64,000 bases of DNA. Origin: Polaromonas sp. (lineage in GTDB: Bacteria; Pseudomonadota; Gammaproteobacteria; Burkholderiales; Burkholderiaceae). Below, one piece after another: positions 1 to 64,000 of the stretch (positions are counted from its first letter, which is position 1; each line of letters opens with the position of its first letter). A program made the position numbers and the translations under genes. The notes under the pieces are model-generated. The model worked only from the letters and a program-made list of their open reading frames with translations, was not told where the DNA came from and made no database searches. Location of the stretch: contig PNMH01000007.1 of the NCBI GenBank assembly GCA_013823505.1, positions 24,568 to 88,567 on the forward strand, in the 5' to 3' direction.

Positions 1-1507
1 AGACACGGAGTACGTCAACAGCATCCTCGACGCCGTGAAGTGGCTGGGCTTCAACTGGGAAGCCAATGGCCAGAGCCATTTGTTCCAAGCGAGCGATTAC
101 TTTGGCTTCATGTACCGCGCGGCCGAGTACCTCATTGAAGCCGGCCACGCGTATGTGGACGAGCAGACCGCCGAACAAATGCGCCTAGCGCGCGGCGACT
201 TCGGCAGGCCCGGTGTGGACAGCCCTTTCCGCAGCCGCACGCCCGCCGAGAACCTGGCGCGGTTTCGCGAAATGCGCGACGGCCAGCACGAAGACGGCAG
301 CATGGTGCTGCGCGCCAAGATCGACATGGCCTCGCCCAACATCAACCTGCGCGACCCCGCCATTTACCGCATTCGCCGCGCCACGCACCACAACACGGGC
401 GACACCTGGTGCATCTACCCCATGTACACCTTTGCGCACCCCATTGAGGACGCACTGGAGCAGATCACCCACAGCATCTGCACGCTGGAGTTTGAAGATC
501 AGCGCCCGTTTTACGACTGGCTGATGGACCGCTTGTGCGAAGGCGGCCTGCTCGCGCACCCCGCGCCGCACCAGTACGAATTTGCCCGGCTCAACCTCAC
601 CTATGTGATCACCAGCAAACGCAAGCTCGCGCAGCTGGTGTACGACCACAAGGTCAGCGGCTGGGACGACCCGCGCATGCCGACCATCGTCGGCCTGCGC
701 CGGCGCGGCTACACGCCCGAGAGCATCCAGATGTTTGCCGAGCGCATCGGCGTGACCAAGAGCGACAGCTGGATCGACTACAGCACGCTCGAAGGCTGCC
801 TGCGCGAAGACCTGGAAAACAAGGCCCACCGCGGCATGGCCGTGCTCGACCCCGTCAAGCTGGTGCTCACCAACTGGGCTGAGGCCTTCGGCTCAGACAG
901 CTACACCGAAGACTGCACCCAGCCCGCCCTACCCCACCACGCCGTGCCCGAGGGCCAGACCCCGCCGCCCGAGCGCGTGTTCAAGATCGGCAACGAGGTG
1001 TGGATCGAACGCGAAGACTTTGAAGAAGTGCCACCCAAGGGCTACAAGCGCCTGTTCCCTGGGAACGTGGTGCGCCTCAAAGGCGGCTACGTGATCGAGT
1101 GCACCGGCTGCGAAAAAGACGCGAGCGGCACCGTGACCGCCGTGCACGCCAAGGTGATCCCCGGCACCAAGAGCGGTACCCCCGGCGCCGACAGCGTGAA
1201 AGCCAAAGCCGCCATCACCTGGGTGAGCGTGGCCGACGGCGTGCCCGCCGAAGTGCGCCTGTACGACCGCCTGTTCAGCGACCCCCAGCCCGACGCGGGC
1301 GGCAAAGACTTCATCGAAGCGTTAAACCCGAACAGCTTGAAGGTGGTGACGGCTTACGTGGAGCCGTCACTGGCTGCGGCGAAACCGGATGAGAAGTTTC
1401 AGTTCGAGCGGTTTGGGTACTTTGTGGCGGATCGGGTGGATCACGAGGCTGCATCTATGCCAGTGTTCAACCGGGTGACGGGATTAAAGGATTCTTGGGG
1501 TAAGTGA
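1..1507 (+). CDS. glnS: Glutaminyl-tRNA synthetase, 3' part (5' end outside window)
   Basis: This class I synthetase charges tRNA(Gln) with glutamine in the cytoplasm. The reading frame is open from base 2 and begins DTEYVNSILDAVKWLGFNW, a typical GlnRS catalytic-domain stretch, so the HIGH-motif region lies upstream of the window. The KMSKS-equivalent loop reads VITSKRKLAQLV (about 608-643), followed by the GlnRS helical segment and the two C-terminal anticodon-binding beta-barrels. About 500 residues are present, against about 555-590 for the full protein. The stop is TGA at 1505-1507. Base composition is host-like until the stop, after which the sequence becomes AT-rich. Confidence 0.95.
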   Translation, partial: DTEYVNSILDAVKWLGFNWEANGQSHLFQASDYFGFMYRAAEYLIEAGHAYVDEQTAEQMRLARGDFGRPGVDSPFRSRTPAENLARFREMRDGQHEDGSMVLRAKIDMASPNINLRDPAIYRIRRATHHNTGDTWCIYPMYTFAHPIEDALEQITHSICTLEFEDQRPFYDWLMDRLCEGGLLAHPAPHQYEFARLNLTYVITSKRKLAQLVYDHKVSGWDDPRMPTIVGLRRRGYTPESIQMFAERIGVTKSDSWIDYSTLEGCLREDLENKAHRGMAVLDPVKLVLTNWAEAFGSDSYTEDCTQPALPHHAVPEGQTPPPERVFKIGNEVWIEREDFEEVPPKGYKRLFPGNVVRLKGGYVIECTGCEKDASGTVTAVHAKVIPGTKSGTPGADSVKAKAAITWVSVADGVPAEVRLYDRLFSDPQPDAGGKDFIEALNPNSLKVVTAYVEPSLAAAKPDEKFQFERFGYFVADRVDHEAASMPVFNRVTGLKDSWGK

Positions 1508-1584
1508 TCTTTGCAGCAAATCTGCGGCAATGACATACCCCAATAGAAAGCTTGAAATGCGGCAAAAAGCTCAGGGAGGAATCG

Positions 1585-2103
1585 ATGACATTGAACGAAA
1601 TCAAAGAACACATGTCTCGCAATCAGTTCAAAACGATTGCAAACAGATGCGGCTACAAGTGCGAACGCCCATCAGATGGAGACCATGGGGTTGACTTCAA
1701 AGTAGATGAGGTCACCTTTGTCAATATGCCAAGTGGACCTAGACTTTTAGATACTGGAAGAACTCTCCAATTCCAACTAAAGGCAACAACCTCGCACAAT
1801 ATCGAACTACTTGAACAATCGATAAAGTTCGATCTCGAAGCAAAAACGTACAACGATCTTGTTCATCGCCTGCAAAACAATTATCCGCTGACATTGGTAC
1901 TTGCGATTTTGCCAGATTTCGAAATCGATTGGGTGACATGTTCAAATGACGAAATAAAGCAAAAAACGCAACTTTTCTGGTTTCGACCGCCAATCCATGC
2001 ACAGCTAACCGAAAACGTTGCAACAAAAAGAATAGAAATTCCAATAGAACAGCGCGTTGACTTAAACTTCCTAGAAAATCAATTTGAGGAGCTGTTTGAA
2101 TGA
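1585..2103 (+). CDS. DUF4365-like protein, predicted PD-(D/E)XK-fold nuclease
   Basis: A 172-residue protein. The ATG at 1585 is chosen because AGGGAGGA (1573-1580) precedes it; an upstream in-frame ATG at 1552 has no such site. The sequence shows a basic N-terminal helix, then HGVDF (Asp38) and LQFQLK (Gln64, Lys66). This D...QxK arrangement is the restriction-endonuclease-like core of the DUF4365 family, members of which occur in defence islands. The usual glutamate of the first helix is not obvious, so catalytic competence is uncertain. The stop overlaps the next start (ATGA, 2100-2103), implying translational coupling and a joint function. The gene is AT-rich compared with its surroundings, suggesting horizontal acquisition. 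The fold assignment is from motif reading; nuclease activity and biological role are inference. Confidence 0.75.
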   Translation: MTLNEIKEHMSRNQFKTIANRCGYKCERPSDGDHGVDFKVDEVTFVNMPSGPRLLDTGRTLQFQLKATTSHNIELLEQSIKFDLEAKTYNDLVHRLQNNYPLTLVLAILPDFEIDWVTCSNDEIKQKTQLFWFRPPIHAQLTENVATKRIEIPIEQRVDLNFLENQFEELFE

Positions 2104-3263
2104 ATTCTAGAACCTCAATCAGCCTTCTTGCAACAAAGCAGTTCCTAGTCTCAAGAGGATGGACCGCAACAGCAAAAGGCAAAGTATTTGAAAACTATTC
2201 AGCACCTCCGCAACTTGGTTTGCCCGAAAGTTTTCGCTTTACCTTACCGATTCAACAGACCTCCGCCGACGACGCATCAGTTATTGAAAAGGCGATTCAA
2301 GGAATCGCAACACTTTATGACATAAGCCCATCCGAGATCTCAGTTCTACTGGCAGGCAACCGTCAAGATTCTCCGCAAGCCACCCTAGGCGGGACTAGCG
2401 TCCTATCGACCCGCATCATCGGTCGGAATACCGAAGATGGATCAATATCACTCCGCACATTCGAGCAATTTATCGGTGAAGCGAAACGCCTACTGCTTGA
2501 CTCAGCAGCTTTTGTCGTAACAAGCTCACCCAAACTGGAAGCACGACCGATTGAGGCCGAGAATTTCCTAGAGTCGTGCAGGTTTCTTCAAACAGAGAGA
2601 GGTAGTTTTATCACTAGCTTCGAGGTCCCCGATTTCATCGTTCAGCATCAAGGATTTGATCGCGATGAAGTGTCCTCAAAGATGATAGCAAATCGACTTT
2701 TCTCCATTCTCAAGTTCGTTAATAACAAAGTCCTTACTGGTCAGCGAGAAATTCTTACAGAAGAGTTTTTGATTGAGAATTCAGAACTCATTTCTTATGA
2801 AATACTTAGAGATATAGGTGCAATTGTAAAACGAACCGACTCAGAAGAGATTGAATTCTCATTGAAATCACTTGACAAAGTCTCCAGAACGACTACTGGC
2901 GCCTTAACTGATGAAAAGTTGCGCGACATGGATAGGTTTATTGAGTTCGTAAAAGAGAACACATCTGCTGAATTCCCTGTCACAGCCCAAGGATACATTG
3001 TCGAACTTAGATCATCAGATCCTGGAAGTGATCGAAACTACGTACTCATCCGACGCTCCATTGATCATACTCAGGACTTAGCACTTTATCTAACGAGTGA
3101 TCAATATAGGGAAGCCGCCTCAGCACACACAAACAATCGGATCGTCCATGTAGATGGAATGGCAACCCAGCTTCGAACGAAGTGTCGCATGACCCGTATA
3201 AATCATTTTCAAATAGTGCAGCCAACTGCCAATCAACAGCCACCTGAACCTGACTTTAGCTAG
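2100..3263 (+). CDS. Hypothetical protein coupled to the DUF4365 gene
   Basis: A 387-residue protein whose ATG overlaps the TGA of the preceding gene. I do not recognise a family. No signal peptide or membrane segment is visible. The N-terminal 70 residues look like a compact alpha/beta unit, the middle (about 150-300) is helix-rich and charged, and the C-terminal about 85 residues (from GYIVELRSSDPGSD onward) look beta-rich. The tail is a polar PTANQQPPEP stretch. Codon use is AT-rich like its partner. The four-base overlap suggests that the two proteins are made together and may act as a pair, for example nuclease plus sensor or regulator; this is inference from arrangement only. It ends against a stem-loop at 3270-3326 and converges on the minus-strand gene at 3388. 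Confidence 0.7.
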   Translation: MNSRTSISLLATKQFLVSRGWTATAKGKVFENYSAPPQLGLPESFRFTLPIQQTSADDASVIEKAIQGIATLYDISPSEISVLLAGNRQDSPQATLGGTSVLSTRIIGRNTEDGSISLRTFEQFIGEAKRLLLDSAAFVVTSSPKLEARPIEAENFLESCRFLQTERGSFITSFEVPDFIVQHQGFDRDEVSSKMIANRLFSILKFVNNKVLTGQREILTEEFLIENSELISYEILRDIGAIVKRTDSEEIEFSLKSLDKVSRTTTGALTDEKLRDMDRFIEFVKENTSAEFPVTAQGYIVELRSSDPGSDRNYVLIRRSIDHTQDLALYLTSDQYREAASAHTNNRIVHVDGMATQLRTKCRMTRINHFQIVQPTANQQPPEPDFS

Positions 3264-3269
3264 ACACCC

Positions 3270-3326
3270 AAAAAAAGAATGGCCTGCCCAACACACGCTT
3301 CGGCGCATATTGCGCAGGCCATTCTT
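3270..3326 (-). terminator. Intrinsic terminator for the zinc-ribbon/HEPN-like gene
   Basis: Perfect 13-bp arms AAGAATGGCCTGC (3275-3287) and its complement (3314-3326) enclose a 26-nt loop. On the minus strand the stem is followed by a run of seven T (plus-strand A at 3270-3276), as expected for Rho-independent termination of the gene starting at 4593. The large loop is unusual. Confidence 0.65.
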
Positions 3327-3387
3327 AGCAAACTTAAACTGGCATATTAATTGCGAATAGCCTAATACAAAAAAAGGGCCTCCTAAA

Positions 3388-4593
3388 TTAAGTGGCCATA
3401 GAACTGAATTCTTGCAACTCAACAAGCATCAGAGCTGCGCACGTAATTGCGACACCATTGCAGATGTGTAGATATCTGGCATATGTAAGTTCACGCTCAG
3501 CACCCGTTCCGCCACTCCTGTATTTGACCTTCTCACCGTCTCGGACTATGGATGCATGATGAGAACCGTTTCTTAACCCGCTATCATCCCATTTTGTGAA
3601 GCTCGCTAAGCAAGGCTCCATCAAAAACGCGTTGGATTTTTTTGATTTATCTAAATCTTTAATATATTTCGTCAAAGTCATCGACTGAAAAACATCGAAC
3701 GGACGCCCCTGCTTGATATTATTTAGACAGGCCAAAGTAACATAAGAAGAAGTCAATGTTTCGTAAGCCTGACCATAAAAAAGTTTCACTTTCTCAAAAC
3801 TTTTCGCCCCCACAATAAGGTCATCGACATTATCATCCGCTACTCGCGCATGAACATACAACTGTCGAAACTGATCAAAATTCGATATATAGTCATCGAA
3901 AAGAGAAAGATATCTAGCGAGATTTTCTTTCTCAAGTTCAGAGCGATAATAAGTTTGAAATCTATTCAACTCAGCCGAATTACTCTGCCTAACATGGGTG
4001 ATTAACACCCGAAGCGGCTGACGAAGATTTCCAATAGCAGGGTACATCAAGTCGTCAAAAAATGATGCCACGCACTTAAATACTGTCGAGCACCGAAACC
4101 ACTCGTGATACTTCTGACGATTTTTTTGATACCGAGCAATCTGAGAAGAAATAACGCCGGCAGGATCACCAACTTGGTACAAGCGGAGTACATTACGCAC
4201 AACCTCCCAAAGCTGCTTCGTCTCAGGCAATTCAAAATCCTGCGCAACGTCGCGCGTTCGCGAGTCTTCTGGAACCCTCATATACGGCGCCACCAAATTC
4301 GTCAACTTCATTGAGGCGAAGACGATTGGCGAGTGGTAATCCTGAAAATCAAATGCTATCGATGGATGCAGGTTTATTACGATTGCATCTTCCTTATATT
4401 GAGCCTTGTCCGAGTTCTCCTGATACTCTATCCATGCAGCAGGGGGAGTCCCCATGCAGACAAACAGAACAATAGGGCTGTGACAGTTTGGACAATCAAA
4501 TTGATGCTCACACTTTGTTTCCAAACCAACACCTGCACGAATACAGTAAATCTGACCACATACTTTGCATTCGCAATAATCCCTGATTACCAT
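3388..4593 (-). CDS. Zinc-ribbon protein with C-terminal HEPN-like motif (hypothetical)
   Basis: A 401-residue AT-rich gene with no family I can name. The N-terminus has Cys9-x2-Cys12 and Cys34-x2-Cys37, a zinc-ribbon pattern. The middle is helical. Near the C-terminus, residues 341-346 read RNGSHH in the context LRNGSHHAS, followed by charged and Gly-rich residues and a TYARYLHICN helix. This fits the R-N-x3-H signature of HEPN ribonuclease domains found in toxins and abortive-infection proteins. The domain call is therefore motif-based, and RNase activity is inference. It converges on the DUF4365 pair and ends at a stem-loop with a T-run. Upstream, a weak TTGACT hexamer (complement of 4630-4635) could be a -35 box. 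Base composition marks it as part of the same acquired island. Confidence 0.65.
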   Translation of the reverse strand: MVIRDYCECKVCGQIYCIRAGVGLETKCEHQFDCPNCHSPIVLFVCMGTPPAAWIEYQENSDKAQYKEDAIVINLHPSIAFDFQDYHSPIVFASMKLTNLVAPYMRVPEDSRTRDVAQDFELPETKQLWEVVRNVLRLYQVGDPAGVISSQIARYQKNRQKYHEWFRCSTVFKCVASFFDDLMYPAIGNLRQPLRVLITHVRQSNSAELNRFQTYYRSELEKENLARYLSLFDDYISNFDQFRQLYVHARVADDNVDDLIVGAKSFEKVKLFYGQAYETLTSSYVTLACLNNIKQGRPFDVFQSMTLTKYIKDLDKSKKSNAFLMEPCLASFTKWDDSGLRNGSHHASIVRDGEKVKYRSGGTGAERELTYARYLHICNGVAITCAALMLVELQEFSSMAT

Positions 4594-4649
4594 AACAATC
4601 TCTCATAAAAAAATTCTGGCAAGCAATAGAGTCAAGTCTTGCCATTTGC

Positions 4650-6464
4650 CTAAAGGCGAGAAGCGAACTTCCCGCCCCCACTCGCCCCAATCATCAACCG
4701 CTGCGTCGCCCGCGTGGCCCCCACATAAAACAACTTGGCTTCTTCGCGCTCGTCTTCACCCTTCGCGGGCATGTTGCCCGCGCCCACCAGCGCCACCACC
4801 GGGAACTCCAGCCCTTTGCTGGCGTGCATGGTCAGCACCTTGATGGTGTCGGCGGCCGGGTCGAAGCTGCCCGCGCCTTTGCGCACCTGGTGCGGCAGGC
4901 CGCGCTGGCGCAGCACGCCGGCGCATTCGTCCATCTCGCTGTAGTGCCGGCAGATGATGGCCATGTCGCCCCAGGCGTGGCCTTCCTGGTGGGCGGCACC
5001 CAGCAGCTCGGCCACGCGCGTGGCTTCGGCCCGCAGGCTGGGCAGGCGGATGATCAGCGGCGCTTCGCCGTCGCGCCCGCAGCTCACGGGCTTGAGCATG
5101 GGGATGCCGTCTTCGTCCTTGTCCTCAGCCGTCAGAAGATCGGCGGCGACCAAGCTGGCGGTCTGCAAGATCTGCCGCGTGTTGCGGTAGTTGATCTTGA
5201 GGATGGTGGTGCGCCCCTGCGCCTGTATGCCCACGCTCTTGAAGCTGAACTGCTTGCTGCGGCTGCGCTCGTAAATGCTCTGCGCGTCGTCGTACAGCAC
5301 CAGCAGGCTGTTGGTGGCGGGGTCCACCATCTGCGTGATGAGCCTGAGCCACTCGGGCGCGAAGTCGTGGCCTTCGTCAATGAGCACGGCCTGGTATTGC
5401 CCGCTGGGTATCTGCTGGCGGTCAACCCCGTGGATCACGCGTTGCACCATGTCGGCCATCTTGGCGCCCACGGGCATGCGGGGGTCGGGCAGGGTCTGGC
5501 CAAAGGCCACCAGCTGGTCGCGGCACCACTTGTGAAAGTGCACGGCGTGCACGCGGTCGGCAATGCCTTTGGCGGCCATCACGCGGGCGAGCTGCTTGGC
5601 CAGCGGCTCGTTGTAGCAAAGCATGAGGATGGGTTTGCTTGTCGATGTGTGGGCCTTGGCCAGGTGCTCGGCGCGGTAGCCCAGCAGCATGGTCTTGCCC
5701 GAGCCGGCCACACCGTGAATCACGCGGTGCCCGTCGCCCAGGCTGCGGGCCAACTGCTCCTGCTGGATGTCCATCACCCGCATCACACTGGGCATCTCGG
5801 CGGCCTCGTCGCTGTCGTCAAACAGGGCGCCTTGCACCTGCACGCGCACCTCGGGAAACATGATCCAGCGCACGCGGTCGAGCTGCGGGAGCGACATGAC
5901 GTTGCCGAACGCGTGCGGAAACATGTTCCACAGGCGTTGCTGAAACTGCTCCGGGTCGGTGGACTCGGTCATCTCGTCGGAGCAAATGACGTAGTGCGGC
6001 TCAATCGCTTCGCCTAGGCCGGCCGCCTCAAACTGTTTGCGCGTGATGCGGGTGAACACCACGCCATGGCCCCACGGAAAAGCCAGCTTGCCCTGGTGGG
6101 GGCCGCTGGGCTGCACCAGCTGTTCGTCGCGCTCCAGCGCGTTAACCACTTGAATGGCGCAATGCCGCGCTTGCGCCAGCGGGTTGATGACCACCTTGAC
6201 ATGCCCGTCAGGAATGATTTCCCAGGCTTGGCGCGTGGCGCTCTTGATGGTCTCCAGCTTCCAGTCTTTGGTCTCCAGAATCAGCAGCCCGCGCCGCGGA
6301 TGAAGGATCACAAAGTCGGGGTGCGATTGTTTGGGGCCGACGGGCACGTCGTACCAGAGCAGGTAGTCGTCTTCGAGCTTTTGCTCCAGACGTTCGGCGA
6401 GACGTTTCTCGCCATTGGTCATGCGCGACAAGCAAGCGCCGAGTGCTGGTATGAGTGTGGCCAT
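4650..6464 (-). CDS. NERD-domain superfamily 1 DNA helicase (UvrD/Rep-like)
   Basis: A 604-residue protein. The start at 6464 (MATLIPALG) is preferred because the upstream extension is low-complexity and shared with the divergent promoter region. Residues about 15-130 form a NERD nuclease-related domain, with Asp50 in HPDFVIL and Glu64-x-Lys66 in LILETKDW. A UvrD-type helicase follows: Walker A GVAGSGKT (251-258), Walker B DEGHD (363-367), the YDDAQSIYE motif (about 391-399), the NYRNTR motif (425-430), and a C-terminal TMHASKGLEFPVV plus FYVGATRAT signature. It is expected to translocate on single-stranded DNA with ATP, with the NERD part possibly cutting or processing ends. GC content matches the host, so it need not belong to the AT-rich island beside it. 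It is divergent from the gene at 6599. Confidence 0.88.
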   Translation of the reverse strand: MATLIPALGACLSRMTNGEKRLAERLEQKLEDDYLLWYDVPVGPKQSHPDFVILHPRRGLLILETKDWKLETIKSATRQAWEIIPDGHVKVVINPLAQARHCAIQVVNALERDEQLVQPSGPHQGKLAFPWGHGVVFTRITRKQFEAAGLGEAIEPHYVICSDEMTESTDPEQFQQRLWNMFPHAFGNVMSLPQLDRVRWIMFPEVRVQVQGALFDDSDEAAEMPSVMRVMDIQQEQLARSLGDGHRVIHGVAGSGKTMLLGYRAEHLAKAHTSTSKPILMLCYNEPLAKQLARVMAAKGIADRVHAVHFHKWCRDQLVAFGQTLPDPRMPVGAKMADMVQRVIHGVDRQQIPSGQYQAVLIDEGHDFAPEWLRLITQMVDPATNSLLVLYDDAQSIYERSRSKQFSFKSVGIQAQGRTTILKINYRNTRQILQTASLVAADLLTAEDKDEDGIPMLKPVSCGRDGEAPLIIRLPSLRAEATRVAELLGAAHQEGHAWGDMAIICRHYSEMDECAGVLRQRGLPHQVRKGAGSFDPAADTIKVLTMHASKGLEFPVVALVGAGNMPAKGEDEREEAKLFYVGATRATQRLMIGASGGGKFASRL

Positions 6465-6598
6465 GTAGTTGTAAGTGATTGCGTCCCTGGCCGCATGATG
6501 CACGCAATCACCTCGCCCGCAAGCGAAAGCCCGCCAGTGGGTGCAACCTACACTCGCCCGGCGCCCTACCACCTCCTCCACCCGAGACTTCACGCTCC

Positions 6599-7006
6599 AT
6601 GCTCGCCAACCTCACCCCCTTCCTCCTCCACTGGGCCATCACCGCCCTCGCCCTGTGGGTGGCGAGCCATTTGTTCAAGGGCATACGGTTCGGCAGCACC
6701 TCGGCGCTGGTGGTCTCGGCCCTGCTGCTGGGGCTGGCCAACGCGGTGGTGAGGCCGCTGCTGGTGGTGCTCACGCTGCCCTTGACGCTGCTGAGCTTTG
6801 GCCTGTTCCTGCTGGTGATCAACGCGCTGATGCTGTTGCTGGTGGCCAAGCTGGTGGACGGGTTCAAGGTCGACGGGTTCTGGACGGCCTTCTGGGCCAG
6901 CCTGTTCATCTCGCTGCTCAGCCTGGTGCTCGGCGCCTTCGTGCTGGGCGGCTCGCCCGACTTCACCATCGAGACCAGCCCGGCGCCGGGGTCGGTGTGG
7001 CTGTGA
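6599..7006 (+). CDS. Phage_holin_4_2 (mycobacterial-type four-TM) family membrane protein
   Basis: A 135-residue integral membrane protein with four predicted membrane segments (about residues 5-25, 35-52, 56-80, 93-115). The pattern of a short N-terminal helix, a loop with KGIRFGS, the NAVVRPLLVVLTLPLTLLSFG segment, and an FKVDGFWTAF loop matches the holin superfamily IV/YvlD-like group (PF04020). These proteins are common in bacterial chromosomes and are not prophage markers; their function is not settled. The start at 6599 was chosen over an upstream ATG at 6479 because the latter gives a hydrophilic Pro-rich extension. No other phage gene is nearby. Confidence 0.85.
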   Translation: MLANLTPFLLHWAITALALWVASHLFKGIRFGSTSALVVSALLLGLANAVVRPLLVVLTLPLTLLSFGLFLLVINALMLLLVAKLVDGFKVDGFWTAFWASLFISLLSLVLGAFVLGGSPDFTIETSPAPGSVWL

Positions 7007-7074
7007 GGCTTGGGCGCGGCAGCTTGATGCCCCGGCATTGCTGACACGCGCGGCCCGTCGATACACTCGGCTCC

Positions 7075-7383
7075 ATGCATCCCGCCATCGCCCAACACCG
7101 CTCAGGCATCGCTGCCATCTGCCAGCGCCACGGCATTCGCCGGCTGGAAGTGTTCGGCTCGGCTGCGCGTGCCGATGACTTCAACCCCGACAGCAGCGAC
7201 GCGGACTTTCTGGTGGAGTTCGCCCCGGGCGTCTACCCCGATCTGAATTCCTTCTTTGGCGCCAAGTCAGATCTGGAGCAATTGCTGGGCCGGGGTGTGG
7301 ACTTGGTCGAACCCGGCGCGGTGCGCAATCCCTACGTGCTGGCCAACATCAACCGCCACCGCGAAGCCATTTATGCAGCGTGA
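7075..7383 (+). CDS. MntA-like nucleotidyltransferase antitoxin
   Basis: A 102-residue minimal nucleotidyltransferase. The signature GSAARADDF...SDADFLVEF (about residues 27-48) matches GS-x(n)-DxD of the MNT family, which in HEPN/MNT toxin-antitoxin pairs modifies the HEPN RNase partner with AMP. The C-terminal ANINRHREAIYAA helix is typical. The expected HEPN partner begins inside this gene at 7373 in the +2 frame but is broken after about 21 codons, so the antitoxin is orphaned here. It may act on a HEPN protein elsewhere or may be decaying. Confidence 0.85.
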   Translation: MHPAIAQHRSGIAAICQRHGIRRLEVFGSAARADDFNPDSSDADFLVEFAPGVYPDLNSFFGAKSDLEQLLGRGVDLVEPGAVRNPYVLANINRHREAIYAA

Positions 7384-7474
7384 TCCGCGCGCCTTCCTGT
7401 GGGACGTGCGGGAAACGGCTCTGGCCACGCAGATCAGGCCGCCACGGCCTCCGGCAGCTTCGCAATCACCTTGA
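7373..7474 (+). pseudogene. 5' stub of a HEPN (DUF86) toxin partner of MntA
   Basis: The ATG at 7373 overlaps the 3' end of the MNT gene, the normal arrangement for MNT-HEPN pairs. The first residues, MQRDPRAFLWDVRETALATQI, match the start of DUF86 proteins (M-x-R-D-x-R-x-L-x-D). After about codon 21 the frame runs into the tail of the RidA gene, giving a Pro-rich non-HEPN sequence and a stop at 7474. All HEPN catalytic residues are absent. The break near 7434-7440 coincides with the RidA stop codon, suggesting a deletion or rearrangement junction there. Confidence 0.7.
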
Positions 7475-7838
7475 TCTCGACATCAAAGCCGTAGAGCCAG
7501 GTCACGCCCACGCCGGTGAGCGTGGGGTACGGGGCGTCGCCCCAGTGCTGGGTGAGCTCTGTCCAGATGGTTTCAAACTTGGGCTCGGGGTCGACGATGA
7601 ACACGGTCACGTCGACGACGTCCTTGAACGTACAGCCGGCGGCCGAGAGGATGGCGTTGAGGTTGTCGAACGCCAGCTTCACCTGGGCTTGCAGGTCGGG
7701 TTCGGGTGAACCATCGGGGCGGCTGCCCACCTGGCCCGAGACGAACAGGAAACCGTTGGAGCGGATCGCGGGCGAGTAGCGGTTTTTTTCATAGAGCGTC
7801 TGGCGCCCGGCCGGGAACACAACATCACGTGCAGACAT
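7434..7838 (-). CDS. RidA-family protein (enamine/imine deaminase-like)
   Basis: A 134-residue YjgF/YER057c/UK114-family protein. Recognisable stretches are YSPAIRSNGFLFVSGQVG (about 21-38), QVKLAFDNLNAILSAAGCTFKDVVDVTVFIVD (about 52-83) and the C-terminal VEIKVIAKLPE. RidA proteins form trimers and hydrolyse reactive imine/enamine intermediates from PLP enzymes. The usual arginine that binds the substrate carboxylate near the C-terminus (R-x-E motif in RidA) is not evident here (TWLYGFDVEIKVIA), so this is more likely one of the Rid1-7 subfamilies than classical RidA. It is divergent from the LysR gene, with a dyad between them, so it is a plausible LysR target. Confidence 0.85.
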   Translation of the reverse strand: MSARDVVFPAGRQTLYEKNRYSPAIRSNGFLFVSGQVGSRPDGSPEPDLQAQVKLAFDNLNAILSAAGCTFKDVVDVTVFIVDPEPKFETIWTELTQHWGDAPYPTLTGVGVTWLYGFDVEIKVIAKLPEAVAA

Positions 7839-7920
7839 GCAAATACCTCTGGGTGGGTGGGGAGTGGGTTCACTCTAGGCATTCACGGCCTGCGGATAAA
7901 CAGGCCAGTCGCACAATGAC

Positions 7921-7939
7921 TGTTTGGCATTTCCAAACA
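7921..7939. promoter_or_regulatory. LysR-type operator dyad between RidA and LysR genes
   Basis: TGTTTGG-catttt-like 5-nt spacer-CCAAACA: perfect 7-bp arms (7921-7927 and 7933-7939) separated by 5 bp. The T-N11-A pattern of LysR boxes is met. It sits 25 bp upstream of the LysR start and about 80 bp upstream of the divergent RidA start, the classical place for autoregulation and divergent activation. Confidence 0.65.
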
Positions 7940-7963
7940 ATCAAACCGGTGCGAGGAGCCGAC

Positions 7964-8899
7964 ATGGACCGTTTCGATGCGATGCAGGCCTTTGCCCGCG
8001 TGGTGGAAGCCGGCAGCTTCACCAAGGCGGCACAGACGCTGCACATGAGCAAGACCACGGTGACGCAACTGGTGCAGCAACTGGAGGCGCGGCTGCGCGT
8101 GAAGCTGCTGAACCGCACCACGCGGCAGGTGAAGGTGACGGCCGATGGCGCCGCGTATTACGAGCGCGTGGTGCGCCTGCTGGCCGACATGGAGGACGCG
8201 GACACCAGCCTCTCCAGCGCCGTGGCCTCGCCGCGCGGGCGTCTGCGGGTGGACGTGCCCAGCCCGCTGGCCCGCCTGATCCTGATGCCGGCGCTGCCGG
8301 CGTTTCACGCGCGCTACCCCGACATAGAACTGCACATGGGCGTGAGCGACCGCATGGTGGACCTGATCGGCGACAACGTGGACTGCGTGCTGCGCGGCGG
8401 CGAGATCACCGACCCGTCGTTGATCGCCCGCCACGTGGGCGACTTGCCAATCGGCGTGTACGCGGCACCAAGCTACCTGCAGCGCGCCGGCACGCCGCTG
8501 CACCCAGCTGAGCTGGAAGACACCCACCACCGCACGGTGGGCTACCTGCGCGCGCGCAGCGGCACGGTGGCGCCCATGAGCATGCAACGCGATGGCGAAC
8601 GCTTCACGGCGCAGGGCCGCCATGTGGTGGCGGTGGACGACGGCAACGCCTACCTCGCGGCCGGCGTGGCGGGCATGGGCGTGCTGTGGCTGCCGCAGTA
8701 CATGGCCCGCGACCACGCAGCGCGCGGTGAGCTGGTGCCGCTGTTCGACGGCTGGCACGTCGATGCCATGCCGATGTACGTGGCCTTCCCGCCGAACCGC
8801 CATGTGAGTGCGAAACTGCGGGCCTTCATCGACTGGGTAGTGGAGCTGATGGCGGTGCATGCGCCGCTGGCTTCGCGGCCTGGCAACCCCCCATCTTGA
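7964..8899 (+). CDS. LysR-family transcriptional regulator
   Basis: A 311-residue regulator. The ATG at 7964 follows GAGGAG (7953-7958). The N-terminal winged helix-turn-helix is clear: MDRFDAMQAFARVVEAGSF, then TKAAQTLHMSKTTVTQLVQQLEARL. The C-terminal part (about 90-295) is a LysR substrate-binding domain of the CrgA/DmlR-like group (RGRLRVDVPSPLARLILMPALP). The effector is unknown. It is divergent from RidA, and its stop abuts the start of the flavin-binding protein gene, so the two may be cotranscribed. Confidence 0.93.
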   Translation: MDRFDAMQAFARVVEAGSFTKAAQTLHMSKTTVTQLVQQLEARLRVKLLNRTTRQVKVTADGAAYYERVVRLLADMEDADTSLSSAVASPRGRLRVDVPSPLARLILMPALPAFHARYPDIELHMGVSDRMVDLIGDNVDCVLRGGEITDPSLIARHVGDLPIGVYAAPSYLQRAGTPLHPAELEDTHHRTVGYLRARSGTVAPMSMQRDGERFTAQGRHVVAVDDGNAYLAAGVAGMGVLWLPQYMARDHAARGELVPLFDGWHVDAMPMYVAFPPNRHVSAKLRAFIDWVVELMAVHAPLASRPGNPPS

Positions 8900-8907
8900 C
8901 CAGCCCC

Positions 8908-9387
8908 ATGGACGCCTCCGAATCCGCCGCACTCATGTCTTTGCTGCGCACGCAGCCCGTGGCCTCGCTGGCCACGCTGCACAAGGGCGCGCCTGCGGTG
9001 TCCATGGTGCCGTTCGTGTTGCTGCCCGATGGCGCAGGCTTCGTCATTCACGTGAGCCAGCTGGCCACCCACACGCAGGACATGCTTCACAACCCCGCCG
9101 TGGCGCTGCTGGTGACGGCACCGCTGACCGCCGCGGACTCACCGCTGGCCTTGCCCCGCGCGAGCGTACAAGGCCAGGCGCGGCAGTGCCCACCCGAGTC
9201 GCCGGGGTACGAGAAGGCGCGTCAGGCTTATCTGACCAAACTGCCCGACGCCGAACCGCTGTTCTCGTTCGGCGACTTCTCGCTCTTCGTCATCGAGCCC
9301 GATTCGCTGCGCTGGGTGGCGGGCTTCGGTCGGGCGATGTCGGTGGTGGGCGACGGTTTGCGCGCAGTGTTGAACCAGCCAGGCTGA
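8908..9387 (+). CDS. Pyridoxamine 5'-phosphate oxidase-like FMN-binding protein (HugZ-type)
   Basis: About 159 residues. The split-barrel flavin-binding fold is indicated by LLRTQPVASLATLHKGAPAVSMVPFV, the HVSQLATHTQDMLHNPAVALLV segment and the C-terminal FSLFVIEPDSLRWVAGFGRA. Proteins of this group bind FMN or haem and may reduce or degrade small molecules; the substrate here is unknown. The ATG at 8908 is used, though a TTG at 8896 overlapping the LysR stop (TTGA) would add four residues and couple translation. Confidence 0.82.
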   Translation: MDASESAALMSLLRTQPVASLATLHKGAPAVSMVPFVLLPDGAGFVIHVSQLATHTQDMLHNPAVALLVTAPLTAADSPLALPRASVQGQARQCPPESPGYEKARQAYLTKLPDAEPLFSFGDFSLFVIEPDSLRWVAGFGRAMSVVGDGLRAVLNQPG

Positions 9388-9579
9388 GCCGCCGCAGGGG
9401 CGCAGAAGAGCGCGTTTGCGCCGGGCTGACGAGGCCCGTGCGAAATGTCACAACTCGCTGAAACGATCCGCTTCGAGGCTCGACCAGGGTGTCGGACATC
9501 TTTACAAATCTTACCGAGTTGACGGGAAAAAAACTCCATAAACCCAAACATATCAAAAACTTAGATCGAATCATTTGCC

Positions 9580-9595
9580 AGGCATGGAAGCTGCT
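9580..9595 (+). promoter_or_regulatory. Sigma-54-like promoter (-24/-12) of the PEP-CTERM gene
   Basis: AGGCATGGAAGCTGCT has the essential GG (9581-9582) and GC (9593-9594) separated by exactly 10 bp. It is three mismatches from the consensus TGGCAC-N5-TTGCW. It lies in an AT-rich 285-bp gap and would give a leader of about 65 nt before the TTG at 9673. RpoN dependence of PEP-CTERM genes has been reported in floc-forming Zoogloea, so this is plausible but unproven. Confidence 0.45.
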
Positions 9596-9620
9596 TTATG
9601 AAGGTCGGAATGTAAAAGAA

Positions 9621-9638
9621 AACAGGTAACCACCTGTT
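9621..9638. repeat. Perfect dyad in the PEP-CTERM gene leader
   Basis: AACAGGT-aacc-ACCTGTT: 7-bp arms with a 4-nt spacer, located 35 bp upstream of the proposed start. It could be an operator or a small hairpin in the leader RNA. Confidence 0.5.
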
Positions 9639-9672
9639 GCATTCGCTTGATCCTCACAACAAAGGAAAACCC

Positions 9673-10386
9673 TTGAAAGCAAAAAATTTGGCAATGGCAG
9701 CTGCCCTGGTGATGGCGGCCTTCTCGGCCACCGCAGCCACGGTGACCCTGGACCTGACCTCTGGCGGCAGCAACGTCGGCGGCAGCAACTACGGCAACGT
9801 GCGCACCTTCACCCAAGGTGGCGTCACGGTCACGGCCACCGCCTGGTCGCTCACCGGCAACAAAAACACGCTGCAGAGCTCCAACCTCGGCCAGTACAGC
9901 TCCGGCCTCGGCGTTTGCAACCGTGGCGAAGGCGGCAGCCGATGCGACTCCCCTGAACACCAGGTGGACAACGTCGGCTACCTCGACTTCGTGCTGTTCC
10001 AGTTCAGCGCTGCCATCGACCCACTGAGCGTGCGCATCGATCCAGCCGGCAACTACGACCGTGACGTCAGCTACTGGACCGGCACGGCCGCCAACCCGCT
10101 GAACCTGGACGGCAAGACCCTGAACAACCTGGCAGCCCTGGGTTTTGGTTCGCAGGTCAACGACGACAGCACCAAGAGCACCAACGCCCGTGACGTGAGC
10201 ATCGTCAGCGGTCTGGCCAACAGCCTGCTCTTCGGTGCCGACATCTATTCGGACGACGACTGGTTCAAGATCACCTCGATCAAGTTTGACTACACCCCGG
10301 TCAAAGTGCCTGAGCCAGGCAGCCTGGCCCTGATCGCCCTGGCCCTCGGTGGCCTGGGTCTGGCCCGTCGCCGCCGCGCAGCCTGA
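9673..10386 (+). CDS. PEP-CTERM sorting-domain exported protein
   Basis: About 237 residues. The start is taken as TTG at 9673, preceded by AAAGGA; a second TTG at 9637 has no ribosome-binding site. A signal peptide (MKAKNLAMAAALVMAAFSATAA) is followed by a Ser/Thr/Asn/Gly-rich beta-type domain with a single disulfide candidate (CNRGEGGSRC). The C-terminus is a textbook PEP-CTERM tail: VPEPGSLALIALALGGLGLA then RRRR. Such proteins are cleaved and anchored by exosortase and often join the extracellular matrix. The exosortase and its regulators are not in this window. Confidence 0.92.
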   Translation: MKAKNLAMAAALVMAAFSATAATVTLDLTSGGSNVGGSNYGNVRTFTQGGVTVTATAWSLTGNKNTLQSSNLGQYSSGLGVCNRGEGGSRCDSPEHQVDNVGYLDFVLFQFSAAIDPLSVRIDPAGNYDRDVSYWTGTAANPLNLDGKTLNNLAALGFGSQVNDDSTKSTNARDVSIVSGLANSLLFGADIYSDDDWFKITSIKFDYTPVKVPEPGSLALIALALGGLGLARRRRAA

Positions 10387-10390
10387 GACC

Positions 10391-10465
10391 TTGCGCCGGC
10401 ACAGCCGGCGCAAATGAATCGGCCTTGAACAAGGGGCGCCAACCGGGGGGTTGGCGCCCCTTGTT
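10391..10465 (+). terminator. Tandem hairpins, terminator of the PEP-CTERM gene
   Basis: The first hairpin is TTGCGCCGGC-aca-complement (10391-10413). The second has a perfect 17-bp stem, AACAAGGGGCGCCAACC (10428-10444), with loop GGGG and complement 10449-10465, followed by a T-rich but broken tract. It lies between convergent genes and may terminate from both sides. Confidence 0.75.
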
Positions 10466-10534
10466 CCGTTTGGGTGCCAGAGACGCAGCAAAGGCCAATG
10501 CTGTGGCGCTGGGTGATCAATACAGGTTGGCGCG

Positions 10535-11146
10535 TCACCCACCAAACGGGACGGAGCACCACTGCTCTTCACACGGAATCCCGTCGCCATCGCCGTCCAT
10601 CTTCATGCCGGGGCAGTTCTTCAAAAACAGCTTGGCTTCCTGGCACGAAGTCATTTGAGAACAGTGCTGGCGGCCATCGCACTGGAATTCATTGGGTGGC
10701 GGTTGAACTGCCACGGGCGCCGAAACGCCGATGGTGCTCCGTTGGATGGGTGGCGCTGCTGCCTGCCGGTCGCCATATTGGGCATAGGCATACCAACCCA
10801 AACCCGCCGCCATGAGCAATCCAACAAGGCGCGTGCTCCACGAGGAGCCGCCCGCACCGCTGCCTGCACTGCGCCGGCTGTGCGGCACATGGCGGTCCCG
10901 GTGCGTGGCGGTGTGGCGTTCTGCGCTCGCGCGGCGCACATGCACAGCGCGCTTGCGGCCCTCCTTGTCGCGTTCGATTTCAAACGACAGCGCCTCGCCC
11001 ACGGTGGGCACACGGCCATCGCGCGCAAAGGCGGACACGTGCACAAAGATTTCCTGGTCGCCATGCTCAGCCACCACAAAACCAAAGCCACGATCGGCGT
11101 TCCACTTTTTGAGCTGGCCGTTGAAACGGCTGCTGGTTGCATTCAT
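10535..11146 (-). CDS. Cold-shock domain / excalibur domain membrane protein
   Basis: A 203-residue fusion. The ATG at 11146 follows GAGGTG. Residues about 1-68 are a cold-shock domain: GQLKKWNADRGFGFVVA (RNP1-like) and EIFVHVSAF (RNP2). A basic, Ser/Arg-rich linker follows, then one membrane segment (RLVGLLMAAGLGWYAYAQYG), then a C-terminal excalibur domain with CQEAKLFLKNC and the calcium-loop DGDGDGIPCE. The expected topology puts the nucleic-acid-binding domain in the cytoplasm and the calcium-binding domain outside. The biological role is unknown. It is divergent from the MreB-like gene at 11218. Confidence 0.88.
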   Translation of the reverse strand: MNATSSRFNGQLKKWNADRGFGFVVAEHGDQEIFVHVSAFARDGRVPTVGEALSFEIERDKEGRKRAVHVRRASAERHTATHRDRHVPHSRRSAGSGAGGSSWSTRLVGLLMAAGLGWYAYAQYGDRQAAAPPIQRSTIGVSAPVAVQPPPNEFQCDGRQHCSQMTSCQEAKLFLKNCPGMKMDGDGDGIPCEEQWCSVPFGG

Positions 11147-11217
11147 TGGCACCTCGCCCCCCCTGTTCTTCGGATGCATGGCGCATCATGCCGAAGGAAA
11201 AAAAACTCCACCGAAAC

Positions 11218-11706
11218 ATGCTGAACTTTCTGAGACCGCAGCTCTACATTCAGATCTCGCCCGATCGCGTCGTGGTGAAAAACGTGAGGTCAGGTGCATC
11301 CGTTGCGGACGTGCCTGACATCGCGATCAGCGTCGACGTCAAACCCACGGTCCTGGCGGTCGGCAGCCAGGCGCGGCTTGCAGCGGCTTCGCAAAACGCC
11401 CGTGTGATCAATCCGTTTGCACATCCCCGGTCAATGGTGTCGGACTTCACCTGCGCGGAGCTCGTGCTCAAGACGCTGGTGCGTCAAGTCCATGGCCAGT
11501 CGATCCTGGCCATCGCGCCCGCGGTGGTGATCCATCCGCTGGGCTCTCCGGACGGTGGGTTCACCCAGGTTGAATTCCGCGCATTTCGAGAGATGGGGCA
11601 CTCCGTGGGAGCGTCGGAGGTCTTTGTTTGGACAGGCCGTGTGCTGACCGATGCGGAGGTGGCATTGCGTTCGTTCCCACTGGCAGAAGGCCAGCTGGGC
11701 GAGTGA
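11218..11706 (+). CDS. Short MreB-like protein (actin subdomain fragment)
   Basis: About 162 residues. It aligns by eye with the N-terminal half of MreB: an MLNFLRPQLYIQISPDRVVV start, TVLAVGSQARLAAASQNARVINPF (MreB reads AVGxEAKxMxGRTP), a DFTCAELVLKTLVRQVHG segment, and FRAFREMGHSVGASEVFVWTGR (MreB reads IRESAxxAGAREVFLIEEP). The phosphate-1 loop DLGTAN is not preserved (IQISPDRVVV), and the C-terminal half with the second phosphate loop is absent, so ATP-driven polymerisation is unlikely. An upstream ATG at 11188 would add ten residues. It may be a regulator or decoy of MreB, or a decaying paralogue. The next frame overlaps by GTGA. Confidence 0.7.
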   Translation: MLNFLRPQLYIQISPDRVVVKNVRSGASVADVPDIAISVDVKPTVLAVGSQARLAAASQNARVINPFAHPRSMVSDFTCAELVLKTLVRQVHGQSILAIAPAVVIHPLGSPDGGFTQVEFRAFREMGHSVGASEVFVWTGRVLTDAEVALRSFPLAEGQLGE

Positions 11707-11973
11707 GTGAAAAGCTTCCAACATGCACCAGCACGTCCAGCGGTATCTGGGTCGTGGGGTTCGTGTTGCTGGTGGCAGCAGGTTGCATTGCGTTGCTCAC
11801 CCGTTCTCTGGGGGTGGCGCTGGCAGGCTTGGCCTTGGTGGTGGCACACAACGTCTGGGCGTGGCGGCGCGTGGAGCTGTGGCCGATCGACGCGAACAGC
11901 GCGCAGACCGCCGCCCGGGCGAGTTGGATGTCGTCAGACGCCAGCTGTGCAGCAGGGCACACTACCACCCGCC
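11703..11973 (+). other. Possible small membrane protein, frame not closed before the next gene
   Basis: A GTG at 11703 overlaps the MreB-like stop (GTGA). The frame encodes two adjacent hydrophobic segments (GIWVVGFVLLVAAGCIALL and SLGVALAGLALVVAHNVWAW), then RRVELWPIDANSAQ, which look like real protein. No in-frame stop occurs until 12461, so the reading frame runs through the GIY-YIG-like gene and into the antisense of pcp. Either the true C-terminus has been lost by frameshift, or the protein is unusually extended. The end given is the last base before the next start. Confidence 0.4.
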
Positions 11974-12300
11974 ATGGCCCGCCGCCCCCACCACCACGTC
12001 TACGTCATCGAGCTGCACAAAGACGTGCTGCTCGAGCCCCGCTTCCGCAAGAACAACCCGGGCTACATCGACGGCAAGCCTTGTGTGTACGTGGGCATGA
12101 CCGGGCTGGACCCGGATGTGCGCTTCGACAAGCACAAGGCGGGGATTCAGTCGAACGCGTATGTGATGAAGTACGGCCTGCGCCTGCTGCCCGATCTGTA
12201 CGAGGGCTTCAACCCGATGAAGTACGCCGACGCGGTGGACAAGGAGATCGAGGTCGGGATCGACTTGCGTTCGGCCGGCTTCGGCGTCTGGCAGGCCTGA
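11974..12300 (+). CDS. GIY-YIG-like small protein
   Basis: A 108-residue protein starting MARRPHHHVYVIEL. The spacing VYVIEL ... CVYVGMTGLDPDVRFDKHKAG resembles the GIY-YIG nuclease core (first YxI strand, second YVG-T strand, then R...H on the first helix). The conserved glutamate of the family may be in VDKEIEVGI. Nuclease activity is unproven, and homologues are usually annotated as hypothetical. The ATG at 11974 is chosen over longer N-terminal extensions, which are Trp/Arg-rich shadow sequence. It converges with pcp, with adjacent stops (12300/12301). Confidence 0.65.
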   Translation: MARRPHHHVYVIELHKDVLLEPRFRKNNPGYIDGKPCVYVGMTGLDPDVRFDKHKAGIQSNAYVMKYGLRLLPDLYEGFNPMKYADAVDKEIEVGIDLRSAGFGVWQA

Positions 12301-12942
12301 TCAGTTCGTGGTGCCCGCGCCCAGCGTGGCATCGGTGTCCACCTGCAGCGCGCAGCGCAAGGCCAGTCGAAGACCGCGCACGATCTCGTCCAGCGGCATG
12401 CTGGGTGTGCCCTGCTCGGGCAACCAAGGCACGTGAACGAATCCGCCACGCGTGTGCTTGAGTTCGCGCCGCGTGGCCAGCGCGTGCATGAGCCCGAAAA
12501 ACACGTGGTTGCAGACGAAGGTGCCGGCGGTCTGGGACACCTCGGCGGCTACACCTTGCGCCTGCAGCTCGGCCAGCATGGCCTTGATGGGAAGGCTCGT
12601 GAAGTAAGCGGCAGGCGCGCCTTGCTTGACCGGCGTGTCCACCGGCTGACCACCCGCGTTGTCGGGGATGGGTGCGTCGTTCACGTTGATGGCCACGCGC
12701 TCGAGCGACAGCGCGCTGCGCCCGCCGGCCTGGCCCACGCACACCACGAGCGAGGGCCGGTGTTTTTTCAGCAGTGTGTCCAGCTCATGCAGCGAGGCGT
12801 CAAACACGGTGGGCAACTGCGCGGACACCACGGTGTGGCCGAGGATCTGCCGACCGTGCAGCGCTTTCACGGCGAGCCAGCTGGGGTTGAGCGTTGCGCC
12901 GCCGAAGGCGTCAAAGCCGGTGAGCAGGATCTTGTTGGACAT
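12301..12942 (-). CDS. pcp: Pyroglutamyl-peptidase I
   Basis: A 213-residue cysteine peptidase (family C15) that removes N-terminal pyroglutamate. The catalytic triad is visible: Glu in LSLERVAINVNDAPIPDN, Cys in GTFVCNHVFFGLMH, and His in GGFVHVPWLPEQ. The start MSNKILLTGFDAFGGATLNPS is canonical (TGFxPFGGxxxNPS). The length fits the family (about 210-215). It lies 16 bp downstream of rluE on the same strand, so the two are probably cotranscribed. Confidence 0.95.
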   Translation of the reverse strand: MSNKILLTGFDAFGGATLNPSWLAVKALHGRQILGHTVVSAQLPTVFDASLHELDTLLKKHRPSLVVCVGQAGGRSALSLERVAINVNDAPIPDNAGGQPVDTPVKQGAPAAYFTSLPIKAMLAELQAQGVAAEVSQTAGTFVCNHVFFGLMHALATRRELKHTRGGFVHVPWLPEQGTPSMPLDEIVRGLRLALRCALQVDTDATLGAGTTN

Positions 12943-12958
12943 CGGCGAGGCGTCGAAG

Positions 12959-13516
12959 TCAGCCGCGCAACGCGCCGGGCGCGAGGTCTTGCAGCGTGTG
13001 TGGGCCGATGGCCGCACGAATGAGCCGCAGCGTGGGGTGGCCCACAGCGGCGGTCATGCGGCGCACCTGGCGGTTGCGTCCCTCGGCAATCACCAGCTCC
13101 AGCCAGCTCGTGGGGATGGACTGGCGCACACGCACGGGGGGCTCGCGTTCCCACAGGGGGGAAGGTTCCGGCATGAGACGCGCACGCGCCGGGCGGGTGG
13201 GGCCGTCGTTGAGTTGCACGCCCCGGCGAAGCGCTTGCAAGGCCGCCTCGTCGGGCAGGCCTTCCACCTGCACCCAGTAGGTTTTTTCCATCTTGTGGCG
13301 CGGGTCGCTGATGCGGGCCTGCAACCGGCCGTCGTTGGTCAGCAGCAACAGGCCTTCGCTGTCGGCATCGAGCCGGCCGGCCACGTACACGCCGGGGATG
13401 TCGATGAAGTCCTTGAGGCCGCGCCAGCGGCCCTCGGGCGTGAACTGGCTCAACACGCCGTAGGGCTTGTTGAAGCAGATCAGGCGGGAGGCTGGGGGCG
13501 TGGGGGAGGCAGGCAT
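12959..13516 (-). CDS. rluE: 23S rRNA pseudouridine synthase RluE-like (RsuA family)
   Basis: A 185-residue enzyme isomerising a uridine in 23S rRNA. The N-terminus (about residue 13) reads [17 protein letters not shown], typical of the short RsuA/RluE forms without an S4 domain. The catalytic Asp is in [19 protein letters not shown]. The later motif [22 protein letters not shown] matches the family. The start at 13516 (MPASPTPP) is taken because upstream sequence is antisense to the lipoprotein gene. RluE specificity (E. coli U2457) is inferred from length and motif style. Confidence 0.9.
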
Positions 13517-13610
13517 GCTGCGTGCATTTTCGCGTGTTGGACACCGGCCCGCCCGGCGCACGGCACATTTGCTTTCACCTGTCGCTTCAACAACGCGCCA
13601 GCATTTGCGC

Positions 13611-14849
13611 ATGTCGCGCCCCGCCCACACACCCCTCCCCCTGTTCGCCATGCTGTTGTCTGCTGCCGTGCTGTCGGCCTGTGGCGGCGGCGGTGGCGAT
13701 GCGCCCACCACCTCGAACAGCCCCGCACCGACCGCGAACGGACCAGGCTTTGTGCCCACCACCAACGCAGTGACCGTGACCGAGTTGGCCACCGGCCTGC
13801 CCAACCCGTGGAGCCTGGCCTTTTTGCCCGATGCGCGCATGCTGATCACGGGCCGCCTGGGCACCCTGCGCCTGTATGCGGCCAACGGCTCGTCGTTCAG
13901 CAACATCACGGGCCTGCCCGCCCTTTACACAGGCGGCCAGGGTGGCTTGCTCGATGTGGTGATCGACCCCGCATTCGCCACCAACCGCCGGGTCTACCTC
14001 AGCTTCTCGGAGGTCGACAGCGGCAATGCTTCGCTCAACGGCACGGCGGTTGCGCGCGCCGAGCTCGACACCACCGCCATGGCCCTGGTGAACCTGGTGG
14101 TGATCTACCGACAGACGCCCAAGGTGGCCAGCAGCGGGCACTTTGGTTCGCGCCTGGTGTTCGACCAGAGCGGTCACCTGTTCGTGACCCTGGGCGATCG
14201 GCAAAACAACGACCAGCGCGGCTTTGCGCAAGACCTCACGCGCGGCAACGGCAAGGTCGTGCGCATCACCACGGCGGGTGCAGCGGCGCCGGGCAACCCG
14301 GTGCTCGCGGGCGCACAGGCCGGCCTGTGGAGCTACGGCCACCGCAACCCGCAAGGCGCCGCGCTGCACCCCACCACGGGCGAACTGTGGACCAGCGAGC
14401 ACGGCCCGCAAGGCGGCGACGAAGTCAACCGCACACTGGCGGGGCGCAACTTTGGCTGGCCGGTGATCAGCCACGGACAGGAATACGGCACCACCACACA
14501 GCTGGGCGAAGGCACCGCAAAGGCCGGCATGGAGCAGCCCGTGTCGGTGTGGGAAACCATCAACGGCGTCGCCTGGACCGGCAGCCAGAAATCGTCGACC
14601 GCGCCCAGCGGCATGGCCTTCTTCACCGGCAGCCAGCCCGCGCACTGGACGGGCAGCCTCTTCGTGGGGGCGCTGGCGGGTCAGGCTTTGTGGCGCCTGC
14701 AGATGGACGGCGCCACCGTGGTGGGGCGCGAGCGCCTGCTGGCCAACCGCAATGAGCGCATTCGCGATGTGCGACAAGGCCCCGATGGCCGGCTGTACCT
14801 GCTCACCGATGGTGGCAGCGGCAAACTGCTTCGGCTGAGCGGCGGCTGA
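13611..14849 (+). CDS. PQQ-dependent sugar (glucose/sorbosone) dehydrogenase-type lipoprotein
   Basis: A 412-residue exported protein. A lipoprotein signal is seen: [20 protein letters not shown] then LSAC (Cys about 24), followed by a Gly-rich linker. The body is a six-bladed beta-propeller of the YliI/sGDH family: [102 protein letters not shown]. The catalytic His usually found in the first segment and the calcium/PQQ-binding Arg and Asp residues of the family seem present, but the substrate is unknown. It likely oxidises aldose sugars in the periplasm. It converges with the DTW gene with a 1-bp gap. Confidence 0.9.
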
Positions 14850-14850
14850 C

Positions 14851-15633
14851 TCACCGGCTCTGCGTGTCAGGCAAGGGGTCTGACGCCAGCGCGAGCAACC
14901 GCTGGTGAGGCTCATCGTCGCGGTCGAGCACCACACTGCGTTTGGCGCTGAGGTAATGCGTGGTGAACACGTCGAGCCAGGCGGCGAGGCTTTCGGCGGC
15001 GTGGGTTTCGCCCGCCAGTGCCAGGCAGAGCGCCGCCACCTCCGAGGTGCAGAAGTGTGTCTCGCGCGCCGATCGGCGCAGCCGGTAGTTGGACACCTGG
15101 TCGGGGTGCAGGCTGAGCACGGGCAGTGCGTCGAGATAGGGGCTCTTGCGGAACATCTTTCGGGCTTCAGACCAGGTGCCATCGAGCAACACGAACAAGG
15201 GCTTCCTGCCGCCGGATCCCATGGGTGGCAACGCGGTCACCACCCGCTCGGGCGCCACGAACTCACCCGGAAACACCAGCACGGGCTGCCACTGCGGATC
15301 GGCCAGCAAGGCCAGCAGGCTTGGGTCCACCGCGGTGCGGGACCAGCCAAAGGCCCAGGTGTCGGCCACCACGTCGGCCACCAGCCAGCCGGTGTTGCTG
15401 GGCTTGAGCGCTTCGATGTCGCCCATGACCAGGCACATGCCGGCCTGGGTGGCCACCCTCGGGCGCAGGGCACACACGCAATGGCTGGCCACCAGACGGC
15501 AGCCCGCGCAGCGCCCGCCGCCCGAGCCCCGGGCCACAAAGGGCTTGGCGCTGGCAGCCAGGCGCGCCAGGCGCAGACGCGAAACGGCATGGTCGGGCGC
15601 GGTGGCGGCTGGCGAGGTGATCACGGAATTCAT
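14851..15633 (-). CDS. DTW-domain tRNA-uridine aminocarboxypropyltransferase
   Basis: A 260-residue protein. The DTW signature reads LFVLLDGTWSEARKMFRKSPYLDALPVLSL (about 146-175), and a four-cysteine zinc-type cluster precedes it: GGGRCAGCRLVASHCVCALRP (about 38-58). This family (E. coli TapT/YfiP) transfers the 3-amino-3-carboxypropyl group of SAM to tRNA uridine (acp3U). The LHPDQVSNYRLRR stretch is also typical. The start at 15633 (MNSVITSPAATAP) is the only sensible ATG. A GCCCGCG-agaca-CGCGGGC hairpin lies at 15679-15697 in the divergent spacer. Confidence 0.88.
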   Translation of the reverse strand: MNSVITSPAATAPDHAVSRLRLARLAASAKPFVARGSGGGRCAGCRLVASHCVCALRPRVATQAGMCLVMGDIEALKPSNTGWLVADVVADTWAFGWSRTAVDPSLLALLADPQWQPVLVFPGEFVAPERVVTALPPMGSGGRKPLFVLLDGTWSEARKMFRKSPYLDALPVLSLHPDQVSNYRLRRSARETHFCTSEVAALCLALAGETHAAESLAAWLDVFTTHYLSAKRSVVLDRDDEPHQRLLALASDPLPDTQSR

Positions 15634-15774
15634 CAGGGGGACTGTAGGCGCATCGCACGGCGTGGCCTGCGGGGTGGTGCCCGCGAGACACGCGGGCCCG
15701 GCATCGCACCGCATGGGAGTGCAGCGTGACAAATGTCGCAGGGCTTTCGCCACCGGCCCACCACAATCCGCCGC

Positions 15775-16995
15775 ATGCCCGTTTTTGAAATTGCAATCTG
15801 GTCGGCGATGCTGGGAGGCTTGTTGACACTGTCGGCCGTCGCGCTGGGCGACGCGCTGACCAGCCGCACCCTCGCCTCGGCGCGCAACGCCCTCTTTCTG
15901 CTGATCGCTGGCACCAGCTGCGTGGTGATGACGGGCTTGCCCGAGCAATTCTTTCCCGCCCTGCCCGAACGCCTGATGATGGTGATCAAGGCGGGCCTGG
16001 GGCCGCTGGCCGGCGTCATGGGCCTGTACTACCTGAGCAACTGGCTGGGTGGTGTGCGCGAAGACTCGCTGGTGCACCGCCTCACCGTGATGGGGGGCGC
16101 CGTGCTCTTGCTCGCCACCCTGGCACTCGCAGCGGTCGCGACGCGCGTCGCACCAGCGGACTTTCGCCACCTGCTGGCGCTGGCTGCGGCGGTGAACATG
16201 GTGCCGGTGCTGCTGGCCATGCTGGCCGTGCGCCGCGCCCACCAGCTGGGGGACCCGCTGGCGCGCTGGATGGCGGTGGGCATTGTGTGCCTGGCAGCCA
16301 CCACAGCGGGCCTGTATGCGAGGGGCCTGAATCTGCCCGGTCTGGGCGCAGGCACCTGGGTGGCCACCGCCGTCTTCACGGTGTCTTATTTCCTCATTGC
16401 TTCGGTGCTGGGCTTGCTGCGCAACCGGCACAACCGCCAGCTCGCGCGCCTCTCCCGCCTGGACCAGGGCGCCGAGCCGGCCACCGGCCTGCCCACGGGC
16501 GCCGCGCTGCTGAGTGAGGTGGAGCATGTGTTCTGGCGCACGGCGCGCCGGGGCGGGGTGTGCACGGTGGTGTGCCTGCACGTGAGCAACCTGTACGAAC
16601 TGACCGATGCGCCGGGCCAAGGCACCGAGCACCAGATCCTCACCACGCTGGCCGCGCGGGTGCGGCGTGCGGCGGGGTTCCGGTGCGTGGTGGGCCTGTA
16701 CCACCCGCGCTGTTTTGTGGTGGTGATGACCAGCGACAAACTCACTGAGGCCATGATGGAGGTGGTGACTCGTTTGCGAGCCACGGTGCCCATGCCTTTG
16801 AGTGTGATGGACGCACAGCAGGCTTACCAGCCGTTCACGCCGCAGGTGGGCATGGGCGTGGTGACGCTGGAACCAGACAGCGCCACCCCGATGGAGGTGA
16901 TCAACCAGGCCGAGCGGCGCGCCCTGGCCTCGGTGGGTGAGCAGCACCCGATGTCGGAACACGACATCGTGACCACCCCCGCCTCGCTCAACTGA
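15775..16995 (+). CDS. Six-TM sensor with degenerate GGDEF domain
   Basis: A 406-residue protein starting MPVFEIAIWSAMLGG. About six membrane segments fill residues 1-210, followed by a short linker and a C-terminal domain of the diguanylate-cyclase fold. The usual D-x-LTGLxNR entry is EPATGLPTGAALL, and the place of the GGDEF motif is YHPRCFVVVM, so the metal- and GTP-binding residues are gone. Cyclic-di-GMP synthesis is therefore not expected; a scaffold or effector-binding role is possible. It stands alone between divergent and downstream genes. Confidence 0.7.
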   Translation: MPVFEIAIWSAMLGGLLTLSAVALGDALTSRTLASARNALFLLIAGTSCVVMTGLPEQFFPALPERLMMVIKAGLGPLAGVMGLYYLSNWLGGVREDSLVHRLTVMGGAVLLLATLALAAVATRVAPADFRHLLALAAAVNMVPVLLAMLAVRRAHQLGDPLARWMAVGIVCLAATTAGLYARGLNLPGLGAGTWVATAVFTVSYFLIASVLGLLRNRHNRQLARLSRLDQGAEPATGLPTGAALLSEVEHVFWRTARRGGVCTVVCLHVSNLYELTDAPGQGTEHQILTTLAARVRRAAGFRCVVGLYHPRCFVVVMTSDKLTEAMMEVVTRLRATVPMPLSVMDAQQAYQPFTPQVGMGVVTLEPDSATPMEVINQAERRALASVGEQHPMSEHDIVTTPASLN

Positions 16996-17028
16996 GCGCT
17001 GGCGCACACAGGCACTTCACCCATAAGT

Positions 17029-17052
17029 CCTAACCCGCGCAGGTGGGTTAGG
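17029..17052 (+). terminator. Hairpin after the degenerate GGDEF gene
   Basis: CCTAACCCGC-gcag-GTGGGTTAGG: a 10-bp stem counting one G-U pair, loop GCAG. There is no T-run, so it may be a weak or Rho-assisted terminator. Confidence 0.5.
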
Positions 17053-17159
17053 CCAAAGCAACTCCACGCGTTGCGCGGCCCGCACGGTCAGCAGCCCAGT
17101 CGTCGGTTTCGTCGGTCCGAGACACCGCCCGGACCGCCTGGAGGGCACCATACGCAGGC

Positions 17160-17552
17160 ATGTCAAAAGAACAGGATCTCCTGCGCAAGGCGAAGTCCTC
17201 GCCCCGCAAACCCGGCCGCCGCAAGCACGACCCGTTGCTCATCAACGGGATGAGCGCGATGCTGGCGGGTGGCGGCTTGTGGATGCTGTCGCTGGTGATG
17301 GACCACCAGGCCATCTTCAAGATGGCGGCCCGGGCGCTCCTGGCACCGGCCTGGATGGCGCTGGCGGTGGGAGCGGCACTGCTCTTGCTGCACGTGGTCA
17401 TCAAACGGCGCACCCGCTTTGAAGCCGCCATGCTGCTGCGCCAGCATTCCCAGTTTCACGAGCCCATGCCGCCTGTGCTCACCCTGCCAAAACGCGACGC
17501 CATCGGACCCGTGGCGCCCGCCAAGCGCCCGGCCCCGGTCAGCGTCGATTGA
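17160..17552 (+). CDS. Hypothetical two-TM protein
   Basis: 130 residues. The N-terminus is basic (MSKEQDLLRKAKSSPRKPGRRKHDPLL). Two membrane helices follow (INGMSAMLAGGGLWMLSLVM and ALLAPAWMALAVGAALLLLHVV), and the C-terminal tail is a polar, Pro-rich cytoplasmic segment. I recognise no family. The ATG at 17160 follows GGAGGGC (17141-17147). It is a stand-alone gene convergent with the SRAP-family gene. Confidence 0.7.
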   Translation: MSKEQDLLRKAKSSPRKPGRRKHDPLLINGMSAMLAGGGLWMLSLVMDHQAIFKMAARALLAPAWMALAVGAALLLLHVVIKRRTRFEAAMLLRQHSQFHEPMPPVLTLPKRDAIGPVAPAKRPAPVSVD

Positions 17553-17567
17553 ACGACTGACCCGAGT

Positions 17568-18245
17568 TCACTTCTGGATCGGGTTCGCGGTCAGCAGCGC
17601 GGCCGAGTAGGCCCGCATGAACTCGCGTGCCTTCTCCGGGTGGGGCGCGGTGAGCCAGGCGCTGTAGGCACCCTCGTTCAAGATCGCCGGCATGCGCTTT
17701 TCGCTGCCGGGTTGGCCGTAGCGGTGCATGAGTGCGTGGCTGTTGGCGTTCACCGTGAGCAGGCAGAAGCTCACGATCTCCTCATCGCCCGCGCCTCTCC
17801 AGCGTTCCCACAAACCCGCCACGCCCATGGGCTTGCCGTCCACCCGCGTGATGCGCGTGGGCACGGCTTTGCCGCTGCGCAGGTCGTCTTCCTGAAACGA
17901 CATCATGGGCACGATGCAGCGCTGTGCGCCCAGCCAGGCGTCACGAAAGTTGTTGGACGTGGTCACGATCTCGTTGCGCGCGTTGACCAGCTTGGTCGAG
18001 CGCAGCTTGGCGTCAGACGCCGACTTGACCCACGTGGGCACCAGGCCGAACTGGCCGCTGGCGAGTTCAAAGCCTGGCTTCTCGGGCTCGGCCCCTTCGG
18101 CCGTCGGTGGGGTGGCCACCAGGCGCACAAAGACGCCGGGCTTGCGTGGCCACACGTCGCGCCCGGCCGGTTTCTCGGGTGCGGGCACGTTGAAGGCGTC
18201 GGGGTAGTGGCTGGCGAGCTGAAGGCTCTCGAATTGGGTGCTCAT
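17568..18245 (-). CDS. SRAP-family (YedK/HMCES-like) protein lacking catalytic Cys2
   Basis: 225 residues. SRAP landmarks are present: FGLVPTWVKSASDAKLRSTKLVNARNEIV (about 67-95), RDAWLGAQRCIVPMMSFQEDD, GVAGLWERWRG and the closing LTVNANSHALMHRYGQ...RMPAIL with the conserved His. SRAP proteins cross-link abasic sites in single-stranded DNA through the N-terminal Cys2 of MCGRY. Here the protein starts MSTQFESLQL, with Ser at position 2 and no MCGR motif, and there is no upstream in-frame start restoring one. Cross-linking chemistry is therefore doubtful. The start lies four bases after the Stealth gene's stop, so the two are probably cotranscribed. Confidence 0.85.
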   Translation of the reverse strand: MSTQFESLQLASHYPDAFNVPAPEKPAGRDVWPRKPGVFVRLVATPPTAEGAEPEKPGFELASGQFGLVPTWVKSASDAKLRSTKLVNARNEIVTTSNNFRDAWLGAQRCIVPMMSFQEDDLRSGKAVPTRITRVDGKPMGVAGLWERWRGAGDEEIVSFCLLTVNANSHALMHRYGQPGSEKRMPAILNEGAYSAWLTAPHPEKAREFMRAYSAALLTANPIQK

Positions 18246-18249
18246 CGAC

Positions 18250-19308
18250 TCATGCTAGCTGATGGGTGCCGCGCAGCCTGCCGGGGTGGCGGTGCGGCGC
18301 ATGCGCCGGGTTGTGCGCCGCCGTGGTGGGCTCCTGCTCGAAGCGCGAAGCCAGGGGAAACAGCCGCTGCAGCGCCGCGCGCACCTTGGCCAAGCGGGGG
18401 TCGTGGCCGTGGGCGTCGTCGGTCGTGTCGTTGACGCAGAAAAAATCCAGCTCGCCCGCAGCACCGATCAGCGCATCGAGCTGTTGCGCCTGGTCGTCGC
18501 AGCCGGTCGTCACGTGCAGGTGTGCGCATTCGCGCATCTGCACCTGACCATGCGCGAGCGCCCGGCGCAGCACGAAGTCCGACACCAGTGTCGGGCTGGC
18601 CCAGGTGCGGAACGTGGTGGAGCGCACCCGCTCGAACAGCTCAGGCGCTTCGGCCTCGGCGGCTTGCAGCAGCGATTTGAGCAGCGGCCGGGGCGAATGG
18701 GCAAAGGTTCGCGGCGTGTGCCGGTAGCCGGGCAGGCGGCTCAGCCACTGCGCCGAGAGCCGGCTCGCGTTCTCCAGCGCGTTTTCATCGGAACGCAGGG
18801 TGGTGCCTTCCACTACCGGGTCGTCGGACCAGGTCGCAAACACACCGCCGGGCCAGAACCAGTCATCGATCTGCACCGGCGCGCCGAAGAACACGTCGTC
18901 GTTGAAATAGAAAAAGCGCTCCGACAGTTCGGGGATGCGGTGCACATACGACTCGATGTGGGCCGAATCAAACGTGGGCAGTTGGCTCTCGGGGATCAGT
19001 TCGCGGTGGTCCACCAGCGTGAGGCCGCTGGAAGGCCGCAGCCACGATGGCGTCTGGCCGTCGGTGACGACGTACACATGAGCGTGCCCGGGGAAGTGGC
19101 GCTCCAGCGCACGAAGGCTGTAGCGCAGCTCATCGTTGTCGCGAAAGCGCCCTTCGACATTGCCATACAGCGCCATGGCGCCGGGGTCGATTGCACCGCG
19201 CTGGCGTGCAGCCCGGTGGCGTTTGGCGCGCCATTGCGGATCGTTGCCATCCACCCAGAGGTAAACGATGTCGATGCAGGTGTCGGCGGGGGCGGGAAGA
19301 TGGGACAT
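18250..19308 (-). CDS. Stealth-family sugar-phosphate transferase
   Basis: A 352-residue cytoplasmic protein with Stealth conserved regions: CR1 CIDIVYLWVDGNDPQWRAKR (about 11-30), CR2 RFRDNDELRYSLRALERHFPGHAHVYVVTDGQTPSWL (about 55-92), FDSAHIESYVHRIPELSERFFYFNDDVFFG (about 113-142), and a C-terminal CR3/CR4-like part ending with a His/Arg tail. Stealth proteins are hexose-1-phosphoryltransferases that make phosphodiester-linked capsule or exopolysaccharide. No other capsule gene is nearby, so its acceptor is unknown. The start at 19308 (MSHLPAPADT) is preferred over a 186-residue upstream extension, which is antisense to the methyltransferase. Confidence 0.9.
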   Translation of the reverse strand: MSHLPAPADTCIDIVYLWVDGNDPQWRAKRHRAARQRGAIDPGAMALYGNVEGRFRDNDELRYSLRALERHFPGHAHVYVVTDGQTPSWLRPSSGLTLVDHRELIPESQLPTFDSAHIESYVHRIPELSERFFYFNDDVFFGAPVQIDDWFWPGGVFATWSDDPVVEGTTLRSDENALENASRLSAQWLSRLPGYRHTPRTFAHSPRPLLKSLLQAAEAEAPELFERVRSTTFRTWASPTLVSDFVLRRALAHGQVQMRECAHLHVTTGCDDQAQQLDALIGAAGELDFFCVNDTTDDAHGHDPRLAKVRAALQRLFPLASRFEQEPTTAAHNPAHAPHRHPGRLRGTHQLA

Positions 19309-19456
19309 GTCGGCGAAGGATGCAGTGCTCTGAGGCACTGGTCTCCCACGCCGAACGGTGACCCAATTTATCACGCGACCACCCGGATCGAGGGGCGTGA
19401 CACCGATAACCCCCAGGCATGCCGGGATCGGGTCCGCTCTGGACCACAATGCCCCC

Positions 19457-20101
19457 ATGACCGCCTTGCCCGCCAGCCCCGCCGCCGACCGCAACAAGCA
19501 GCCGATCCTGGAGACCCTGCAGCGGGTGCTGCCCGATCGCGGCATGGCGCTGGAGATCGCCTCCGGCACCGGCCAGCACGCCACCTGGTTCGCCGCCGGC
19601 CTGCCCGGCTGGCAGTGGCAACCCACCGACATGCAGGCCAGCGCCATGGCCACCATCGCTGCCTGGACCGAACAATCGGGTGTGGGCAATGTGCTGCCGC
19701 CCATGCGGCTGGACGTGACCTCGGCGCAGTGGCCCGACGAAAGCGATCTGTTCGGCGAGGCCTTTGGCGAGACCTTCGATGCGGTGTATTGCGCCAACAT
19801 GCTGCACATCGCGCCCTGGGAGGCCTGCGCCGGGCTCATGCAGGGCGCATCCCGGGTGCTCACTCCCGATGGCGTGCTGGTGACTTACGGCCCTTACTTC
19901 GAAGACAGCGTGCCCACCTCGCCCGGCAACCTTGCGTTTGACGAAAGCCTGCGCAACACCCATCCCGAGTGGGGCATCCGGCAACTGGCGGCCGTGGCAG
20001 CCGAAGCGCAGCGCGCCGGCCTGACCCTGCGCGAACGCCACGCCATGCCGGCCAACAACCTGCTGCTGGTGTGGTGCCGGGAACCACCAGCAACGGCCTG
20101 A
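19457..20101 (+). CDS. DUF938 family SAM-dependent methyltransferase
   Basis: 214 residues. The SAM-binding motif I reads ALEIASGTGQHATWFA (about 31-46), followed by LPGWQWQPTDMQASA, DAVYCANMLHIAPWEACAGLMQGASRVL and LVTYGPYFEDSVPTSPGNLAFDESLR. This is the DUF938 pattern (human METTL26 relatives). The substrate is unknown. The ATG at 19457 is chosen because the 33 upstream residues are non-conserved. The TerB gene follows after 41 bp. Confidence 0.88.
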   Translation: MTALPASPAADRNKQPILETLQRVLPDRGMALEIASGTGQHATWFAAGLPGWQWQPTDMQASAMATIAAWTEQSGVGNVLPPMRLDVTSAQWPDESDLFGEAFGETFDAVYCANMLHIAPWEACAGLMQGASRVLTPDGVLVTYGPYFEDSVPTSPGNLAFDESLRNTHPEWGIRQLAAVAAEAQRAGLTLRERHAMPANNLLLVWCREPPATA

Positions 20102-20142
20102 ACTCCATCCCCGTCCATCCGCTCTCGCTGAACACACGCCCC

Positions 20143-20619
20143 ATGCTTCGAAATCTCAAAGACCTGTTCGACAACCTGGCCGCCAGCCTCAGCGCACCGG
20201 CCGGCGCGCAGCTGCCCGCCGAGCAGGCACACACCCTGCAGCTCTCCACCGCGGTCTTGCTGGTGGAGGTGATGCGGGCCGAACCCGACCTCAAGGACAG
20301 CGAACGCGACGCGGTCATCACCGCGCTGCGCCGCAAGTTTGACCTGAGCGACGACGAACTCGACCGGCTGATGGAGCTGGCCCACGAGACCGCCCGCACC
20401 GCCTACGACTACCAGCGCTTCACCGGCTTGATGAACGAGCGTTTCACCCAGGCGCAAAAAATCAGCGTGGTCGAGGCGATGTGGGAGGTGGCCTTTGCCG
20501 ATCACCACCTGGACGCCAACGAGCACCACGTGATCAGCAAGGTGGCCGGCCTGCTGCACGTGACCCACGGCGAGTACATTGCCGCCAAGTTGCACGCCCA
20601 GGCCGCAGCGCAGGACTGA
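20143..20619 (+). CDS. TerB-family protein
   Basis: A 158-residue helical protein. The TerB-like metal-binding fold is suggested by TLQLSTAVLLVEVMRAEPDLKDSERDAVITAL, RKFDLSDDELDRLMELAHE and the second half MWEVAFADHHLDANEHHVISKVAGLLHV. The acidic repeats D-x-x-x-x-x-E-R and D-x-x-x-x-E bind metal in TerB. No other ter gene is present, and such stand-alone proteins are common in proteobacteria with unknown function. Confidence 0.85.
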   Translation: MLRNLKDLFDNLAASLSAPAGAQLPAEQAHTLQLSTAVLLVEVMRAEPDLKDSERDAVITALRRKFDLSDDELDRLMELAHETARTAYDYQRFTGLMNERFTQAQKISVVEAMWEVAFADHHLDANEHHVISKVAGLLHVTHGEYIAAKLHAQAAAQD

Positions 20620-20738
20620 CGCCCCCGCAATCCGCACAACCGGCTACCGAACTTTGCCTGCTTCGCGCCGCGCGTTCACCGCGCAGATACATGGCCGGCA
20701 CACCATCAAAGCTCACCAACCCCCAAGGAGTCCACTCC

Positions 20739-21227
20739 ATGAAACCCCGAAACCTCGTTGTCTATGCCATCGCCGCCGCCACGCTGAGCATCAGCACCCT
20801 GTCCTTCGCACAGGGCAACCCCAACGGTGGTCGCTTCGAAAAGCCCACCCTGGAGCGCGTGGACGATCGGCGCGACGACCGCCGGGATTTCCGTGAAGAC
20901 CGCCGCGACGACCGGCGAGATTTCCGCGAGGAGCGCCGCGAAGACCGCCGCGATTTCAGGCAAGAGCGCCGCGCCGACCGCCATGAGTACCGACACGATC
21001 ACCGCCATGGCCCGCAGGTGCGCTACTACCAGGCGCGCGGGCCGCATTTCCAGCGCGGGCGCTACATCCCCGTTGAGTACCGCAGCCGCCAGTACGTGGT
21101 CGTGAACCCGTACCAGCACCGCCTGTACGCGCCACCGCGCGGCCAGCAGTGGGTGCAGGTGGGCAGCGACTATGTGCTGGTCGCCATCGCCACCGGCCTG
21201 ATCGTCAACCTGGTCCTGAACAACTGA
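20739..21227 (+). CDS. RcnB-like periplasmic protein with Asp/Arg repeat
   Basis: 162 residues. Signal peptide MKPRNLVVYAIAAATLSISTLSFA. Residues about 44-82 consist of an 11-residue repeat (DRRDFR-E/Q-D/E-RR-x), then a His-rich HEYRHDHRHG. The C-terminal half has the RcnB arrangement: GRYIPVEYRSRQYVVVNPYQHRLYAPPRGQQWVQVGSDYVLVAIATGLI. RcnB proteins help nickel/cobalt homeostasis in the periplasm. A ribosome-binding site AAGGAG (20724-20729) precedes the ATG. Confidence 0.88.
   Translation: MKPRNLVVYAIAAATLSISTLSFAQGNPNGGRFEKPTLERVDDRRDDRRDFREDRRDDRRDFREERREDRRDFRQERRADRHEYRHDHRHGPQVRYYQARGPHFQRGRYIPVEYRSRQYVVVNPYQHRLYAPPRGQQWVQVGSDYVLVAIATGLIVNLVLNN
20877..20975 (+). repeat. Three 33-bp tandem repeats coding for an Asp/Arg-rich 11-mer
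   Basis: Units 20877-20909, 20910-20942 and 20943-20975 encode DRRDFREDRRD, DRRDFREERRE and DRRDFRQERRA. The DNA copies differ at several codon positions, so the array is not recent. Confidence 0.85.
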
Positions 21228-21244
21228 TCTCGTCCTCGCCCACC

Positions 21245-21841
21245 ATGAAACTCCGCCACCTCGTCCTGCCCCTGCTCGCCTCGCTGGCCCTGCTGTCCGC
21301 CTGCTCCAAAGGAGACACCGGTGCACCTGCGACCGCTTCCGTCGCCACCACCCCGATCGAAGCCGCGCAGGCGCTGGACGTGCTCGCCGCCCAAGGCAAG
21401 GGATTTGCCGCCGGGAAGATCCTCAGCGCCAACGCCGTCTATGTGCTGTTCGACCCTCAGTGCCCGCACTGTGCGCGCCTGTGGGAAGCCTCGATGCCGC
21501 TGCATGGCAGCGTCAAGTTTGTCTGGTTGCCGGTGGCCATCATGAACGCCAAGAGCGCGCCGCAGGGCGCGGCCATCATGACCGCCACCAACCCGGTGCA
21601 GGCCATGGCCGCGCACGAAACCTCGCTGCTGGCCGGCAGCGGTGGCACCGCGGCCTCGGCCGACATCGCGCCCGACGTGCTGACCGCGATCAAGACCAAC
21701 ACCGCCTTGCTGGAGCGCCTGGGTGCCACCTCGGTGCCCTACATCGTGGCGCGTCACCAGCGCAGCGGCCAGGTGGTGATGCAGGCCGGTGCCAACGACA
21801 CCGAGGCCCTGGCGAATTTCCTCGGCCTGGGACAGCCTTGA
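21245..21841 (+). CDS. DsbG/DsbC-like thiol:disulfide interchange lipoprotein
   Basis: 198 residues. Lipoprotein signal MKLRHLVLPLLASLALL then LSAC (Cys20). The thioredoxin-fold core starts VYVLFDPQCPHCARLWEAS with the CPHC active site (about residues 77-80), and the cis-Pro loop reads LGATSVPYIVAR. This resembles the catalytic domain of DsbG without its dimerisation domain. It probably reduces or isomerises disulfides in the periplasm. It follows the RcnB-like gene after 17 bp. Confidence 0.88.
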   Translation: MKLRHLVLPLLASLALLSACSKGDTGAPATASVATTPIEAAQALDVLAAQGKGFAAGKILSANAVYVLFDPQCPHCARLWEASMPLHGSVKFVWLPVAIMNAKSAPQGAAIMTATNPVQAMAAHETSLLAGSGGTAASADIAPDVLTAIKTNTALLERLGATSVPYIVARHQRSGQVVMQAGANDTEALANFLGLGQP

Positions 21842-21875
21842 AGCGCTGTTTTGTGGCTTACCATCGCGCAGTCGA

Positions 21876-21894
21876 GCCGCCTTCGCGGCTGTTT
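21876..21894 (+). terminator. Intrinsic terminator or attenuator hairpin
   Basis: AGCCGC-CTTC-GCGGCT followed by GTTT, between the Dsb-like gene and the next small gene. The ribosome-binding site of the small gene (GGAGG, 21899-21903) follows directly. Confidence 0.55.
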
Positions 21895-21907
21895 AACGGA
21901 GGCCCCC

Positions 21908-22048
21908 ATGGGCAAAGAGCAGCGCAACGAAAAACTGTCCAAGAAACCCAAGAAGGACACCTCCGCGCCCAAGGGCCCGGTCACGTCCGACCGACCCATG
22001 CCGCCTGTGACGGCGGTGGTGCCGCGCGGCAAGGACAAGAACAAGTGA
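21908..22048 (+). CDS. Small Lys-rich conserved hypothetical protein
   Basis: 46 residues, MGKEQRNEKLSKKPKKDTSA onward, highly basic and Pro-rich, probably disordered. GGAGG at 21899 gives a good ribosome-binding site for the ATG at 21908. Its stop is 7 bp before the DUF427 start, suggesting cotranscription. Function unknown. Confidence 0.7.
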   Translation: MGKEQRNEKLSKKPKKDTSAPKGPVTSDRPMPPVTAVVPRGKDKNK

Positions 22049-22055
22049 GCCTGGC

Positions 22056-22337
22056 ATGAAGGCCACCTGGAACGGCGCCGTGATCGCGCAGAGCGACGAC
22101 ACCGTGGTGCTGGAAGGCAACCACTACTTCCCCGAGAGCTCGCTCAACCGCGACCACGTGACCTTCAGCAACCACCGCACCAGCTGCCCCTGGAAGGGCC
22201 AGGCGAGCTACTACTCGCTGCTGGTCAACGGTGAGCTCAACACCGACGCGGCCTGGTACTACCCGGACCCCAAACCCGAAGCCGACGAAATCCGGGGGCG
22301 CGTGGCCTTCTGGAAAGGCGTGAAGATCGAGCCCTGA
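22056..22337 (+). CDS. DUF427 domain protein
   Basis: 93 residues, a single DUF427 domain: MKATWNGAVIAQSDDTVVLEGNHYFP, then SLNRDHVTFSNHRTSCPWKGQASYYSL, and AWYYPDPKPEADEIRGRVAFW. The family has a small beta-tent fold of unknown biochemical activity. Probably cotranscribed with the 46-residue gene before it. A hairpin at 22349-22371 closes the unit. Confidence 0.92.
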   Translation: MKATWNGAVIAQSDDTVVLEGNHYFPESSLNRDHVTFSNHRTSCPWKGQASYYSLLVNGELNTDAAWYYPDPKPEADEIRGRVAFWKGVKIEP

Positions 22338-22348
22338 CCTTCTCGCGA

Positions 22349-22371
22349 ACCGGGGTCGCAATGACCCCGGT
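22349..22371 (+). terminator. Hairpin after DUF427 gene
   Basis: ACCGGGGTC-gcaat-GACCCCGGT, 9-bp perfect stem with a 5-nt loop, no T-run. Confidence 0.55.
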
Positions 22372-22448
22372 GGGCACTGGGCGACTGGCCTCGCTGACTT
22401 GACCCGGGGCGTATCCTGAGGGCACAACAACCCCTTCAGGAGACCCCC

Positions 22449-23006
22449 ATGAACACTTCCCTGCGCTTTGCCCAACTCGGCGTGATATCCGCCGCCGTGC
22501 TCGTGCTCACCGGCTGCGCCCGCCACGACCACGCGGCCATGCACGCCATGCACCATGGCGGCATGCAGCACAGCGGGATGATGGGCACCGCTGCGCCCAC
22601 CACCCCCGCCATGCTCACCGCGAGCTCACCCACCCTGTCGTCGGGCTACAAGAAGGTGGCGGCTCCGGCCGAGGCAAAGGTGTACTTCACCAACCTGCGC
22701 AACGGCTCTGTGGTCTCCAATCCGGTGAAAGTGGGCTTTGGCCTGAGCGGCATGGGCGTGGCGCCGGCTGGCGTGGAGAAGGCCGGCACCGGCCACCACC
22801 ACCTTTTGATCGACGTGGCCGAAGTGGACGCCAACGCACCCCTGCCGGCCAACGACCAGTTCCGCCACTTCGGCCTGGGCCAGACCGAAGCCACGGTGGA
22901 GCTCAAGCCCGGGACCCACACGCTTCAACTCGTGTTGGGCGACCAGAACCACATCCCGCACCACCCGGTGGTGATCAGCGAGCGCATCACCATCACGGTG
23001 AAGTAA
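22449..23006 (+). CDS. DUF4399 lipoprotein
   Basis: 185 residues. Lipoprotein signal ending LTGC (Cys23), then a His/Met-rich spacer (HDHAAMHAMHHGGMQHSGMM) that could bind metal. The DUF4399 domain follows: VYFTNLRNGSVVSNPVKVGFGLSGMGVAPAG, the GTGHHHLLIDV motif and TLQLVLGDQNHIPHHPVVISERI. The function of the family is unknown. A good ribosome-binding site, AGGAGA (22438-22443), precedes the ATG. The FG-GAP gene follows after 14 bp. Confidence 0.9.
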   Translation: MNTSLRFAQLGVISAAVLVLTGCARHDHAAMHAMHHGGMQHSGMMGTAAPTTPAMLTASSPTLSSGYKKVAAPAEAKVYFTNLRNGSVVSNPVKVGFGLSGMGVAPAGVEKAGTGHHHLLIDVAEVDANAPLPANDQFRHFGLGQTEATVELKPGTHTLQLVLGDQNHIPHHPVVISERITITVK

Positions 23007-23020
23007 CCAGGCGCCTGCCG

Positions 23021-23929
23021 ATGCGCGCGTGGCTCGGGCTGGTGCTTGGCTGTTTGCCAGCCTGGGCTCTGTCCATGGGCTTGTCGGTGGAGCCCGCCGG
23101 CGCCACTTGCGCGCCGCCCACCAGCCCGCCCCCCGCTCCAGCGGAAGCGTCCAGCCGAATCCCCGACAGCCAGGCGGTGGCGGGCTCGAAAGACATTGCC
23201 TGGGTCTGGCTGGGCTCTCCCACCCGCCGCTATCCGCACGGCGCCCTGGGCGCTCCGGTGCACGCCGGCAGCGTTCATGTGCTGACCCGGGCACCTCGAG
23301 GCGCTTCGCTGGTGGTGAGCATGTCCCTGCCGATTCATCGCGTTTTCGAGGACCGGGTTCCCCGACTCGTGGACCTCGACGGCGACGGCCGCGACGAAAT
23401 CGTGCTGATCGAAGCCGATGCGCTGCGAGGCGCTTCGCTGGTGGTGCTGGGACTCGCAGAGCGCGACGGCCAGCCCAGCCTGGTGGAGCGCGCCCGTGGG
23501 CCCCACGCCGGTTCGACCTTTCGCTGGCTGAACCCGGTGGGTTTTGCCGACTTTGACGGTGACGGCCGGCTGGATGTGGCCAGCGTGACCACGCCCCACA
23601 TCGGCGGTGTGCTCACGCTGCACCACCTGCAACCACCGGCGTTGGTGCCTTTCGCCCGCGCGCTCGACGTGTCCAACCACCGCATGGGCGCGCTGGAGCA
23701 GCAACTGGCGGTGATCGTGCAGCAGCCCGGCTTGCGACCCACCATCATCGTGCCCGACATGGCGCGACGGGCGCTGCATGCCCTGCGCTGGGAAGCACCG
23801 GGGCAGTGGCACGAACTGGCCGATCTCCAGCCCTTGCCCGGGACGGTCGAACGGCTCATACCCAGCCCCGGCGGCGCATGCGCATGGCTGGCCGATGGCC
23901 GCGTCCTGCGGATCACCTTGCTGCCTTGA
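23021..23929 (+). CDS. FG-GAP/VCBS-repeat exported protein
   Basis: 302 residues. Signal peptide MRAWLGLVLGCLPAWALSMG. Two calcium-binding FG-GAP style repeats are evident: VPRLVDLDGDGRDEIVLIEAD (about 113-133) and VGFADFDGDGRLDVASVTT (about 170-188). The rest looks like an incomplete beta-propeller. Likely periplasmic. No specific function can be assigned. Confidence 0.8.
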   Translation: MRAWLGLVLGCLPAWALSMGLSVEPAGATCAPPTSPPPAPAEASSRIPDSQAVAGSKDIAWVWLGSPTRRYPHGALGAPVHAGSVHVLTRAPRGASLVVSMSLPIHRVFEDRVPRLVDLDGDGRDEIVLIEADALRGASLVVLGLAERDGQPSLVERARGPHAGSTFRWLNPVGFADFDGDGRLDVASVTTPHIGGVLTLHHLQPPALVPFARALDVSNHRMGALEQQLAVIVQQPGLRPTIIVPDMARRALHALRWEAPGQWHELADLQPLPGTVERLIPSPGGACAWLADGRVLRITLLP

Positions 23930-23951
23930 CGGTTTCCCTGTGGAGCCGGGT

Positions 23952-24557
23952 TCAGGCGGCCTGTGCGCCCAGCTTCCGGATCTTGTTCAACCAGCGCGCC
24001 ACACCGGCCGAGCCCAGGCCCTCCACCGAACCGATCAGGGTTTCGTGAATGGGCCCAAAGCCCACAAAGCCCAGGATGTTGCGCTCCAGCGATTTGACGC
24101 TGTGCGCGCGGAAGTACCAGCGGTAGGCCAGCGCCGGCATGCCCATGGTGACCACCACCCGCGCCGAACGCCCGCTCAGCGGCTTGCGGCCAAACGGTTG
24201 GGCGCCCTCGGGGCCCACCGCAAAGCCCGGACGCGCCACCTGCTCCAGAAAGGCCTTGAGCAGCGCCGGCATGTCGCCCAGCCACAGCGGAAAAAAGATC
24301 ACCACGTGTTCGGCCCATGAAATGCTGTCCTGCGCGGGCTGCAGGGCCGGCGGCAGCGCGCCATGGTGCCAGGCCTCGGCGGTCTTGAGCCAGGGAAAGT
24401 CGAGTGCGCCCACGGCGATGCGGCGCACCTGATGGCCCGCGCCCATCGCGCCTTCGGCATAGGCGGTGACCAAGGCGTGGTTGAGTCGCTCGGCACGCGG
24501 GTCGGGGTGGCCTTCAATCAGCAGGATGCGGCGCGAGGTGGTGACGGGGGGTGTCAT
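23952..24557 (-). CDS. NAD(P)H dehydrogenase (quinone), flavodoxin-like fold
   Basis: 201 residues. The start at 24557 (MTPPVTTSRRILLIEGHPDP) follows GGAG; an in-frame upstream ATG would add 17 residues. FMN-binding and family motifs are RILLIEGHPDPRAERLNHAL, AEHVVIFFPLWLGDMPALLKAFLEQV and a C-terminal VTMGMPALAYRWYFRAHSVKSLERNILGFVG. These enzymes transfer two electrons from NAD(P)H to quinones. Confidence 0.88.
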   Translation of the reverse strand: MTPPVTTSRRILLIEGHPDPRAERLNHALVTAYAEGAMGAGHQVRRIAVGALDFPWLKTAEAWHHGALPPALQPAQDSISWAEHVVIFFPLWLGDMPALLKAFLEQVARPGFAVGPEGAQPFGRKPLSGRSARVVVTMGMPALAYRWYFRAHSVKSLERNILGFVGFGPIHETLIGSVEGLGSAGVARWLNKIRKLGAQAA

Positions 24558-24640
24558 GGCGGGCTCCATCGAAACGGGGAGTTCCATCCTGAAGCCCGGG
24601 CGCGCCACCTGCCTTGACGCGGATCAAGCCCGCGGGATTC

Positions 24641-25588
24641 TCATCGCCGGTCCGGCTTGCGCACCTTGGGCTTGTTGGCGCGTTCCTTTTTCTTGTTCTG
24701 GCGCTCGGCATCGGCCAGCTGGCCCGCCGCGAGCCATTGCAGGAACTGCTCGGGCGTTTCCAGCGTGATGCGACCGAGCACGCCGCTGCGGAAATCGGCG
24801 ATCAGCAGTTCGGCGACCTTCTGCCAGTGGATGCTGCCACCCGTGCCGATGGCGCCGCGCTTGCGCGCGATGGCCGCCATCACCTCCTCGTCGGGCAGGC
24901 TGGCCACGGTGTCCAGCGGCAACCCGAGCTTGTAGCGCGCTTCGAGTTGTGCGCCGTAGGCGACCTTGAGCTTGGACAGCAGCTCCAGCGCGACTTCCTG
25001 GTCGTCGTAGGCGTTGCGGCCCACCGCGCCGCTGGCCGCGAGGTTGTAGCCGCTCTCGGGCACCACGATGCGCGGCCACAGCATGCCGGGGGTGTCAAAC
25101 AAATAAAAGTCATCGGCCAGCACCAGGCGTTGTTCGGTGCGGGTGATGCCGGCCTCGTCGCCGGTCTTGGCCGAGCGTTTGCCCAGCAGGGTGTTGATCA
25201 GCGTGCTCTTGCCCACGTTGGGAATGCCGCAGATGAGCACCCGCATGGGCTTGACCATGCCGCCGCGCAAAGGGGCGAGTTCGAAGCACGACGCGATGAT
25301 GGCGCGCGCCGGCGCGGTGATGCTGGCGTCCAGCGCGATGGCGCGCGTGTTGGGCTGTGCGTTGTAGTGCGCGAGCCAGAGCGCGGTGCGCTCGGGGTCG
25401 GCCATGTCCTGCTTGTTGACCACCTTGAGCGTGGGCCGACCGGCCGTGAGCTCGGCCAGCAGCGGGTTGGCACTGGACCCAGGCAGGCGCGCGTCGAGCA
25501 TCTCGATCACAACGTCGATCTCCTTTGCGCGCTCGGTGATGGCCTTGCGCGTGAGGTGCATGTGCCCGGGGAACCACTGGATGCTCAT
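24641..25588 (-). CDS. ylqF: YlqF/RbgA-type circularly permuted ribosome-assembly GTPase
   Basis: 315 residues. The GTPase motifs are permuted: G4 NKQD (58-61) comes before G1 GIPNVGKST (about 119-127), G2 near GITRTEQ, and G3 DTPG. The start [17 protein letters not shown] is the family hallmark. YlqF/RbgA acts late in assembly of the large ribosomal subunit. A basic Lys/Arg tail ([17 protein letters not shown]) may bind rRNA. Confidence 0.95.
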
Positions 25589-25709
25589 GGGAAAACGGTC
25601 TCGAAGAGAGGTGGGGAGCGGGGATTGTGCCTTGGTGTAACTCCCGGGGGCCGCCGGGCGGGCGCGTCCCTACAATGAATTTCCAACACAACACCCCCCG
25701 AGGAGACCC

Positions 25710-26180
25710 ATGGCCATCACCGTCAAAATCGATCTGGGCTACGAATTCGACGTCAAGGCCAAGGCGGCCGAGGTGTTCGAGGTGCTCTCCGACGTGCCCG
25801 AGTCGGTGAGCCATTTCCCCAAGGTCGAGAAGCTCACCGATCTGGGTGGCGGCGTCTACCAGTGGGAGATGGAGAAAGTCGGCACCGCGCAGGTCAACAT
25901 CCAGACCATCTACGCCAGCAAGTACGTGAACGACAAGGCCAAGGGCACAGTGAAGTGGACGCCGGTCAAGGGCATCGGCAACGCGCTGGTGGGCGGGAAC
26001 TGGAAGATTGTGGACAACAAGAAATCCACCAACGTGACCCTGGCGATTCAGGGCGAGATCGAGGTGCCGCTGCCCGGCCTCATGAAGATGGTGGTGGCGC
26101 CGGTGGTCGAAGGCGAGTTTGAAAAGCTCGTCGAAAAATACATCGACAACCTCATCAAACGCTTCGGCGGCGAGGCCTGA
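25710..26180 (+). CDS. SRPBCC-family protein
   Basis: 156 residues of START/Bet v1-like fold: MAITVKIDLGYEFDVKAKAAEVFEVLSDVPESVSHFPKVEKL at the N-terminus, a beta-rich middle, and the long C-terminal helix EFEKLVEKYIDNLIKRFGG. Members bind hydrophobic ligands; the ligand is unknown. AGGAG (25701-25705) precedes the ATG. The stop lies inside a bidirectional hairpin. Confidence 0.88.
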   Translation: MAITVKIDLGYEFDVKAKAAEVFEVLSDVPESVSHFPKVEKLTDLGGGVYQWEMEKVGTAQVNIQTIYASKYVNDKAKGTVKWTPVKGIGNALVGGNWKIVDNKKSTNVTLAIQGEIEVPLPGLMKMVVAPVVEGEFEKLVEKYIDNLIKRFGGEA

Positions 26181-26208
26181 AGGCCTGCCACCGGCGGGCC
26201 TTCAGGCC
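26174..26208. terminator. Bidirectional terminator hairpin spanning both convergent stop codons
   Basis: GGCCTGAAGGCC (26174-26185) and its complement (26197-26208) form a perfect 12-bp stem with an 11-nt loop. The TGA of the SRPBCC gene (26178-26180) lies in the left arm and the stop of the hydrolase gene (26202-26204) in the right arm. Confidence 0.65.
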
Positions 26209-27092
26209 GTCAGAAGTTCCTTGAAAAACGCCATGGTGCGGTCCCACGACAGCTTCGCGGCGGCCGCATCGAAGCGCGGCGTGGTGTCGTTGTTGAAGCC
26301 GTGCTGCGTGCCCGGGTACTGGTGGGCGGTGTAGCGGGCACCGGCGGCTTTCAAGGCCGTTTCATAGGCAGGCCAGGCGGCGTTGATGCGTTCGTCGACC
26401 GCCGCAAAATGGATCAACAGCGGTGCCTTCACCTTGGCCGCATCTTCCACCGGCGGGTGGTTGCCGTAGAACGGCACGGCCGCGGCCAGGTCGGGCAACT
26501 GCGTCGACAGCATGTGGGCGATGCCGCCGCCATAACAAAACCCCACCACGCCCACGCGGCCGTTGCTGTCAGTGCGTGCCTTGAGCGTGGCGGCGGCAGC
26601 CAGCATGTCTTGCCGGGTCTTGGTCTGGTCGAGCGTGGCGAACAGCGTGCGCGCCTTGTCTTCGTCCCCGGGGTAGCCGCCCAGCGGGCTGAGCGCGTCG
26701 GGCGCCAGGGCCAGGTACCCATCGAGTGCGATGCGGCGCGTGATGTCTTCGATGTGCGGGTTCAGGCCGCGGTTCTCATGGATCACGAGCACGCTGGGCA
26801 GCTTGCCGGTGGCGTTGGCCGGCTTGGCCACGTAGGCCTTGATGGTGCCGTAGCCCGACGGTGAAGGCACGTCCACCAGCTCGGTCTTCAGGCGCGCGTC
26901 ATCCTTGGGGATCATCTGCGCGGCGGCAAAGTCGGGGCTGAGCGCGGCCAGCAGGCCCACGGCCGTCATGCCGCCCACCGCAAACTTGCTGGCCCGGTCC
27001 AGGAAACCCCGGCGGTCCAGGTCGCCGTGCACGTAGGCATCAAAAAGGATAAGCAGTTCCTGGTCAAAGTCGGCGGCGGTGAGTCGTGTCAT
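26202..27092 (-). CDS. Dienelactone hydrolase family protein, probable Tat substrate
   Basis: 296 residues. The N-terminus (about 1-60) carries a twin-arginine type segment DRRGFLDRASKFAVGGMTAVGLLAAL. The alpha/beta-hydrolase body has the nucleophile Cys in VGVVGFCYGGGIAHML (about residues 167-182), the acid Asp in HFAAVDERINAAW, and His in YPGTQHGFNNDT, the DLH triad Cys-Asp-His. It is a hydrolase of unknown substrate, possibly exported. Start at 27092 (MTRLTAADFD). Confidence 0.9.
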   Translation of the reverse strand: MTRLTAADFDQELLILFDAYVHGDLDRRGFLDRASKFAVGGMTAVGLLAALSPDFAAAQMIPKDDARLKTELVDVPSPSGYGTIKAYVAKPANATGKLPSVLVIHENRGLNPHIEDITRRIALDGYLALAPDALSPLGGYPGDEDKARTLFATLDQTKTRQDMLAAAATLKARTDSNGRVGVVGFCYGGGIAHMLSTQLPDLAAAVPFYGNHPPVEDAAKVKAPLLIHFAAVDERINAAWPAYETALKAAGARYTAHQYPGTQHGFNNDTTPRFDAAAAKLSWDRTMAFFKELLTA

Positions 27093-27208
27093 GGCGGCGT
27101 CTCCATTGGAAAACGTGCAGGATAGACGCGACCCGCGCCGAATGCGCATTCACGACCCGGGCGTGCGGGTTTGGATTTGTAAAGCAGCAGCGGGCGACTG
27201 CCCGTGCT

Positions 27209-28765
27209 TCAAGCCGTGACCGGGTTGGCTTGTGCCTGCGGCCGGCCCAGGCGTGTGGGCGAGGTGTATTCCTGCCGGTAGATCTCGAACGGCATGGTGT
27301 CCGCCGCCTCGATGGCCCGCTGGTCTTCGACCGACTTGGCCGCCATGGCCTCGAAGCGGGCCTGCTGCTTGGTGCTCCATTCGAGCGAGAGCAGGTGCTG
27401 GTGCGTGACACGCGACTGGGCACGTGCGAAGCCGACAAACGAATCGTCGTGGTGCGCGTGCATGGCCTGCAGCACCCGGGCCGACGGCAGCAGCTCGGGT
27501 GACTGCAGGTGGGCGATGGCCAATGCCACAGCGTTGGCGTGATCGATACCGCCGTGCGCCAGGTCCAGCGCCTCGGCAATCGGCACGAGCTCGGCGAGGA
27601 TCTCGTCGGCCCATTGCATGAGCGGCACGGCCTGGCCCTCGCGCATGAGGTTCAGGCCTGGCTCGCGACCGCGCGCGGCCGTGAGGTGCTGGTTGTGCGC
27701 GAGTTCGCGGATCTCGGCCGGCGTGTCGGGCGGGCTCTCGGAGAGCAAGCAGTGCAGCAGGAACACGTCCAGGAAGCGCAGCGTGCTCGCGCCAATGCCG
27801 ATGGGCTCGAACGGGTTGAGGTCCATCAAACGCACCTCGATGTACTCCACGCCGCGTTCGCGCAAGGCGTGCAGCGGGCGCTCGCCGGGGTAGATCACGC
27901 GCTTGGGGCGGATGGTGCCGTAGAACTCGTTCTCGATCTGCAGCAGCGTGGTGGCGAGCTGGTTGTAGTCGCCACCCGGGTTGCGGATGCCCACCGCTTC
28001 GTACGCCGGCCAGGGGCGCGTGAGCGCGTCGTGCAGCGAGGCTGCGTAGCCTTCCAGCCCGTTGTAGCTCACGGCCAGCGTGGCCTGGGCTTCGCTCTGG
28101 TAACCGAGGCGGCCCATGCGCAGCGAGGTGCCGTGCGGCATGTACAGCGTGCGATCGCTGAGCTTCTGCAGTTCGTGCTCGCGACCTTCGACGAACGATG
28201 AACACACCGCCGGCGATGCGCCGAACAAGGTAAGCAGCAAAAAGGCGTGGCGGCGGAAATTGCGGATGGTGGCGAAATACTCGTCGCTGGTCACACCGGG
28301 CAGCGACCAGTTGTAGTGGATGCCCGAAATGGTCTGCATGCGCCGGCCATATCGGTGGCCCAGGCCCATGCGGTAGACGCTCTTGGCGCGACCCACGTTG
28401 GACGAGCCGTAGCGGCCCAGCGGAATGGTCTCGTCGGTCGGCAGGCCGCAGGGCATGCTGGAGGCCCACATCATTTCGTCGCCCACGGCGCGCAAGCTGC
28501 GCACCGTGTACTGGTGCACCTCGGTGAGTTCGGCCAGGCAAGACTCCACCGATTCGTGCACGCCGGTGATGAGTTCGAGTTGGGACTCGCTGTAGTCGGT
28601 GGTGATGTGCGGGTGCGTCAAGGCACTGCCCAGGGCAGCAGGGTGCGGCGTGAGCGCCAACTTGCCGTCGGGCTGCGAGCGCAGGCTCTCTTTTTCAAGG
28701 CCGCGGCGCATGCCGCGCAGGCGCTCACCCGAGAGGGCGTCCAGCCGGTGATTCAGAGAGGTCAT
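27209..28765 (-). CDS. gshA: Glutamate-cysteine ligase (long proteobacterial type)
   Basis: A 518-residue ATP-dependent enzyme making gamma-glutamylcysteine, the first step of glutathione synthesis. Family stretches are RGMRRGLEKESLRSQPDGK at the N-terminus, HITTDYSESQLELITGVH, DEMMWASSMPCGLP, SGIHYNWSLP, and ERGVEYIEVRLMDLNPFEPIGI. The length matches the E. coli GshA type. The start MTSLNHRLDALSGERL is the standard one. No gshB is in the window. Confidence 0.97.
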   Translation of the reverse strand: MTSLNHRLDALSGERLRGMRRGLEKESLRSQPDGKLALTPHPAALGSALTHPHITTDYSESQLELITGVHESVESCLAELTEVHQYTVRSLRAVGDEMMWASSMPCGLPTDETIPLGRYGSSNVGRAKSVYRMGLGHRYGRRMQTISGIHYNWSLPGVTSDEYFATIRNFRRHAFLLLTLFGASPAVCSSFVEGREHELQKLSDRTLYMPHGTSLRMGRLGYQSEAQATLAVSYNGLEGYAASLHDALTRPWPAYEAVGIRNPGGDYNQLATTLLQIENEFYGTIRPKRVIYPGERPLHALRERGVEYIEVRLMDLNPFEPIGIGASTLRFLDVFLLHCLLSESPPDTPAEIRELAHNQHLTAARGREPGLNLMREGQAVPLMQWADEILAELVPIAEALDLAHGGIDHANAVALAIAHLQSPELLPSARVLQAMHAHHDDSFVGFARAQSRVTHQHLLSLEWSTKQQARFEAMAAKSVEDQRAIEAADTMPFEIYRQEYTSPTRLGRPQAQANPVTA

Positions 28766-28898
28766 ACAGGGGTCGTGTTGCAGGTCCGGGGGCGGAAGTT
28801 AACACGGCTGCGCCATTTCTGCTGGCGACCGTGCGCTGGGGGACCGACCAAGACCGGGCATGAGACTCATGATCGATGCCCAACCACGAAAGCACACC

Positions 28899-29708
28899 AT
28901 GCCCAACAACATCCCCGCCTTCGGCCTGGGCACCTTCCGACTCAAGGATCAGGTCGTGATCGACTCGGTGAAAAACGGCCTCGACCTGGGCTACCGCCTG
29001 ATCGACACCGCACAAATCTATGGCAACGAAGCCGAGGTTGGCCGGGCCATCGCCGAGAGCGGCGTGCCGAGAAGCGACTTGTTCATCACCACCAAGGTCT
29101 GGACCGACAACTTTGCGCAGGACAAGCTTGTACCCAGCCTCAAGGAGAGCTTGGTCAAGCTGCGCACCGACCACGTGGACCTCACGCTGATCCACTGGCC
29201 ATCGCCCAAGGGCGCCGTGCCGGTGGCCGAGTTCATGGGCGCGCTGGCCCAGGCCAAGGCCCAGGGCCTGACGCGTCTGATCGGCGTGTCGAACTTCACC
29301 ATCGCGCTGCTGCGCGAGGCCATGAGCGCGGTGGGTGCCGGCGAGATTGCCACCAACCAGATCGAACTGCACCCCCACTTTCAAAACCGAAAGCTGGTGG
29401 CATTCGCCAACGCCGAGGGCATTCACACCACCTCCTACATGACGCTGGCCTACGGCGAGGTGCTGAAGGACCCGGTGGTGCAGGACATCGCAAAGGAACT
29501 CGACGCCACCCCCGCGCAGGTGGCGCTTGCGTGGGCCATGCAGCTGGGGCACGCGGTGATTCCCTCGTCGACGAAACGCGAAAATCTGAAGAGCAACCTG
29601 CTCTCCACCCGCCTGCGGCTGAGCGACGATCAGATGGCGCGCATCGCCGCACTGGACAAGGGCAAACGACTGATCAACCCCGAGAGCCTGGCGCCGGCCT
29701 GGGATTGA
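28899..29708 (+). CDS. dkgB: Aldo/keto reductase, DkgB-like
   Basis: 269 residues. The NADPH-dependent (beta/alpha)8 barrel motifs are present: [37 protein letters not shown] (catalytic Asp and Tyr), LFITTKVW (Lys), LTLIHWPSP (His), and [15 protein letters not shown] near the C-terminus (cofactor binding). E. coli DkgB reduces 2,5-diketogluconate and methylglyoxal. The start at 28899 ([11 protein letters not shown]) matches DkgB; an upstream ATG at 28860 gives a non-conserved extension. Convergent with dusC, with a 6-bp gap. Confidence 0.9.
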
Positions 29709-29714
29709 TCGGCC

Positions 29715-30710
29715 TCAGGCTGTGCAGGCCTGAGGCTCTGTCTGCCGATGCAGCCAGGCTTCGATATGCGCTGGCTCGTTGAAGAGGCGCAGATCGTCGT
29801 AGGCCTGTTGCGCTTCGGGGTAACGCTTGCGCAGGTAGTTGAGCCATTGTTTGAGGCGTCCGGCGCGGTGGCGGCGCTCCACATGTGCGCTCACCTGCTG
29901 CCAGAAGATCTGAAGCAGTGGGGGCAACACCTCCCAAGCCACGCCACCCTGCCCCTTGATGGCGAGCGCCAGACCGGGGTCGGTGACCATGCCGCGCCCG
30001 ATCATGAGGTGTTCGCAGCCGGTCACTTCGCGGCAGCGCGCGGCGTCGGCCACGGTCCAGATCTCGCCGTTGGCGATGACCGGCAGGCGCAAGTGGGGTG
30101 GCAATGACTGGCGCACCTCGGCGAGCCGGTCCCAGTAGGCCGGCGGCCGGTAGCCGTGGGCCTTGGTGCGCGCGTGGATCACGAGTTCGTCGGCACCGGC
30201 TTCGGCAATGGCGTGGGCGCACTCTTCAGCGCGCAGATCGTCGTTGAAGCCCAGCCGCATCTTGGCCGACACGGGAACATGGGCCGGCACGGCGCGGCGC
30301 ACGGCGGCCACGATGCGGCCGATGAGTTCGGGCTCGTCGAGCAGCACGGCGCCGCCGCGGCTCTGGTTGACGGTTTTGGCGGGGCAGCCAAAGTTGAGGT
30401 CGATGCCGTGCGGGCCGAGGCCGGCGAGTCGCTCGGCGTTTTCAGCGAGGCAGCCCGGGTCGGAGCCCAGCAGTTGCGCACGAACCGGCACGCCCGCGCG
30501 GGTGCGGCCACCGTTGAGCAGTTCGGGCACGACGCGCACGAACACGCGCTCGGGCAGGAGCATGTCGGTGACGCGGATGAATTCGCTCACGCATCGGTCG
30601 ATGCCACCGGTGCGCGTGAGCACATCGCGCAGGGTGGCGTCGAGCAAACCTTCCATGGGGGCGAGCAACAGCATGGGGGTATTGTCCTTTGCTTGGACAA
30701 TCGCCTTCAT
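29715..30710 (-). CDS. dusC: tRNA-dihydrouridine synthase, DusC-like
   Basis: 331 residues from ATG at 30710, or 319 from ATG at 30674 (MLLLAPMEGLLDATLRD), which is the start most like E. coli DusC. FMN-barrel motifs: LLLAPMEG, VSEFIRVT, LGPHGIDLNFGCPAKTVNQSRGGAVLL (the catalytic Cys lies in FGCPAKTVN), VSAKMRLGFND, and IGRGMVTDPGLA. DusC reduces U16 of tRNAs in E. coli. A dyad (30681-30701) falls between the two possible starts. The leader holds one copy of a nested palindromic element in sense. Confidence 0.92.
   Translation of the reverse strand: MKAIVQAKDNTPMLLLAPMEGLLDATLRDVLTRTGGIDRCVSEFIRVTDMLLPERVFVRVVPELLNGGRTRAGVPVRAQLLGSDPGCLAENAERLAGLGPHGIDLNFGCPAKTVNQSRGGAVLLDEPELIGRIVAAVRRAVPAHVPVSAKMRLGFNDDLRAEECAHAIAEAGADELVIHARTKAHGYRPPAYWDRLAEVRQSLPPHLRLPVIANGEIWTVADAARCREVTGCEHLMIGRGMVTDPGLALAIKGQGGVAWEVLPPLLQIFWQQVSAHVERRHRAGRLKQWLNYLRKRYPEAQQAYDDLRLFNEPAHIEAWLHRQTEPQACTA
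30681..30701. repeat. Dyad between the two candidate dusC starts
   Basis: ATTGTCC-tttgctt-GGACAAT: perfect 7-bp arms, 7-nt spacer. If translation starts at 30674 this is an operator or leader hairpin directly before the start; otherwise it is coding. Confidence 0.5.
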
Positions 30711-30740
30711 GGCTTGCTTTCTTTCTCCGGCGGGTCCGGT

Positions 30741-30840
30741 CATCGGCGACCGGGCGGAACGCCTCCGCGAATGTCCCCCGGGGCGGCTTTGCCGCCCCTC
30801 CTCCTTTATTTCGCTGCGGCGTTCCACCCGATCGCCGATG
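30741..30840 (-). repeat. Nested palindromic element, copy 1 (candidate structured leader RNA of dusC)
   Basis: Read on the minus strand: outer arm 30840-30818, core GCGAAATAAAGGAGGAG, an inner hairpin (GGGGCGGC-aaa-GCCGCCCC), then CGGGGGACATTCGCGGAG, and closing arm 30763-30741. The outer arms are 23 bp with two non-Watson-Crick positions. Both are G-U pairs on the minus strand and C-A clashes on the plus strand, so structure is favoured in the dusC-sense transcript. The core contains a strong Shine-Dalgarno-like AAAGGAGGAG with no start codon close behind it. Confidence 0.6.
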
Positions 30841-30884
30841 ACCTCGTTGGAGCGCGAACGGTTGCATGCCTCCATCACTTCAGG

Positions 30885-30989
30885 CTCGCGGGCGCACGGC
30901 GCTCTGCGCAGCGAAATAAAGGAGGAGGCGGCACCAGCCGCCGGGGGACATTCGCGGAGCAGAGCGCCGTGCGTCCTCGAGCCCGCGAG
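30885..30989 (+). repeat. Nested palindromic element, copy 2 (candidate structured leader RNA of the RluA-family gene)
   Basis: Read on the plus strand: outer arm 30885-30905, core GCGAAATAAAGGAGGAG, inner hairpin GGCGGC-acca-GCCGCC, then CGGGGGACATTCGCGGAG, and closing arm in two blocks (30961-30972 and 30981-30989). The conserved core is the same as copy 1, but outer and inner stems have different sequences that still pair, which is covariation. The last arm overlaps the GAGG (30987-30990) that serves as ribosome-binding site for the GTG at 30996. Confidence 0.6.
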
Positions 30990-30995
30990 GTCGCT

Positions 30996-31643
30996 GTGAG
31001 CAATGTCCTTCTGGTCCACGAAGACCCAAAATTCCTCGTACTGGAAAAACCCGCAGGCTTGCTGGCCGTCCCAGGCAAAGGTCCCGACAAACAAGACTGC
31101 CTGAGCACCAGAGCCCAAGCCCGATGGGCCGACGCCCTCGTCGTCCACCGGCTCGACATGGCCACCTCCGGCCTCGTGGTCGTGGCACGAGGCATCGAAG
31201 CACAACGCACGCTCAGCCTCGCATTTGAAGAACGCCGCGTGCACAAACGCTACACCGCCGTGGTCGCCGGTGAACTCGTCAACCCCCAAGCAGACAACGG
31301 CTGGAACACCATCGACCTGCCGCTGATGGCCGACTGGCCCAACCGGCCGCTGCAAAAGGTGGACCACGCACACGGCAAACCCAGCATCACCCGCTGGCGC
31401 ATCGCTCCGGGCCAAACACCCCCCGGCACCACCCGCCTCGAACTTGAACCCGTGACCGGGCGCACCCACCAGCTGCGCGTGCACCTGCAAGCCCTTGGAC
31501 ACCCCATGGTTGGCGATGCGCTGTACGCTGCGCCCGACGTCGTTGCCATGGCCAACCGCCTACTGCTGCACGCCCACTGGCTCTCGTTGCCACACCCCTT
31601 CCATGGCCAGACCATGGCGTTCCACAGTCCCTGCCCTTTCTGA
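30996..31643 (+). CDS. RluA-family RNA pseudouridine synthase
   Basis: 215 residues from GTG at 30996, with GAGG five bases upstream. Motifs are FLVLEKPAGLLAVPG (about 11-25), the catalytic HRLDMATSGLVVVARG (Asp in HRLD), KRYTAVVAG, and LEPVTGRTHQLRVHLQALGHPMVGD. It lacks an S4 domain, like the short RluA/TruC-type enzymes; the target RNA is uncertain. The leader contains copy 2 of the nested element, whose closing stem would hide the ribosome-binding site. The SDR gene follows after 7 bp. Confidence 0.92.
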   Translation: MSNVLLVHEDPKFLVLEKPAGLLAVPGKGPDKQDCLSTRAQARWADALVVHRLDMATSGLVVVARGIEAQRTLSLAFEERRVHKRYTAVVAGELVNPQADNGWNTIDLPLMADWPNRPLQKVDHAHGKPSITRWRIAPGQTPPGTTRLELEPVTGRTHQLRVHLQALGHPMVGDALYAAPDVVAMANRLLLHAHWLSLPHPFHGQTMAFHSPCPF

Positions 31644-31650
31644 GCCCACC

Positions 31651-32424
31651 ATGACGCCACAACACCTCACCATCCTCACCGGCGCCTCGCGCGGCATGGG
31701 CCTGGCCATGGCCCGCCAGCTGCTCGACCCCACACGCCACCTGCTGTGCATCTCGCGCCAGGTCAACGACGCCCTGACCGAAGAAGCCAAGGCCCTCGGC
31801 GCTCCACTCACCCAGTGGTCGCAGGACCTCGCCGACACCACCGGCGCCGCCCACCGCCTGCAGGCGTTTCTTGAAAGCGTGCCCGCCAGCGCATGGTCCA
31901 GCGCCACGCTGATCAACAACGCCGGTGTGATCCCGCGCATCGGACCGCTGGACCAGTGCCCGCCCGACGACCTGGCCAACGCGCTGCGCGTGGGCCTGGA
32001 AGCACCGATGCAACTCACTGCGGCCTTTTTGCGCATCACAACCGCTTGGGTGGACGCGGGCTGGCGCGGGCCCCGCAAGGTGCTCAACATCTCTTCGGGC
32101 CTGGGCCGCAGCGCCATGGCCGCGCAGGCCCCTTACTGCGCCGCCAAGGCCGGCATGGACCACTTCACCCGGTGCAGTGCGCTCGACGAAGCCCACCGCG
32201 AGCACGGCGCGCGCCTGGTCTCGCTGGCGCCTGGCGTGATCGACACTGACATGCAGGTGCAGCTGCGCGCAGGCGACCCGGCGGCCTTCCCCGACCGCAG
32301 CCGGTTTGTGGAACTCCAGCGCCAGGGCCAGCTCACATCGCCCGACGCCGCGGCCGCGCGCATCCTGGCTTATCTGGACCGCGCCGACTTCGGCGAGCAG
32401 CCGGTGGCCGACGTGCGCGGCTGA
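31651..32424 (+). CDS. Short-chain dehydrogenase/reductase
   Basis: 257 residues. The Rossmann start is LTILTGASRGMGLAMARQLL (TGxxxGxG), the NAG motif is LINNAGVIPRIGPLD, and the catalytic residues are Ser in LNISSGLGRSAMAAQAPYCAAKAG with Tyr-x3-Lys (YCAAK). It resembles the benzil/sepiapterin reductase-like group; the substrate is unknown. It sits in a run of same-strand genes from 30996 to 33024. Confidence 0.92.
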   Translation: MTPQHLTILTGASRGMGLAMARQLLDPTRHLLCISRQVNDALTEEAKALGAPLTQWSQDLADTTGAAHRLQAFLESVPASAWSSATLINNAGVIPRIGPLDQCPPDDLANALRVGLEAPMQLTAAFLRITTAWVDAGWRGPRKVLNISSGLGRSAMAAQAPYCAAKAGMDHFTRCSALDEAHREHGARLVSLAPGVIDTDMQVQLRAGDPAAFPDRSRFVELQRQGQLTSPDAAAARILAYLDRADFGEQPVADVRG

Positions 32425-32448
32425 TTGTTTGTTCAACCGGAACACCCC

Positions 32449-33024
32449 ATGAACCGACGTGAATTTGCCCTCACCACCACCCTGAGCCTGGGCGGCATCG
32501 CCCTGCCCGCCCGAGCCCAGGCCCCGGGCTTCTGGGAGCTGCTGCGCGAAGGCGGCTGCGTGGTGCTCATGCGCCACGCGCAAACCGACCCCGGCGTGGG
32601 GGATCCGCCGAACTTCAAGCTGGGTGAGTGCAGCACCCAGCGCAACCTGAGCGAGGCCGGACGGGAGCAGGCGCGGCGCGTGGGCGCGGCGTTCGTGCGC
32701 GAACGCGTGAAGCTCGACCAGGTGCGCTCCAGCGCCTGGTGCCGCTGCGTGGACACCGCCATGCTGGCCTTCAAACAGCACACCGTGTGGCCGCCGATCA
32801 ACTCGTTCTTTGGTGCGGGCGGGCAGGACGAACAGACCCGCGCGGTGCTGGCCGCGGTGCAGGGCTGGCAGGCGCCGCGCAACCTGATGCTGGTGACGCA
32901 CCAGGTGAATGTGACGGCGCTGACGGGCGAGTTTCTGGCCATGGGCGAGGTCGTCGTGACACGACCCGCCGCGCAAGACAAAGACGCCACGCGCCTGCGC
33001 GTGCTCGCCCGCCAGACCTTCTGA
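32449..33024 (+). CDS. Histidine phosphatase family protein, exported
   Basis: 191 residues. A Tat-like signal (MNRREFALTTTLSLGGIALPARA) precedes a phosphoglycerate-mutase-type domain. The catalytic His is in VVLMRHAQTDPG (about 39-50), Arg in LSEAGREQARRVG and VRSSAWCRCVDTA, and a second His in LMLVTHQVNVTALTG. It resembles small periplasmic acid phosphatases of this superfamily. The start at 32449 is taken at the first residue of the signal peptide. Confidence 0.9.
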   Translation: MNRREFALTTTLSLGGIALPARAQAPGFWELLREGGCVVLMRHAQTDPGVGDPPNFKLGECSTQRNLSEAGREQARRVGAAFVRERVKLDQVRSSAWCRCVDTAMLAFKQHTVWPPINSFFGAGGQDEQTRAVLAAVQGWQAPRNLMLVTHQVNVTALTGEFLAMGEVVVTRPAAQDKDATRLRVLARQTF

Positions 33025-33091
33025 CGCAGGTCAAGGACGGGTCAGGTTCGGGGGCTACGATATCGGGCAAACCAACCCCAGGAGACATCCC

Positions 33092-34276
33092 ATGAGCAGA
33101 GAAGTTGTTGTCGTCAGCGCCGTGCGCACCGCCATTGGCACCTTTGGCGGCAGCCTGAAAGACCAGCCGCCCACCGAACTCGGCGCGCTCGTGGTGCGCG
33201 AATCGCTCGCCCGCGCCGGTGTGGAGGGCAAGGACGTGGGCCATGTGGTGTTCGGCCACGTGGTCAACACCGAGCCCAAAGACATGTACCTCTCGCGGGT
33301 GGCCGCCATCAACGGCGGTTGCGCCGAGGGCACGCCCGCTTTCAACGTCAACCGCCTGTGCGGTTCGGGCCTGCAGGCCATCGTCTCGGCTTCGCAAAGC
33401 ATCTTGCTGGGCGACACCGACGTGGCCATCGGCGGCGGAGCCGAGAGCATGAGCCGCGCACCGTTCGCCAGCCTGAACATGCGCTGGGGAGCCCGCATGG
33501 GCGACACCAAGATGGTCGACATGATGGTGGGCGCGCTGCACGACCCCTTCCACACCATCCACATGGGCGTGACGGCCGAGAACATCGCCGCCAAATGGGG
33601 CATCACGCGCGATGACCAGGACAAGCTCGCGGTGGAAAGCCACAACCGCGCGCAGCGCGCCACGGCCGAGGGCCGCTTCAAGGACCAGATCGTGCCGGTG
33701 GTGCTCAAGAGCCGCAAGGGCGATGTGTCCTGGGCGACCGATGAACACTTCCGCGCCGACTGCACGCTGGACGACATGGCCAAGCTCAAGCCCGTGTTCC
33801 TGAAGGAAAACGGCACCGTGACCGCCGGCAACGCCTCGGGCCTGAACGACGCGGCCGCGGCGGTGGTGCTGATGGAAGCCGGTGCGGCCAAGGCGCGCGG
33901 CGCCAGGCCGCTGGCGCGTCTGGTGGCCTACGCCCATGCCGGCGTGGACCCCAAGTACATGGGCATCGGCCCGGTCCCGGCCACGAAGATCGCGCTGGAA
34001 AAAGCCGGCCTGACCGTGAAGGACCTGGACGTGATCGAGGCTAACGAAGCCTTCGCCGCGCAGGCCTGCGCCGTCACGCGCGACCTCGGCCTCGACCCGG
34101 CCAAGGTCAACCCCAACGGCTCGGGCATTTCGCTGGGCCACCCCATCGGTGCCACCGGCGCGCTGATCACGGTCAAGGCCATCCACGAACTGCACCGGGT
34201 GCAGGGCCGCTACGCGCTGGTCACGATGTGCATCGGCGGTGGCCAGGGCATCGCGGCGATCTTCGAACGCATCTGA
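33092..34276 (+). CDS. bktB: Beta-ketothiolase / acetyl-CoA acetyltransferase
   Basis: A 394-residue thiolase with catalytic Cys90 (NRLCGSG), His350 (GHPIGATG) and Cys380 (CIGGGQG). From recall, the sequence follows Cupriavidus necator BktB nearly end to end (start MSREVVVVSAVRTAIGTFGG, end GGGQGIAAIFERI). BktB condenses acetyl-CoA with itself or propionyl-CoA and supplies polyhydroxyalkanoate precursors; it also serves in the reverse, degradative direction. No pha gene is beside it. AGGAG (33081-33085) precedes the ATG. Confidence 0.95.
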   Translation: MSREVVVVSAVRTAIGTFGGSLKDQPPTELGALVVRESLARAGVEGKDVGHVVFGHVVNTEPKDMYLSRVAAINGGCAEGTPAFNVNRLCGSGLQAIVSASQSILLGDTDVAIGGGAESMSRAPFASLNMRWGARMGDTKMVDMMVGALHDPFHTIHMGVTAENIAAKWGITRDDQDKLAVESHNRAQRATAEGRFKDQIVPVVLKSRKGDVSWATDEHFRADCTLDDMAKLKPVFLKENGTVTAGNASGLNDAAAAVVLMEAGAAKARGARPLARLVAYAHAGVDPKYMGIGPVPATKIALEKAGLTVKDLDVIEANEAFAAQACAVTRDLGLDPAKVNPNGSGISLGHPIGATGALITVKAIHELHRVQGRYALVTMCIGGGQGIAAIFERI

Positions 34277-34322
34277 CGTTCCGACACCGACTGCGGCCGG
34301 CGGCCTAAGGCCAGCACCGGCT

Positions 34323-34349
34323 GGTGTCACGGTGGGCTGCCGTGACACC
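34323..34349 (+). terminator. Hairpin after bktB
   Basis: GGTGTCACGG-tgggctg-CCGTGACACC: perfect 10-bp stem with a 7-nt loop, 46 bp after bktB, no T-run. It covers an alternative GTG (34324) for the next gene, which argues for the later start. Confidence 0.55.
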
Positions 34350-34380
34350 CTCGCAAGATGCGTCTTGCAAGGAGTCCGTG

Positions 34381-35715
34381 TTGCGCCACCGCCGCTGTTT
34401 CTTTTCCTGCCATCCAGTCCTCAGCGCCGTGCTCCTGGGCTGGCCCTTGCTGGCCCATGGGGATGCGCCTGCCCAGGCGCCAAGTGTGTTTGTGCCTCGC
34501 CCCAGCGGTTCGCCCCACAGCGCACGGCCGCCGAACGCGCTGTACCTGCACAACCGCCACATCGTCACCTTTCGCGCCACGCTGCTGGGGGACTCCCCCG
34601 CCGACCGGGTGGAATTGGCCAGCGCCGCGCTGTCCAACGCCCTGCAGGGCGAGCGCGCCACGGTGACGCAAAGCGCCACGCCGGATTCGGTGCGTTTCGA
34701 GCTGAACGGACGCACGGTGTTTTTTCTCGTGGCGGCCGACATGGGCGGGGCACGGCCCGAAACTGTGCTGGAGACCCGATCGCGCGAGGTGCAGGCGCAG
34801 CTGCAGAAAGCGGTGGCGGAGGCGTTGGAGCTGCGCGATCGTGTGCGCGTCGCGACCGATCTCTCGATCTGCCTCGGTGCGAGCTTGCTGGCCTGGCTGC
34901 TGGTGCGTTGCACCCTGCTGATGCGCGTGCGCATGGCCCAGTGGTTGCATGCGGCTTTGCATCGGCCGGCGGCCGCCCTCGCCTCCCGCCTGGCTGGCAC
35001 CTTTGCGGAGCACACGCATGTGGCCTGCCGGCTGTTGACCAATGTGGTGGCCCTGGCGCTTGTGCTGCTGATCCTGGACACCTGGGCCAGCTTCGTGCTG
35101 CTGCAGTTTGCCTGGACCCGGCCCTGGGGTGAGCAGTCATCCACCTGGTTGCTGGAGGTGCTGCGCCACTTCGCGAGTTCCACCGCCGCTGCGGTGCCCG
35201 GTCTGGTGGTGGCCTGTTTCATCGTCGTGATCGCGCGCATGGTGTCCCGGGCCAACGCGGCCTTCATGCACCGGGTGCAAAGCGGTGACATCCAGCTGGC
35301 CTGGCTTGACGCGCACACCGCCCAGCCAACGCGGCGCGTGTGCGATGTCGTGCTCTGGCTGTTCGCCGCGGCCATGGCCTACCCCTATCTGCCGGGTGCC
35401 GAAACCGAAGCCTTCAGGGCGCTCTCGGTCATGGCCGGCCTCATGCTCTCGCTGGGCGCCTCCAGCGCCGTGGGCCAGGCCCTGTCGGGCCTGAGCCTCA
35501 TGTACTCCCGCTCGCTGCGCGTGGGCCAACAGGAGAAAATCGGCGAGACCGAGGGCACCGTGGTCGCGCTGGGCATGTTCACCACGCGGCTGCGCAACGC
35601 CGCGGGCGAAGACGTGAGCCTGCCCAACAAACTGATCTTCGGCCTGCCGATCCGCCACCTGCTGCCGGAAGCGAACGAAGACCGCGGCGAACCGTCAGGC
35701 AAGGTCGTGCACTGA
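34381..35715 (+). CDS. MscS-like mechanosensitive channel, short paralogue lacking the C-terminal domain
   Basis: 444 residues from TTG at 34381, chosen for AAGGAG six bases upstream; GTG at 34378 or 34324 is possible. Signal peptide, then a periplasmic domain (LYLHNRHIVTFRATLLGD...), four membrane helices (about 160-185, 225-250, 265-295, 320-340) and the MscS pore/beta region: MAGLMLSLGASSAVGQALSGLSLMYSRSLRVG, then ETEGTVVALGMFTTRLRNAAGEDVSLPNKLIFG. It ends soon after this beta domain, whereas the tandem neighbour continues for over 110 more residues. Whether it gates alone or mixes with the neighbour is unknown. Confidence 0.85.
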   Translation: MRHRRCFFSCHPVLSAVLLGWPLLAHGDAPAQAPSVFVPRPSGSPHSARPPNALYLHNRHIVTFRATLLGDSPADRVELASAALSNALQGERATVTQSATPDSVRFELNGRTVFFLVAADMGGARPETVLETRSREVQAQLQKAVAEALELRDRVRVATDLSICLGASLLAWLLVRCTLLMRVRMAQWLHAALHRPAAALASRLAGTFAEHTHVACRLLTNVVALALVLLILDTWASFVLLQFAWTRPWGEQSSTWLLEVLRHFASSTAAAVPGLVVACFIVVIARMVSRANAAFMHRVQSGDIQLAWLDAHTAQPTRRVCDVVLWLFAAAMAYPYLPGAETEAFRALSVMAGLMLSLGASSAVGQALSGLSLMYSRSLRVGQQEKIGETEGTVVALGMFTTRLRNAAGEDVSLPNKLIFGLPIRHLLPEANEDRGEPSGKVVH

Positions 35716-35844
35716 GCCCGTGCGCCGGCTTTTCCCCCGGGGTGGCTCGGCCGCAACGGGCCGGGCATCCGATACGGGTTCAACTCGACGGCCTTCGCCG
35801 GATGTGGAAAGCTCTCGGGCATCGTCCTGATCCCGGGGGTTCAC

Positions 35845-37554
35845 TTGCCCAACCAACGACTCGCTGTCCGATGTGCCGCCTGGTGGCGGGTCCTGTTCTT
35901 TCTGTGTGTCGGCCTGTTGCCCCCCTGGCTGGGTGCACAGCCCCTGGACCTTCCAGTCACCGCGAACCGGCCGGGCGCTACAGCGCAAACCGCCGAGGGT
36001 CCCGACACCCTGTATCTCCACAACCGTCGCATTGCCACCTTTCGGGCCACCTTGCTGGGCGACGCGCCAGCCGAGCGCGTGCGGTTGGCCGAAGTAGCAC
36101 TGTCGCTGGCCTTGAAGGCCCCGGGGCCACGGGCGGTGAGCCAGACATCCACGGGCGATTCGGTGCGCTTCGAGGTGGACGGTCGCACGGTTTTTTTCCT
36201 CACGGCCGGTGATTCGGACGCGCCACGGCCCGAGGCCTCGCTGGAGCCGCTGGCGCGCGATGTGATGCTGCGGCTGGAGACCGCGGTGGCGGAATCGGCC
36301 GAGGTGCGCGACCCGCGCCGCATCGCGCTGGGTCTGGCGTTGTCGCTCGTGGCCACGCTGGCGGCCTGGCTGCTGGTGCGCGGCATCTTCCGCCTGCGCC
36401 GTCGCCTGGCCAGACGGGTGCGCGACGCGCTGCTGACGCCCAACGAGCCGGGCACTTCGGCCGCCCTGGTGTCCACCTACGCCGAACACGCGCGGGTGGC
36501 CTCCCGGCTGTTGATGGGTGCCGTGGCGTGGACGGTGGTGGTGTTGATCGTCGACGCCTGGGTCACCTTCGTGCTGCACCAGTTCGCCTGGACGCGGCCC
36601 TGGGGCGAGCGCTCGACCGCGTGGCTGCTGGAGGTGTTGCGCCAGTTCGCCGGCTCCATCGCGTCCGCGGTGCCCGGCCTGGTGGTGGCGGCCCTGATCT
36701 TTGTGATCGCGCGCATGGTCTCGCAGGCCAATGCGGCTTTCCTGCGCCGGGTGGAAAGCGGGGACATCGCGCTGGCCTGGCTCGACAGGGACACCGCCTC
36801 CCCCACCCGACGGCTGAGCAGCTTCGTGATCTGGTTGTTCGCGCTGGCCATGGCCTACCCCTACCTGCCCGGGGCCAACACCGAAGCGTTCAAGGCCCTG
36901 TCGGTCATGGCTGGCCTCATGCTGTCGCTCGGGGCCTCCAGCGTGGTGGGACAGGCGCTCTCCGGCCTGAGCCTCATGTATTCCCGCTCGCTGCGCGTCG
37001 GCGAATACGTGAAGATCGGTGACACCGAAGGCACGGTGACCAGCCTGGGGATGTTCACCACCAAGGTGCACACCGGGATGGGCGAAGAGGTGAGCCTGCC
37101 CAACAGCGTGACCTTCAGCCAGCCGATCCGCAACTTCTCGCGCCTCGTGGAGGACGGTCAGTTCATGCTGCAAACGGGTGTGACCATCGGCTACAGCACG
37201 CCCTGGCGGCAGGTGCACGCCATGCTGCTCGAGGCCGCCGAACGCACGCCCGGCGTGGCCGCGGAGCCCAGACCGTATGTGGTGCAAACGGCCCTGTCGG
37301 ACTTTTATGTGGAGTACCGCCTCTGCGCGCAAAGCAACAAGAACGCGCCGCGGCGTCGCGCCGAAGCGCTCAACCAGCTGCACGCCAACATCCTGGATGT
37401 GTTCAACGAAAACGGCGTGCAGATCATGTCGCCGCACTACCGGTCCGACCCACCCGAGCCGCAGGTGGTGCCGCAGGGCCCTTGGGCCTCACCGTCACCG
37501 GGCCAGCCGCTGTCGCCAGCGGGCACCGCCACGGCGCCGGCTCAGTCGCCCTGA
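35845..37554 (+). CDS. MscS-like mechanosensitive channel, full-length paralogue
   Basis: 569 residues from TTG at 35845. Same plan as the preceding gene over about 420 residues (periplasmic LYLHNRRIATFRATLLGD, RPWGER, AYPYLPGANTEAFKALSVMAGLMLSLGASSVVGQALSG), then a complete MscS cytoplasmic part (VGEYVKIGDTEGTVTSLGMF, LPNSVTFSQPIRNFSR, VQTALSDFYVEYRLCAQSNK) and a disordered Pro/Ala tail. The pair arose by tandem duplication. The protein releases solutes on hypo-osmotic shock by family analogy. Its 3' end overlaps the convergent dioxygenase gene by 13 bp. Confidence 0.92.
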   Translation: MPNQRLAVRCAAWWRVLFFLCVGLLPPWLGAQPLDLPVTANRPGATAQTAEGPDTLYLHNRRIATFRATLLGDAPAERVRLAEVALSLALKAPGPRAVSQTSTGDSVRFEVDGRTVFFLTAGDSDAPRPEASLEPLARDVMLRLETAVAESAEVRDPRRIALGLALSLVATLAAWLLVRGIFRLRRRLARRVRDALLTPNEPGTSAALVSTYAEHARVASRLLMGAVAWTVVVLIVDAWVTFVLHQFAWTRPWGERSTAWLLEVLRQFAGSIASAVPGLVVAALIFVIARMVSQANAAFLRRVESGDIALAWLDRDTASPTRRLSSFVIWLFALAMAYPYLPGANTEAFKALSVMAGLMLSLGASSVVGQALSGLSLMYSRSLRVGEYVKIGDTEGTVTSLGMFTTKVHTGMGEEVSLPNSVTFSQPIRNFSRLVEDGQFMLQTGVTIGYSTPWRQVHAMLLEAAERTPGVAAEPRPYVVQTALSDFYVEYRLCAQSNKNAPRRRAEALNQLHANILDVFNENGVQIMSPHYRSDPPEPQVVPQGPWASPSPGQPLSPAGTATAPAQSP

Positions 37555-38282
37555 AATCCCCCGGCGCGGCAGGTCACCACCAGCGTGTCGCGCCAGCCCA
37601 GGGCATCGCCCTCCAGCGGCTGGATCGGCGTGCTCTCGTGGATCACGCGCGCGTCGTCCAGCAAGAGCAGCGACCAAGGCTCCCGCAGCGTGAAGCGCTG
37701 GCCTCCCGGGCCGTTGGCCTCGAACACGCGGCTCTCGCCGCCCTTGATGCCGTGGCGGCCCACCATGAACACGGCCACCAGGTCCACACCGTCCCGGTGC
37801 GCGCCTTCCGGCGTGGGCCGGCCGATGCCGTCGGTGGTGTCGATGCGAAACGGGTGTGCCTCCACAAACCACTGCTGTGGGCCGCGCAGTGCGCTGGCCG
37901 CTTCGCCCAGGCGCGTGAGCAAGCGACCCCACGCCAGCTGCGCCACCACCGCCGGCTCCATGGGCTCGAACCAGCGCTGCATGCCGCCGTGCAGGGCGTT
38001 GTATTCCAGCGGCTGCCAGTGCGCGCGGTGGGGCGACTGCTGCACCTGATCACCGTCCACCACAAAGCAGCTGTGCCGCCGGCTGCGGTAGCGCCCACCG
38101 TCCTTGAGGTACGCATCGGCCGGCAGGTGGTCCCAGCCGGCGTGCAAGGCCTGCAGTTCAGCCACGCTGGCGGGCAGCCACTGCGCCACGCTGGCGGCGC
38201 TGAGCAGCGCAAAGCCCGTGGTCTTGAGGGAAGCGTCGAGCTGCTGGAGGGGAACGTACGGTGGCTGGAATTCGCTGGTCAT
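37542..38282 (-). CDS. 2OG-Fe(II) dioxygenase family protein (2OG-Fe_Oxy_2)
   Basis: 246 residues. Likely iron ligands are His and Asp in EGAHRDGVDLVAVFMVGR (about 159-176) and His in DDARVIHESTPIQPL, and the following LGWRDTLVVTC holds the 2-oxoglutarate-binding Arg. The N-terminal part YLKDGGRYRSRRHSCFVVDGD fits the same family, which includes amino-acid hydroxylases such as IDO-type enzymes. The substrate is unknown. Confidence 0.85.
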   Translation of the reverse strand: MTSEFQPPYVPLQQLDASLKTTGFALLSAASVAQWLPASVAELQALHAGWDHLPADAYLKDGGRYRSRRHSCFVVDGDQVQQSPHRAHWQPLEYNALHGGMQRWFEPMEPAVVAQLAWGRLLTRLGEAASALRGPQQWFVEAHPFRIDTTDGIGRPTPEGAHRDGVDLVAVFMVGRHGIKGGESRVFEANGPGGQRFTLREPWSLLLLDDARVIHESTPIQPLEGDALGWRDTLVVTCRAGGFQGD

Positions 38283-38420
38283 GGAGCGGCAGTTTACCGG
38301 CCGGGTCCGACGGACTTCAGACCGCCAGACGTGTTTTCATGCGCTGGATCAAAACGCCCTCGGCCCTCGCGGTGCAAGCTGCGTTCACACCCGTCGGAAA
38401 CGGGTGATGGAGACAACACC

Positions 38421-38828
38421 ATGCAAGCCTTGAAATGGACACCTGCGCTGTGGCTGGGCTTTGAGCCCATGGACGGGATGAACCGGGAATTCATGGAACT
38501 GCTGGGCTGCGCACAGACGGCGCCCGACAGCGGGTTGCTCGACGCCTGGCAGGCGCTGGTGCAGCACGCGGCGGCGCATTTCGGCACCGAAGACCGCTGG
38601 ATGCGCAGCGAGGCGTTTGCCACCGCCGACCAGCACACGCTGGAACACCGGGTGGTGCTCAACCTGCTGCGCGAAGGCCTGGGCCAGGCGCAGCACGGTG
38701 ACCTGGCGCCGGTGCGGCAGATGGCAGCCGAGCTGGGGGCGTGGTTCAGCCGGCACACGCAGTCGCTGGACGCTGCGCTGGCCCTGCACATGCGCCGCAT
38801 CACGACACCCGCCACCACAGCGACCTGA
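38421..38828 (+). CDS. Hemerythrin-like protein with altered first iron ligand
   Basis: 135 residues, four-helix hemerythrin pattern: HAAAHFGTEDRWMRS (His...His...Glu), HTLEHRVVL, and a late His in WFSRHTQSLDAAL. The usual first helix ligand (MDxQHKxL) reads MDGMNREFMELL, so the His that completes the diiron site is Asn. Oxygen binding could be impaired or altered. Stand-alone gene. Confidence 0.8.
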   Translation: MQALKWTPALWLGFEPMDGMNREFMELLGCAQTAPDSGLLDAWQALVQHAAAHFGTEDRWMRSEAFATADQHTLEHRVVLNLLREGLGQAQHGDLAPVRQMAAELGAWFSRHTQSLDAALALHMRRITTPATTAT

Positions 38829-38872
38829 CCGGTCGGTTGGTGGTTCAATGAACAGCCACAGAGGAGACCGCC

Positions 38873-39673
38873 ATGGCCGACGCCACGCCCGCCAATGACA
38901 GCCCGACCGAGCCGCCACGCCCGCCGTCGGTGTTCGACCTGCGCATCACCGACCTGCGCGCTGGCGAGCCGCTGCGCTGGTTGCGCCTGGGCTGGGCCGA
39001 CTTCGCGCGGTGCCCGCGCATCGGGCTGTTTTACGGCGTGTGCTTTTTTCTCATGGGTCACGCCTTGCTGGCGGTGTTTCGCGCCGCGCCGGCCTATGTG
39101 CTGGCGCTGAGCGCGGGCTTTCTGCTGATGGGGCCGTTTCTCTGTCTGGGCCTGTACGAGGCCAGCCGCGCATTGCAGGCCGGCGAGCGGCCATCGCTGC
39201 GCGCCTCACTGCTGGCGTGGCGGCCCACCCAGGGCACCATGGCCATCTTTGCGGGTGTGCTGCTGATCCTGGAGATGCTGTGGGGCCGGGCCTCGCTGGT
39301 GGTGTTCGCCGTGACCTTCAACACCATGCCGTCCACCACCAACCTGGTGGCCCAGCTGCTCAACCTCGACAACCTGACGTTTCTGATCACCTACATGGTG
39401 GTGGGCGGTGTCTTTGCCGGTCTGATCTTCGTCACCAGCGTGATCTCGATCCCGATGATCCTGGACCGCCGCGTCGATGCTATTTCGGCGGGTCTGACCA
39501 GCATCCGCGCCTGTCTGCAGAACCCGGGCGTGATGCTGCTGTGGGGCGCGCTGATCACGCTGCTGGTGGGCTTGGCGATGCTGCCGTACTTCGTGGGTCT
39601 GCTGGTGGCGGGACCGGTGCTGGGTCACGCCACCTGGCACGCTTACCAGGGCACGGTGAGCGGCCCGATCTGA
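38873..39673 (+). CDS. DUF2189 integral membrane protein
   Basis: 266 residues, about six membrane helices. The family start DLRITDLRAGEPLRWLRLGWADFARCPRIGLFYG is clear, followed by LLMGPFLCLGLYEASRALQAGE, ISIPMILDRRVDAISAGLTSIRAC and the end LVAGPVLGHATWHAYQGTV. Function unknown; it may be a membrane-organising or transport-related protein. AGGAGA (38862-38867) precedes the ATG. Confidence 0.9.
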   Translation: MADATPANDSPTEPPRPPSVFDLRITDLRAGEPLRWLRLGWADFARCPRIGLFYGVCFFLMGHALLAVFRAAPAYVLALSAGFLLMGPFLCLGLYEASRALQAGERPSLRASLLAWRPTQGTMAIFAGVLLILEMLWGRASLVVFAVTFNTMPSTTNLVAQLLNLDNLTFLITYMVVGGVFAGLIFVTSVISIPMILDRRVDAISAGLTSIRACLQNPGVMLLWGALITLLVGLAMLPYFVGLLVAGPVLGHATWHAYQGTVSGPI

Positions 39674-39679
39674 CAGGGC

Positions 39680-40045
39680 TCAGCGGCCGGGCGGTGTGTC
39701 GCCGCGCTGACTGCCGCCGCGACGGCCGGGGCGTTTGCCCAGCAACGCGGGTTCGATGCTGTCCTCGAACAGCGGACACAGCGACTGCACGCTCTCCAGC
39801 GCGGCCTCTTCACCCATGGAACGGCACAGGCGCTGGTGCAGTTCCACCCGAAGGAACCACAGGCTTTTCGGGTCCACGGCCACCAGCAGCCGGTGCCGCA
39901 AGCGCTCGTCTTCCCAACCCGCATCGCCGGGCAGGAGGTCGATCATGGCGCGGCGGATGCGCGACAGGGCCGCCGGGTCGTGGCGCGTGGGCTCGTTCAT
40001 CAGTCGCTGTGCGACCGTGTCGAAGATGGTGGTGAAGATGCGCAT
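39680..40045 (-). CDS. Hypothetical helical protein
   Basis: 121 residues from ATG at 40045 (MRIFTTIFDTVAQRLM); an ATG at 40078 would add 11 residues. Middle segment RIRRAMIDLLPGDAGWEDERLRHRLLVAVDPKSLWFLRVELHQRL and a basic Gly/Arg tail. No family recognised. It converges with DUF2189 with a 6-bp gap. Confidence 0.6.
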   Translation of the reverse strand: MRIFTTIFDTVAQRLMNEPTRHDPAALSRIRRAMIDLLPGDAGWEDERLRHRLLVAVDPKSLWFLRVELHQRLCRSMGEEAALESVQSLCPLFEDSIEPALLGKRPGRRGGSQRGDTPPGR

Positions 40046-40154
40046 GGATTCCGGATGCTTCCTCGGCGAGATTGCCATTGACCAACACAACGCATGACAG
40101 AGGCGTGTATTCCGCCTTACCCCCCGGGTTTGTAACACGCCGGAGGAACTTTTT

Positions 40155-41153
40155 TCAGCGGTTCACATCGACAACCAGCCGCCCGCGCACCCGACCGGCC
40201 AGAATTTCGCTGGCTGCGGCCACGGCTTCGGCCAGGCCGATCTCGGTGGTGATGGCTGCGAGCTGTTCGCGGTTGAGGGTTTTCGCCAGATTTTCCCAGG
40301 CGGCTTCGCGCCGGACCATCGGTGCCATCACGCTGTCGATGCCGTACAGCGTGACGCCGCGCAAGATGAAAGGTGCCACGCTGGCCGGCAGATCCATGCC
40401 CTGCGCCAGACCACAGGCAGCAACGGCGCCGCCGTAGCGCGTGCTCGCGCAGGCGTTGGCCAGCGTGTGGCTGCCCACCGAATCCACCACACCGATCCAG
40501 CGCTCTTTCTGCAGCGGCTTGCCCGGCGCACCCAGTTCCTTGCGGTCGATCACGACGGCCGCCCCCAGCGACTTCAAATAATCCACCTCTTGCGGACGCC
40601 CGGTCGACGCCACCACCGTGTGGCCCAGACCCGCGAGCAGCGAGATCGCCACGCTGCCCACGCCACCGTTGGCGCCGGTCACCAGCACTTCGCCGCTGCC
40701 CGGGGCCATGCCTGCATCGGCCCAGTGCCGTTGCAGCGCCATCACGCACAGCATGGCGGTGTAGCCCGCCGTGCCCACCGCCATGGCGTCGCGTTCACTC
40801 AGGGTGGGGGGCAGAGCCACCAGCCAGTCGCCCTTGACGCGTGCCATTTGCGCGAAGCCGCCGCAATGGGTTTCACCCACCCCAAAGCCGTTGAGCAGCA
40901 CGCGGTCACCCGCTTTCCACTTCGGGTGGTCGCTGTACGTGACCGAGCCCGCGAAGTCGATGCCCGGCACCATGGGGAAACTGCGCACCACTGGCGATTG
41001 GCCGGTGATGGCCAGGCCGTCCTTGTAGTTGAGGGTGGAGTAGTCGACGCGCACCGTCACGTCGCCGCTGGCGGGCAGTTGCGCCTCGTCCAGCTCGGTG
41101 AGGTCGCAGCGGTAGCCGGTCTCGGGTTTGGTGATGACGAGCGCCTTGAACAT
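40155..41153 (-). CDS. acuI: Acrylyl-CoA reductase AcuI (YhdH), zinc-free MDR family
   Basis: 332 residues. Medium-chain dehydrogenase fold: MFKALVITKPETGYRCDLTELDEAQLP, DYSTLNYKDGLAITG, MVPGIDFAGSV, the NADPH motif VLVTGANGGVGSVAISLLAGLG, and ASTGRPQEVDYLKSLGA. AcuI reduces toxic acrylyl-CoA to propionyl-CoA with NADPH. The start at 41153 is standard for the family. It shares a strand with the small membrane protein and the acyl-CoA ligase, with 8- and 4-bp gaps, which suggests one acyl-CoA-related operon. Confidence 0.93.
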   Translation of the reverse strand: MFKALVITKPETGYRCDLTELDEAQLPASGDVTVRVDYSTLNYKDGLAITGQSPVVRSFPMVPGIDFAGSVTYSDHPKWKAGDRVLLNGFGVGETHCGGFAQMARVKGDWLVALPPTLSERDAMAVGTAGYTAMLCVMALQRHWADAGMAPGSGEVLVTGANGGVGSVAISLLAGLGHTVVASTGRPQEVDYLKSLGAAVVIDRKELGAPGKPLQKERWIGVVDSVGSHTLANACASTRYGGAVAACGLAQGMDLPASVAPFILRGVTLYGIDSVMAPMVRREAAWENLAKTLNREQLAAITTEIGLAEAVAAASEILAGRVRGRLVVDVNR

Positions 41154-41161
41154 GGGATTTC

Positions 41162-41407
41162 CTAAACAGGGGTGTCGGGGGGCCGGTTCGGATCGGTCTC
41201 GCGCCACAGGCGAACAGTGAGCCACCAGCCGATGAGGGAATTGATGAGCGCGAACACGCTCACGATCAGGCGGATGCCCATGGGCGGGTCGTTGAGCTGC
41301 AGGAAACCGACCATGAAGCTGGAGAGCCCGTTGAACCCGAGCATGAGCCAGAACAGGCTGCGGCGGGGTTGCCAGAGGCGGTGAAAGATGTGGGAGATCG
41401 AAGGCAT
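41162..41407 (-). CDS. Small membrane protein between acyl-CoA ligase and acuI
   Basis: 81 residues from ATG at 41407 (MPSISHIFHRLWQPRRSLFW). Two membrane segments (SLFWLMLGFNGLSSFMVGFLQL and GIRLIVSVFALINSLIGWWLTV) with a short hydrophilic tail. Conserved neighbours suggest a real gene in the operon; function unknown. Confidence 0.7.
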   Translation of the reverse strand: MPSISHIFHRLWQPRRSLFWLMLGFNGLSSFMVGFLQLNDPPMGIRLIVSVFALINSLIGWWLTVRLWRETDPNRPPDTPV

Positions 41408-41411
41408 GGCG

Positions 41412-43139
41412 TCATTGTGCAGGGGCCGCCTTGCCCGCCTCTTGCTCCTGCAGCAGGCGCCACATGACCTTGCCACTGCCGCTCTTGGGCAGGGCCGGCA
41501 CGAATTCCACCGTGCGCGGGCATTTGTAGACCGCCATGTGCTCGCGGCACCAGTCCAGGATGTCCTGCTCGCTGGTGGTGGCGCGGTGCGACTCGCGCAG
41601 CACCACCACCGCCTTCACGCTTTCACCGCGGTAGGCATCGGTGGTGGCGATCACGCAGGCTTCGGCAATGGCTGGGTGCTTGAACATCAACACCTCCACC
41701 TCGGCCGGCCAGACCTTGAAGCCGCTCGCATTGATCATGCGTTTGAGGCGGTCGGTGATGAAGTAGTAACCGTCCTCGTCGATGCGGCCGAGGTCGCCCG
41801 AGCGGAAGAAGCGCTTGCCCTCGATGGTCGTGAAGGCGGCCTCGGTGGCTTCGGGACGTTTCCAGTAGCCGTCGAACACCTCGGGCCCATGGATGATGAT
41901 TTCGCCGGCTTCGCCCTGCGGCATCTCTTCCAGCGTGATCGGGTCGACCACGCGCGCTTCGGTGCTGAGAAAGGGGATGCCCAGGCATTGCTGCTTGGGG
42001 TGGTCGGGCGGGTTGTTGTGCGAGGGCGCGGCGGTCTCGGTCAGACCATAGCCCTCTGAGTAACGCAGGCCGTACTGCTCCAGCAGCCGCTGCGCCACCG
42101 CCTGTGGCATCGCTGCGCCACCGCCGCCCACCAGCACCAGGCTGGAGAGGTCGTACTGGTCGAAGCGCGGGCTGGCCAGGAGGTCGATGATCATGGTGGG
42201 GATGTTGGTCCAGTGCGTCACTCGCCAGCGCGAGATCAGCTGGCCGGCCAGGTCGCGGTCCCAGCGCGGCATCACCACCATGGTCGCGCCGGCGTACACG
42301 GCCGCGTGCATGCCCGCCACCATGCCGGTGATGTGGAACATGGGCACCACCAGCAGGCCCACGTTTTCCACCGTGCTGTTGGTCCACAGGCCCACGGCCA
42401 CCGCGTTGTGCATCACCGTGCGGTGCGGGTGCATGCAGCCCTTGGGCAGGCCGGTGGTGCCACTGGTGTAGGGCAACACCGCCAGATCATCGGGGCCGCG
42501 GTTGTGGGCGGGAGCGGTGCCAGTGCAGGCCAGTGCGTCGGCCCAGTCGCTCACCGATCCGCCGGGCAGCGATGGCACCGCATGGTGCGCGCCCAGCCAG
42601 TCGGCCCAGGCCGGCGGCACCTCGGCCTGCGCACCGAAAGCATCGCTGTAGTGCGACACGACCAGGTGGCGCAGGCGCGCGGCCTCGGGCACCTCGGCAT
42701 TGGCCTTGACGAGTTCGCCCGCCAGATCGGCGGCGGCAATGGCCACGCGTGCATCGGGGTCGGTGATGTAGTGCTGCAGCTCATCGCTGCGATTCATCGG
42801 GTTCACCGGCACGACCACCGCGTTGGCGCGAAGGATCGCGAAGTGCGCTACCACCCACTGCGGGCAGTTCTGCATCAGCAGGATCACGCGGTCGCCGTCC
42901 TGCACACCCTGCTCTCGCAGGTGGGCGGCCAGGCGCTCGGCCTGATCGAACACCTGGCGCCACGTGAGCACCTGATCGAAGAACACCAACGCGGTCTTGT
43001 CGGGGTAACGCAGCGCGCTCACCGCCAGGTTGTGCCAGAGCGAGGTCGCCGGCGGCGTGATCCGGTGCGGCAGGCGCCGGGGCCAGAAACGGTGGTGCGG
43101 CGCGGGCGCGCGCCCCTCAGCCGTGTTGCTGTTGTTCAT
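41412..43139 (-). CDS. Long-chain fatty-acid-CoA ligase-type AMP-binding enzyme
   Basis: 575 residues. Motifs in order: YTSGTTGLPKGCMHPHRT (P-loop), the YSEGYGLTETAAPSHNNP signature, RSGDLGRIDEDGYYFITDRLKRMINASGFKVWPAEVE (hinge) and PKSGSGKVMWRLL with the catalytic Lys. The enzyme activates a carboxylic acid as acyl-AMP and then acyl-CoA. The substrate is not readable, though the family suggests medium or long fatty acids. Start at 43139. First gene of the minus-strand unit running to acuI; divergent from the ABC operon. Confidence 0.9.
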   Translation of the reverse strand: MNNSNTAEGRAPAPHHRFWPRRLPHRITPPATSLWHNLAVSALRYPDKTALVFFDQVLTWRQVFDQAERLAAHLREQGVQDGDRVILLMQNCPQWVVAHFAILRANAVVVPVNPMNRSDELQHYITDPDARVAIAAADLAGELVKANAEVPEAARLRHLVVSHYSDAFGAQAEVPPAWADWLGAHHAVPSLPGGSVSDWADALACTGTAPAHNRGPDDLAVLPYTSGTTGLPKGCMHPHRTVMHNAVAVGLWTNSTVENVGLLVVPMFHITGMVAGMHAAVYAGATMVVMPRWDRDLAGQLISRWRVTHWTNIPTMIIDLLASPRFDQYDLSSLVLVGGGGAAMPQAVAQRLLEQYGLRYSEGYGLTETAAPSHNNPPDHPKQQCLGIPFLSTEARVVDPITLEEMPQGEAGEIIIHGPEVFDGYWKRPEATEAAFTTIEGKRFFRSGDLGRIDEDGYYFITDRLKRMINASGFKVWPAEVEVLMFKHPAIAEACVIATTDAYRGESVKAVVVLRESHRATTSEQDILDWCREHMAVYKCPRTVEFVPALPKSGSGKVMWRLLQEQEAGKAAPAQ

Positions 43140-43242
43140 GCGCTTGTCTCCAGGGTTCTTTGTTTGGCCCACAGGATACGGGTCCCCCCGTCAGGATGAA
43201 AACACGGCTTGTCGCACCAGAGACCGCCGAACACCTGCTCAA

Positions 43243-43258
43243 TGGCACGGAACCTGCA
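43243..43258 (+). promoter_or_regulatory. Sigma-54-like promoter upstream of the amino-acid ABC operon
   Basis: TGGCACGGAACCTGCA has one mismatch to TGGCAC-N5-TTGCW, with GG (43244-43245) and GC (43256-43257) spaced by exactly 10 bp. It would give a leader of about 180 nt before aapJ. Confidence 0.5.
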
Positions 43259-43386
43259 AGCGTTGCCGGTGGGGCGACAGCGTGCGCACACGCCCGTGCA
43301 GGCATGTTCTTTTTGCATGACTTTCCCACGTAAACCCCGATCCCGGGTCCAAAAGGCCAGGGATACATTCGGTTGCGGCCGCGAAG

Positions 43387-43403
43387 TGCACCCAACAGGT
43401 GCA
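43387..43403. promoter_or_regulatory. NtrC-type binding site
   Basis: TGCACC-caaca-GGTGCA is a perfect dyad identical to the outer half-sites of the enteric NtrC consensus (TGCACC-N5-GGTGCA). It lies 47 bp before the binding-protein start and downstream of the sigma-54-like element. Confidence 0.65.
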
Positions 43404-43449
43404 CGTCCAGCGCCGACGGACATCCTTTCAAACACAACGGAGAGAGCTG

Positions 43450-44484
43450 ATGAAGATGACTACCTTGAAACTGGCGGCCTTGGGCCTGAGCGCTGCAGCC
43501 ACCCTGGCCAGCATGCCAGCCCACGCAGGCAAGGACCTGGACGCCATCAAGAAACGGGGCGAACTGATCTGCGGCGTGAACACCGGCCTGGCGGGCTTCT
43601 CCGCTGCCGACAGCCAGGGCAAGTGGAGCGGCATGGACGTGGATGTGTGCCGTGCCGTGGCCGCCGCCATCCTGTCGAACGCCGACAAGGTGCGCTACGT
43701 GCCCCTGACCGCCCAGCAGCGCTTCACCGCCCTGCAGTCCGGCGAGGTCGACATGCTCGCCCGCAACACCACCTGGACCTTGACCCGCGACGCCTCGCTG
43801 GGCATGCACTTCACCGGCGTGAACTTCTACGACGGCCAAGCCTTCATGGTGCCCAAGAAGCTCAACGTGAAGAGCGCCAAGGCGCTCAAGGGCGCCACTG
43901 TGTGCGTGCAATCCGGCACCACCACCGAACTGAACCTCACCGACTTCTCGCGCGCCAACAAGCTCAACCTCAAGCCCGTGGTGTTCGAAAAAGTCGAAGC
44001 CGCCACCGCCGCCTACGTGGCGGGCCGCTGCCAGGCTTACACCACCGACGCCTCGGGCCTGGCTTCGATCCGCGCGAAGGAAACGCCCAAGCCCGAAGAA
44101 CACGTGATCCTGCCCGAGCTGATCTCCAAGGAACCCCTCGGCCCGGCCGTGCGCCGCGGCGATGACGAGTTCTTCGGCATCGTGAAGTGGGTCGGCTATG
44201 CGCTGATCGAAGCCGAGGAATACGGCGTCACGCAGGCCAATGCCGACTCGATGAAGACCAGCACCAACCCGAACATCATGCGGCTGGTCGGTGCGGGCAC
44301 CGAGGACACCGGCAAGGTGCTCGGTCTGGACAAGGAATGGGCGCTGCGCGCGATCAAGGCTGGCGGCAACTACGGCGAACAGTTCGAACGCCACGTCGGC
44401 CCCAAGACCCCGATCGGCCTGCCCCGCGGCACCAACAACCTGTGGACCAACGGCGGCCTGATGTACGCCCCACCGGTGCGCTGA
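43450..44484 (+). CDS. aapJ: Amino-acid ABC transporter substrate-binding protein
   Basis: 344 residues. Signal peptide MKMTTLKLAALGLSAAATLASMPAHA. Binding-protein domain: LDAIKKRGELICGVNTGLAGFSAADSQGKWSGMDVDVCRAVAAAI, VPLTAQQRFTALQSGEVDMLARNTTWTLTRDASLGMHFTGVNFYDGQAFMV, TVCVQSGTTTELNLTDF. It matches the AapJ/YhdW type of general L-amino-acid carriers. First gene of the operon; a strong hairpin follows it. Confidence 0.93.
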   Translation: MKMTTLKLAALGLSAAATLASMPAHAGKDLDAIKKRGELICGVNTGLAGFSAADSQGKWSGMDVDVCRAVAAAILSNADKVRYVPLTAQQRFTALQSGEVDMLARNTTWTLTRDASLGMHFTGVNFYDGQAFMVPKKLNVKSAKALKGATVCVQSGTTTELNLTDFSRANKLNLKPVVFEKVEAATAAYVAGRCQAYTTDASGLASIRAKETPKPEEHVILPELISKEPLGPAVRRGDDEFFGIVKWVGYALIEAEEYGVTQANADSMKTSTNPNIMRLVGAGTEDTGKVLGLDKEWALRAIKAGGNYGEQFERHVGPKTPIGLPRGTNNLWTNGGLMYAPPVR

Positions 44485-44496
44485 TCTGCGTGAACC

Positions 44497-44524
44497 GTCG
44501 CCGGCTCCCCGCGGGGCCGGCGAC
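44497..44524 (+). terminator. Intercistronic hairpin after the binding-protein gene
   Basis: GTCGCCGGC (44497-44505) pairs with GCCGGCGAC (44516-44524), and the inner CCCC/GGGG extends it. Such hairpins often stabilise the upstream message, giving an excess of binding protein over the permeases. Confidence 0.6.
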
Positions 44525-44613
44525 CACGATGCTCCTTCGTTCCACAGGCCCTGGGTCGCGCACCCCGGGCCTGTGGCGCAAACGACCCCTGAACACCGGA
44601 TGGCGAGGCCGCA

Positions 44614-45786
44614 TTGAACACGCAACCCCCCCCGAAAAAACGCACGTGGTCGCTCAACAGCCGGGCCACGCGCGGACTCATCTTCCAGCTGATCGCTCTC
44701 ATCCTGATCGCCGCCGGCGTGTGGTTCCTCGCGCACAACACGCAGGAAAACATGCGCATCCGCGGCATCCAGAGCGGCTTTGATTTCCTGGGTGCCGCTG
44801 CCGGTTTCGACATCGGCGAGACCCTGGTGCCCTACGACCCGAGCGAGAGCTACGGCAAGGCCATCTGGATCGGCGTGCTCAACACGCTCAAGGTGGCCGT
44901 CATCGGCATCGTGCTGACCACCCTTCTGGGCGTGCTGATCGGCGTGGGCCGCTTCTCGCGCAACGCGCTGGTGCGGGGCCTGTGTTACGGCTATGTGGAG
45001 ACCTTCCGCAACGTGCCCATCCTGCTGCAGCTGCTGATGTGGTACTTGGTGTTCATCGAGGTGCTGCCCGCGTCGAACGAGGCCTGGAACTCGGCCAACC
45101 TGTTCTACCTGAGCAAGGGCGGGTTCTCCTTTCCCTTCCCTTCAGCCGGTGTGGGCCAGGTGCTCGCGGGAGCGGGCGTGGGCCTGATCGCGGGCTGGCT
45201 GTGGCGCCAGCGCATGCAGAAGCGCTTCGAGCTCACCGGCCAGCAAGGTGACCGCGTCTGGGGCCCGATCGCGCTGATCGTTGTGTTCGCGCTGGTGGGC
45301 TGGCTGGTCGCTGGCATGCCGATGGCGTGGAACATCCCCGAGCAGTTGCCCTTCATGGTGGAAGGCGGCGTGAGCGCCACGCCCGAGTTCATGGCGATCC
45401 TGATCGGCCTGGTGATCTACACCGCGGCCTTCGTGGCCGAGGTGGTGCGCGGCGGCATCCAGTCGGTCAGCCGCGGGCAGGACGAGGCCGCGGCGGCGCT
45501 GGGCCTGAACCAGAAGCAGAAGATGAACCAGGTGATCCTGCCGCAGGCCATGCGCGTGATCATTCCGCCACTGACCAACCAATACCTCAACCTCACCAAG
45601 AACTCGTCGCTGGCGGTGGCGGTGGGCTATCCGGACGTGGTCTCGATCGCCAACACCACCATCAACCAGAGCGGCCGCGCGGTCGAGTGCATCGCCATCA
45701 TCATGCTGGTGTACCTCACCACCTCGCTGTCCACCTCGGCCTTCATGAACTGGTACAACCAGCGCATGGCCATCAAGGAGCGCTGA
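44614..45786 (+). CDS. aapQ: Amino-acid ABC transporter permease (AapQ-type)
   Basis: 390 residues from TTG at 44614. A first helix (FQLIALILIAAGVWFLAHNT), a periplasmic insert, then the HisMQ-type permease core: IGVLNTLKVAVIGIVLTTLLGVLIGVGR, FRNVPILLQLLMWY, and the EAA loop AFVAEVVRGGIQSVSRGQDEAAAALGLNQKQKMNQVILPQAMRVIIPP. Pairs with AapM to form the membrane channel. The unusual start codon and a long first loop are typical of AapQ. Confidence 0.92.
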   Translation: MNTQPPPKKRTWSLNSRATRGLIFQLIALILIAAGVWFLAHNTQENMRIRGIQSGFDFLGAAAGFDIGETLVPYDPSESYGKAIWIGVLNTLKVAVIGIVLTTLLGVLIGVGRFSRNALVRGLCYGYVETFRNVPILLQLLMWYLVFIEVLPASNEAWNSANLFYLSKGGFSFPFPSAGVGQVLAGAGVGLIAGWLWRQRMQKRFELTGQQGDRVWGPIALIVVFALVGWLVAGMPMAWNIPEQLPFMVEGGVSATPEFMAILIGLVIYTAAFVAEVVRGGIQSVSRGQDEAAAALGLNQKQKMNQVILPQAMRVIIPPLTNQYLNLTKNSSLAVAVGYPDVVSIANTTINQSGRAVECIAIIMLVYLTTSLSTSAFMNWYNQRMAIKER

Positions 45787-45788
45787 GC

Positions 45789-46892
45789 ATGGCCGACACC
45801 TTCATCCCCATCGCGCCCCGGCCCTCGCCGGTCAAGACCTCGGGCTTCGTGCACTGGGCGCGGCGCAACCTGTTCGCCGGCTGGCGCAACACCATCACCA
45901 CACTGTTCGTCGGCGCCCTCCTGCTCTACGTGCTGCCGGGCCTGGTCAACTGGGGCTTTTTGCGCGCCGTTTTCGTCAACGACGCGGATGCCTGCCAGGC
46001 CGCGCGCGGCATCGGCGCGTGCTGGGGCGTGGTGACCGAGAAGTACCGCATCATCCTGTTCGGCCGTTACCCGTATGAAGAACAGTGGCGCCCGCTGATC
46101 GCCACCTCGGTGATGCTCGGTGGCCTGGTGCTCAGCTGCATGCGCGCCTTCTGGAAGCCCTGGCTGGTGCTGCTGTGGATGGGCGTGCTGGCCGTGTTCT
46201 TCGTGCTCATGAGCGGCGGCGTGTTCGGCCTCAGCGAGGTGCGCACCGACCTCTGGGGCGGCCTGCCGCTCACCGTGATGCTGGCCACGCTCTCGATCTT
46301 CATGGCGTTTCCGCTGTCCATCGTGGTGGCGCTCGGCCGGCGCAGCCACCTGCCCGCGATCCGCTCGGCCTGCATCATCTACATCGAACTGATCCGCGGC
46401 GTGCCGCTGATCTCGGTGCTGTTCATGGCCTCGTTCATGTTTCCGCTCTTCATGCCGCAGGGCGTGACGCTGGACGTGCTGGTGCGGGTGATCGTGGGCA
46501 TCACGCTGTTTGCTGCGGCCTACATGGCCGAGATCATCCGCGGCGGCCTGCAGGCGATTCCCAAAGGGCAACTGGAAGCGGCCGACACACTGGGCCTGTC
46601 CTACTGGCAGACGCAGCGCAAGATCGTGCTGCCGCAGGCCCTGGCCATGGTGGTGCCCAGCATGATGAACAACTTCATCTCGGTGTTCAAGGACACCTCG
46701 CTGGTCACCATCGTCTCGCTCTACGAGCTCACCGGCGCGCTCGCGCTCGCGCTGAACTCCGACGTGAACTGGCGGCCCTTCAAGATCGAGGCCTACATTT
46801 TCATCACCCTCGTGTACTTCACGTTCTGTTTCTCGATGTCGCGTTACAGCCTGTGGGTCGAAAAACAACTCAGCGCCAGCAAGGCGCGTTGA
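45789..46892 (+). CDS. aapM: Amino-acid ABC transporter permease (AapM-type)
   Basis: 367 residues, two bases after the aapQ stop. Core features: [86 protein letters not shown], and the EAA loop [48 protein letters not shown]. Second half of the heteromeric permease. Confidence 0.93.
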
Positions 46893-46903
46893 AGGAAAGC
46901 TGC

Positions 46904-47647
46904 ATGTCCGATCCCATCATCCGTTTCGACAAGGTCAACAAGTGGTACGGCAACGACTTCCACGTGCTGCGCGACATCGACCTCGATGTGGCCAAGGGCG
47001 AGCGCATCGTGGTCTGCGGCCCCTCGGGCTCGGGCAAGTCCACGCTGATCCGCTGCATCAACCGGCTTGAAGAACACCAGCAGGGCCACCTGACCGTCGA
47101 CGGCATCGAACTCACCGACGACATCAAGGCGATTGATCAGGTGCGCAAGAACGTGGGCATGGTGTTCCAGCAGTTCAACCTGTTCCCGCACCTCACCGTG
47201 TTGGAGAACCTCACGCTCTCGCCCATGTGGGTGGGCAAGATGCCGAAAAAGGAGGCCGAGGAAAAGGCCATGGTGCAACTGCAGCGCGTGCGCATCGCCG
47301 AGCAGGCGGGCAAGTACCCGCTGCAGCTCTCGGGTGGGCAGCAGCAGCGCGTGGCGATCGCGCGCGCGCTGTGCCTCACGCCCAAGATCATGCTGTTTGA
47401 CGAGCCCACCTCGGCGCTCGACCCGGAGATGATCAAGGAGGTGCTCGACGTCATGGTGGAACTGGCCAACCAGGGCATCACCATGATCTGCGTGACGCAC
47501 GAGATGGGCTTTGCCAAGGCCGTGGCCGACCGCGTGATCTTCATGGACCAGGGCCAGATCGTGGAGCAGAACACGCCCACCGAATTCTTCAACCACCCTC
47601 AGAACGAACGCAGCCGGGACTTCCTGTCCAAGATCCTCGGCCATTGA
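46904..47647 (+). CDS. aapP: Amino-acid ABC transporter ATP-binding protein
   Basis: 247 residues. Walker [10 protein letters not shown] (about 39-47), Q-loop [18 protein letters not shown], signature [19 protein letters not shown], Walker [17 protein letters not shown]-loop [23 protein letters not shown]. Standard GlnQ/AapP ATPase. A hairpin-like AAAAGggttCTTTT just after the stop may end the operon. Confidence 0.95.
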
Positions 47648-47734
47648 TTCAAAAGGGTTCTTTTGGGGGCGGGGTTTTTGACTTGTGAGGGTCATTTGGC
47701 GCTGACACAATGCGCGGGTTCTCAAGGAGGCCCC

Positions 47735-48805
47735 ATGTCCACACCCCCCCCGTTCACCGTTCAGCGGCTCTCCTGGCTGCGCTGGAGTTGCACCACCGCG
47801 CTGGGCCTGTCGGTGTGGTGCGCCGGGGCAGCGCTGGCCTTTGACGCGCAGGGCCACCGCGGAGCCCGTGGTCTGGCGCCCGAAAACACGCTGGCCGGTA
47901 TCGAGCAGGCGCTGTCCATCGGTGTGACCACCCTCGAATTCGACGTGGTGCTCAGCGCCGAGGGCGTGCCGGTGGTCTCGCACGACACCGCGCCCAACCC
48001 CGACATCACGCGCGACGCCAGCGGCCGGTGGCTGCAAGCGCGTGGCAAGCCCTTCAACCAGCTGAGCCTGGACGAGATTGCAAGCCTCGACGTCGGCCGC
48101 ATCAACCCGTCGAGCCGCTACGCCCGCGACTTCGCGAACCAGGCACCGGTGGACGGTGAGCGCATCCCCACCCTGGCCGCCGTGTTCGAGCGCATCAAGC
48201 GCCTGGGGGCGAACCACGTGCGCTTCAACATCGAACTCAAGCTCAACCCCAAGCGCCCGGACGAGTCGCCCGCGCCAGACGCTTTTGTGCGCGCCGTGGC
48301 GGCCGTCATCAACAGCCACGGCATGGCCTCTCGCACGACCCTGCAGAGCTTCGACTGGCGGGTGCTCAAGGCCAGCCAGACCATGGCTCCCGGCCTGCCG
48401 CTGTCGTTTCTGTCGACCCGCAACACCTTGGCCGATGGCGAATGGACCGCGGGCCTGAAGCTGGGCGACTTTGAGGACGCGCCGGGCATGGTGGCCGCTG
48501 CCGGCGGCAAGCTCTGGTCGCCCCATTTCAACGACCTGAGCCAGGCCGCGCTGTCGCGGGCGCGCGCGCTGAGCCTGCGGGTGATCCCGTGGACGGTGAA
48601 CGAGCCCGCCGACATGGCCCGCCTCATCGACTGGGGCGTCGACGGCCTGATCACCGACCACCCCGAACGCTTGCGCAGCGTCATGCAGGCGCGCGGCATG
48701 GTGCTGCCACCCACCGTGACCACGCCCGCGCCCAACGCCGGCGTGGCCCTGCCCGACGCCAGACCCCAGCCGGTGCGCTTCGGCGTGGCGCCCGACCTGC
48801 GCTGA
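47735..48805 (+). CDS. Periplasmic glycerophosphodiester phosphodiesterase
   Basis: 356 residues. A signal sequence (about 1-35, ending GAALAF) precedes the GDPD TIM barrel. Motifs: AQGHRGARGLAPENTLAGIEQAL (catalytic His-Arg-Gly and Glu-Asn), TTLEFDVVLSAEGVPVVSHDTAPN (metal ligands Glu, Asp and catalytic His), VRFNIELKLNPK, and VIPWTVNEPADMARLIDWGVDGLITDHPERL. It releases glycerol-3-phosphate from glycerophosphodiesters. AAGGAGG (47724-47730) precedes the ATG. Confidence 0.93.
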   Translation: MSTPPPFTVQRLSWLRWSCTTALGLSVWCAGAALAFDAQGHRGARGLAPENTLAGIEQALSIGVTTLEFDVVLSAEGVPVVSHDTAPNPDITRDASGRWLQARGKPFNQLSLDEIASLDVGRINPSSRYARDFANQAPVDGERIPTLAAVFERIKRLGANHVRFNIELKLNPKRPDESPAPDAFVRAVAAVINSHGMASRTTLQSFDWRVLKASQTMAPGLPLSFLSTRNTLADGEWTAGLKLGDFEDAPGMVAAAGGKLWSPHFNDLSQAALSRARALSLRVIPWTVNEPADMARLIDWGVDGLITDHPERLRSVMQARGMVLPPTVTTPAPNAGVALPDARPQPVRFGVAPDLR

Positions 48806-48891
48806 AGTGCCCGGCGACCTCTGGTCGGCGCCGCTGTAAGGACGCCCCTCGGCGGTCGACCAACGTCCATTTCCACCGTCTGGAGATGGCC

Positions 48892-49632
48892 ATGCCCACC
48901 ACCCTGCCCCGCCTCGCTGCCCTGGCCGGCGTCCTGCTGACGTCGGGGTCCGTTGTGGCCCAGACCTGCGAGGTTCGATCCGGCCCCCGACCACCGGCCG
49001 TGGTGGAGCTCTACACCTCGGAGGGCTGCAGCTCCTGCCCGCCAGCCGACCGTTGGCTCTCCACCCTCAAGACCCAGGACAAGGTGCTGGCCCTCTCGTT
49101 CCATGTGAACTACTGGAATCACCTGGGCTGGCGGGACCCATTCGCCACCCCCGAGACCACCGCCCGCCAGTACCGGCTGAAGGAAGCGCTGCGCGGGAAA
49201 TACGTCTACACACCCCAGGTGGTGCTCAACGGGCGGGACCACCGCGAATGGCCAGGCCAGAGCGCGGGCAGCCTGGCCGGCCTGCCTGCTGCGACTGCGC
49301 CGGCGTTGCGCCTGAGCCGCCAGGGTGCTCTGGTCACCGCACAGATCGAAGCGGCCCCGGGCACCGGGATGGCTGGCGAACTGGCGGGGTATTGGGCAGT
49401 GCTGCAGGACGGCCTGGAGAGCAAGGTCACGCGCGGTGAAAACGCAGGTGAAAACCTGCGCCACGACCACGTGGTGAGCCTGTACCAGCCGGTGGCGCCC
49501 TGGTCTGCCGCGCAGGGCGGCAGTGCCCGGCTCACCCTGCCCGCCGGCTCCACGCAGCGCGTGGCCTTCGTGGTGACCAACGCAGGGCTGACCCAGCCGG
49601 TGCAAGCCCTGGTGCTGCAGTGCCCCGCCTGA
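48892..49632 (+). CDS. DUF1223 secreted thioredoxin-like protein
   Basis: 246 residues. Signal peptide MPTTLPRLAALAGVLLTSGSVVA. The DUF1223 hallmark is AVVELYTSEGCSSCPPADRWLSTL with a CxxC pair, then VLALSFHVNYWNHLGWRDPFATPETTARQ and YVYTPQVVLNGRD. The thioredoxin-related fold suggests a redox role in the periplasm, but none is established. ATG 48892 is preferred over the in-frame ATG at 48886, which lies too close to GGAG. Confidence 0.92.
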   Translation: MPTTLPRLAALAGVLLTSGSVVAQTCEVRSGPRPPAVVELYTSEGCSSCPPADRWLSTLKTQDKVLALSFHVNYWNHLGWRDPFATPETTARQYRLKEALRGKYVYTPQVVLNGRDHREWPGQSAGSLAGLPAATAPALRLSRQGALVTAQIEAAPGTGMAGELAGYWAVLQDGLESKVTRGENAGENLRHDHVVSLYQPVAPWSAAQGGSARLTLPAGSTQRVAFVVTNAGLTQPVQALVLQCPA

Positions 49633-49693
49633 AAACGCGGCATTCAACCCCGCTGATGGAACCAACCCGGACCGATCCGTATCATCTCAACCC

Positions 49694-50062
49694 ATGCGCC
49701 ACTGGCTCCTCATCCTCATGATCGCCCTGCTGCCCCTGCGCGGCTGGGTGGGTGATGCCATGGCGGTGGAGATGCTGGCCCAGCCCGCACACGCCAGCAT
49801 CGCGATGGGCGGGCACGGCGGGGATCATGCCGATCACCACACCATGAGCGACGACCGCTGCGCCTGCGACGAGCACGCCTCAGCCTCGCAGGACGGCGCC
49901 GAGCACCAGCACAGCGCCTGCGACGTCTGCAACCTTCCCGCCCTGGCCATGGCCGTGCTGGACGTGCAGACCCCACCCACGGCTCACCGCGATCTCGCGC
50001 AACCGGCCGAAGCTTTCGCCAGCAGCGAGGCCCAGCGGAGCGTCAAACCGCCCATTTCCTGA
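49694..50062 (+). CDS. His/Cys-rich exported small protein of the copper cluster
   Basis: 122 residues with signal peptide MRHWLLILMIALLPLRGWVG. The middle is rich in possible metal ligands (HGGDHADHHTMSDDRCACDEH, then EHQHSACDVCNLPALA). Similar short proteins (DUF2946-like) commonly precede copper-efflux genes, and here it is followed by a TolC-type gene and a multicopper oxidase. A copper-binding role is an inference from composition and position. Confidence 0.75.
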   Translation: MRHWLLILMIALLPLRGWVGDAMAVEMLAQPAHASIAMGGHGGDHADHHTMSDDRCACDEHASASQDGAEHQHSACDVCNLPALAMAVLDVQTPPTAHRDLAQPAEAFASSEAQRSVKPPIS

Positions 50063-50143
50063 GTTCACACACCACAGGTGCGTCCGCTGTGGCCCGATCG
50101 GGCTGCGTCAGCGGGCGACGGTTCGTGATTTCAGGAGATTCCC

Positions 50144-51535
50144 ATGATGGTTTTTCGGCGGTTGTCACCGCCTTTGAAGAGCACCCCGGGCCACTTGCTG
50201 GCCCTGGCCCTGTCGGTCGCCTGCTGGCCGGCGCTGGCACAAACGTCCAGCGCGCTGCAGGCCGCCAACCCCGACGCCCCGTCCACCGGCATCCCGCTGG
50301 CGCTGCCCCCCACTGGTTCGGCACCCCCGCAGGATCGCCCGGCCGACCTCGCCCAAGCCAGGGAAATCTGGCAGCGCGCCAACGAGCGCGTGGCCGAGTT
50401 TCCGCGTGGCCATGTCGACCTGCTGCGCTGGGAGGCAAAAAACCCGGGTGATGCGACGCCCGTCACCGGCGGCAACGCCCACCCGGCGCCACTGGATCTG
50501 GCGCAAGCCCTGAGGCTGTCGCTGCGCCAGCGGCCCGACCTGTTCACCCGTGCCGACATGAATGCCGTGGAAAAAGCCGCCGTGCAGGTGGAATATGCCC
50601 GGCACGTGCGCGAGGTGCAGCGCACCTGGATCGACGCGGTGAGCGCGCGCCAGAGCTGGCGCCACGCCAGGGAGGTGTGGGACGCCACCCGCACCGGCAG
50701 CGAGCTCGGGCGGCGCATGGTGGTGGCCGGCAACTGGAGCAAGGCCAAGCTCATGCGCGAGCAGCTCACACAAGCCAGCGCGTGGCAAATGGCAGTGGAT
50801 GCCCAGAGCGCGGCCCTACAGTCGCAGGAGCGGCTGGCGCAGATGCTCGGCCTGTGGGATGCCGAGGCTGTTTCACAGATGGGAGAGCGCCTGCCGGCCA
50901 GCTTGCCCGCCGTGCCGGCGCGGCCCACACCCGGCGAGGGCATCACACCCGCCACGCTGGAGTCTGCGGTGCTGCGCGGTCATCCCCTGCTGGACCTGCA
51001 ACGGACCAGGACCCAGCGCGAGCTCGTTGCCGTGAGCCCCGGCAGCCGAGCCGCGTGGACCGCCGCGGTGGACGCCGCACTGGCGGTCATGCCCGAGCCG
51101 GGTGCCACGGCAACCCCGCCCCACATCGCCAACCTGCCGCTGCTGCGCGACCACCCGCTGGAACGGGCCATCGAGGCCGAGAGCGCCTTGCTGCGCGCAG
51201 CCAGCGAGCGACGCTCCATGGCGCGCCAGGCATGGGCCAACCTGCAAGCGCGCCACGCCAGCGCCGTGCATGCGCAAAACGTGGTGGCCCAGCTGCAAGC
51301 CGCGCTGGAGCAGGAAACCTTGCTTCGCTACAACGGCATGCTGCAAAGCAGCTGGGACCTGCTGGCCAGCGCGCGTGAACGCATGCAGTCGCTCGACGCC
51401 GCCTCGCAGGCCCGGCGCGATTTCTGGCTGGCCCAAGCGGACCTGCAAGCCCTCCTGAGCGGCGCTGACTATGCAAGCCCCGACCCATCTTCCCAAGCCG
51501 GCACCGGCGCGGCCAAAGCACCGGCAGGACACTGA
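50144..51535 (+). CDS. TolC-family outer membrane protein of the copper cluster
   Basis: 463 residues. Signal peptide ending ACWPALA. Long helical segments of TolC type with ALRLSLRQRPDLFTRADMNAVEKAAVQVEYARHV and WSKAKLMREQLTQASAWQMAV in the first half, and YNGMLQSSWDLLASARERMQSLDAASQARRDFWLAQADLQALLSG in the second. It likely forms an outer-membrane channel or a copper-related variant without export partners, as no RND or MFP genes are adjacent. AGGAG (50133-50137) precedes the ATG. One base separates it from the oxidase gene. Confidence 0.85.
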   Translation: MMVFRRLSPPLKSTPGHLLALALSVACWPALAQTSSALQAANPDAPSTGIPLALPPTGSAPPQDRPADLAQAREIWQRANERVAEFPRGHVDLLRWEAKNPGDATPVTGGNAHPAPLDLAQALRLSLRQRPDLFTRADMNAVEKAAVQVEYARHVREVQRTWIDAVSARQSWRHAREVWDATRTGSELGRRMVVAGNWSKAKLMREQLTQASAWQMAVDAQSAALQSQERLAQMLGLWDAEAVSQMGERLPASLPAVPARPTPGEGITPATLESAVLRGHPLLDLQRTRTQRELVAVSPGSRAAWTAAVDAALAVMPEPGATATPPHIANLPLLRDHPLERAIEAESALLRAASERRSMARQAWANLQARHASAVHAQNVVAQLQAALEQETLLRYNGMLQSSWDLLASARERMQSLDAASQARRDFWLAQADLQALLSGADYASPDPSSQAGTGAAKAPAGH

Positions 51536-51536
51536 C

Positions 51537-52943
51537 ATGAACAAGACAATGAACCGCAGAAACTGGCTCGCCGGTGCGGCCGTGGGCGCCGTCGCGGCCA
51601 CCAGCGTGAGCCGCGTGGCCCTGGCCGCCATCCCCGAGCCGGTGCAGCAAACTTCAGCCAACACCGCCCCACCCTGGACGCCCCCCGGCGTCACCGGCGC
51701 GGGCCGACCCTACAACCCGGTGGTCACGCTCAATGGCTGGACCACGCCCTGGCGCATGAACGCTGGCGTCAAGGAATTCCACCTGGTCGCCGAACCGGTG
51801 GTGCGCGAAATGGCGCCAGGCTTCATGGTGAACATGTGGGGCTACAACGGCCAGAGCCCGGGTCCCACCATCGAGGTGGTTGAAGGCGATGCGGTGCGCA
51901 TCTATGTGACCAACCGCTTGCCCGAGCACACCACCATCCACTGGCATGGCCAGCGCCTGCCCAACGGCATGGACGGCGTGGGCGGGCTGAACCAACCGCA
52001 AATTCCGGTAGGCAAGACCTTCGTCTACGAGTTCACGGCGCGCCGCCCAGGCACCTTCATGTACCACCCGCACGCCGACGAAATGACGCAGATGGCCATG
52101 GGCATGATGGGCTTCTGGGTCACGCACCCGAAGGCGAAGCACCCGCTGATTGAAGACGTGCAGCGCGACTACTGCTTCCTGCTCAACGCCTTCGACGTGG
52201 AGCCCGGCAGCATGACACCGCAGGTCAACACCATGCTCGACCAGAACATCTGGAGCTGGAACAGCCGCGTGTTCCCCGGCATCACGCCGCTGGTGGCGCG
52301 ACTGGGCGAGCGGGTGCGCGTGCGCGTGGGCAACCTCACCATGACCAACCACCCGATCCACATCCACGGCATCGAATTTGAAGTGAGCGGCACCGACGGC
52401 GGTCCCACGCCCAAAGGCTCGCGCTGGCCCGAGGTGACGACCGACGTGGCCGTGGGCCAGATGCGCCAGCTGGAGTTCATCGCCGACGAACCGGGCGACT
52501 GGGCCATGCACTGCCACAAGAGCCACCACACCATGGGCGCCATGGGCCACGGCGTGCCCACCATGATCGGTGTAGACCACCGGGGCCTGGTGGCGCCGTT
52601 GCAGCGCGCCGTGCCCGACTACATGGTGATGGGCGAGCGCGGCATGGCCGACATGGGCGAGATGCAGATGGAGCTGCCCGCCAACACATTCCCCATGATG
52701 ACCGGCACCGGCCCGTATGGCCCCATCGAGATGGGTGGCATGTTCACCACGCTGAAGGTGCGCGCCGACCAGAAGGCCGGCGACTACACCGACCCCGGTG
52801 TCTACCAAATGCCGCCCGGCACGCAGGCGCGGCTGGTGGACACCGGCACCGCGCCCGCGGCCACCCGGCCCGCCGCACCCGCCTCGACGACAGCACCCGC
52901 GGCCACCGTGCGCAAGCCCGCAGGCGGCCACGGCAACCACTGA
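51537..52943 (+). CDS. Periplasmic multicopper oxidase (Tat-exported)
   Basis: 468 residues. Tat signal MNRRNWLAGAAVGAVAATSV. Copper ligands are complete: HWHG and HPHAD in domain 1, NHPIHIHG and MHCHKSHHTMGAM at the C-terminal end (type 1 Cys with His at +5 and Met at +10, type 2/3 His). The Met-rich stretch MAMGMMG and the tail GGHGNH could bind Cu(I). It probably oxidises cuprous ions, protecting the periplasm. A disordered Pro/Ala/Thr tail follows the last domain. Confidence 0.93.
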   Translation: MNKTMNRRNWLAGAAVGAVAATSVSRVALAAIPEPVQQTSANTAPPWTPPGVTGAGRPYNPVVTLNGWTTPWRMNAGVKEFHLVAEPVVREMAPGFMVNMWGYNGQSPGPTIEVVEGDAVRIYVTNRLPEHTTIHWHGQRLPNGMDGVGGLNQPQIPVGKTFVYEFTARRPGTFMYHPHADEMTQMAMGMMGFWVTHPKAKHPLIEDVQRDYCFLLNAFDVEPGSMTPQVNTMLDQNIWSWNSRVFPGITPLVARLGERVRVRVGNLTMTNHPIHIHGIEFEVSGTDGGPTPKGSRWPEVTTDVAVGQMRQLEFIADEPGDWAMHCHKSHHTMGAMGHGVPTMIGVDHRGLVAPLQRAVPDYMVMGERGMADMGEMQMELPANTFPMMTGTGPYGPIEMGGMFTTLKVRADQKAGDYTDPGVYQMPPGTQARLVDTGTAPAATRPAAPASTTAPAATVRKPAGGHGNH

Positions 52944-52963
52944 ACCCCCTTCGGAGAACACGC

Positions 52964-53461
52964 ATGACCTTCAAGACAAGACGCTCCCTGCTCGCCCTGC
53001 CCTGGCTGCTGGCCTTGCCGCGCGCCTTCGCCCATGGCGAACAACACGGCAAGGCCGCCGGCCCGGTGGTGAAAGAGCAGAAACCGTGGGGCATCGCCGG
53101 CGAACCAGCCCGCGTCCGCCGCACGGTCGACATCCGCATGAGCGACGACATGAAGATGAGCCCGAACCACATCGACGTGCGCGAGGGCGACACGCTGCGC
53201 ATCCGCGCCATCAACGTGGGTCGGGTGCTGCACGAGATCGTGATCGGCACCGGCGACGAGCTCAAGGCCCACGCCGAGATGATGAAGAAGTTTCCCAACA
53301 TGGAGCATGAAGAGCCCTACATGGCGCACGTGCCGGCCGGCCAACGCGGCGAGATCGTGTGGACCTTCAACCGCCCCGGCGACTTCGAATTCGCCTGCCT
53401 GATCGCGGGCCATTTTGAAGCCGGCATGCGCGGCACCATCCGCGTCGCCCCCAAAGCCTGA
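52964..53461 (+). CDS. Cupredoxin (plastocyanin-like) copper protein
   Basis: 165 residues. Signal peptide ending PRAFA. Type 1 copper ligands: His in GRVLHEIVIGTG, then Cys, His and Met in FACLIAGHFEAGM (C-x5-H-x4-M). N-terminal His residues (HGEQHG) may add binding. Similar to CopI/cupredoxins that relay copper or electrons to the oxidase. Starts 20 bp after the oxidase gene with GGAG upstream. Confidence 0.9.
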   Translation: MTFKTRRSLLALPWLLALPRAFAHGEQHGKAAGPVVKEQKPWGIAGEPARVRRTVDIRMSDDMKMSPNHIDVREGDTLRIRAINVGRVLHEIVIGTGDELKAHAEMMKKFPNMEHEEPYMAHVPAGQRGEIVWTFNRPGDFEFACLIAGHFEAGMRGTIRVAPKA

Positions 53462-53478
53462 TTCCACTGGAGATCACC

Positions 53479-54210
53479 ATGCAACGACGTTCCCTCATCA
53501 GCGCAGCCGCCGCCTTCGCCGCCGCAGCAAGCGTGCCCGCCTGGGCACAAACACCCGCCGCCCTGCCGGTGCTGCAGGTCTGGAAAGACCCCAACTGCGG
53601 TTGCTGCCAGGACTGGGTGAAGTACCTGCAGGCCGATGGCTTCCAGGTCCAGGTGTTCGACACCGGCAACGCCGCCGTGCGCAAGCGCTTGGGCCTGCCC
53701 GAGAAGTTTGGCTCGTGCCACACCGGCCTGATCGGTGGATACGCGATCGAAGGTCATGTGAACGCGCGCGAGATCCGCCGACTGCTGACCGAAAAGCCCA
53801 AGGCCATCGGCCTGGCGGTACCGGGCATGCCGGTGGGCAGCCCGGGCATGGACGGCGCTGTGTATGGCGATCGCCGCGACGCTTACGACGTGGTGCTGGT
53901 GCAGCCCGACGGCACGGGCCGCGTGTACCAGCACTACGCCGGCAACGCTGCGGGCTTCAAGCGCACCGCCACCACGGACGAGGCCTTGCCCAAGGCCGAG
54001 GGCGAGGTGCGCCGCGTGGACACGGCCGCCGGCAAGATTTCGCTCAAGCACGGCGAGATCAAGAACCTCGACATGCCCCCCATGACCATGGTGTTCCAGG
54101 TGAGCGACCCGGCCCTGCTGGGCAAGGTGAAGGCCGGTGACAAGGTGCGCTTCACCGCCATCCAGGTCAACGGCGCCTACACCGTGACGAGCATCGAGCC
54201 CATGCCCTGA
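53479..54210 (+). CDS. DUF411-CusF fusion copper-binding protein
   Basis: 243 residues. Signal peptide MQRRSLISAAAAFAAAASVPAWA. Residues about 32-145 are DUF411: VWKDPNCGCCQDWVKYLQADGFQVQVF (CGCC), then FGSCHTGLIGGYAIEGHV and GLAVPGMPVGSPGM. Residues about 170-243 are a CusF-type OB fold: EGEVRRVDTAAGKISLKHGEIKNLDMPPMTMVFQV with the Trp/Met/His copper site represented by the MPPMTM pair, then VRFTAIQVNGAYTVTSI. Two periplasmic copper-binding modules in one chain probably hand Cu(I) to the oxidase. Confidence 0.9.
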   Translation: MQRRSLISAAAAFAAAASVPAWAQTPAALPVLQVWKDPNCGCCQDWVKYLQADGFQVQVFDTGNAAVRKRLGLPEKFGSCHTGLIGGYAIEGHVNAREIRRLLTEKPKAIGLAVPGMPVGSPGMDGAVYGDRRDAYDVVLVQPDGTGRVYQHYAGNAAGFKRTATTDEALPKAEGEVRRVDTAAGKISLKHGEIKNLDMPPMTMVFQVSDPALLGKVKAGDKVRFTAIQVNGAYTVTSIEPMP

Positions 54211-54269
54211 GACCTCTGCGAACGGGCGCTGCTACAGGTTTTTACAGGGTGGCGTGCTAATGTGCCGCC

Positions 54270-55595
54270 ATGCCCAAAACCCTTCGCTACACCCTCATCT
54301 CGCTGCGCGAGATGGTGATGTCATTCGGCCCCTTCGCACTGCTCACCATCGCCCTGCTGGGCCTGGCCTACTGGTGGCTCGACCCCAACCCGCCCCAGCG
54401 GGTGGTGCTGGCCACCGGCCCGGACCAGAGCGCCTACGCGGAGTTCGGCAAGCGCTACGCCGAGGCGCTCAAGCGCTACGGCATCTCGGTGGAGTTGCTG
54501 TCGTCCGAAGGCTCGTCGGCCAACCTCGAACTGCTGCGACAGGGCAAGGCCGATCTCGGCTTTGTGCAGGGTGGCACGGCCGACATCGCCTATGACGAGG
54601 AGGACACCCTCACCTCGCTGGGCAGCCTGTTCGTCGAGCCGCTCTGGCTGTTCTACCGCGAGGACTCGGCCAGGCGCCTGCGCAAATCGCCGGTGATCAG
54701 CAACCTCTCGGAGCTGAACGGCTGGCGGGTCAACGTGGGCACGGCCGGCAGCGGCGTGCCGCGCCTGTTCGCCACCCTGCTCGACGTGAACCGGGTGGAC
54801 CCGAAACAGCTGCGCTTGAGCGAACTCGAGCAGACCCCGGCGACGGTGGCCTTCCTCGGCGGCGAGATCGACGCCGTGGTGTTCGCCTCGGCGCCGGAAT
54901 CGCTGATGGTGCAGATGCTGCTTCAGACGCCGGGCGTGAAGCTGCTGGACTTTGCGCAAAGCGAGGCCTATTCGAGGCGCTTTGGCTACCTCACACCGGT
55001 GGTGATGCCACAAGGCGTGGTGGATCTGGCGCGCAACATCCCGACCCGCGACGCGCGCCTGGTCGCCTCCACCACCAGCCTGCTGGCGCACAGCGACACC
55101 CACCCCGCCATCCAGCAGCTCTTCGCACAAACGGCCACCGGCCTGCACGGCGGCTCGGGCTGGTTCAGCAAGGCGGGCGAGTACCCCAGCCTGGAACACA
55201 GCGAGGTGCCGATCTCGCCCGAGGCCGCACGCGCCATCAAGAACGGTGCGCCCTTTCTGCAGCGTTACCTGCCGTTCTGGCTGGCCAACCTGATCGAGCG
55301 CATGTGGCTGGCCATGGGTCTGATCCTGGCGCTGGCGCTGCCGCTCTCGCGCATCGTGCCCCCGCTCTACACCTTCCGCATCCGCAAGCGCGTGTTCCGC
55401 TGGTACGCCGAGTTGCGCGACGTGGAACAACGCTTCGAAGCCAACGCCGACCAAGCCGCCGACCTGGTGGAGCAGCTCGACGCGATGGAGTCGAAAGTGG
55501 AAAAGGTGGTGGTGCCGCTGTCTTACACCGACGAGCTCTATGCCCTGCGCAACAACATCCACCTGGTGCGCAAGAAATTGCTGAGGAGGGCCTGA
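54270..55595 (+). CDS. TAXI-family substrate-binding protein with membrane anchors
   Basis: 441 residues. N-terminal membrane helix (FGPFALLTIALLGLAYWWL), then a TAXI-type TRAP solute-binding domain (RVVLATGPDQSAYAEFGKRYAEALKRYGISVELLSSEGSSANLELLRQGKADLGFVQGG), a second membrane helix (MWLAMGLILALALPLSRIV) and a C-terminal cytoplasmic coiled-coil (LRDVEQRFEANADQAADLVEQLDAMESKVEKV). No TRAP permease is nearby. It may be a sensor-like binding protein. Role unknown. Confidence 0.85.
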   Translation: MPKTLRYTLISLREMVMSFGPFALLTIALLGLAYWWLDPNPPQRVVLATGPDQSAYAEFGKRYAEALKRYGISVELLSSEGSSANLELLRQGKADLGFVQGGTADIAYDEEDTLTSLGSLFVEPLWLFYREDSARRLRKSPVISNLSELNGWRVNVGTAGSGVPRLFATLLDVNRVDPKQLRLSELEQTPATVAFLGGEIDAVVFASAPESLMVQMLLQTPGVKLLDFAQSEAYSRRFGYLTPVVMPQGVVDLARNIPTRDARLVASTTSLLAHSDTHPAIQQLFAQTATGLHGGSGWFSKAGEYPSLEHSEVPISPEAARAIKNGAPFLQRYLPFWLANLIERMWLAMGLILALALPLSRIVPPLYTFRIRKRVFRWYAELRDVEQRFEANADQAADLVEQLDAMESKVEKVVVPLSYTDELYALRNNIHLVRKKLLRRA

Positions 55596-55624
55596 CCCGC
55601 GAAGCAGCGCAGCTTCGGGGTCGT

Positions 55625-57724
55625 TCAGATTCCGTCTGCCTTGAGGCTGTTCAGCCAGGCTTGGCGCGTCACTTCGTCCAGTGCTTCGTTGACCACGCCT
55701 TGGTCCGTCACCACGCGCAACTTGTCCTGCTCGATCAGGCGGTCCAGCCCGCGGCGGGTCATGGACAGCGACCGGCCGTGGGGCCCCGAGAACAGGAACA
55801 GCGTGCCGTGCGGGCTGGCCCAGGTGATCTGGCAACGCACAGCCTGACCCTCTTGCCACATGTCGACCCAGGTGCCCACACTCAGCTGCGACACCGGCTG
55901 CTGAGCCGCCATCTCGGCCTTGAGCTCCACCCAGTCACGCTGCAGGGGCTGCGTGTCGACAAACGAGGGCTGGGTGTCGGGCTGGGACTCAGGCGCGATG
56001 TCATCCATGAAACCGGTATCGCGCGCCTCGGTGGGCTGCATCCACGGTTCCAGTTCGATGTCGCCCTGCTGGCTGGGTGGCGAGTCTTGCGGCGGTTCGG
56101 CGCGCTGGGTCTTGTAGGCGGCTTCGTGCAAACCCATCAGGGCCTGGAAAAACGCCTCCGCCTGCTCCCTCGGGTAGTCGATGGAGTCCAGGCCCTCGCG
56201 CAGGGTGCGCAGCACGCCGGGGATGATCTTCACCAGGCGTGGGCGGTTCAGGCTGGCCAGCGCGAGCTGGCTCGACCACAACAGGTCGGGCAGGATGTCG
56301 CTGTAACGCAAGGCCGGCACTTCGGACGTGTCCATCCCCGTGGCGTTGGAGACTTCCAGCCGCGCCTGCGCCACCACCTGCGACCACGGGCCGGTGAGGA
56401 AACGCCGGACCACACCGGGCGAGCGGGCGAAGTCGTTGCGCGCACGAAACTCAGCGGCCACGCGTTCGGCCAGCAGGTTGCGCTGCTCCACCCGCACCAG
56501 CGTCTTCACAGCCAGGCCACGCGCCTGCACCTGCTCGGGCGCCATCGCTTCGGTCTGCGAGCGGTTGAAGCCTTGCAGCAAGCTGGAAAAGCGATCGGTG
56601 AGATCACCGCCGGGCTTCTGAAGCGCGTCGATGATGCCCCGCACCTGGCGCGAGAACCCGGCGTAACCGCGGTCTTGTTCGTGCGTGTAGGCCAGGCTGT
56701 GTTCGGTGATCGCATCGAGCAGGCGGCGCGCGGGGTTTTGCCGGTCGGCGAAGAAGCGCGGTTCGGTGCGTGCCACCTGCAACAGGGCGGGCTTCATGTC
56801 CTGCAACATCTCCCGCACCGGCTGCAGCAAACGCTCGTCGGTGGAAATCTGCTTGAGCATGAGCGAGACCACCTCGCTGGCCAGCGTGCGCACCATGGCG
56901 TTGCCCCCACCGGCGGCACCAGGCGCTCGCACGCCCTCCTCGGTGGGTTGGTCCAGGTTGCCCACGAGCAACTGGTGCAGGTGATCCAGGGTCAGCAGGG
57001 CTTCCGAGCCCGGCGCCGCCTCTTCCAGCGGCACACCGCCGCGACGAAGGGGTGCATCGCCAGCGAACGGGCGAGAGTCGGGCGACTGGACCACCGCATA
57101 CCCCGCAGCCTGCACCCCCATGCGGTCGAGCAAGGCGCTCAACCGTGTGTAGAGACCCTGCAGTTCGTTGCCCAGCGAGATGGCGCCGGTCTGGAGCCAG
57201 CGGGAGCGAATGGCAGGACCCACGTGCAGGCCCTTGAGCGTCTTGATCAAGGCGCCGACCACCACATCGGCGCGCAAAGGATTGGCGTCTGGATTCACCA
57301 CCTGCATGCCCTGCGCCGTGCACAGTCGGGCGGTAAGGTCCACGATTTCGTGGTCCACCGTCATGCTGACGATCTGCTGCACACGGGCGAGCTCCACCGT
57401 CTCCTGCACCTGGTCGTCGCCCATGAGTTCGAGTTCGTCGAAGCTCACCGTCTTGGGCGAACGGGCCAGGGAGTCGGTCGCGGGCAAGGCGTTGCTCACC
57501 GCGTCGGCCAGCGACTCGATGAATTTGACAGCGATCAGATCGCGGTGGGTTTCGAGCGCGGTGCGTGCCTCGACCAGGCCTTGCTTGTCGTTGAGGTGCC
57601 GGGCCGACAGCTCTTTTTCCTTGAGCGAGGTGTGCAGTTTGTCCAGCCAACGGGGCACCCATTCGCGCGTCTGGACGAGCGCCTCCTTGAGGCAGGCGTC
57701 AAAGGCCTGGGGCTGGGCATCCAT
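55625..57724 (-). CDS. DUF1631 family protein
   Basis: 699 residues, mostly helical and cytoplasmic. Family features: MKFIESLADAVSNAL-like segment, SFDELELMGDDQVQETVELARVQQIVSMTVDHEIVDLTARLCTAQGM (about 93-140), ADVVVGALIKTLKGLHVG, DRDRGYAGFSRQVRGIIDALQKP and a C-terminal PilZ-like beta part (VGTWVDMWQEGQAVRCQITWASPHGTLFLFSG). The function of DUF1631 is unknown. The small upstream hairpin (55596-55620) lies between it and the TAXI gene. Confidence 0.88.
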   Translation of the reverse strand: MDAQPQAFDACLKEALVQTREWVPRWLDKLHTSLKEKELSARHLNDKQGLVEARTALETHRDLIAVKFIESLADAVSNALPATDSLARSPKTVSFDELELMGDDQVQETVELARVQQIVSMTVDHEIVDLTARLCTAQGMQVVNPDANPLRADVVVGALIKTLKGLHVGPAIRSRWLQTGAISLGNELQGLYTRLSALLDRMGVQAAGYAVVQSPDSRPFAGDAPLRRGGVPLEEAAPGSEALLTLDHLHQLLVGNLDQPTEEGVRAPGAAGGGNAMVRTLASEVVSLMLKQISTDERLLQPVREMLQDMKPALLQVARTEPRFFADRQNPARRLLDAITEHSLAYTHEQDRGYAGFSRQVRGIIDALQKPGGDLTDRFSSLLQGFNRSQTEAMAPEQVQARGLAVKTLVRVEQRNLLAERVAAEFRARNDFARSPGVVRRFLTGPWSQVVAQARLEVSNATGMDTSEVPALRYSDILPDLLWSSQLALASLNRPRLVKIIPGVLRTLREGLDSIDYPREQAEAFFQALMGLHEAAYKTQRAEPPQDSPPSQQGDIELEPWMQPTEARDTGFMDDIAPESQPDTQPSFVDTQPLQRDWVELKAEMAAQQPVSQLSVGTWVDMWQEGQAVRCQITWASPHGTLFLFSGPHGRSLSMTRRGLDRLIEQDKLRVVTDQGVVNEALDEVTRQAWLNSLKADGI

Positions 57725-57829
57725 GCGGGCGGTCTCTTTCGTTCAAGTGGGACAAACTGAGGTCTGGCCCATTGTGACGAAGCACCACCCGCTTCACAAC
57801 ACCGAAATGGCGCCCAAAGCGCCGCCAGT

Positions 57830-58368
57830 TCAAGCCTTTTGCATCAAGGCTCGCCAGCCCTCGGGCCCCAGATCGCGCAGGGTTTGCAGGTTGCGCTCGA
57901 CGATGGCGTCGGCGTCTCCACCCTCGCTGGCCACCGCGCGCTCGACACTCTCTTCGCGCAGCAGGTGCAGCGTCGGGAACGGCGCGCGGTTGGTGCAGTT
58001 GGTCACGTCGCCAGGCTCCGTGCCCTCGAACTGAAACAAAGGGTGAAAAGGTGCGACCTGGATCACACCTTCGAGCTCGTGCTCGGCGACCACGTCGTCC
58101 ACCACATTGAGGAAATCGTTGAAGACCTCGAAGTCGGGGAACAGCGTGGCGTGCACCAGCAGCGTGGTGTCGATCTCTTCCGCCGGCGTGTTCACCAGCA
58201 GCGCGAGTTCGCGGTCGAGGTCGTCGAGAAACGCATCAAGATGGCGCGCCTGGCTCACCACGATGCGCACCTGGTTCTTCACATACACCGCCCGAGCAAA
58301 CGGGCACAGGTTCAGGCCGATGACGGCCTTTTCCAGCCAGTGGCGCGTGGCGGCTTCGACGTCCTGCA

Positions 58369-58369
<1 letters not shown>
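57830..58369 (-). CDS. DUF1415 family protein
   Basis: 179 residues from ATG at 58369, one base overlapping the ettA stop. Family stretch ATRHWLEKAVIGLNLCPFARAVYVKNQVRIVVS, then TTLLVHATLFPDFEVFNDFLNVVDDVV and IQVAPFHPLFQFEGTEPGDVTNCTNRAPFPTLHLLREESVERA. Likely a small alpha/beta enzyme of unknown activity. Translational coupling with ettA suggests a shared condition. Confidence 0.93.
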
Positions 58370-60030
<1,661 letters not shown>

Positions 60031-60208
60031 TGCTGTGTGCCTGAGGAATCTGCAGCCAGGACGGCCGCGCAACCCCTGATTATCCCAGCATGCGACAATA
60101 CGGCTCGTTGGGCACTTCAGTTGGCTCAACACCAGCCCTTCGCTGGGGTGCTTGCCAACCACGGTGGCACCAAACCCCTGAATCCATCTGCCCCAGACTG
60201 GCCGGGTG

Positions 60209-60229
60209 CCGCTTCCAACACCGAAGCGG
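60209..60229 (+). promoter_or_regulatory. Hairpin in the rhlE leader
   Basis: CCGCTTC-caacacc-GAAGCGG, a perfect 7-bp stem, 50 bp before the rhlE start. A second, imperfect hairpin (CACCAGC...GCTGGGGTG) lies near 60131-60151. Structured leaders are common on DEAD-box helicase genes. Confidence 0.4.
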
Positions 60230-60280
60230 CTCACGGAGTGGCCGATGCCCCCAGCGCCCTGGACGGGCGCCTCCAAAAAA

Positions 60281-62107
60281 ATGACCTTTGACGATCTGAA
60301 ACTGGCCCCGGCCATCGTGCAAGCCGTGCGTGAGCATGGCTACGAAACCCCAACCCCCATCCAGGCCGAGGCGATTCCCGCCGTGCTGGCCGGGCGCGAC
60401 CTGCTCGGTGGAGCCCAGACGGGCACCGGCAAGACCGCTGCCTTCACCCTGCCCCTGCTGCAACGCCTGGCCGACGGCGAGCGCGCCAAGAACCGCTTCG
60501 GCGGCGTGGCCATCCGCGCCCTGGTGCTCACCCCCACCCGCGAACTCGCCGCGCAGGTTGAAGAGTCGGTGCGCACCTACGGCAAACACCTGACGCTCAC
60601 CTCCACCGTCGTCTTCGGCGGCGTGGGCATGAACCCGCAGATCAACGCCATGAAGCGCGGCGTCGACGTGCTGGTGGCCACCCCCGGCCGCTTGCTCGAC
60701 CTGCAGCAGCAAGGTTTCCTGGACCTCTCCGGCGTGCAGATGCTGGTGCTGGACGAGGCCGACCGCATGCTCGACATGGGCTTCATCCACGACGTGAAGA
60801 AAATCCTGGCGCTGGTGCCGAAAGAGAAGCAGAGCCTGCTGTTCTCCGCCACCTTCAGCGACGAGATCCGTGACCTGGCCAGCGCGCTGTTGAAAGACCC
60901 GCTGCACATCCAGGTGACCCCGCGCAACACCACGGTGCAGCGCATCACCCAGGTGATCCACCCCGTGGGCCGTGGCAAGAAAAAAGCCCTGCTGGTGCAC
61001 ATCATCAACCAGCACAACTGGAGCCAGGTGCTGGTGTTCACCCGCACCAAGTTCGGCGCCAACAACGTGGCCGAATTCCTCACGAAAAACGGCATCCAGG
61101 CGATGGCCCTGCACGGCAACAAGAGCCAGGGTGCCCGCACCCAGGCGCTGGCCGGCTTCAAGAGCGGCGACATCCGCGCCCTGGTGGCCACCGACATCGC
61201 AGCGCGCGGCATCGACATCGATGAGCTGCCGCACGTGGTGAACTACGAAATCCCGAACGTCAGCGAAGACTACGTGCACCGCATCGGCCGCACCGGTCGC
61301 GCGGGCAACGACGGCGCAGCGGTCAACCTCGTGAGCCTGGACGAAGAAGGTTTCATGATGGAGATCGAGCGCTTCACGAAGCAGCGCATCCCCGTGCAGA
61401 TGTTCCCCGAGTTCATGCCCGAGCCGGGTGAGAAGGCCGAGCCGATCGCCATGGGCCGCCAGACCATCTGGGGCGGTGCCGGCAAGCCGCCGAGCCGCGA
61501 CGTGATGGCTGCAGCCGCCAAGGCCGCGCGCACGGAAATGATGCAGCGCGTGCGCGAGAAAAAAGCCGGTGAGCCGCAACAGGCGCGGGGCAACGGCGGC
61601 GGTGGTGGCCAGCGCCAGCGCCCGGCCGGTGACGGCGCCCAGATCGACGGCCCGCGCGGCGAAGGCCGCCGCGGTGGTGGCGGTCAGCGTGCGAATGGCA
61701 ACGGCGGCAATGGTGGTGGCCAGCCACGCAGCAACAACGGCCCACGCAACGGCGGCGGCCAGGGTCCACGCCCACCGCGCCAGCAGGCCGATCGCGGCGA
61801 CCGCATGGACCGCGCACCGCGCGAAGACCGTGGCCCGCGTGAAGACCGCGAACCCGGCGCCGAGCGCCAGCCGGGCCCGAACGCCCACCTGGGTAGCCTG
61901 CGCATCAAGGAACCCCGCCCACGTGCAGCCAACCCGGGCGGCCAGCCCGATCCGCTGCGCACCAGCATCGACGCCATGCGCACCAGCAACCGCGGTGGCA
62001 AGGGCGGTGGCGGTGGCGGTGGCGGCCGAGGCGGCCCACGCGGTGGCGGTGGTGGTGGTGGCGGCAACGCCGATCCGCTGCGCACCAACTACGGCAGGAT
62101 TCGCTGA
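60281..62107 (+). CDS. rhlE: DEAD-box RNA helicase RhlE-type with long Gly/Arg-rich tail
   Basis: 608 residues. Helicase core with all motifs: Q-motif [55 protein letters not shown], then [21 protein letters not shown] and [11 protein letters not shown]. After about residue 400 an arm of about 200 residues is rich in Gly, Arg, Asn and Pro (RGG-like, GGGGG runs), a typical disordered RNA-binding extension of RhlE2-like proteins. Start at 60281 ([16 protein letters not shown]) is the family start, although no clear ribosome-binding site is seen. Confidence 0.93.
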
Positions 62108-62133
62108 ACGGGTCGCTGAACTACAGTGCGGTC

Positions 62134-63207
62134 ATGCAAAACGACCGCACGCTCCCCACACCCGACGCCCCGTCGGCCTTCATCGGCAACGGGGCGTCGC
62201 CACGATGGGCCACGCTCATGGTGGCCACCTGCAACGTGCTCAACCTGGCTCAGCCGGGTCGCCATTTCTACGATGGACAAGACCCGTACACCAACACCGA
62301 GTTCGATCGCAAGGTCGAGTGGCTGGGCAACCGCTTCAAGGCGCTCAACGCCGACGTGATCGCGGTGCAGGAAGTCTGGGATGAACTCGCCCTGCGCGCC
62401 GCCGTGGCACGCAGCGGCCTGCAATACAGCTCGGTGGTGGTGCCCGGCGCGGAGAACGGCCCGGGACAGATCGGCGCCCAAGGCACGCCGCGCGTGGGTA
62501 TCGTCACGCGCCTGAAACTGGAGTCGGTCGAGTCGATCGTCAACTTTCCCGCCGCGGCGGTGGTGCAGGTGCCGGGCCTCGGCGCCCACACCCGATTCGA
62601 GCGTCCGCCGTTGGTGGCCACGCTCCGCATGAAGCACGGCCAGCCGGTGTGCGTGATCACCGCTCACCTCAAGAGCAAACGCCCCAAGTACCTGGAAGAC
62701 GCCAGCGGCAAGACCATCGAAGACACCGACGACCCCGCCGTGCAGGCGCTGGGGTCCCTGCGTTCGCTCATCATGCGCGCCGGCGAGGCGCTGGCATTGC
62801 GACTGAAGGTGGTGGAGCTGCTGCACCGCACACGCCTGCCGCTGGTGCTCATGGGCGATCTCAACGACGGCCCGCACAGCGTGACCACGCAACTGATCGC
62901 TGCGACCTCGCAGGTGGCTTACGACAAAGGCGCGCGCGACAACGCGCTGTTCAGCGCCTGGGATGTGCAGGGCGACGCCGCGCTGCGCCGTGACGTGGCG
63001 TATTCCCACATCCACCAGGGCTACCCCGAGGTGCTCGACCAGGTGCTGGTGAGCGAGGAGTTTGTGGCCAGCAGCCGTGGCGCGATTGGCGATGTGCGGC
63101 GCGTGGAGGTGTTCAACGACCACCTCTTTGAAGGCCGCGACCGCACCCGCAGCGACCACGGCTTCGTGCGCGCCTTGCTCAGGCTGCGCCTGCCCGATGG
63201 CGCGTGA
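62134..63207 (+). CDS. Endonuclease/exonuclease/phosphatase (EEP) family hydrolase
   Basis: 357 residues. EEP-fold motifs: LMVATCNVLNLAQPGRHFYDGQD (first Asn), LNADVIAVQEVWDELAL (Glu metal ligand), LPLVLMGDLNDGPHSVTTQLI (Asp and Asn), and TRSDHGFVRALLRL (terminal Asp-His). It hydrolyses phosphodiesters, but the substrate is not evident. No signal peptide is visible, so probably cytoplasmic. It follows rhlE after 26 bp. Confidence 0.9.
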   Translation: MQNDRTLPTPDAPSAFIGNGASPRWATLMVATCNVLNLAQPGRHFYDGQDPYTNTEFDRKVEWLGNRFKALNADVIAVQEVWDELALRAAVARSGLQYSSVVVPGAENGPGQIGAQGTPRVGIVTRLKLESVESIVNFPAAAVVQVPGLGAHTRFERPPLVATLRMKHGQPVCVITAHLKSKRPKYLEDASGKTIEDTDDPAVQALGSLRSLIMRAGEALALRLKVVELLHRTRLPLVLMGDLNDGPHSVTTQLIAATSQVAYDKGARDNALFSAWDVQGDAALRRDVAYSHIHQGYPEVLDQVLVSEEFVASSRGAIGDVRRVEVFNDHLFEGRDRTRSDHGFVRALLRLRLPDGA

Positions 63208-63210
63208 GCT

Positions 63211-63594
63211 TCAGACCTTGACGAACGCGGTCACCAGTGGCTCGTCGCCGACCTGCCGGCTCCAGTGGCCGTGCAGGTTGGCATCGAAGGTGGCACCTGC
63301 AGGCAGCGTGTCGGCCGAATAGAAGTGGTCGCCTGCGCCGAAGGTGCGAGAGCTGCCGTCCTGCAGGCCGATTTCCATCTGTCCTTGGAGCACGAACAGC
63401 CACTGCGGCGCATCGGTGCAATGGAACTGGCTGCGGAACCCCACCGGGCTCTGCCGCAATTGCAGACCGCTCGCGGGCAAGACCGGCGACAGGCGTGCAG
63501 CCGGCGTCCCCTGGTCGAGGTCGACGGTCTCCTCGCGGAACCGGGCGCGACCATCGGTGTCGGTGAACAGCACCACCTTGTGGAACGGAATCAT
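63211..63594 (-). CDS. Cupin-domain protein
   Basis: 127 residues. Start at 63594 (MIPFHKVVLFTDTDGRARF) with GGAGCC upstream. Single cupin barrel: FRSQFHCTDAPQWLFVLQGQMEIGLQDGSS with one possible metal His, and FGAGDHFYSADTLPAGA. Metal binding is incomplete relative to active dioxygenase cupins, so a ligand-binding role is as likely. Converges with the EEP gene with a 3-bp gap. Confidence 0.82.
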   Translation of the reverse strand: MIPFHKVVLFTDTDGRARFREETVDLDQGTPAARLSPVLPASGLQLRQSPVGFRSQFHCTDAPQWLFVLQGQMEIGLQDGSSRTFGAGDHFYSADTLPAGATFDANLHGHWSRQVGDEPLVTAFVKV

Positions 63595-63636
63595 GAAAGG
63601 CTCCTGAAAACGGTGCACGGTTGTACCAGACAGCAC

Positions 63637-63670
63637 AACGCCCGGGGTCCTGCGAAGGAACCCGGGCGTT
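63637..63670 (-). terminator. Hairpin after the DUF4148 gene
   Basis: AACGCCCGGG (63637-63646) and its complement (63661-63670) form a perfect 10-bp stem with a 14-nt loop between the DUF4148 stop and the cupin start. No T-run. Confidence 0.5.
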
Positions 63671-63715
63671 GGTGTTGCCAGCCTCGTGGGATGGCGACGG
63701 TGCTTGCGAAAACGA

Positions 63716-64000
63716 TCAGTTGGACTTCACGGCGCGAGCGTTCACCAGTTCGGCACGCACGTCTTCACGCGACTTGCCCTGGGCCACGACCGGCTGTGGG
63801 TAGCGGTTGGGGTACAGCTGGTTGAAGCGCAGGCCCGTTTCGCCGTCGGCGATCAGGTCGCCATTGCGCTGGGCTTCGGCCAGTTCGGCCTTCACTTCAG
63901 CGCGGGTCTTGCCCTGCGCAACCACTTCAACGGCGGGTGCCGAAGTGCGGGTGGCTGCGTATTGCTCGGGGTACAGCTGGTTCAGACGCTGACCGGTTTC
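63716..64000 (-). CDS. DUF4148 protein, C-terminal part (5' end outside window)
   Basis: The frame is open to the window edge and the upstream part is missing. The visible 94 residues contain two similar units, each NQLYP...Y followed by VAQGK-S/T-R-x-x-V-x-AEL (repeat spacing about 45 residues), typical of DUF4148 proteins of Burkholderiales, which are small exported proteins of unknown function. The N-terminal signal peptide would lie beyond base 64000. Confidence 0.8.
   Translation of the reverse strand, partial: ETGQRLNQLYPEQYAATRTSAPAVEVVAQGKTRAEVKAELAEAQRNGDLIADGETGLRFNQLYPNRYPQPVVAQGKSREDVRAELVNARAVKSN

Follow-up and report, generated by a model that had tools for sequence, protein, structure and literature searches.

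A divergent pair of nested hairpins, scattered between genes in Variovorax, Polaromonas and their relatives, may be a REPIN-like mobile repeat that can bracket anti-phage systems

The window analysed here, a 64-kb stretch of a Polaromonas sp. contig, carries a pair of divergent nested hairpins in the spacer between two genes, each hairpin in sense to, and directly upstream of, its neighbouring gene. An earlier note, made from the letters alone, had called the neighbours dusC and an RluA-family synthase gene; these are indeed their best NCBIfam matches, although neither reaches its curated cut-off (297 bits where 395 are required, and 201 where 286 are). It had also recognised the nested hairpins correctly, but the true unit is longer than it had drawn: matches to other copies end near 30718 and 30991, and the two hairpins are therefore halves of one element (30718-30991; the ends are approximate, and mark how far numerous copies in the genus sample resemble it, at 919-1192 of a query covering window positions 29800-31900). 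Elsewhere in the window, two MscS-type channel genes lie adjacent to one another (34486-35715 and 36052-37554), the first being the shorter (409 versus 500 aa).

Each hairpin combines a long outer stem and a core stem of 5 bp with a purine-rich internal loop and an inner hairpin that varies between copies. On the dusC side, copy 1 occupies 30738-30842 of the minus strand, with its 5' core block GCGAAATAAAGGAGGAG at 30798-30814, its inner hairpin at 30780-30798 and its 3' core block CGGGGGACATTCGCGGAG at 30763-30780. A spacer at 30843-30882, defined as the interval between matches to our covariance model R1, separates it from copy 2 on the rluA side, which lies on the plus strand at 30883-30984, with the corresponding parts at 30911-30927, 30927-30942 and 30942-30959. 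The core blocks are exact pattern matches and the inner hairpins are taken from the fold. Model R1 scores copy 1 at 97.0 bits (E 2.3e-18) and copy 2 at 97.8 bits (E 1.6e-18), scores that are not independent, as both copies belong to its training set. The core blocks are identical between the two hairpins, and the arm sequences differ with pairing retained. Each block occurs exactly twice in the window, with no further occurrence there at up to three mismatches; 0.08 occurrences of GCGAAATAAAGGAGGAG and 0.11 of CGGGGGACATTCGCGGAG are expected by chance, and two or more copies of either were found in 0 of 100 shuffles.

Both hairpins fold far better than shuffled sequence. Copy 1 reaches -83.9 kcal/mol on the minus strand (z -12.3) against -75.4 on the opposite strand (z -9.4), and copy 2 reaches -75.1 on the plus strand (z -7.2) against -74.2 (z -7.8); judging from these two copies alone, a clear strand difference is seen in copy 1 only. 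There, as had been pointed out, the two imperfect positions form G-U pairs on the dusC-sense strand only, and the opposite strand shows two interior mismatches. No Rfam 15 family matches the window at its gathering threshold, and relaxed thresholds give only weak hits, mostly to miRNA models, which arise from the long stems.

The covariation that had been read from the two window stems holds among diverse copies. Model R1 was made from 36 non-redundant copies minus three whose arms are rearranged (L055, L102 and L143), which leaves 33. In these 33, 94.6% of cells pair at the proposed positions, against 35-41% with the partner shifted by one to three columns; both sides change in 26 of 30 pairs, and the covariation score is 0.796 against 0.10-0.16 for the shifted controls, a comparison that favours the proposed pairing because this alignment also supplied the structure. 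Strand information comes from the arm mismatches. Among 326 distinct copies found by their core alone, mismatches on the strand that reads GGAGGAG comprise 649 G.T, 44 A.C and 287 others; the same count in a set of 61 non-redundant copies, picked from those whose arms pair well, gives 113, 7 and 34. The G.T bias is present in both halves of the element despite their lying on opposite DNA strands. Had the other strand, or double-stranded DNA, been the folded form, the bias would not arise; it is thus the fold of the GGAGGAG strand that has been under selection. For the same reason, an anti-Shine-Dalgarno small RNA read from the opposite strand, the second option of the earlier note, is disfavoured. 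Template-switch repair was considered as the source of the perfect arms and set aside, as it ought not to yield 649 G.T against 44 A.C.

Most copies carry GGAGGAG ahead of the inner hairpin, and some have GGGGGCAT in its place. One pair of positions in the core loop changes in concert over the 326 copies (A.G 259, G.A 52, A.A 8, C.G 4, G.G 2, T.G 1). Judged from this concerted swap, the loop that looks unpaired is probably structured as well.

Many related bacteria carry the element, dispersed over their intergenic spacers. A pattern scan of a collection of species genomes returned at least 119 stretches; the 119 listed come mostly from Variovorax, and also from Rhodoferax, Hydrogenophaga, Ramlibacter, Pseudorhodoferax, Polaromonas, Xylophilus, Rubrivivax and unplaced Burkholderiales bins. 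Two are from bins labelled Thermomonas and Stagnimonas, outside this group, the labels being those of bins only. Thirteen genomes hold 168, 73, 42, 17 and 6; 128, 71 and 53; and 14, 11, 9, 2 and 0 copies of the exact core, a pattern that undercounts (genome G128 has 0 exact matches and 19 model matches). With the covariance model under strict filters, the element is found in 93 of 200 genomes of the family. The strict pattern found none in viral contigs; the sole relaxed hit (L123) needs four core mismatches and has dissimilar arms.

The first loci examined hold 189 copies. They form 61 close pairs, every one of them divergent, and in 57 of the 61 the cores are 95-111 bp apart, a bare pair measuring 260-275 bp. 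The other 67 copies are without a recognised partner (L123 is one of them, and was excluded from the arm-mismatch and core-swap counts). Two solo copies, L258 and L268, retain beside them what seems to be the stump of a partner lost by deletion. The halves of the element bear different arm families in Variovorax, as judged by eye. Three copies of one metagenome bin (L032:1246-1283, L091:2343-2380 and the region of L106:6291-6268) have a 5' arm of one type and a 3' arm of the other, by recombination between halves or as an assembly artefact. One genome carries tandemly doubled pairs in the order -+-+ with a period of about 336 bp (L276:2919-3509 and L341:1798-2389). No excess of wide -/+ over +/- neighbours was seen by eye in one complete genome.

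The surroundings of the element are not those of a regulator of RNA-modification genes. With gene calls from a purpose-made simple codon-usage caller (the names of the neighbours of site H1, below, and of those of the Y1 gene come from reading translations), 97 element-bearing spacers comprise 60 co-directional, 34 convergent and 3 divergent ones, where the lengths of element-free spacers predict 54%, 13% and 33%; the deficit of divergent spacers has a binomial probability of 4e-13. Of 116 paired hairpins with both neighbours called, 41 read into the start of the next gene. The earlier note had named copies mostly between convergent genes or in random orientation as telling against its own proposal and for a REP-like mobile repeat, and by that standard the proposal largely fails; an already catalogued RNA family, its other counter-indication, did not turn up at the Rfam gathering score.

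Copies come and go between strains. At the L056 locus, one Variovorax carries an insertion that the 24 other orthologous spacers in the alignment, 33-208 bp long, lack (26 of 31 loci passed the two-flank filter, two of them being the same G001 locus; G302, with about 1.5 kb of other DNA and no hairpin at the site, was excluded). Similarity between copies ends sharply about 35-37 nt past the core, in the 100 of 161 Variovorax-like copies that could be classed. No target duplication was detected in 79 pairs, the longest flanking direct repeat averaging 4.19 against 4.26 in shuffled pairings. Decay by palindrome deletion is visible at the dusC/rluA spacer itself, where 7 of 12 aligned genomes, the window included, keep both hairpins and 5 of 12 have lost one or both; arm differences among the orthologues that keep both appear compensatory by eye.

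Of the earlier note's interpretation, a conserved, structured nucleic acid with covarying stems is supported. A first rival explanation is a functional structured RNA of about 100 nt, repeated by chance: a 3'-end or small RNA, transcribed outward or through read-through, and serving mRNA-end protection, termination or protein binding through its purine-rich loop. The strand-specific covariation with its G-U wobbles, the coupled loop position and the placement 3' of genes are what such an RNA would leave. Against a fixed role speak the presence and absence of copies between strains and their frequent decay; moreover, a simple consensus scan around the copy in the window found nothing resembling a promoter or a terminator, and Rfam has no match. 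We consider this explanation unlikely, and still within reason.

In Variovorax, the same divergent hairpin pair also occurs with its members 2-10 kb apart, bracketing variable DNA at recurrent sites. The enclosed DNA is of lower GC content, 0.57 against 0.68 in L321 and, at the weak end, 0.62 against 0.66 in L315. Many large forms share a left end of about 745 bp, consisting of a hairpin and about 640 bp with a small ORF that has no Pfam, PADLOC or NCBIfam match. A database search with this left end gave 133 relatives at E <= 0.001; among the 120 listed, the organism is Variovorax wherever it is named, and a function is given for none.

Two sites illustrate the polymorphism. The first, H1, is flanked by a nitronate-monooxygenase-like gene on one side and a TRAP transporter on the other. 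In the 16 loci with both flanks (the left flank is missing in 4 of 20), both hairpins are present in six, with spacers of 2.4-10.2 kb (L277, L122, L302, L315, L316 and L336); L335 and L301 have one hairpin, L334 a lone weak remnant (47.5 bits) and L314 none; five loci are empty (79-144 bp), and L357 holds 2.1 kb and no hairpin. At the second site, H2, eight genomes have the left-end block and the right flank on a single contig, separated by 2.3-8.2 kb, with both hairpins in four (L321, L324, L328 and L333) and one hairpin in the other four (L320, L326, L329 and L363); G001, where both parts occur in discordant orientation, was excluded. Eight other loci with the H2 right flank (L364-L371) have no hairpin within 2.9-4.9 kb on that side.

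Whole anti-phage systems are among the cargo. By PADLOC, a Gabija system (GajA 1.3e-271, GajB 6.8e-239) lies between two hairpins in L316, a Lamassu system (LmuA 1.8e-227, LmuB 2.4e-211) in L328 and an OLD-type protein (2.7e-26) in L122, and DRT8 (1.5e-148) and Lamassu (LmuA 1.2e-80, LmuB 1.6e-161) occur in L335, where one hairpin is left; these loci had been picked by their hairpins or by homology to one left end, and the sample is biased accordingly. The cargo of L321 includes a TIR domain (Pfam, 1.8e-7), that of L257, from a genome of the family, an ORC-CDC6-like ATPase and an uncharacterised protein, and in a Xylophilus (L044) hairpins 0.65 kb apart flank a single DUF2306 gene. The remaining large units hold small genes, metabolic or without known function.

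Some cargo recurs with and without hairpins. Copies, 92-97% identical, of a 2.2-kb block with a MocR-type regulator gene lie inside hairpin-bounded units at H1 (G299) and at H2 (G309) and adjoin the left-end block elsewhere in G312, G271 and G320; the block is also found without a hairpin in G306 (L300). Cargo blocks with DUF1993 and GreA-like genes likewise occur at other chromosomal places with sharp boundaries; these single-gene blocks (L277:4383-5159 and 7469-8028; loci L297-L313) mostly have no hairpin nearby. Hairpins are absent from 13 of the 20 regions fetched around cargo blocks. Such occurrences indicate that cargo can travel by another route, and they slightly lower the odds of both the REPIN-like and the cassette readings set out below. 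At several junctions between cargo genes, a degenerate motif resembling TGTCCGGTTnTGGCCGA is seen (L325:2369-5556, L320:13509-16958 and L301:9261-12694), possibly another cassette boundary.

Cargo exchange could also be explained with the hairpins as portable homology and nothing more, the cargo being swapped by homologous recombination and the hairpins themselves spreading only rarely, by a route that this explanation does not specify. Dozens of similar copies per genome would offer ample substrate, and the MocR block in hairpin-bounded units at different sites is as expected. One site reads hairpin, 2.1 kb, full pair, an arrangement that fits hairpin-moved cargo and homologous recombination alike. 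The selection on a one-strand fold and the spread of compact pairs free of cargo are left unexplained, and we regard portable homology alone as rather improbable.

A third possibility is that the element is a MITE of a cut-and-paste (DDE) transposase, or that the large forms are integron-like cassettes with the hairpins as attachment sites. Like MITEs, it is short and non-coding, with inverted ends and polymorphic insertions; as in integron cassettes and defence hotspots, small exchangeable genes and defence systems are found in modular order at recurrent sites, and the cargo blocks are sharply bounded. In contrast to DDE-type MITEs, no target duplication accompanies the 79 pairs. Classical attC boxes were not found either: a search of 18 cargo regions on both strands, 36 scans in all, for paired RYYYAAC/GTTRRRY boxes gave three isolated hits, and the hairpins stand, divergent, at the outer ends. 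Finally, no transposase or integrase is among the best 25 of 47 Pfam families in the cargo, represented by 95 ORFs of 120 aa or more, which were drawn from 19 regions and include some that are surely spurious. Both variants are highly unlikely on these grounds.

A common cis-regulatory RNA of dusC and rluA, the first proposal of the earlier note (its alternative being the anti-Shine-Dalgarno small RNA from the other strand), agrees with the position of the window hairpins, each in sense to and just upstream of a gene, and can hardly be right given DusC or RluA homologues in 0 of 122 other loci, divergent spacers in 3 of 97, hairpins damaged in 5 of 12 orthologous spacers and selection on the GGAGGAG strand.

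The explanation that we favour, with a probability of about 0.5, is that of a REPIN-like mobile repeat recognised through its hairpins, whose large forms may act as exchangeable cassettes. The movement of REPINs is attributed to a single-copy Y1 (HUH) enzyme that acts on single-stranded hairpins, and REP palindromes carry an adjacent tag of the GTAG/GGAG type. With REP, BIME and REPIN-RAYT systems, our element shares high copy number, intergenic palindromes often in inverted pairs, and the lack of target duplication; with REPINs in particular, it shares a single Y1 gene in the genome (5 of 5 genomes), and the GGAG just 5' of the inner hairpin in most, though not all, copies may correspond to the tag. 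It differs in being much larger, a nested hairpin of about 100 nt against a conserved palindrome of about 20-40 bp, and in its arms, which vary freely across genera while pairing, the conserved part being the internal loop. The Y1 gene neither is flanked by the element nor tracks it, and the large forms with cargo are a further difference. Thus, that the element works like a REPIN is favoured; that it is a REPIN is not established.

We propose the following course of events. The window would hold a compact copy, two nested hairpins of about 100 nt diverging around a short spacer. A trans-acting enzyme would most likely recognise the folded GGAGGAG strand in the form of a single-stranded DNA hairpin, and would move the element without target duplication, in the manner ascribed to REP-associated HUH (Y1) transposases acting on REPINs. 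Cargo between the hairpins may then be moved because of them, and copies would decay through palindrome deletion. One point runs counter to this: a sense-only single-stranded intermediate would hold just one of the two inverted hairpins in the orientation kept by selection. As to the enzyme, a Y1 gene is single and in a conserved place in 5 of 5 genomes; its score, 74 of 80 bits, is under the NCBIfam cut-off for REP transposases. No element lies within about 1.5 kb of it in any of the five, and the element is present in 88 of 190 genomes with a Y1 match and in 5 of 10 without one. This gene is therefore unsupported as a proven mobiliser.

A bolder form of this reading can be put forward tentatively. 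The hairpin pairs may be the ends of a transposase-less, hairpin-recognised system of mobile cassettes in Comamonadaceae, in which a host enzyme would read the one-strand fold of each end and move either the bare pair of 260-275 bp or the pair with 2-10 kb of cargo, so that complete anti-phage systems (Gabija, Lamassu, DRT8, OLD) would be exchanged between dozens of sites already in place. We consider this version doubtful.

No description of the element was found in the literature, apart from that of a possibly related repeat, the Beta-proteobacterial repeat element or BRE. In the section on it, BRE is described as about 90 bp long, intergenic, GC-rich and structured, occurring in Bordetella and several genera of Comamonadaceae as tandem variable-number repeats, sometimes inside genes (PMC3110155). 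Inverted pairs or cargo are not described in that section, a comparison by description only (PMC3110155). In a term search of two further papers, one names Variovorax once, in another connection, and none of the related names (PMC2817692), and the other has none of the names looked for (PMC3733652).

The element is thus a high-copy repeat, with up to 168 cores per genome, that keeps a selected one-strand fold, matches no Rfam family and brackets whole anti-phage systems in Variovorax. The structure that is recognised can be tested directly, through the covarying arms and the coupled A.G/G.A position. Should the hairpins be the cause of the exchange, bacteria would have a new route for trading immunity genes that involves no obvious transposase. 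Should they not be causal, the large forms would still point to places in which to seek unknown defence systems.
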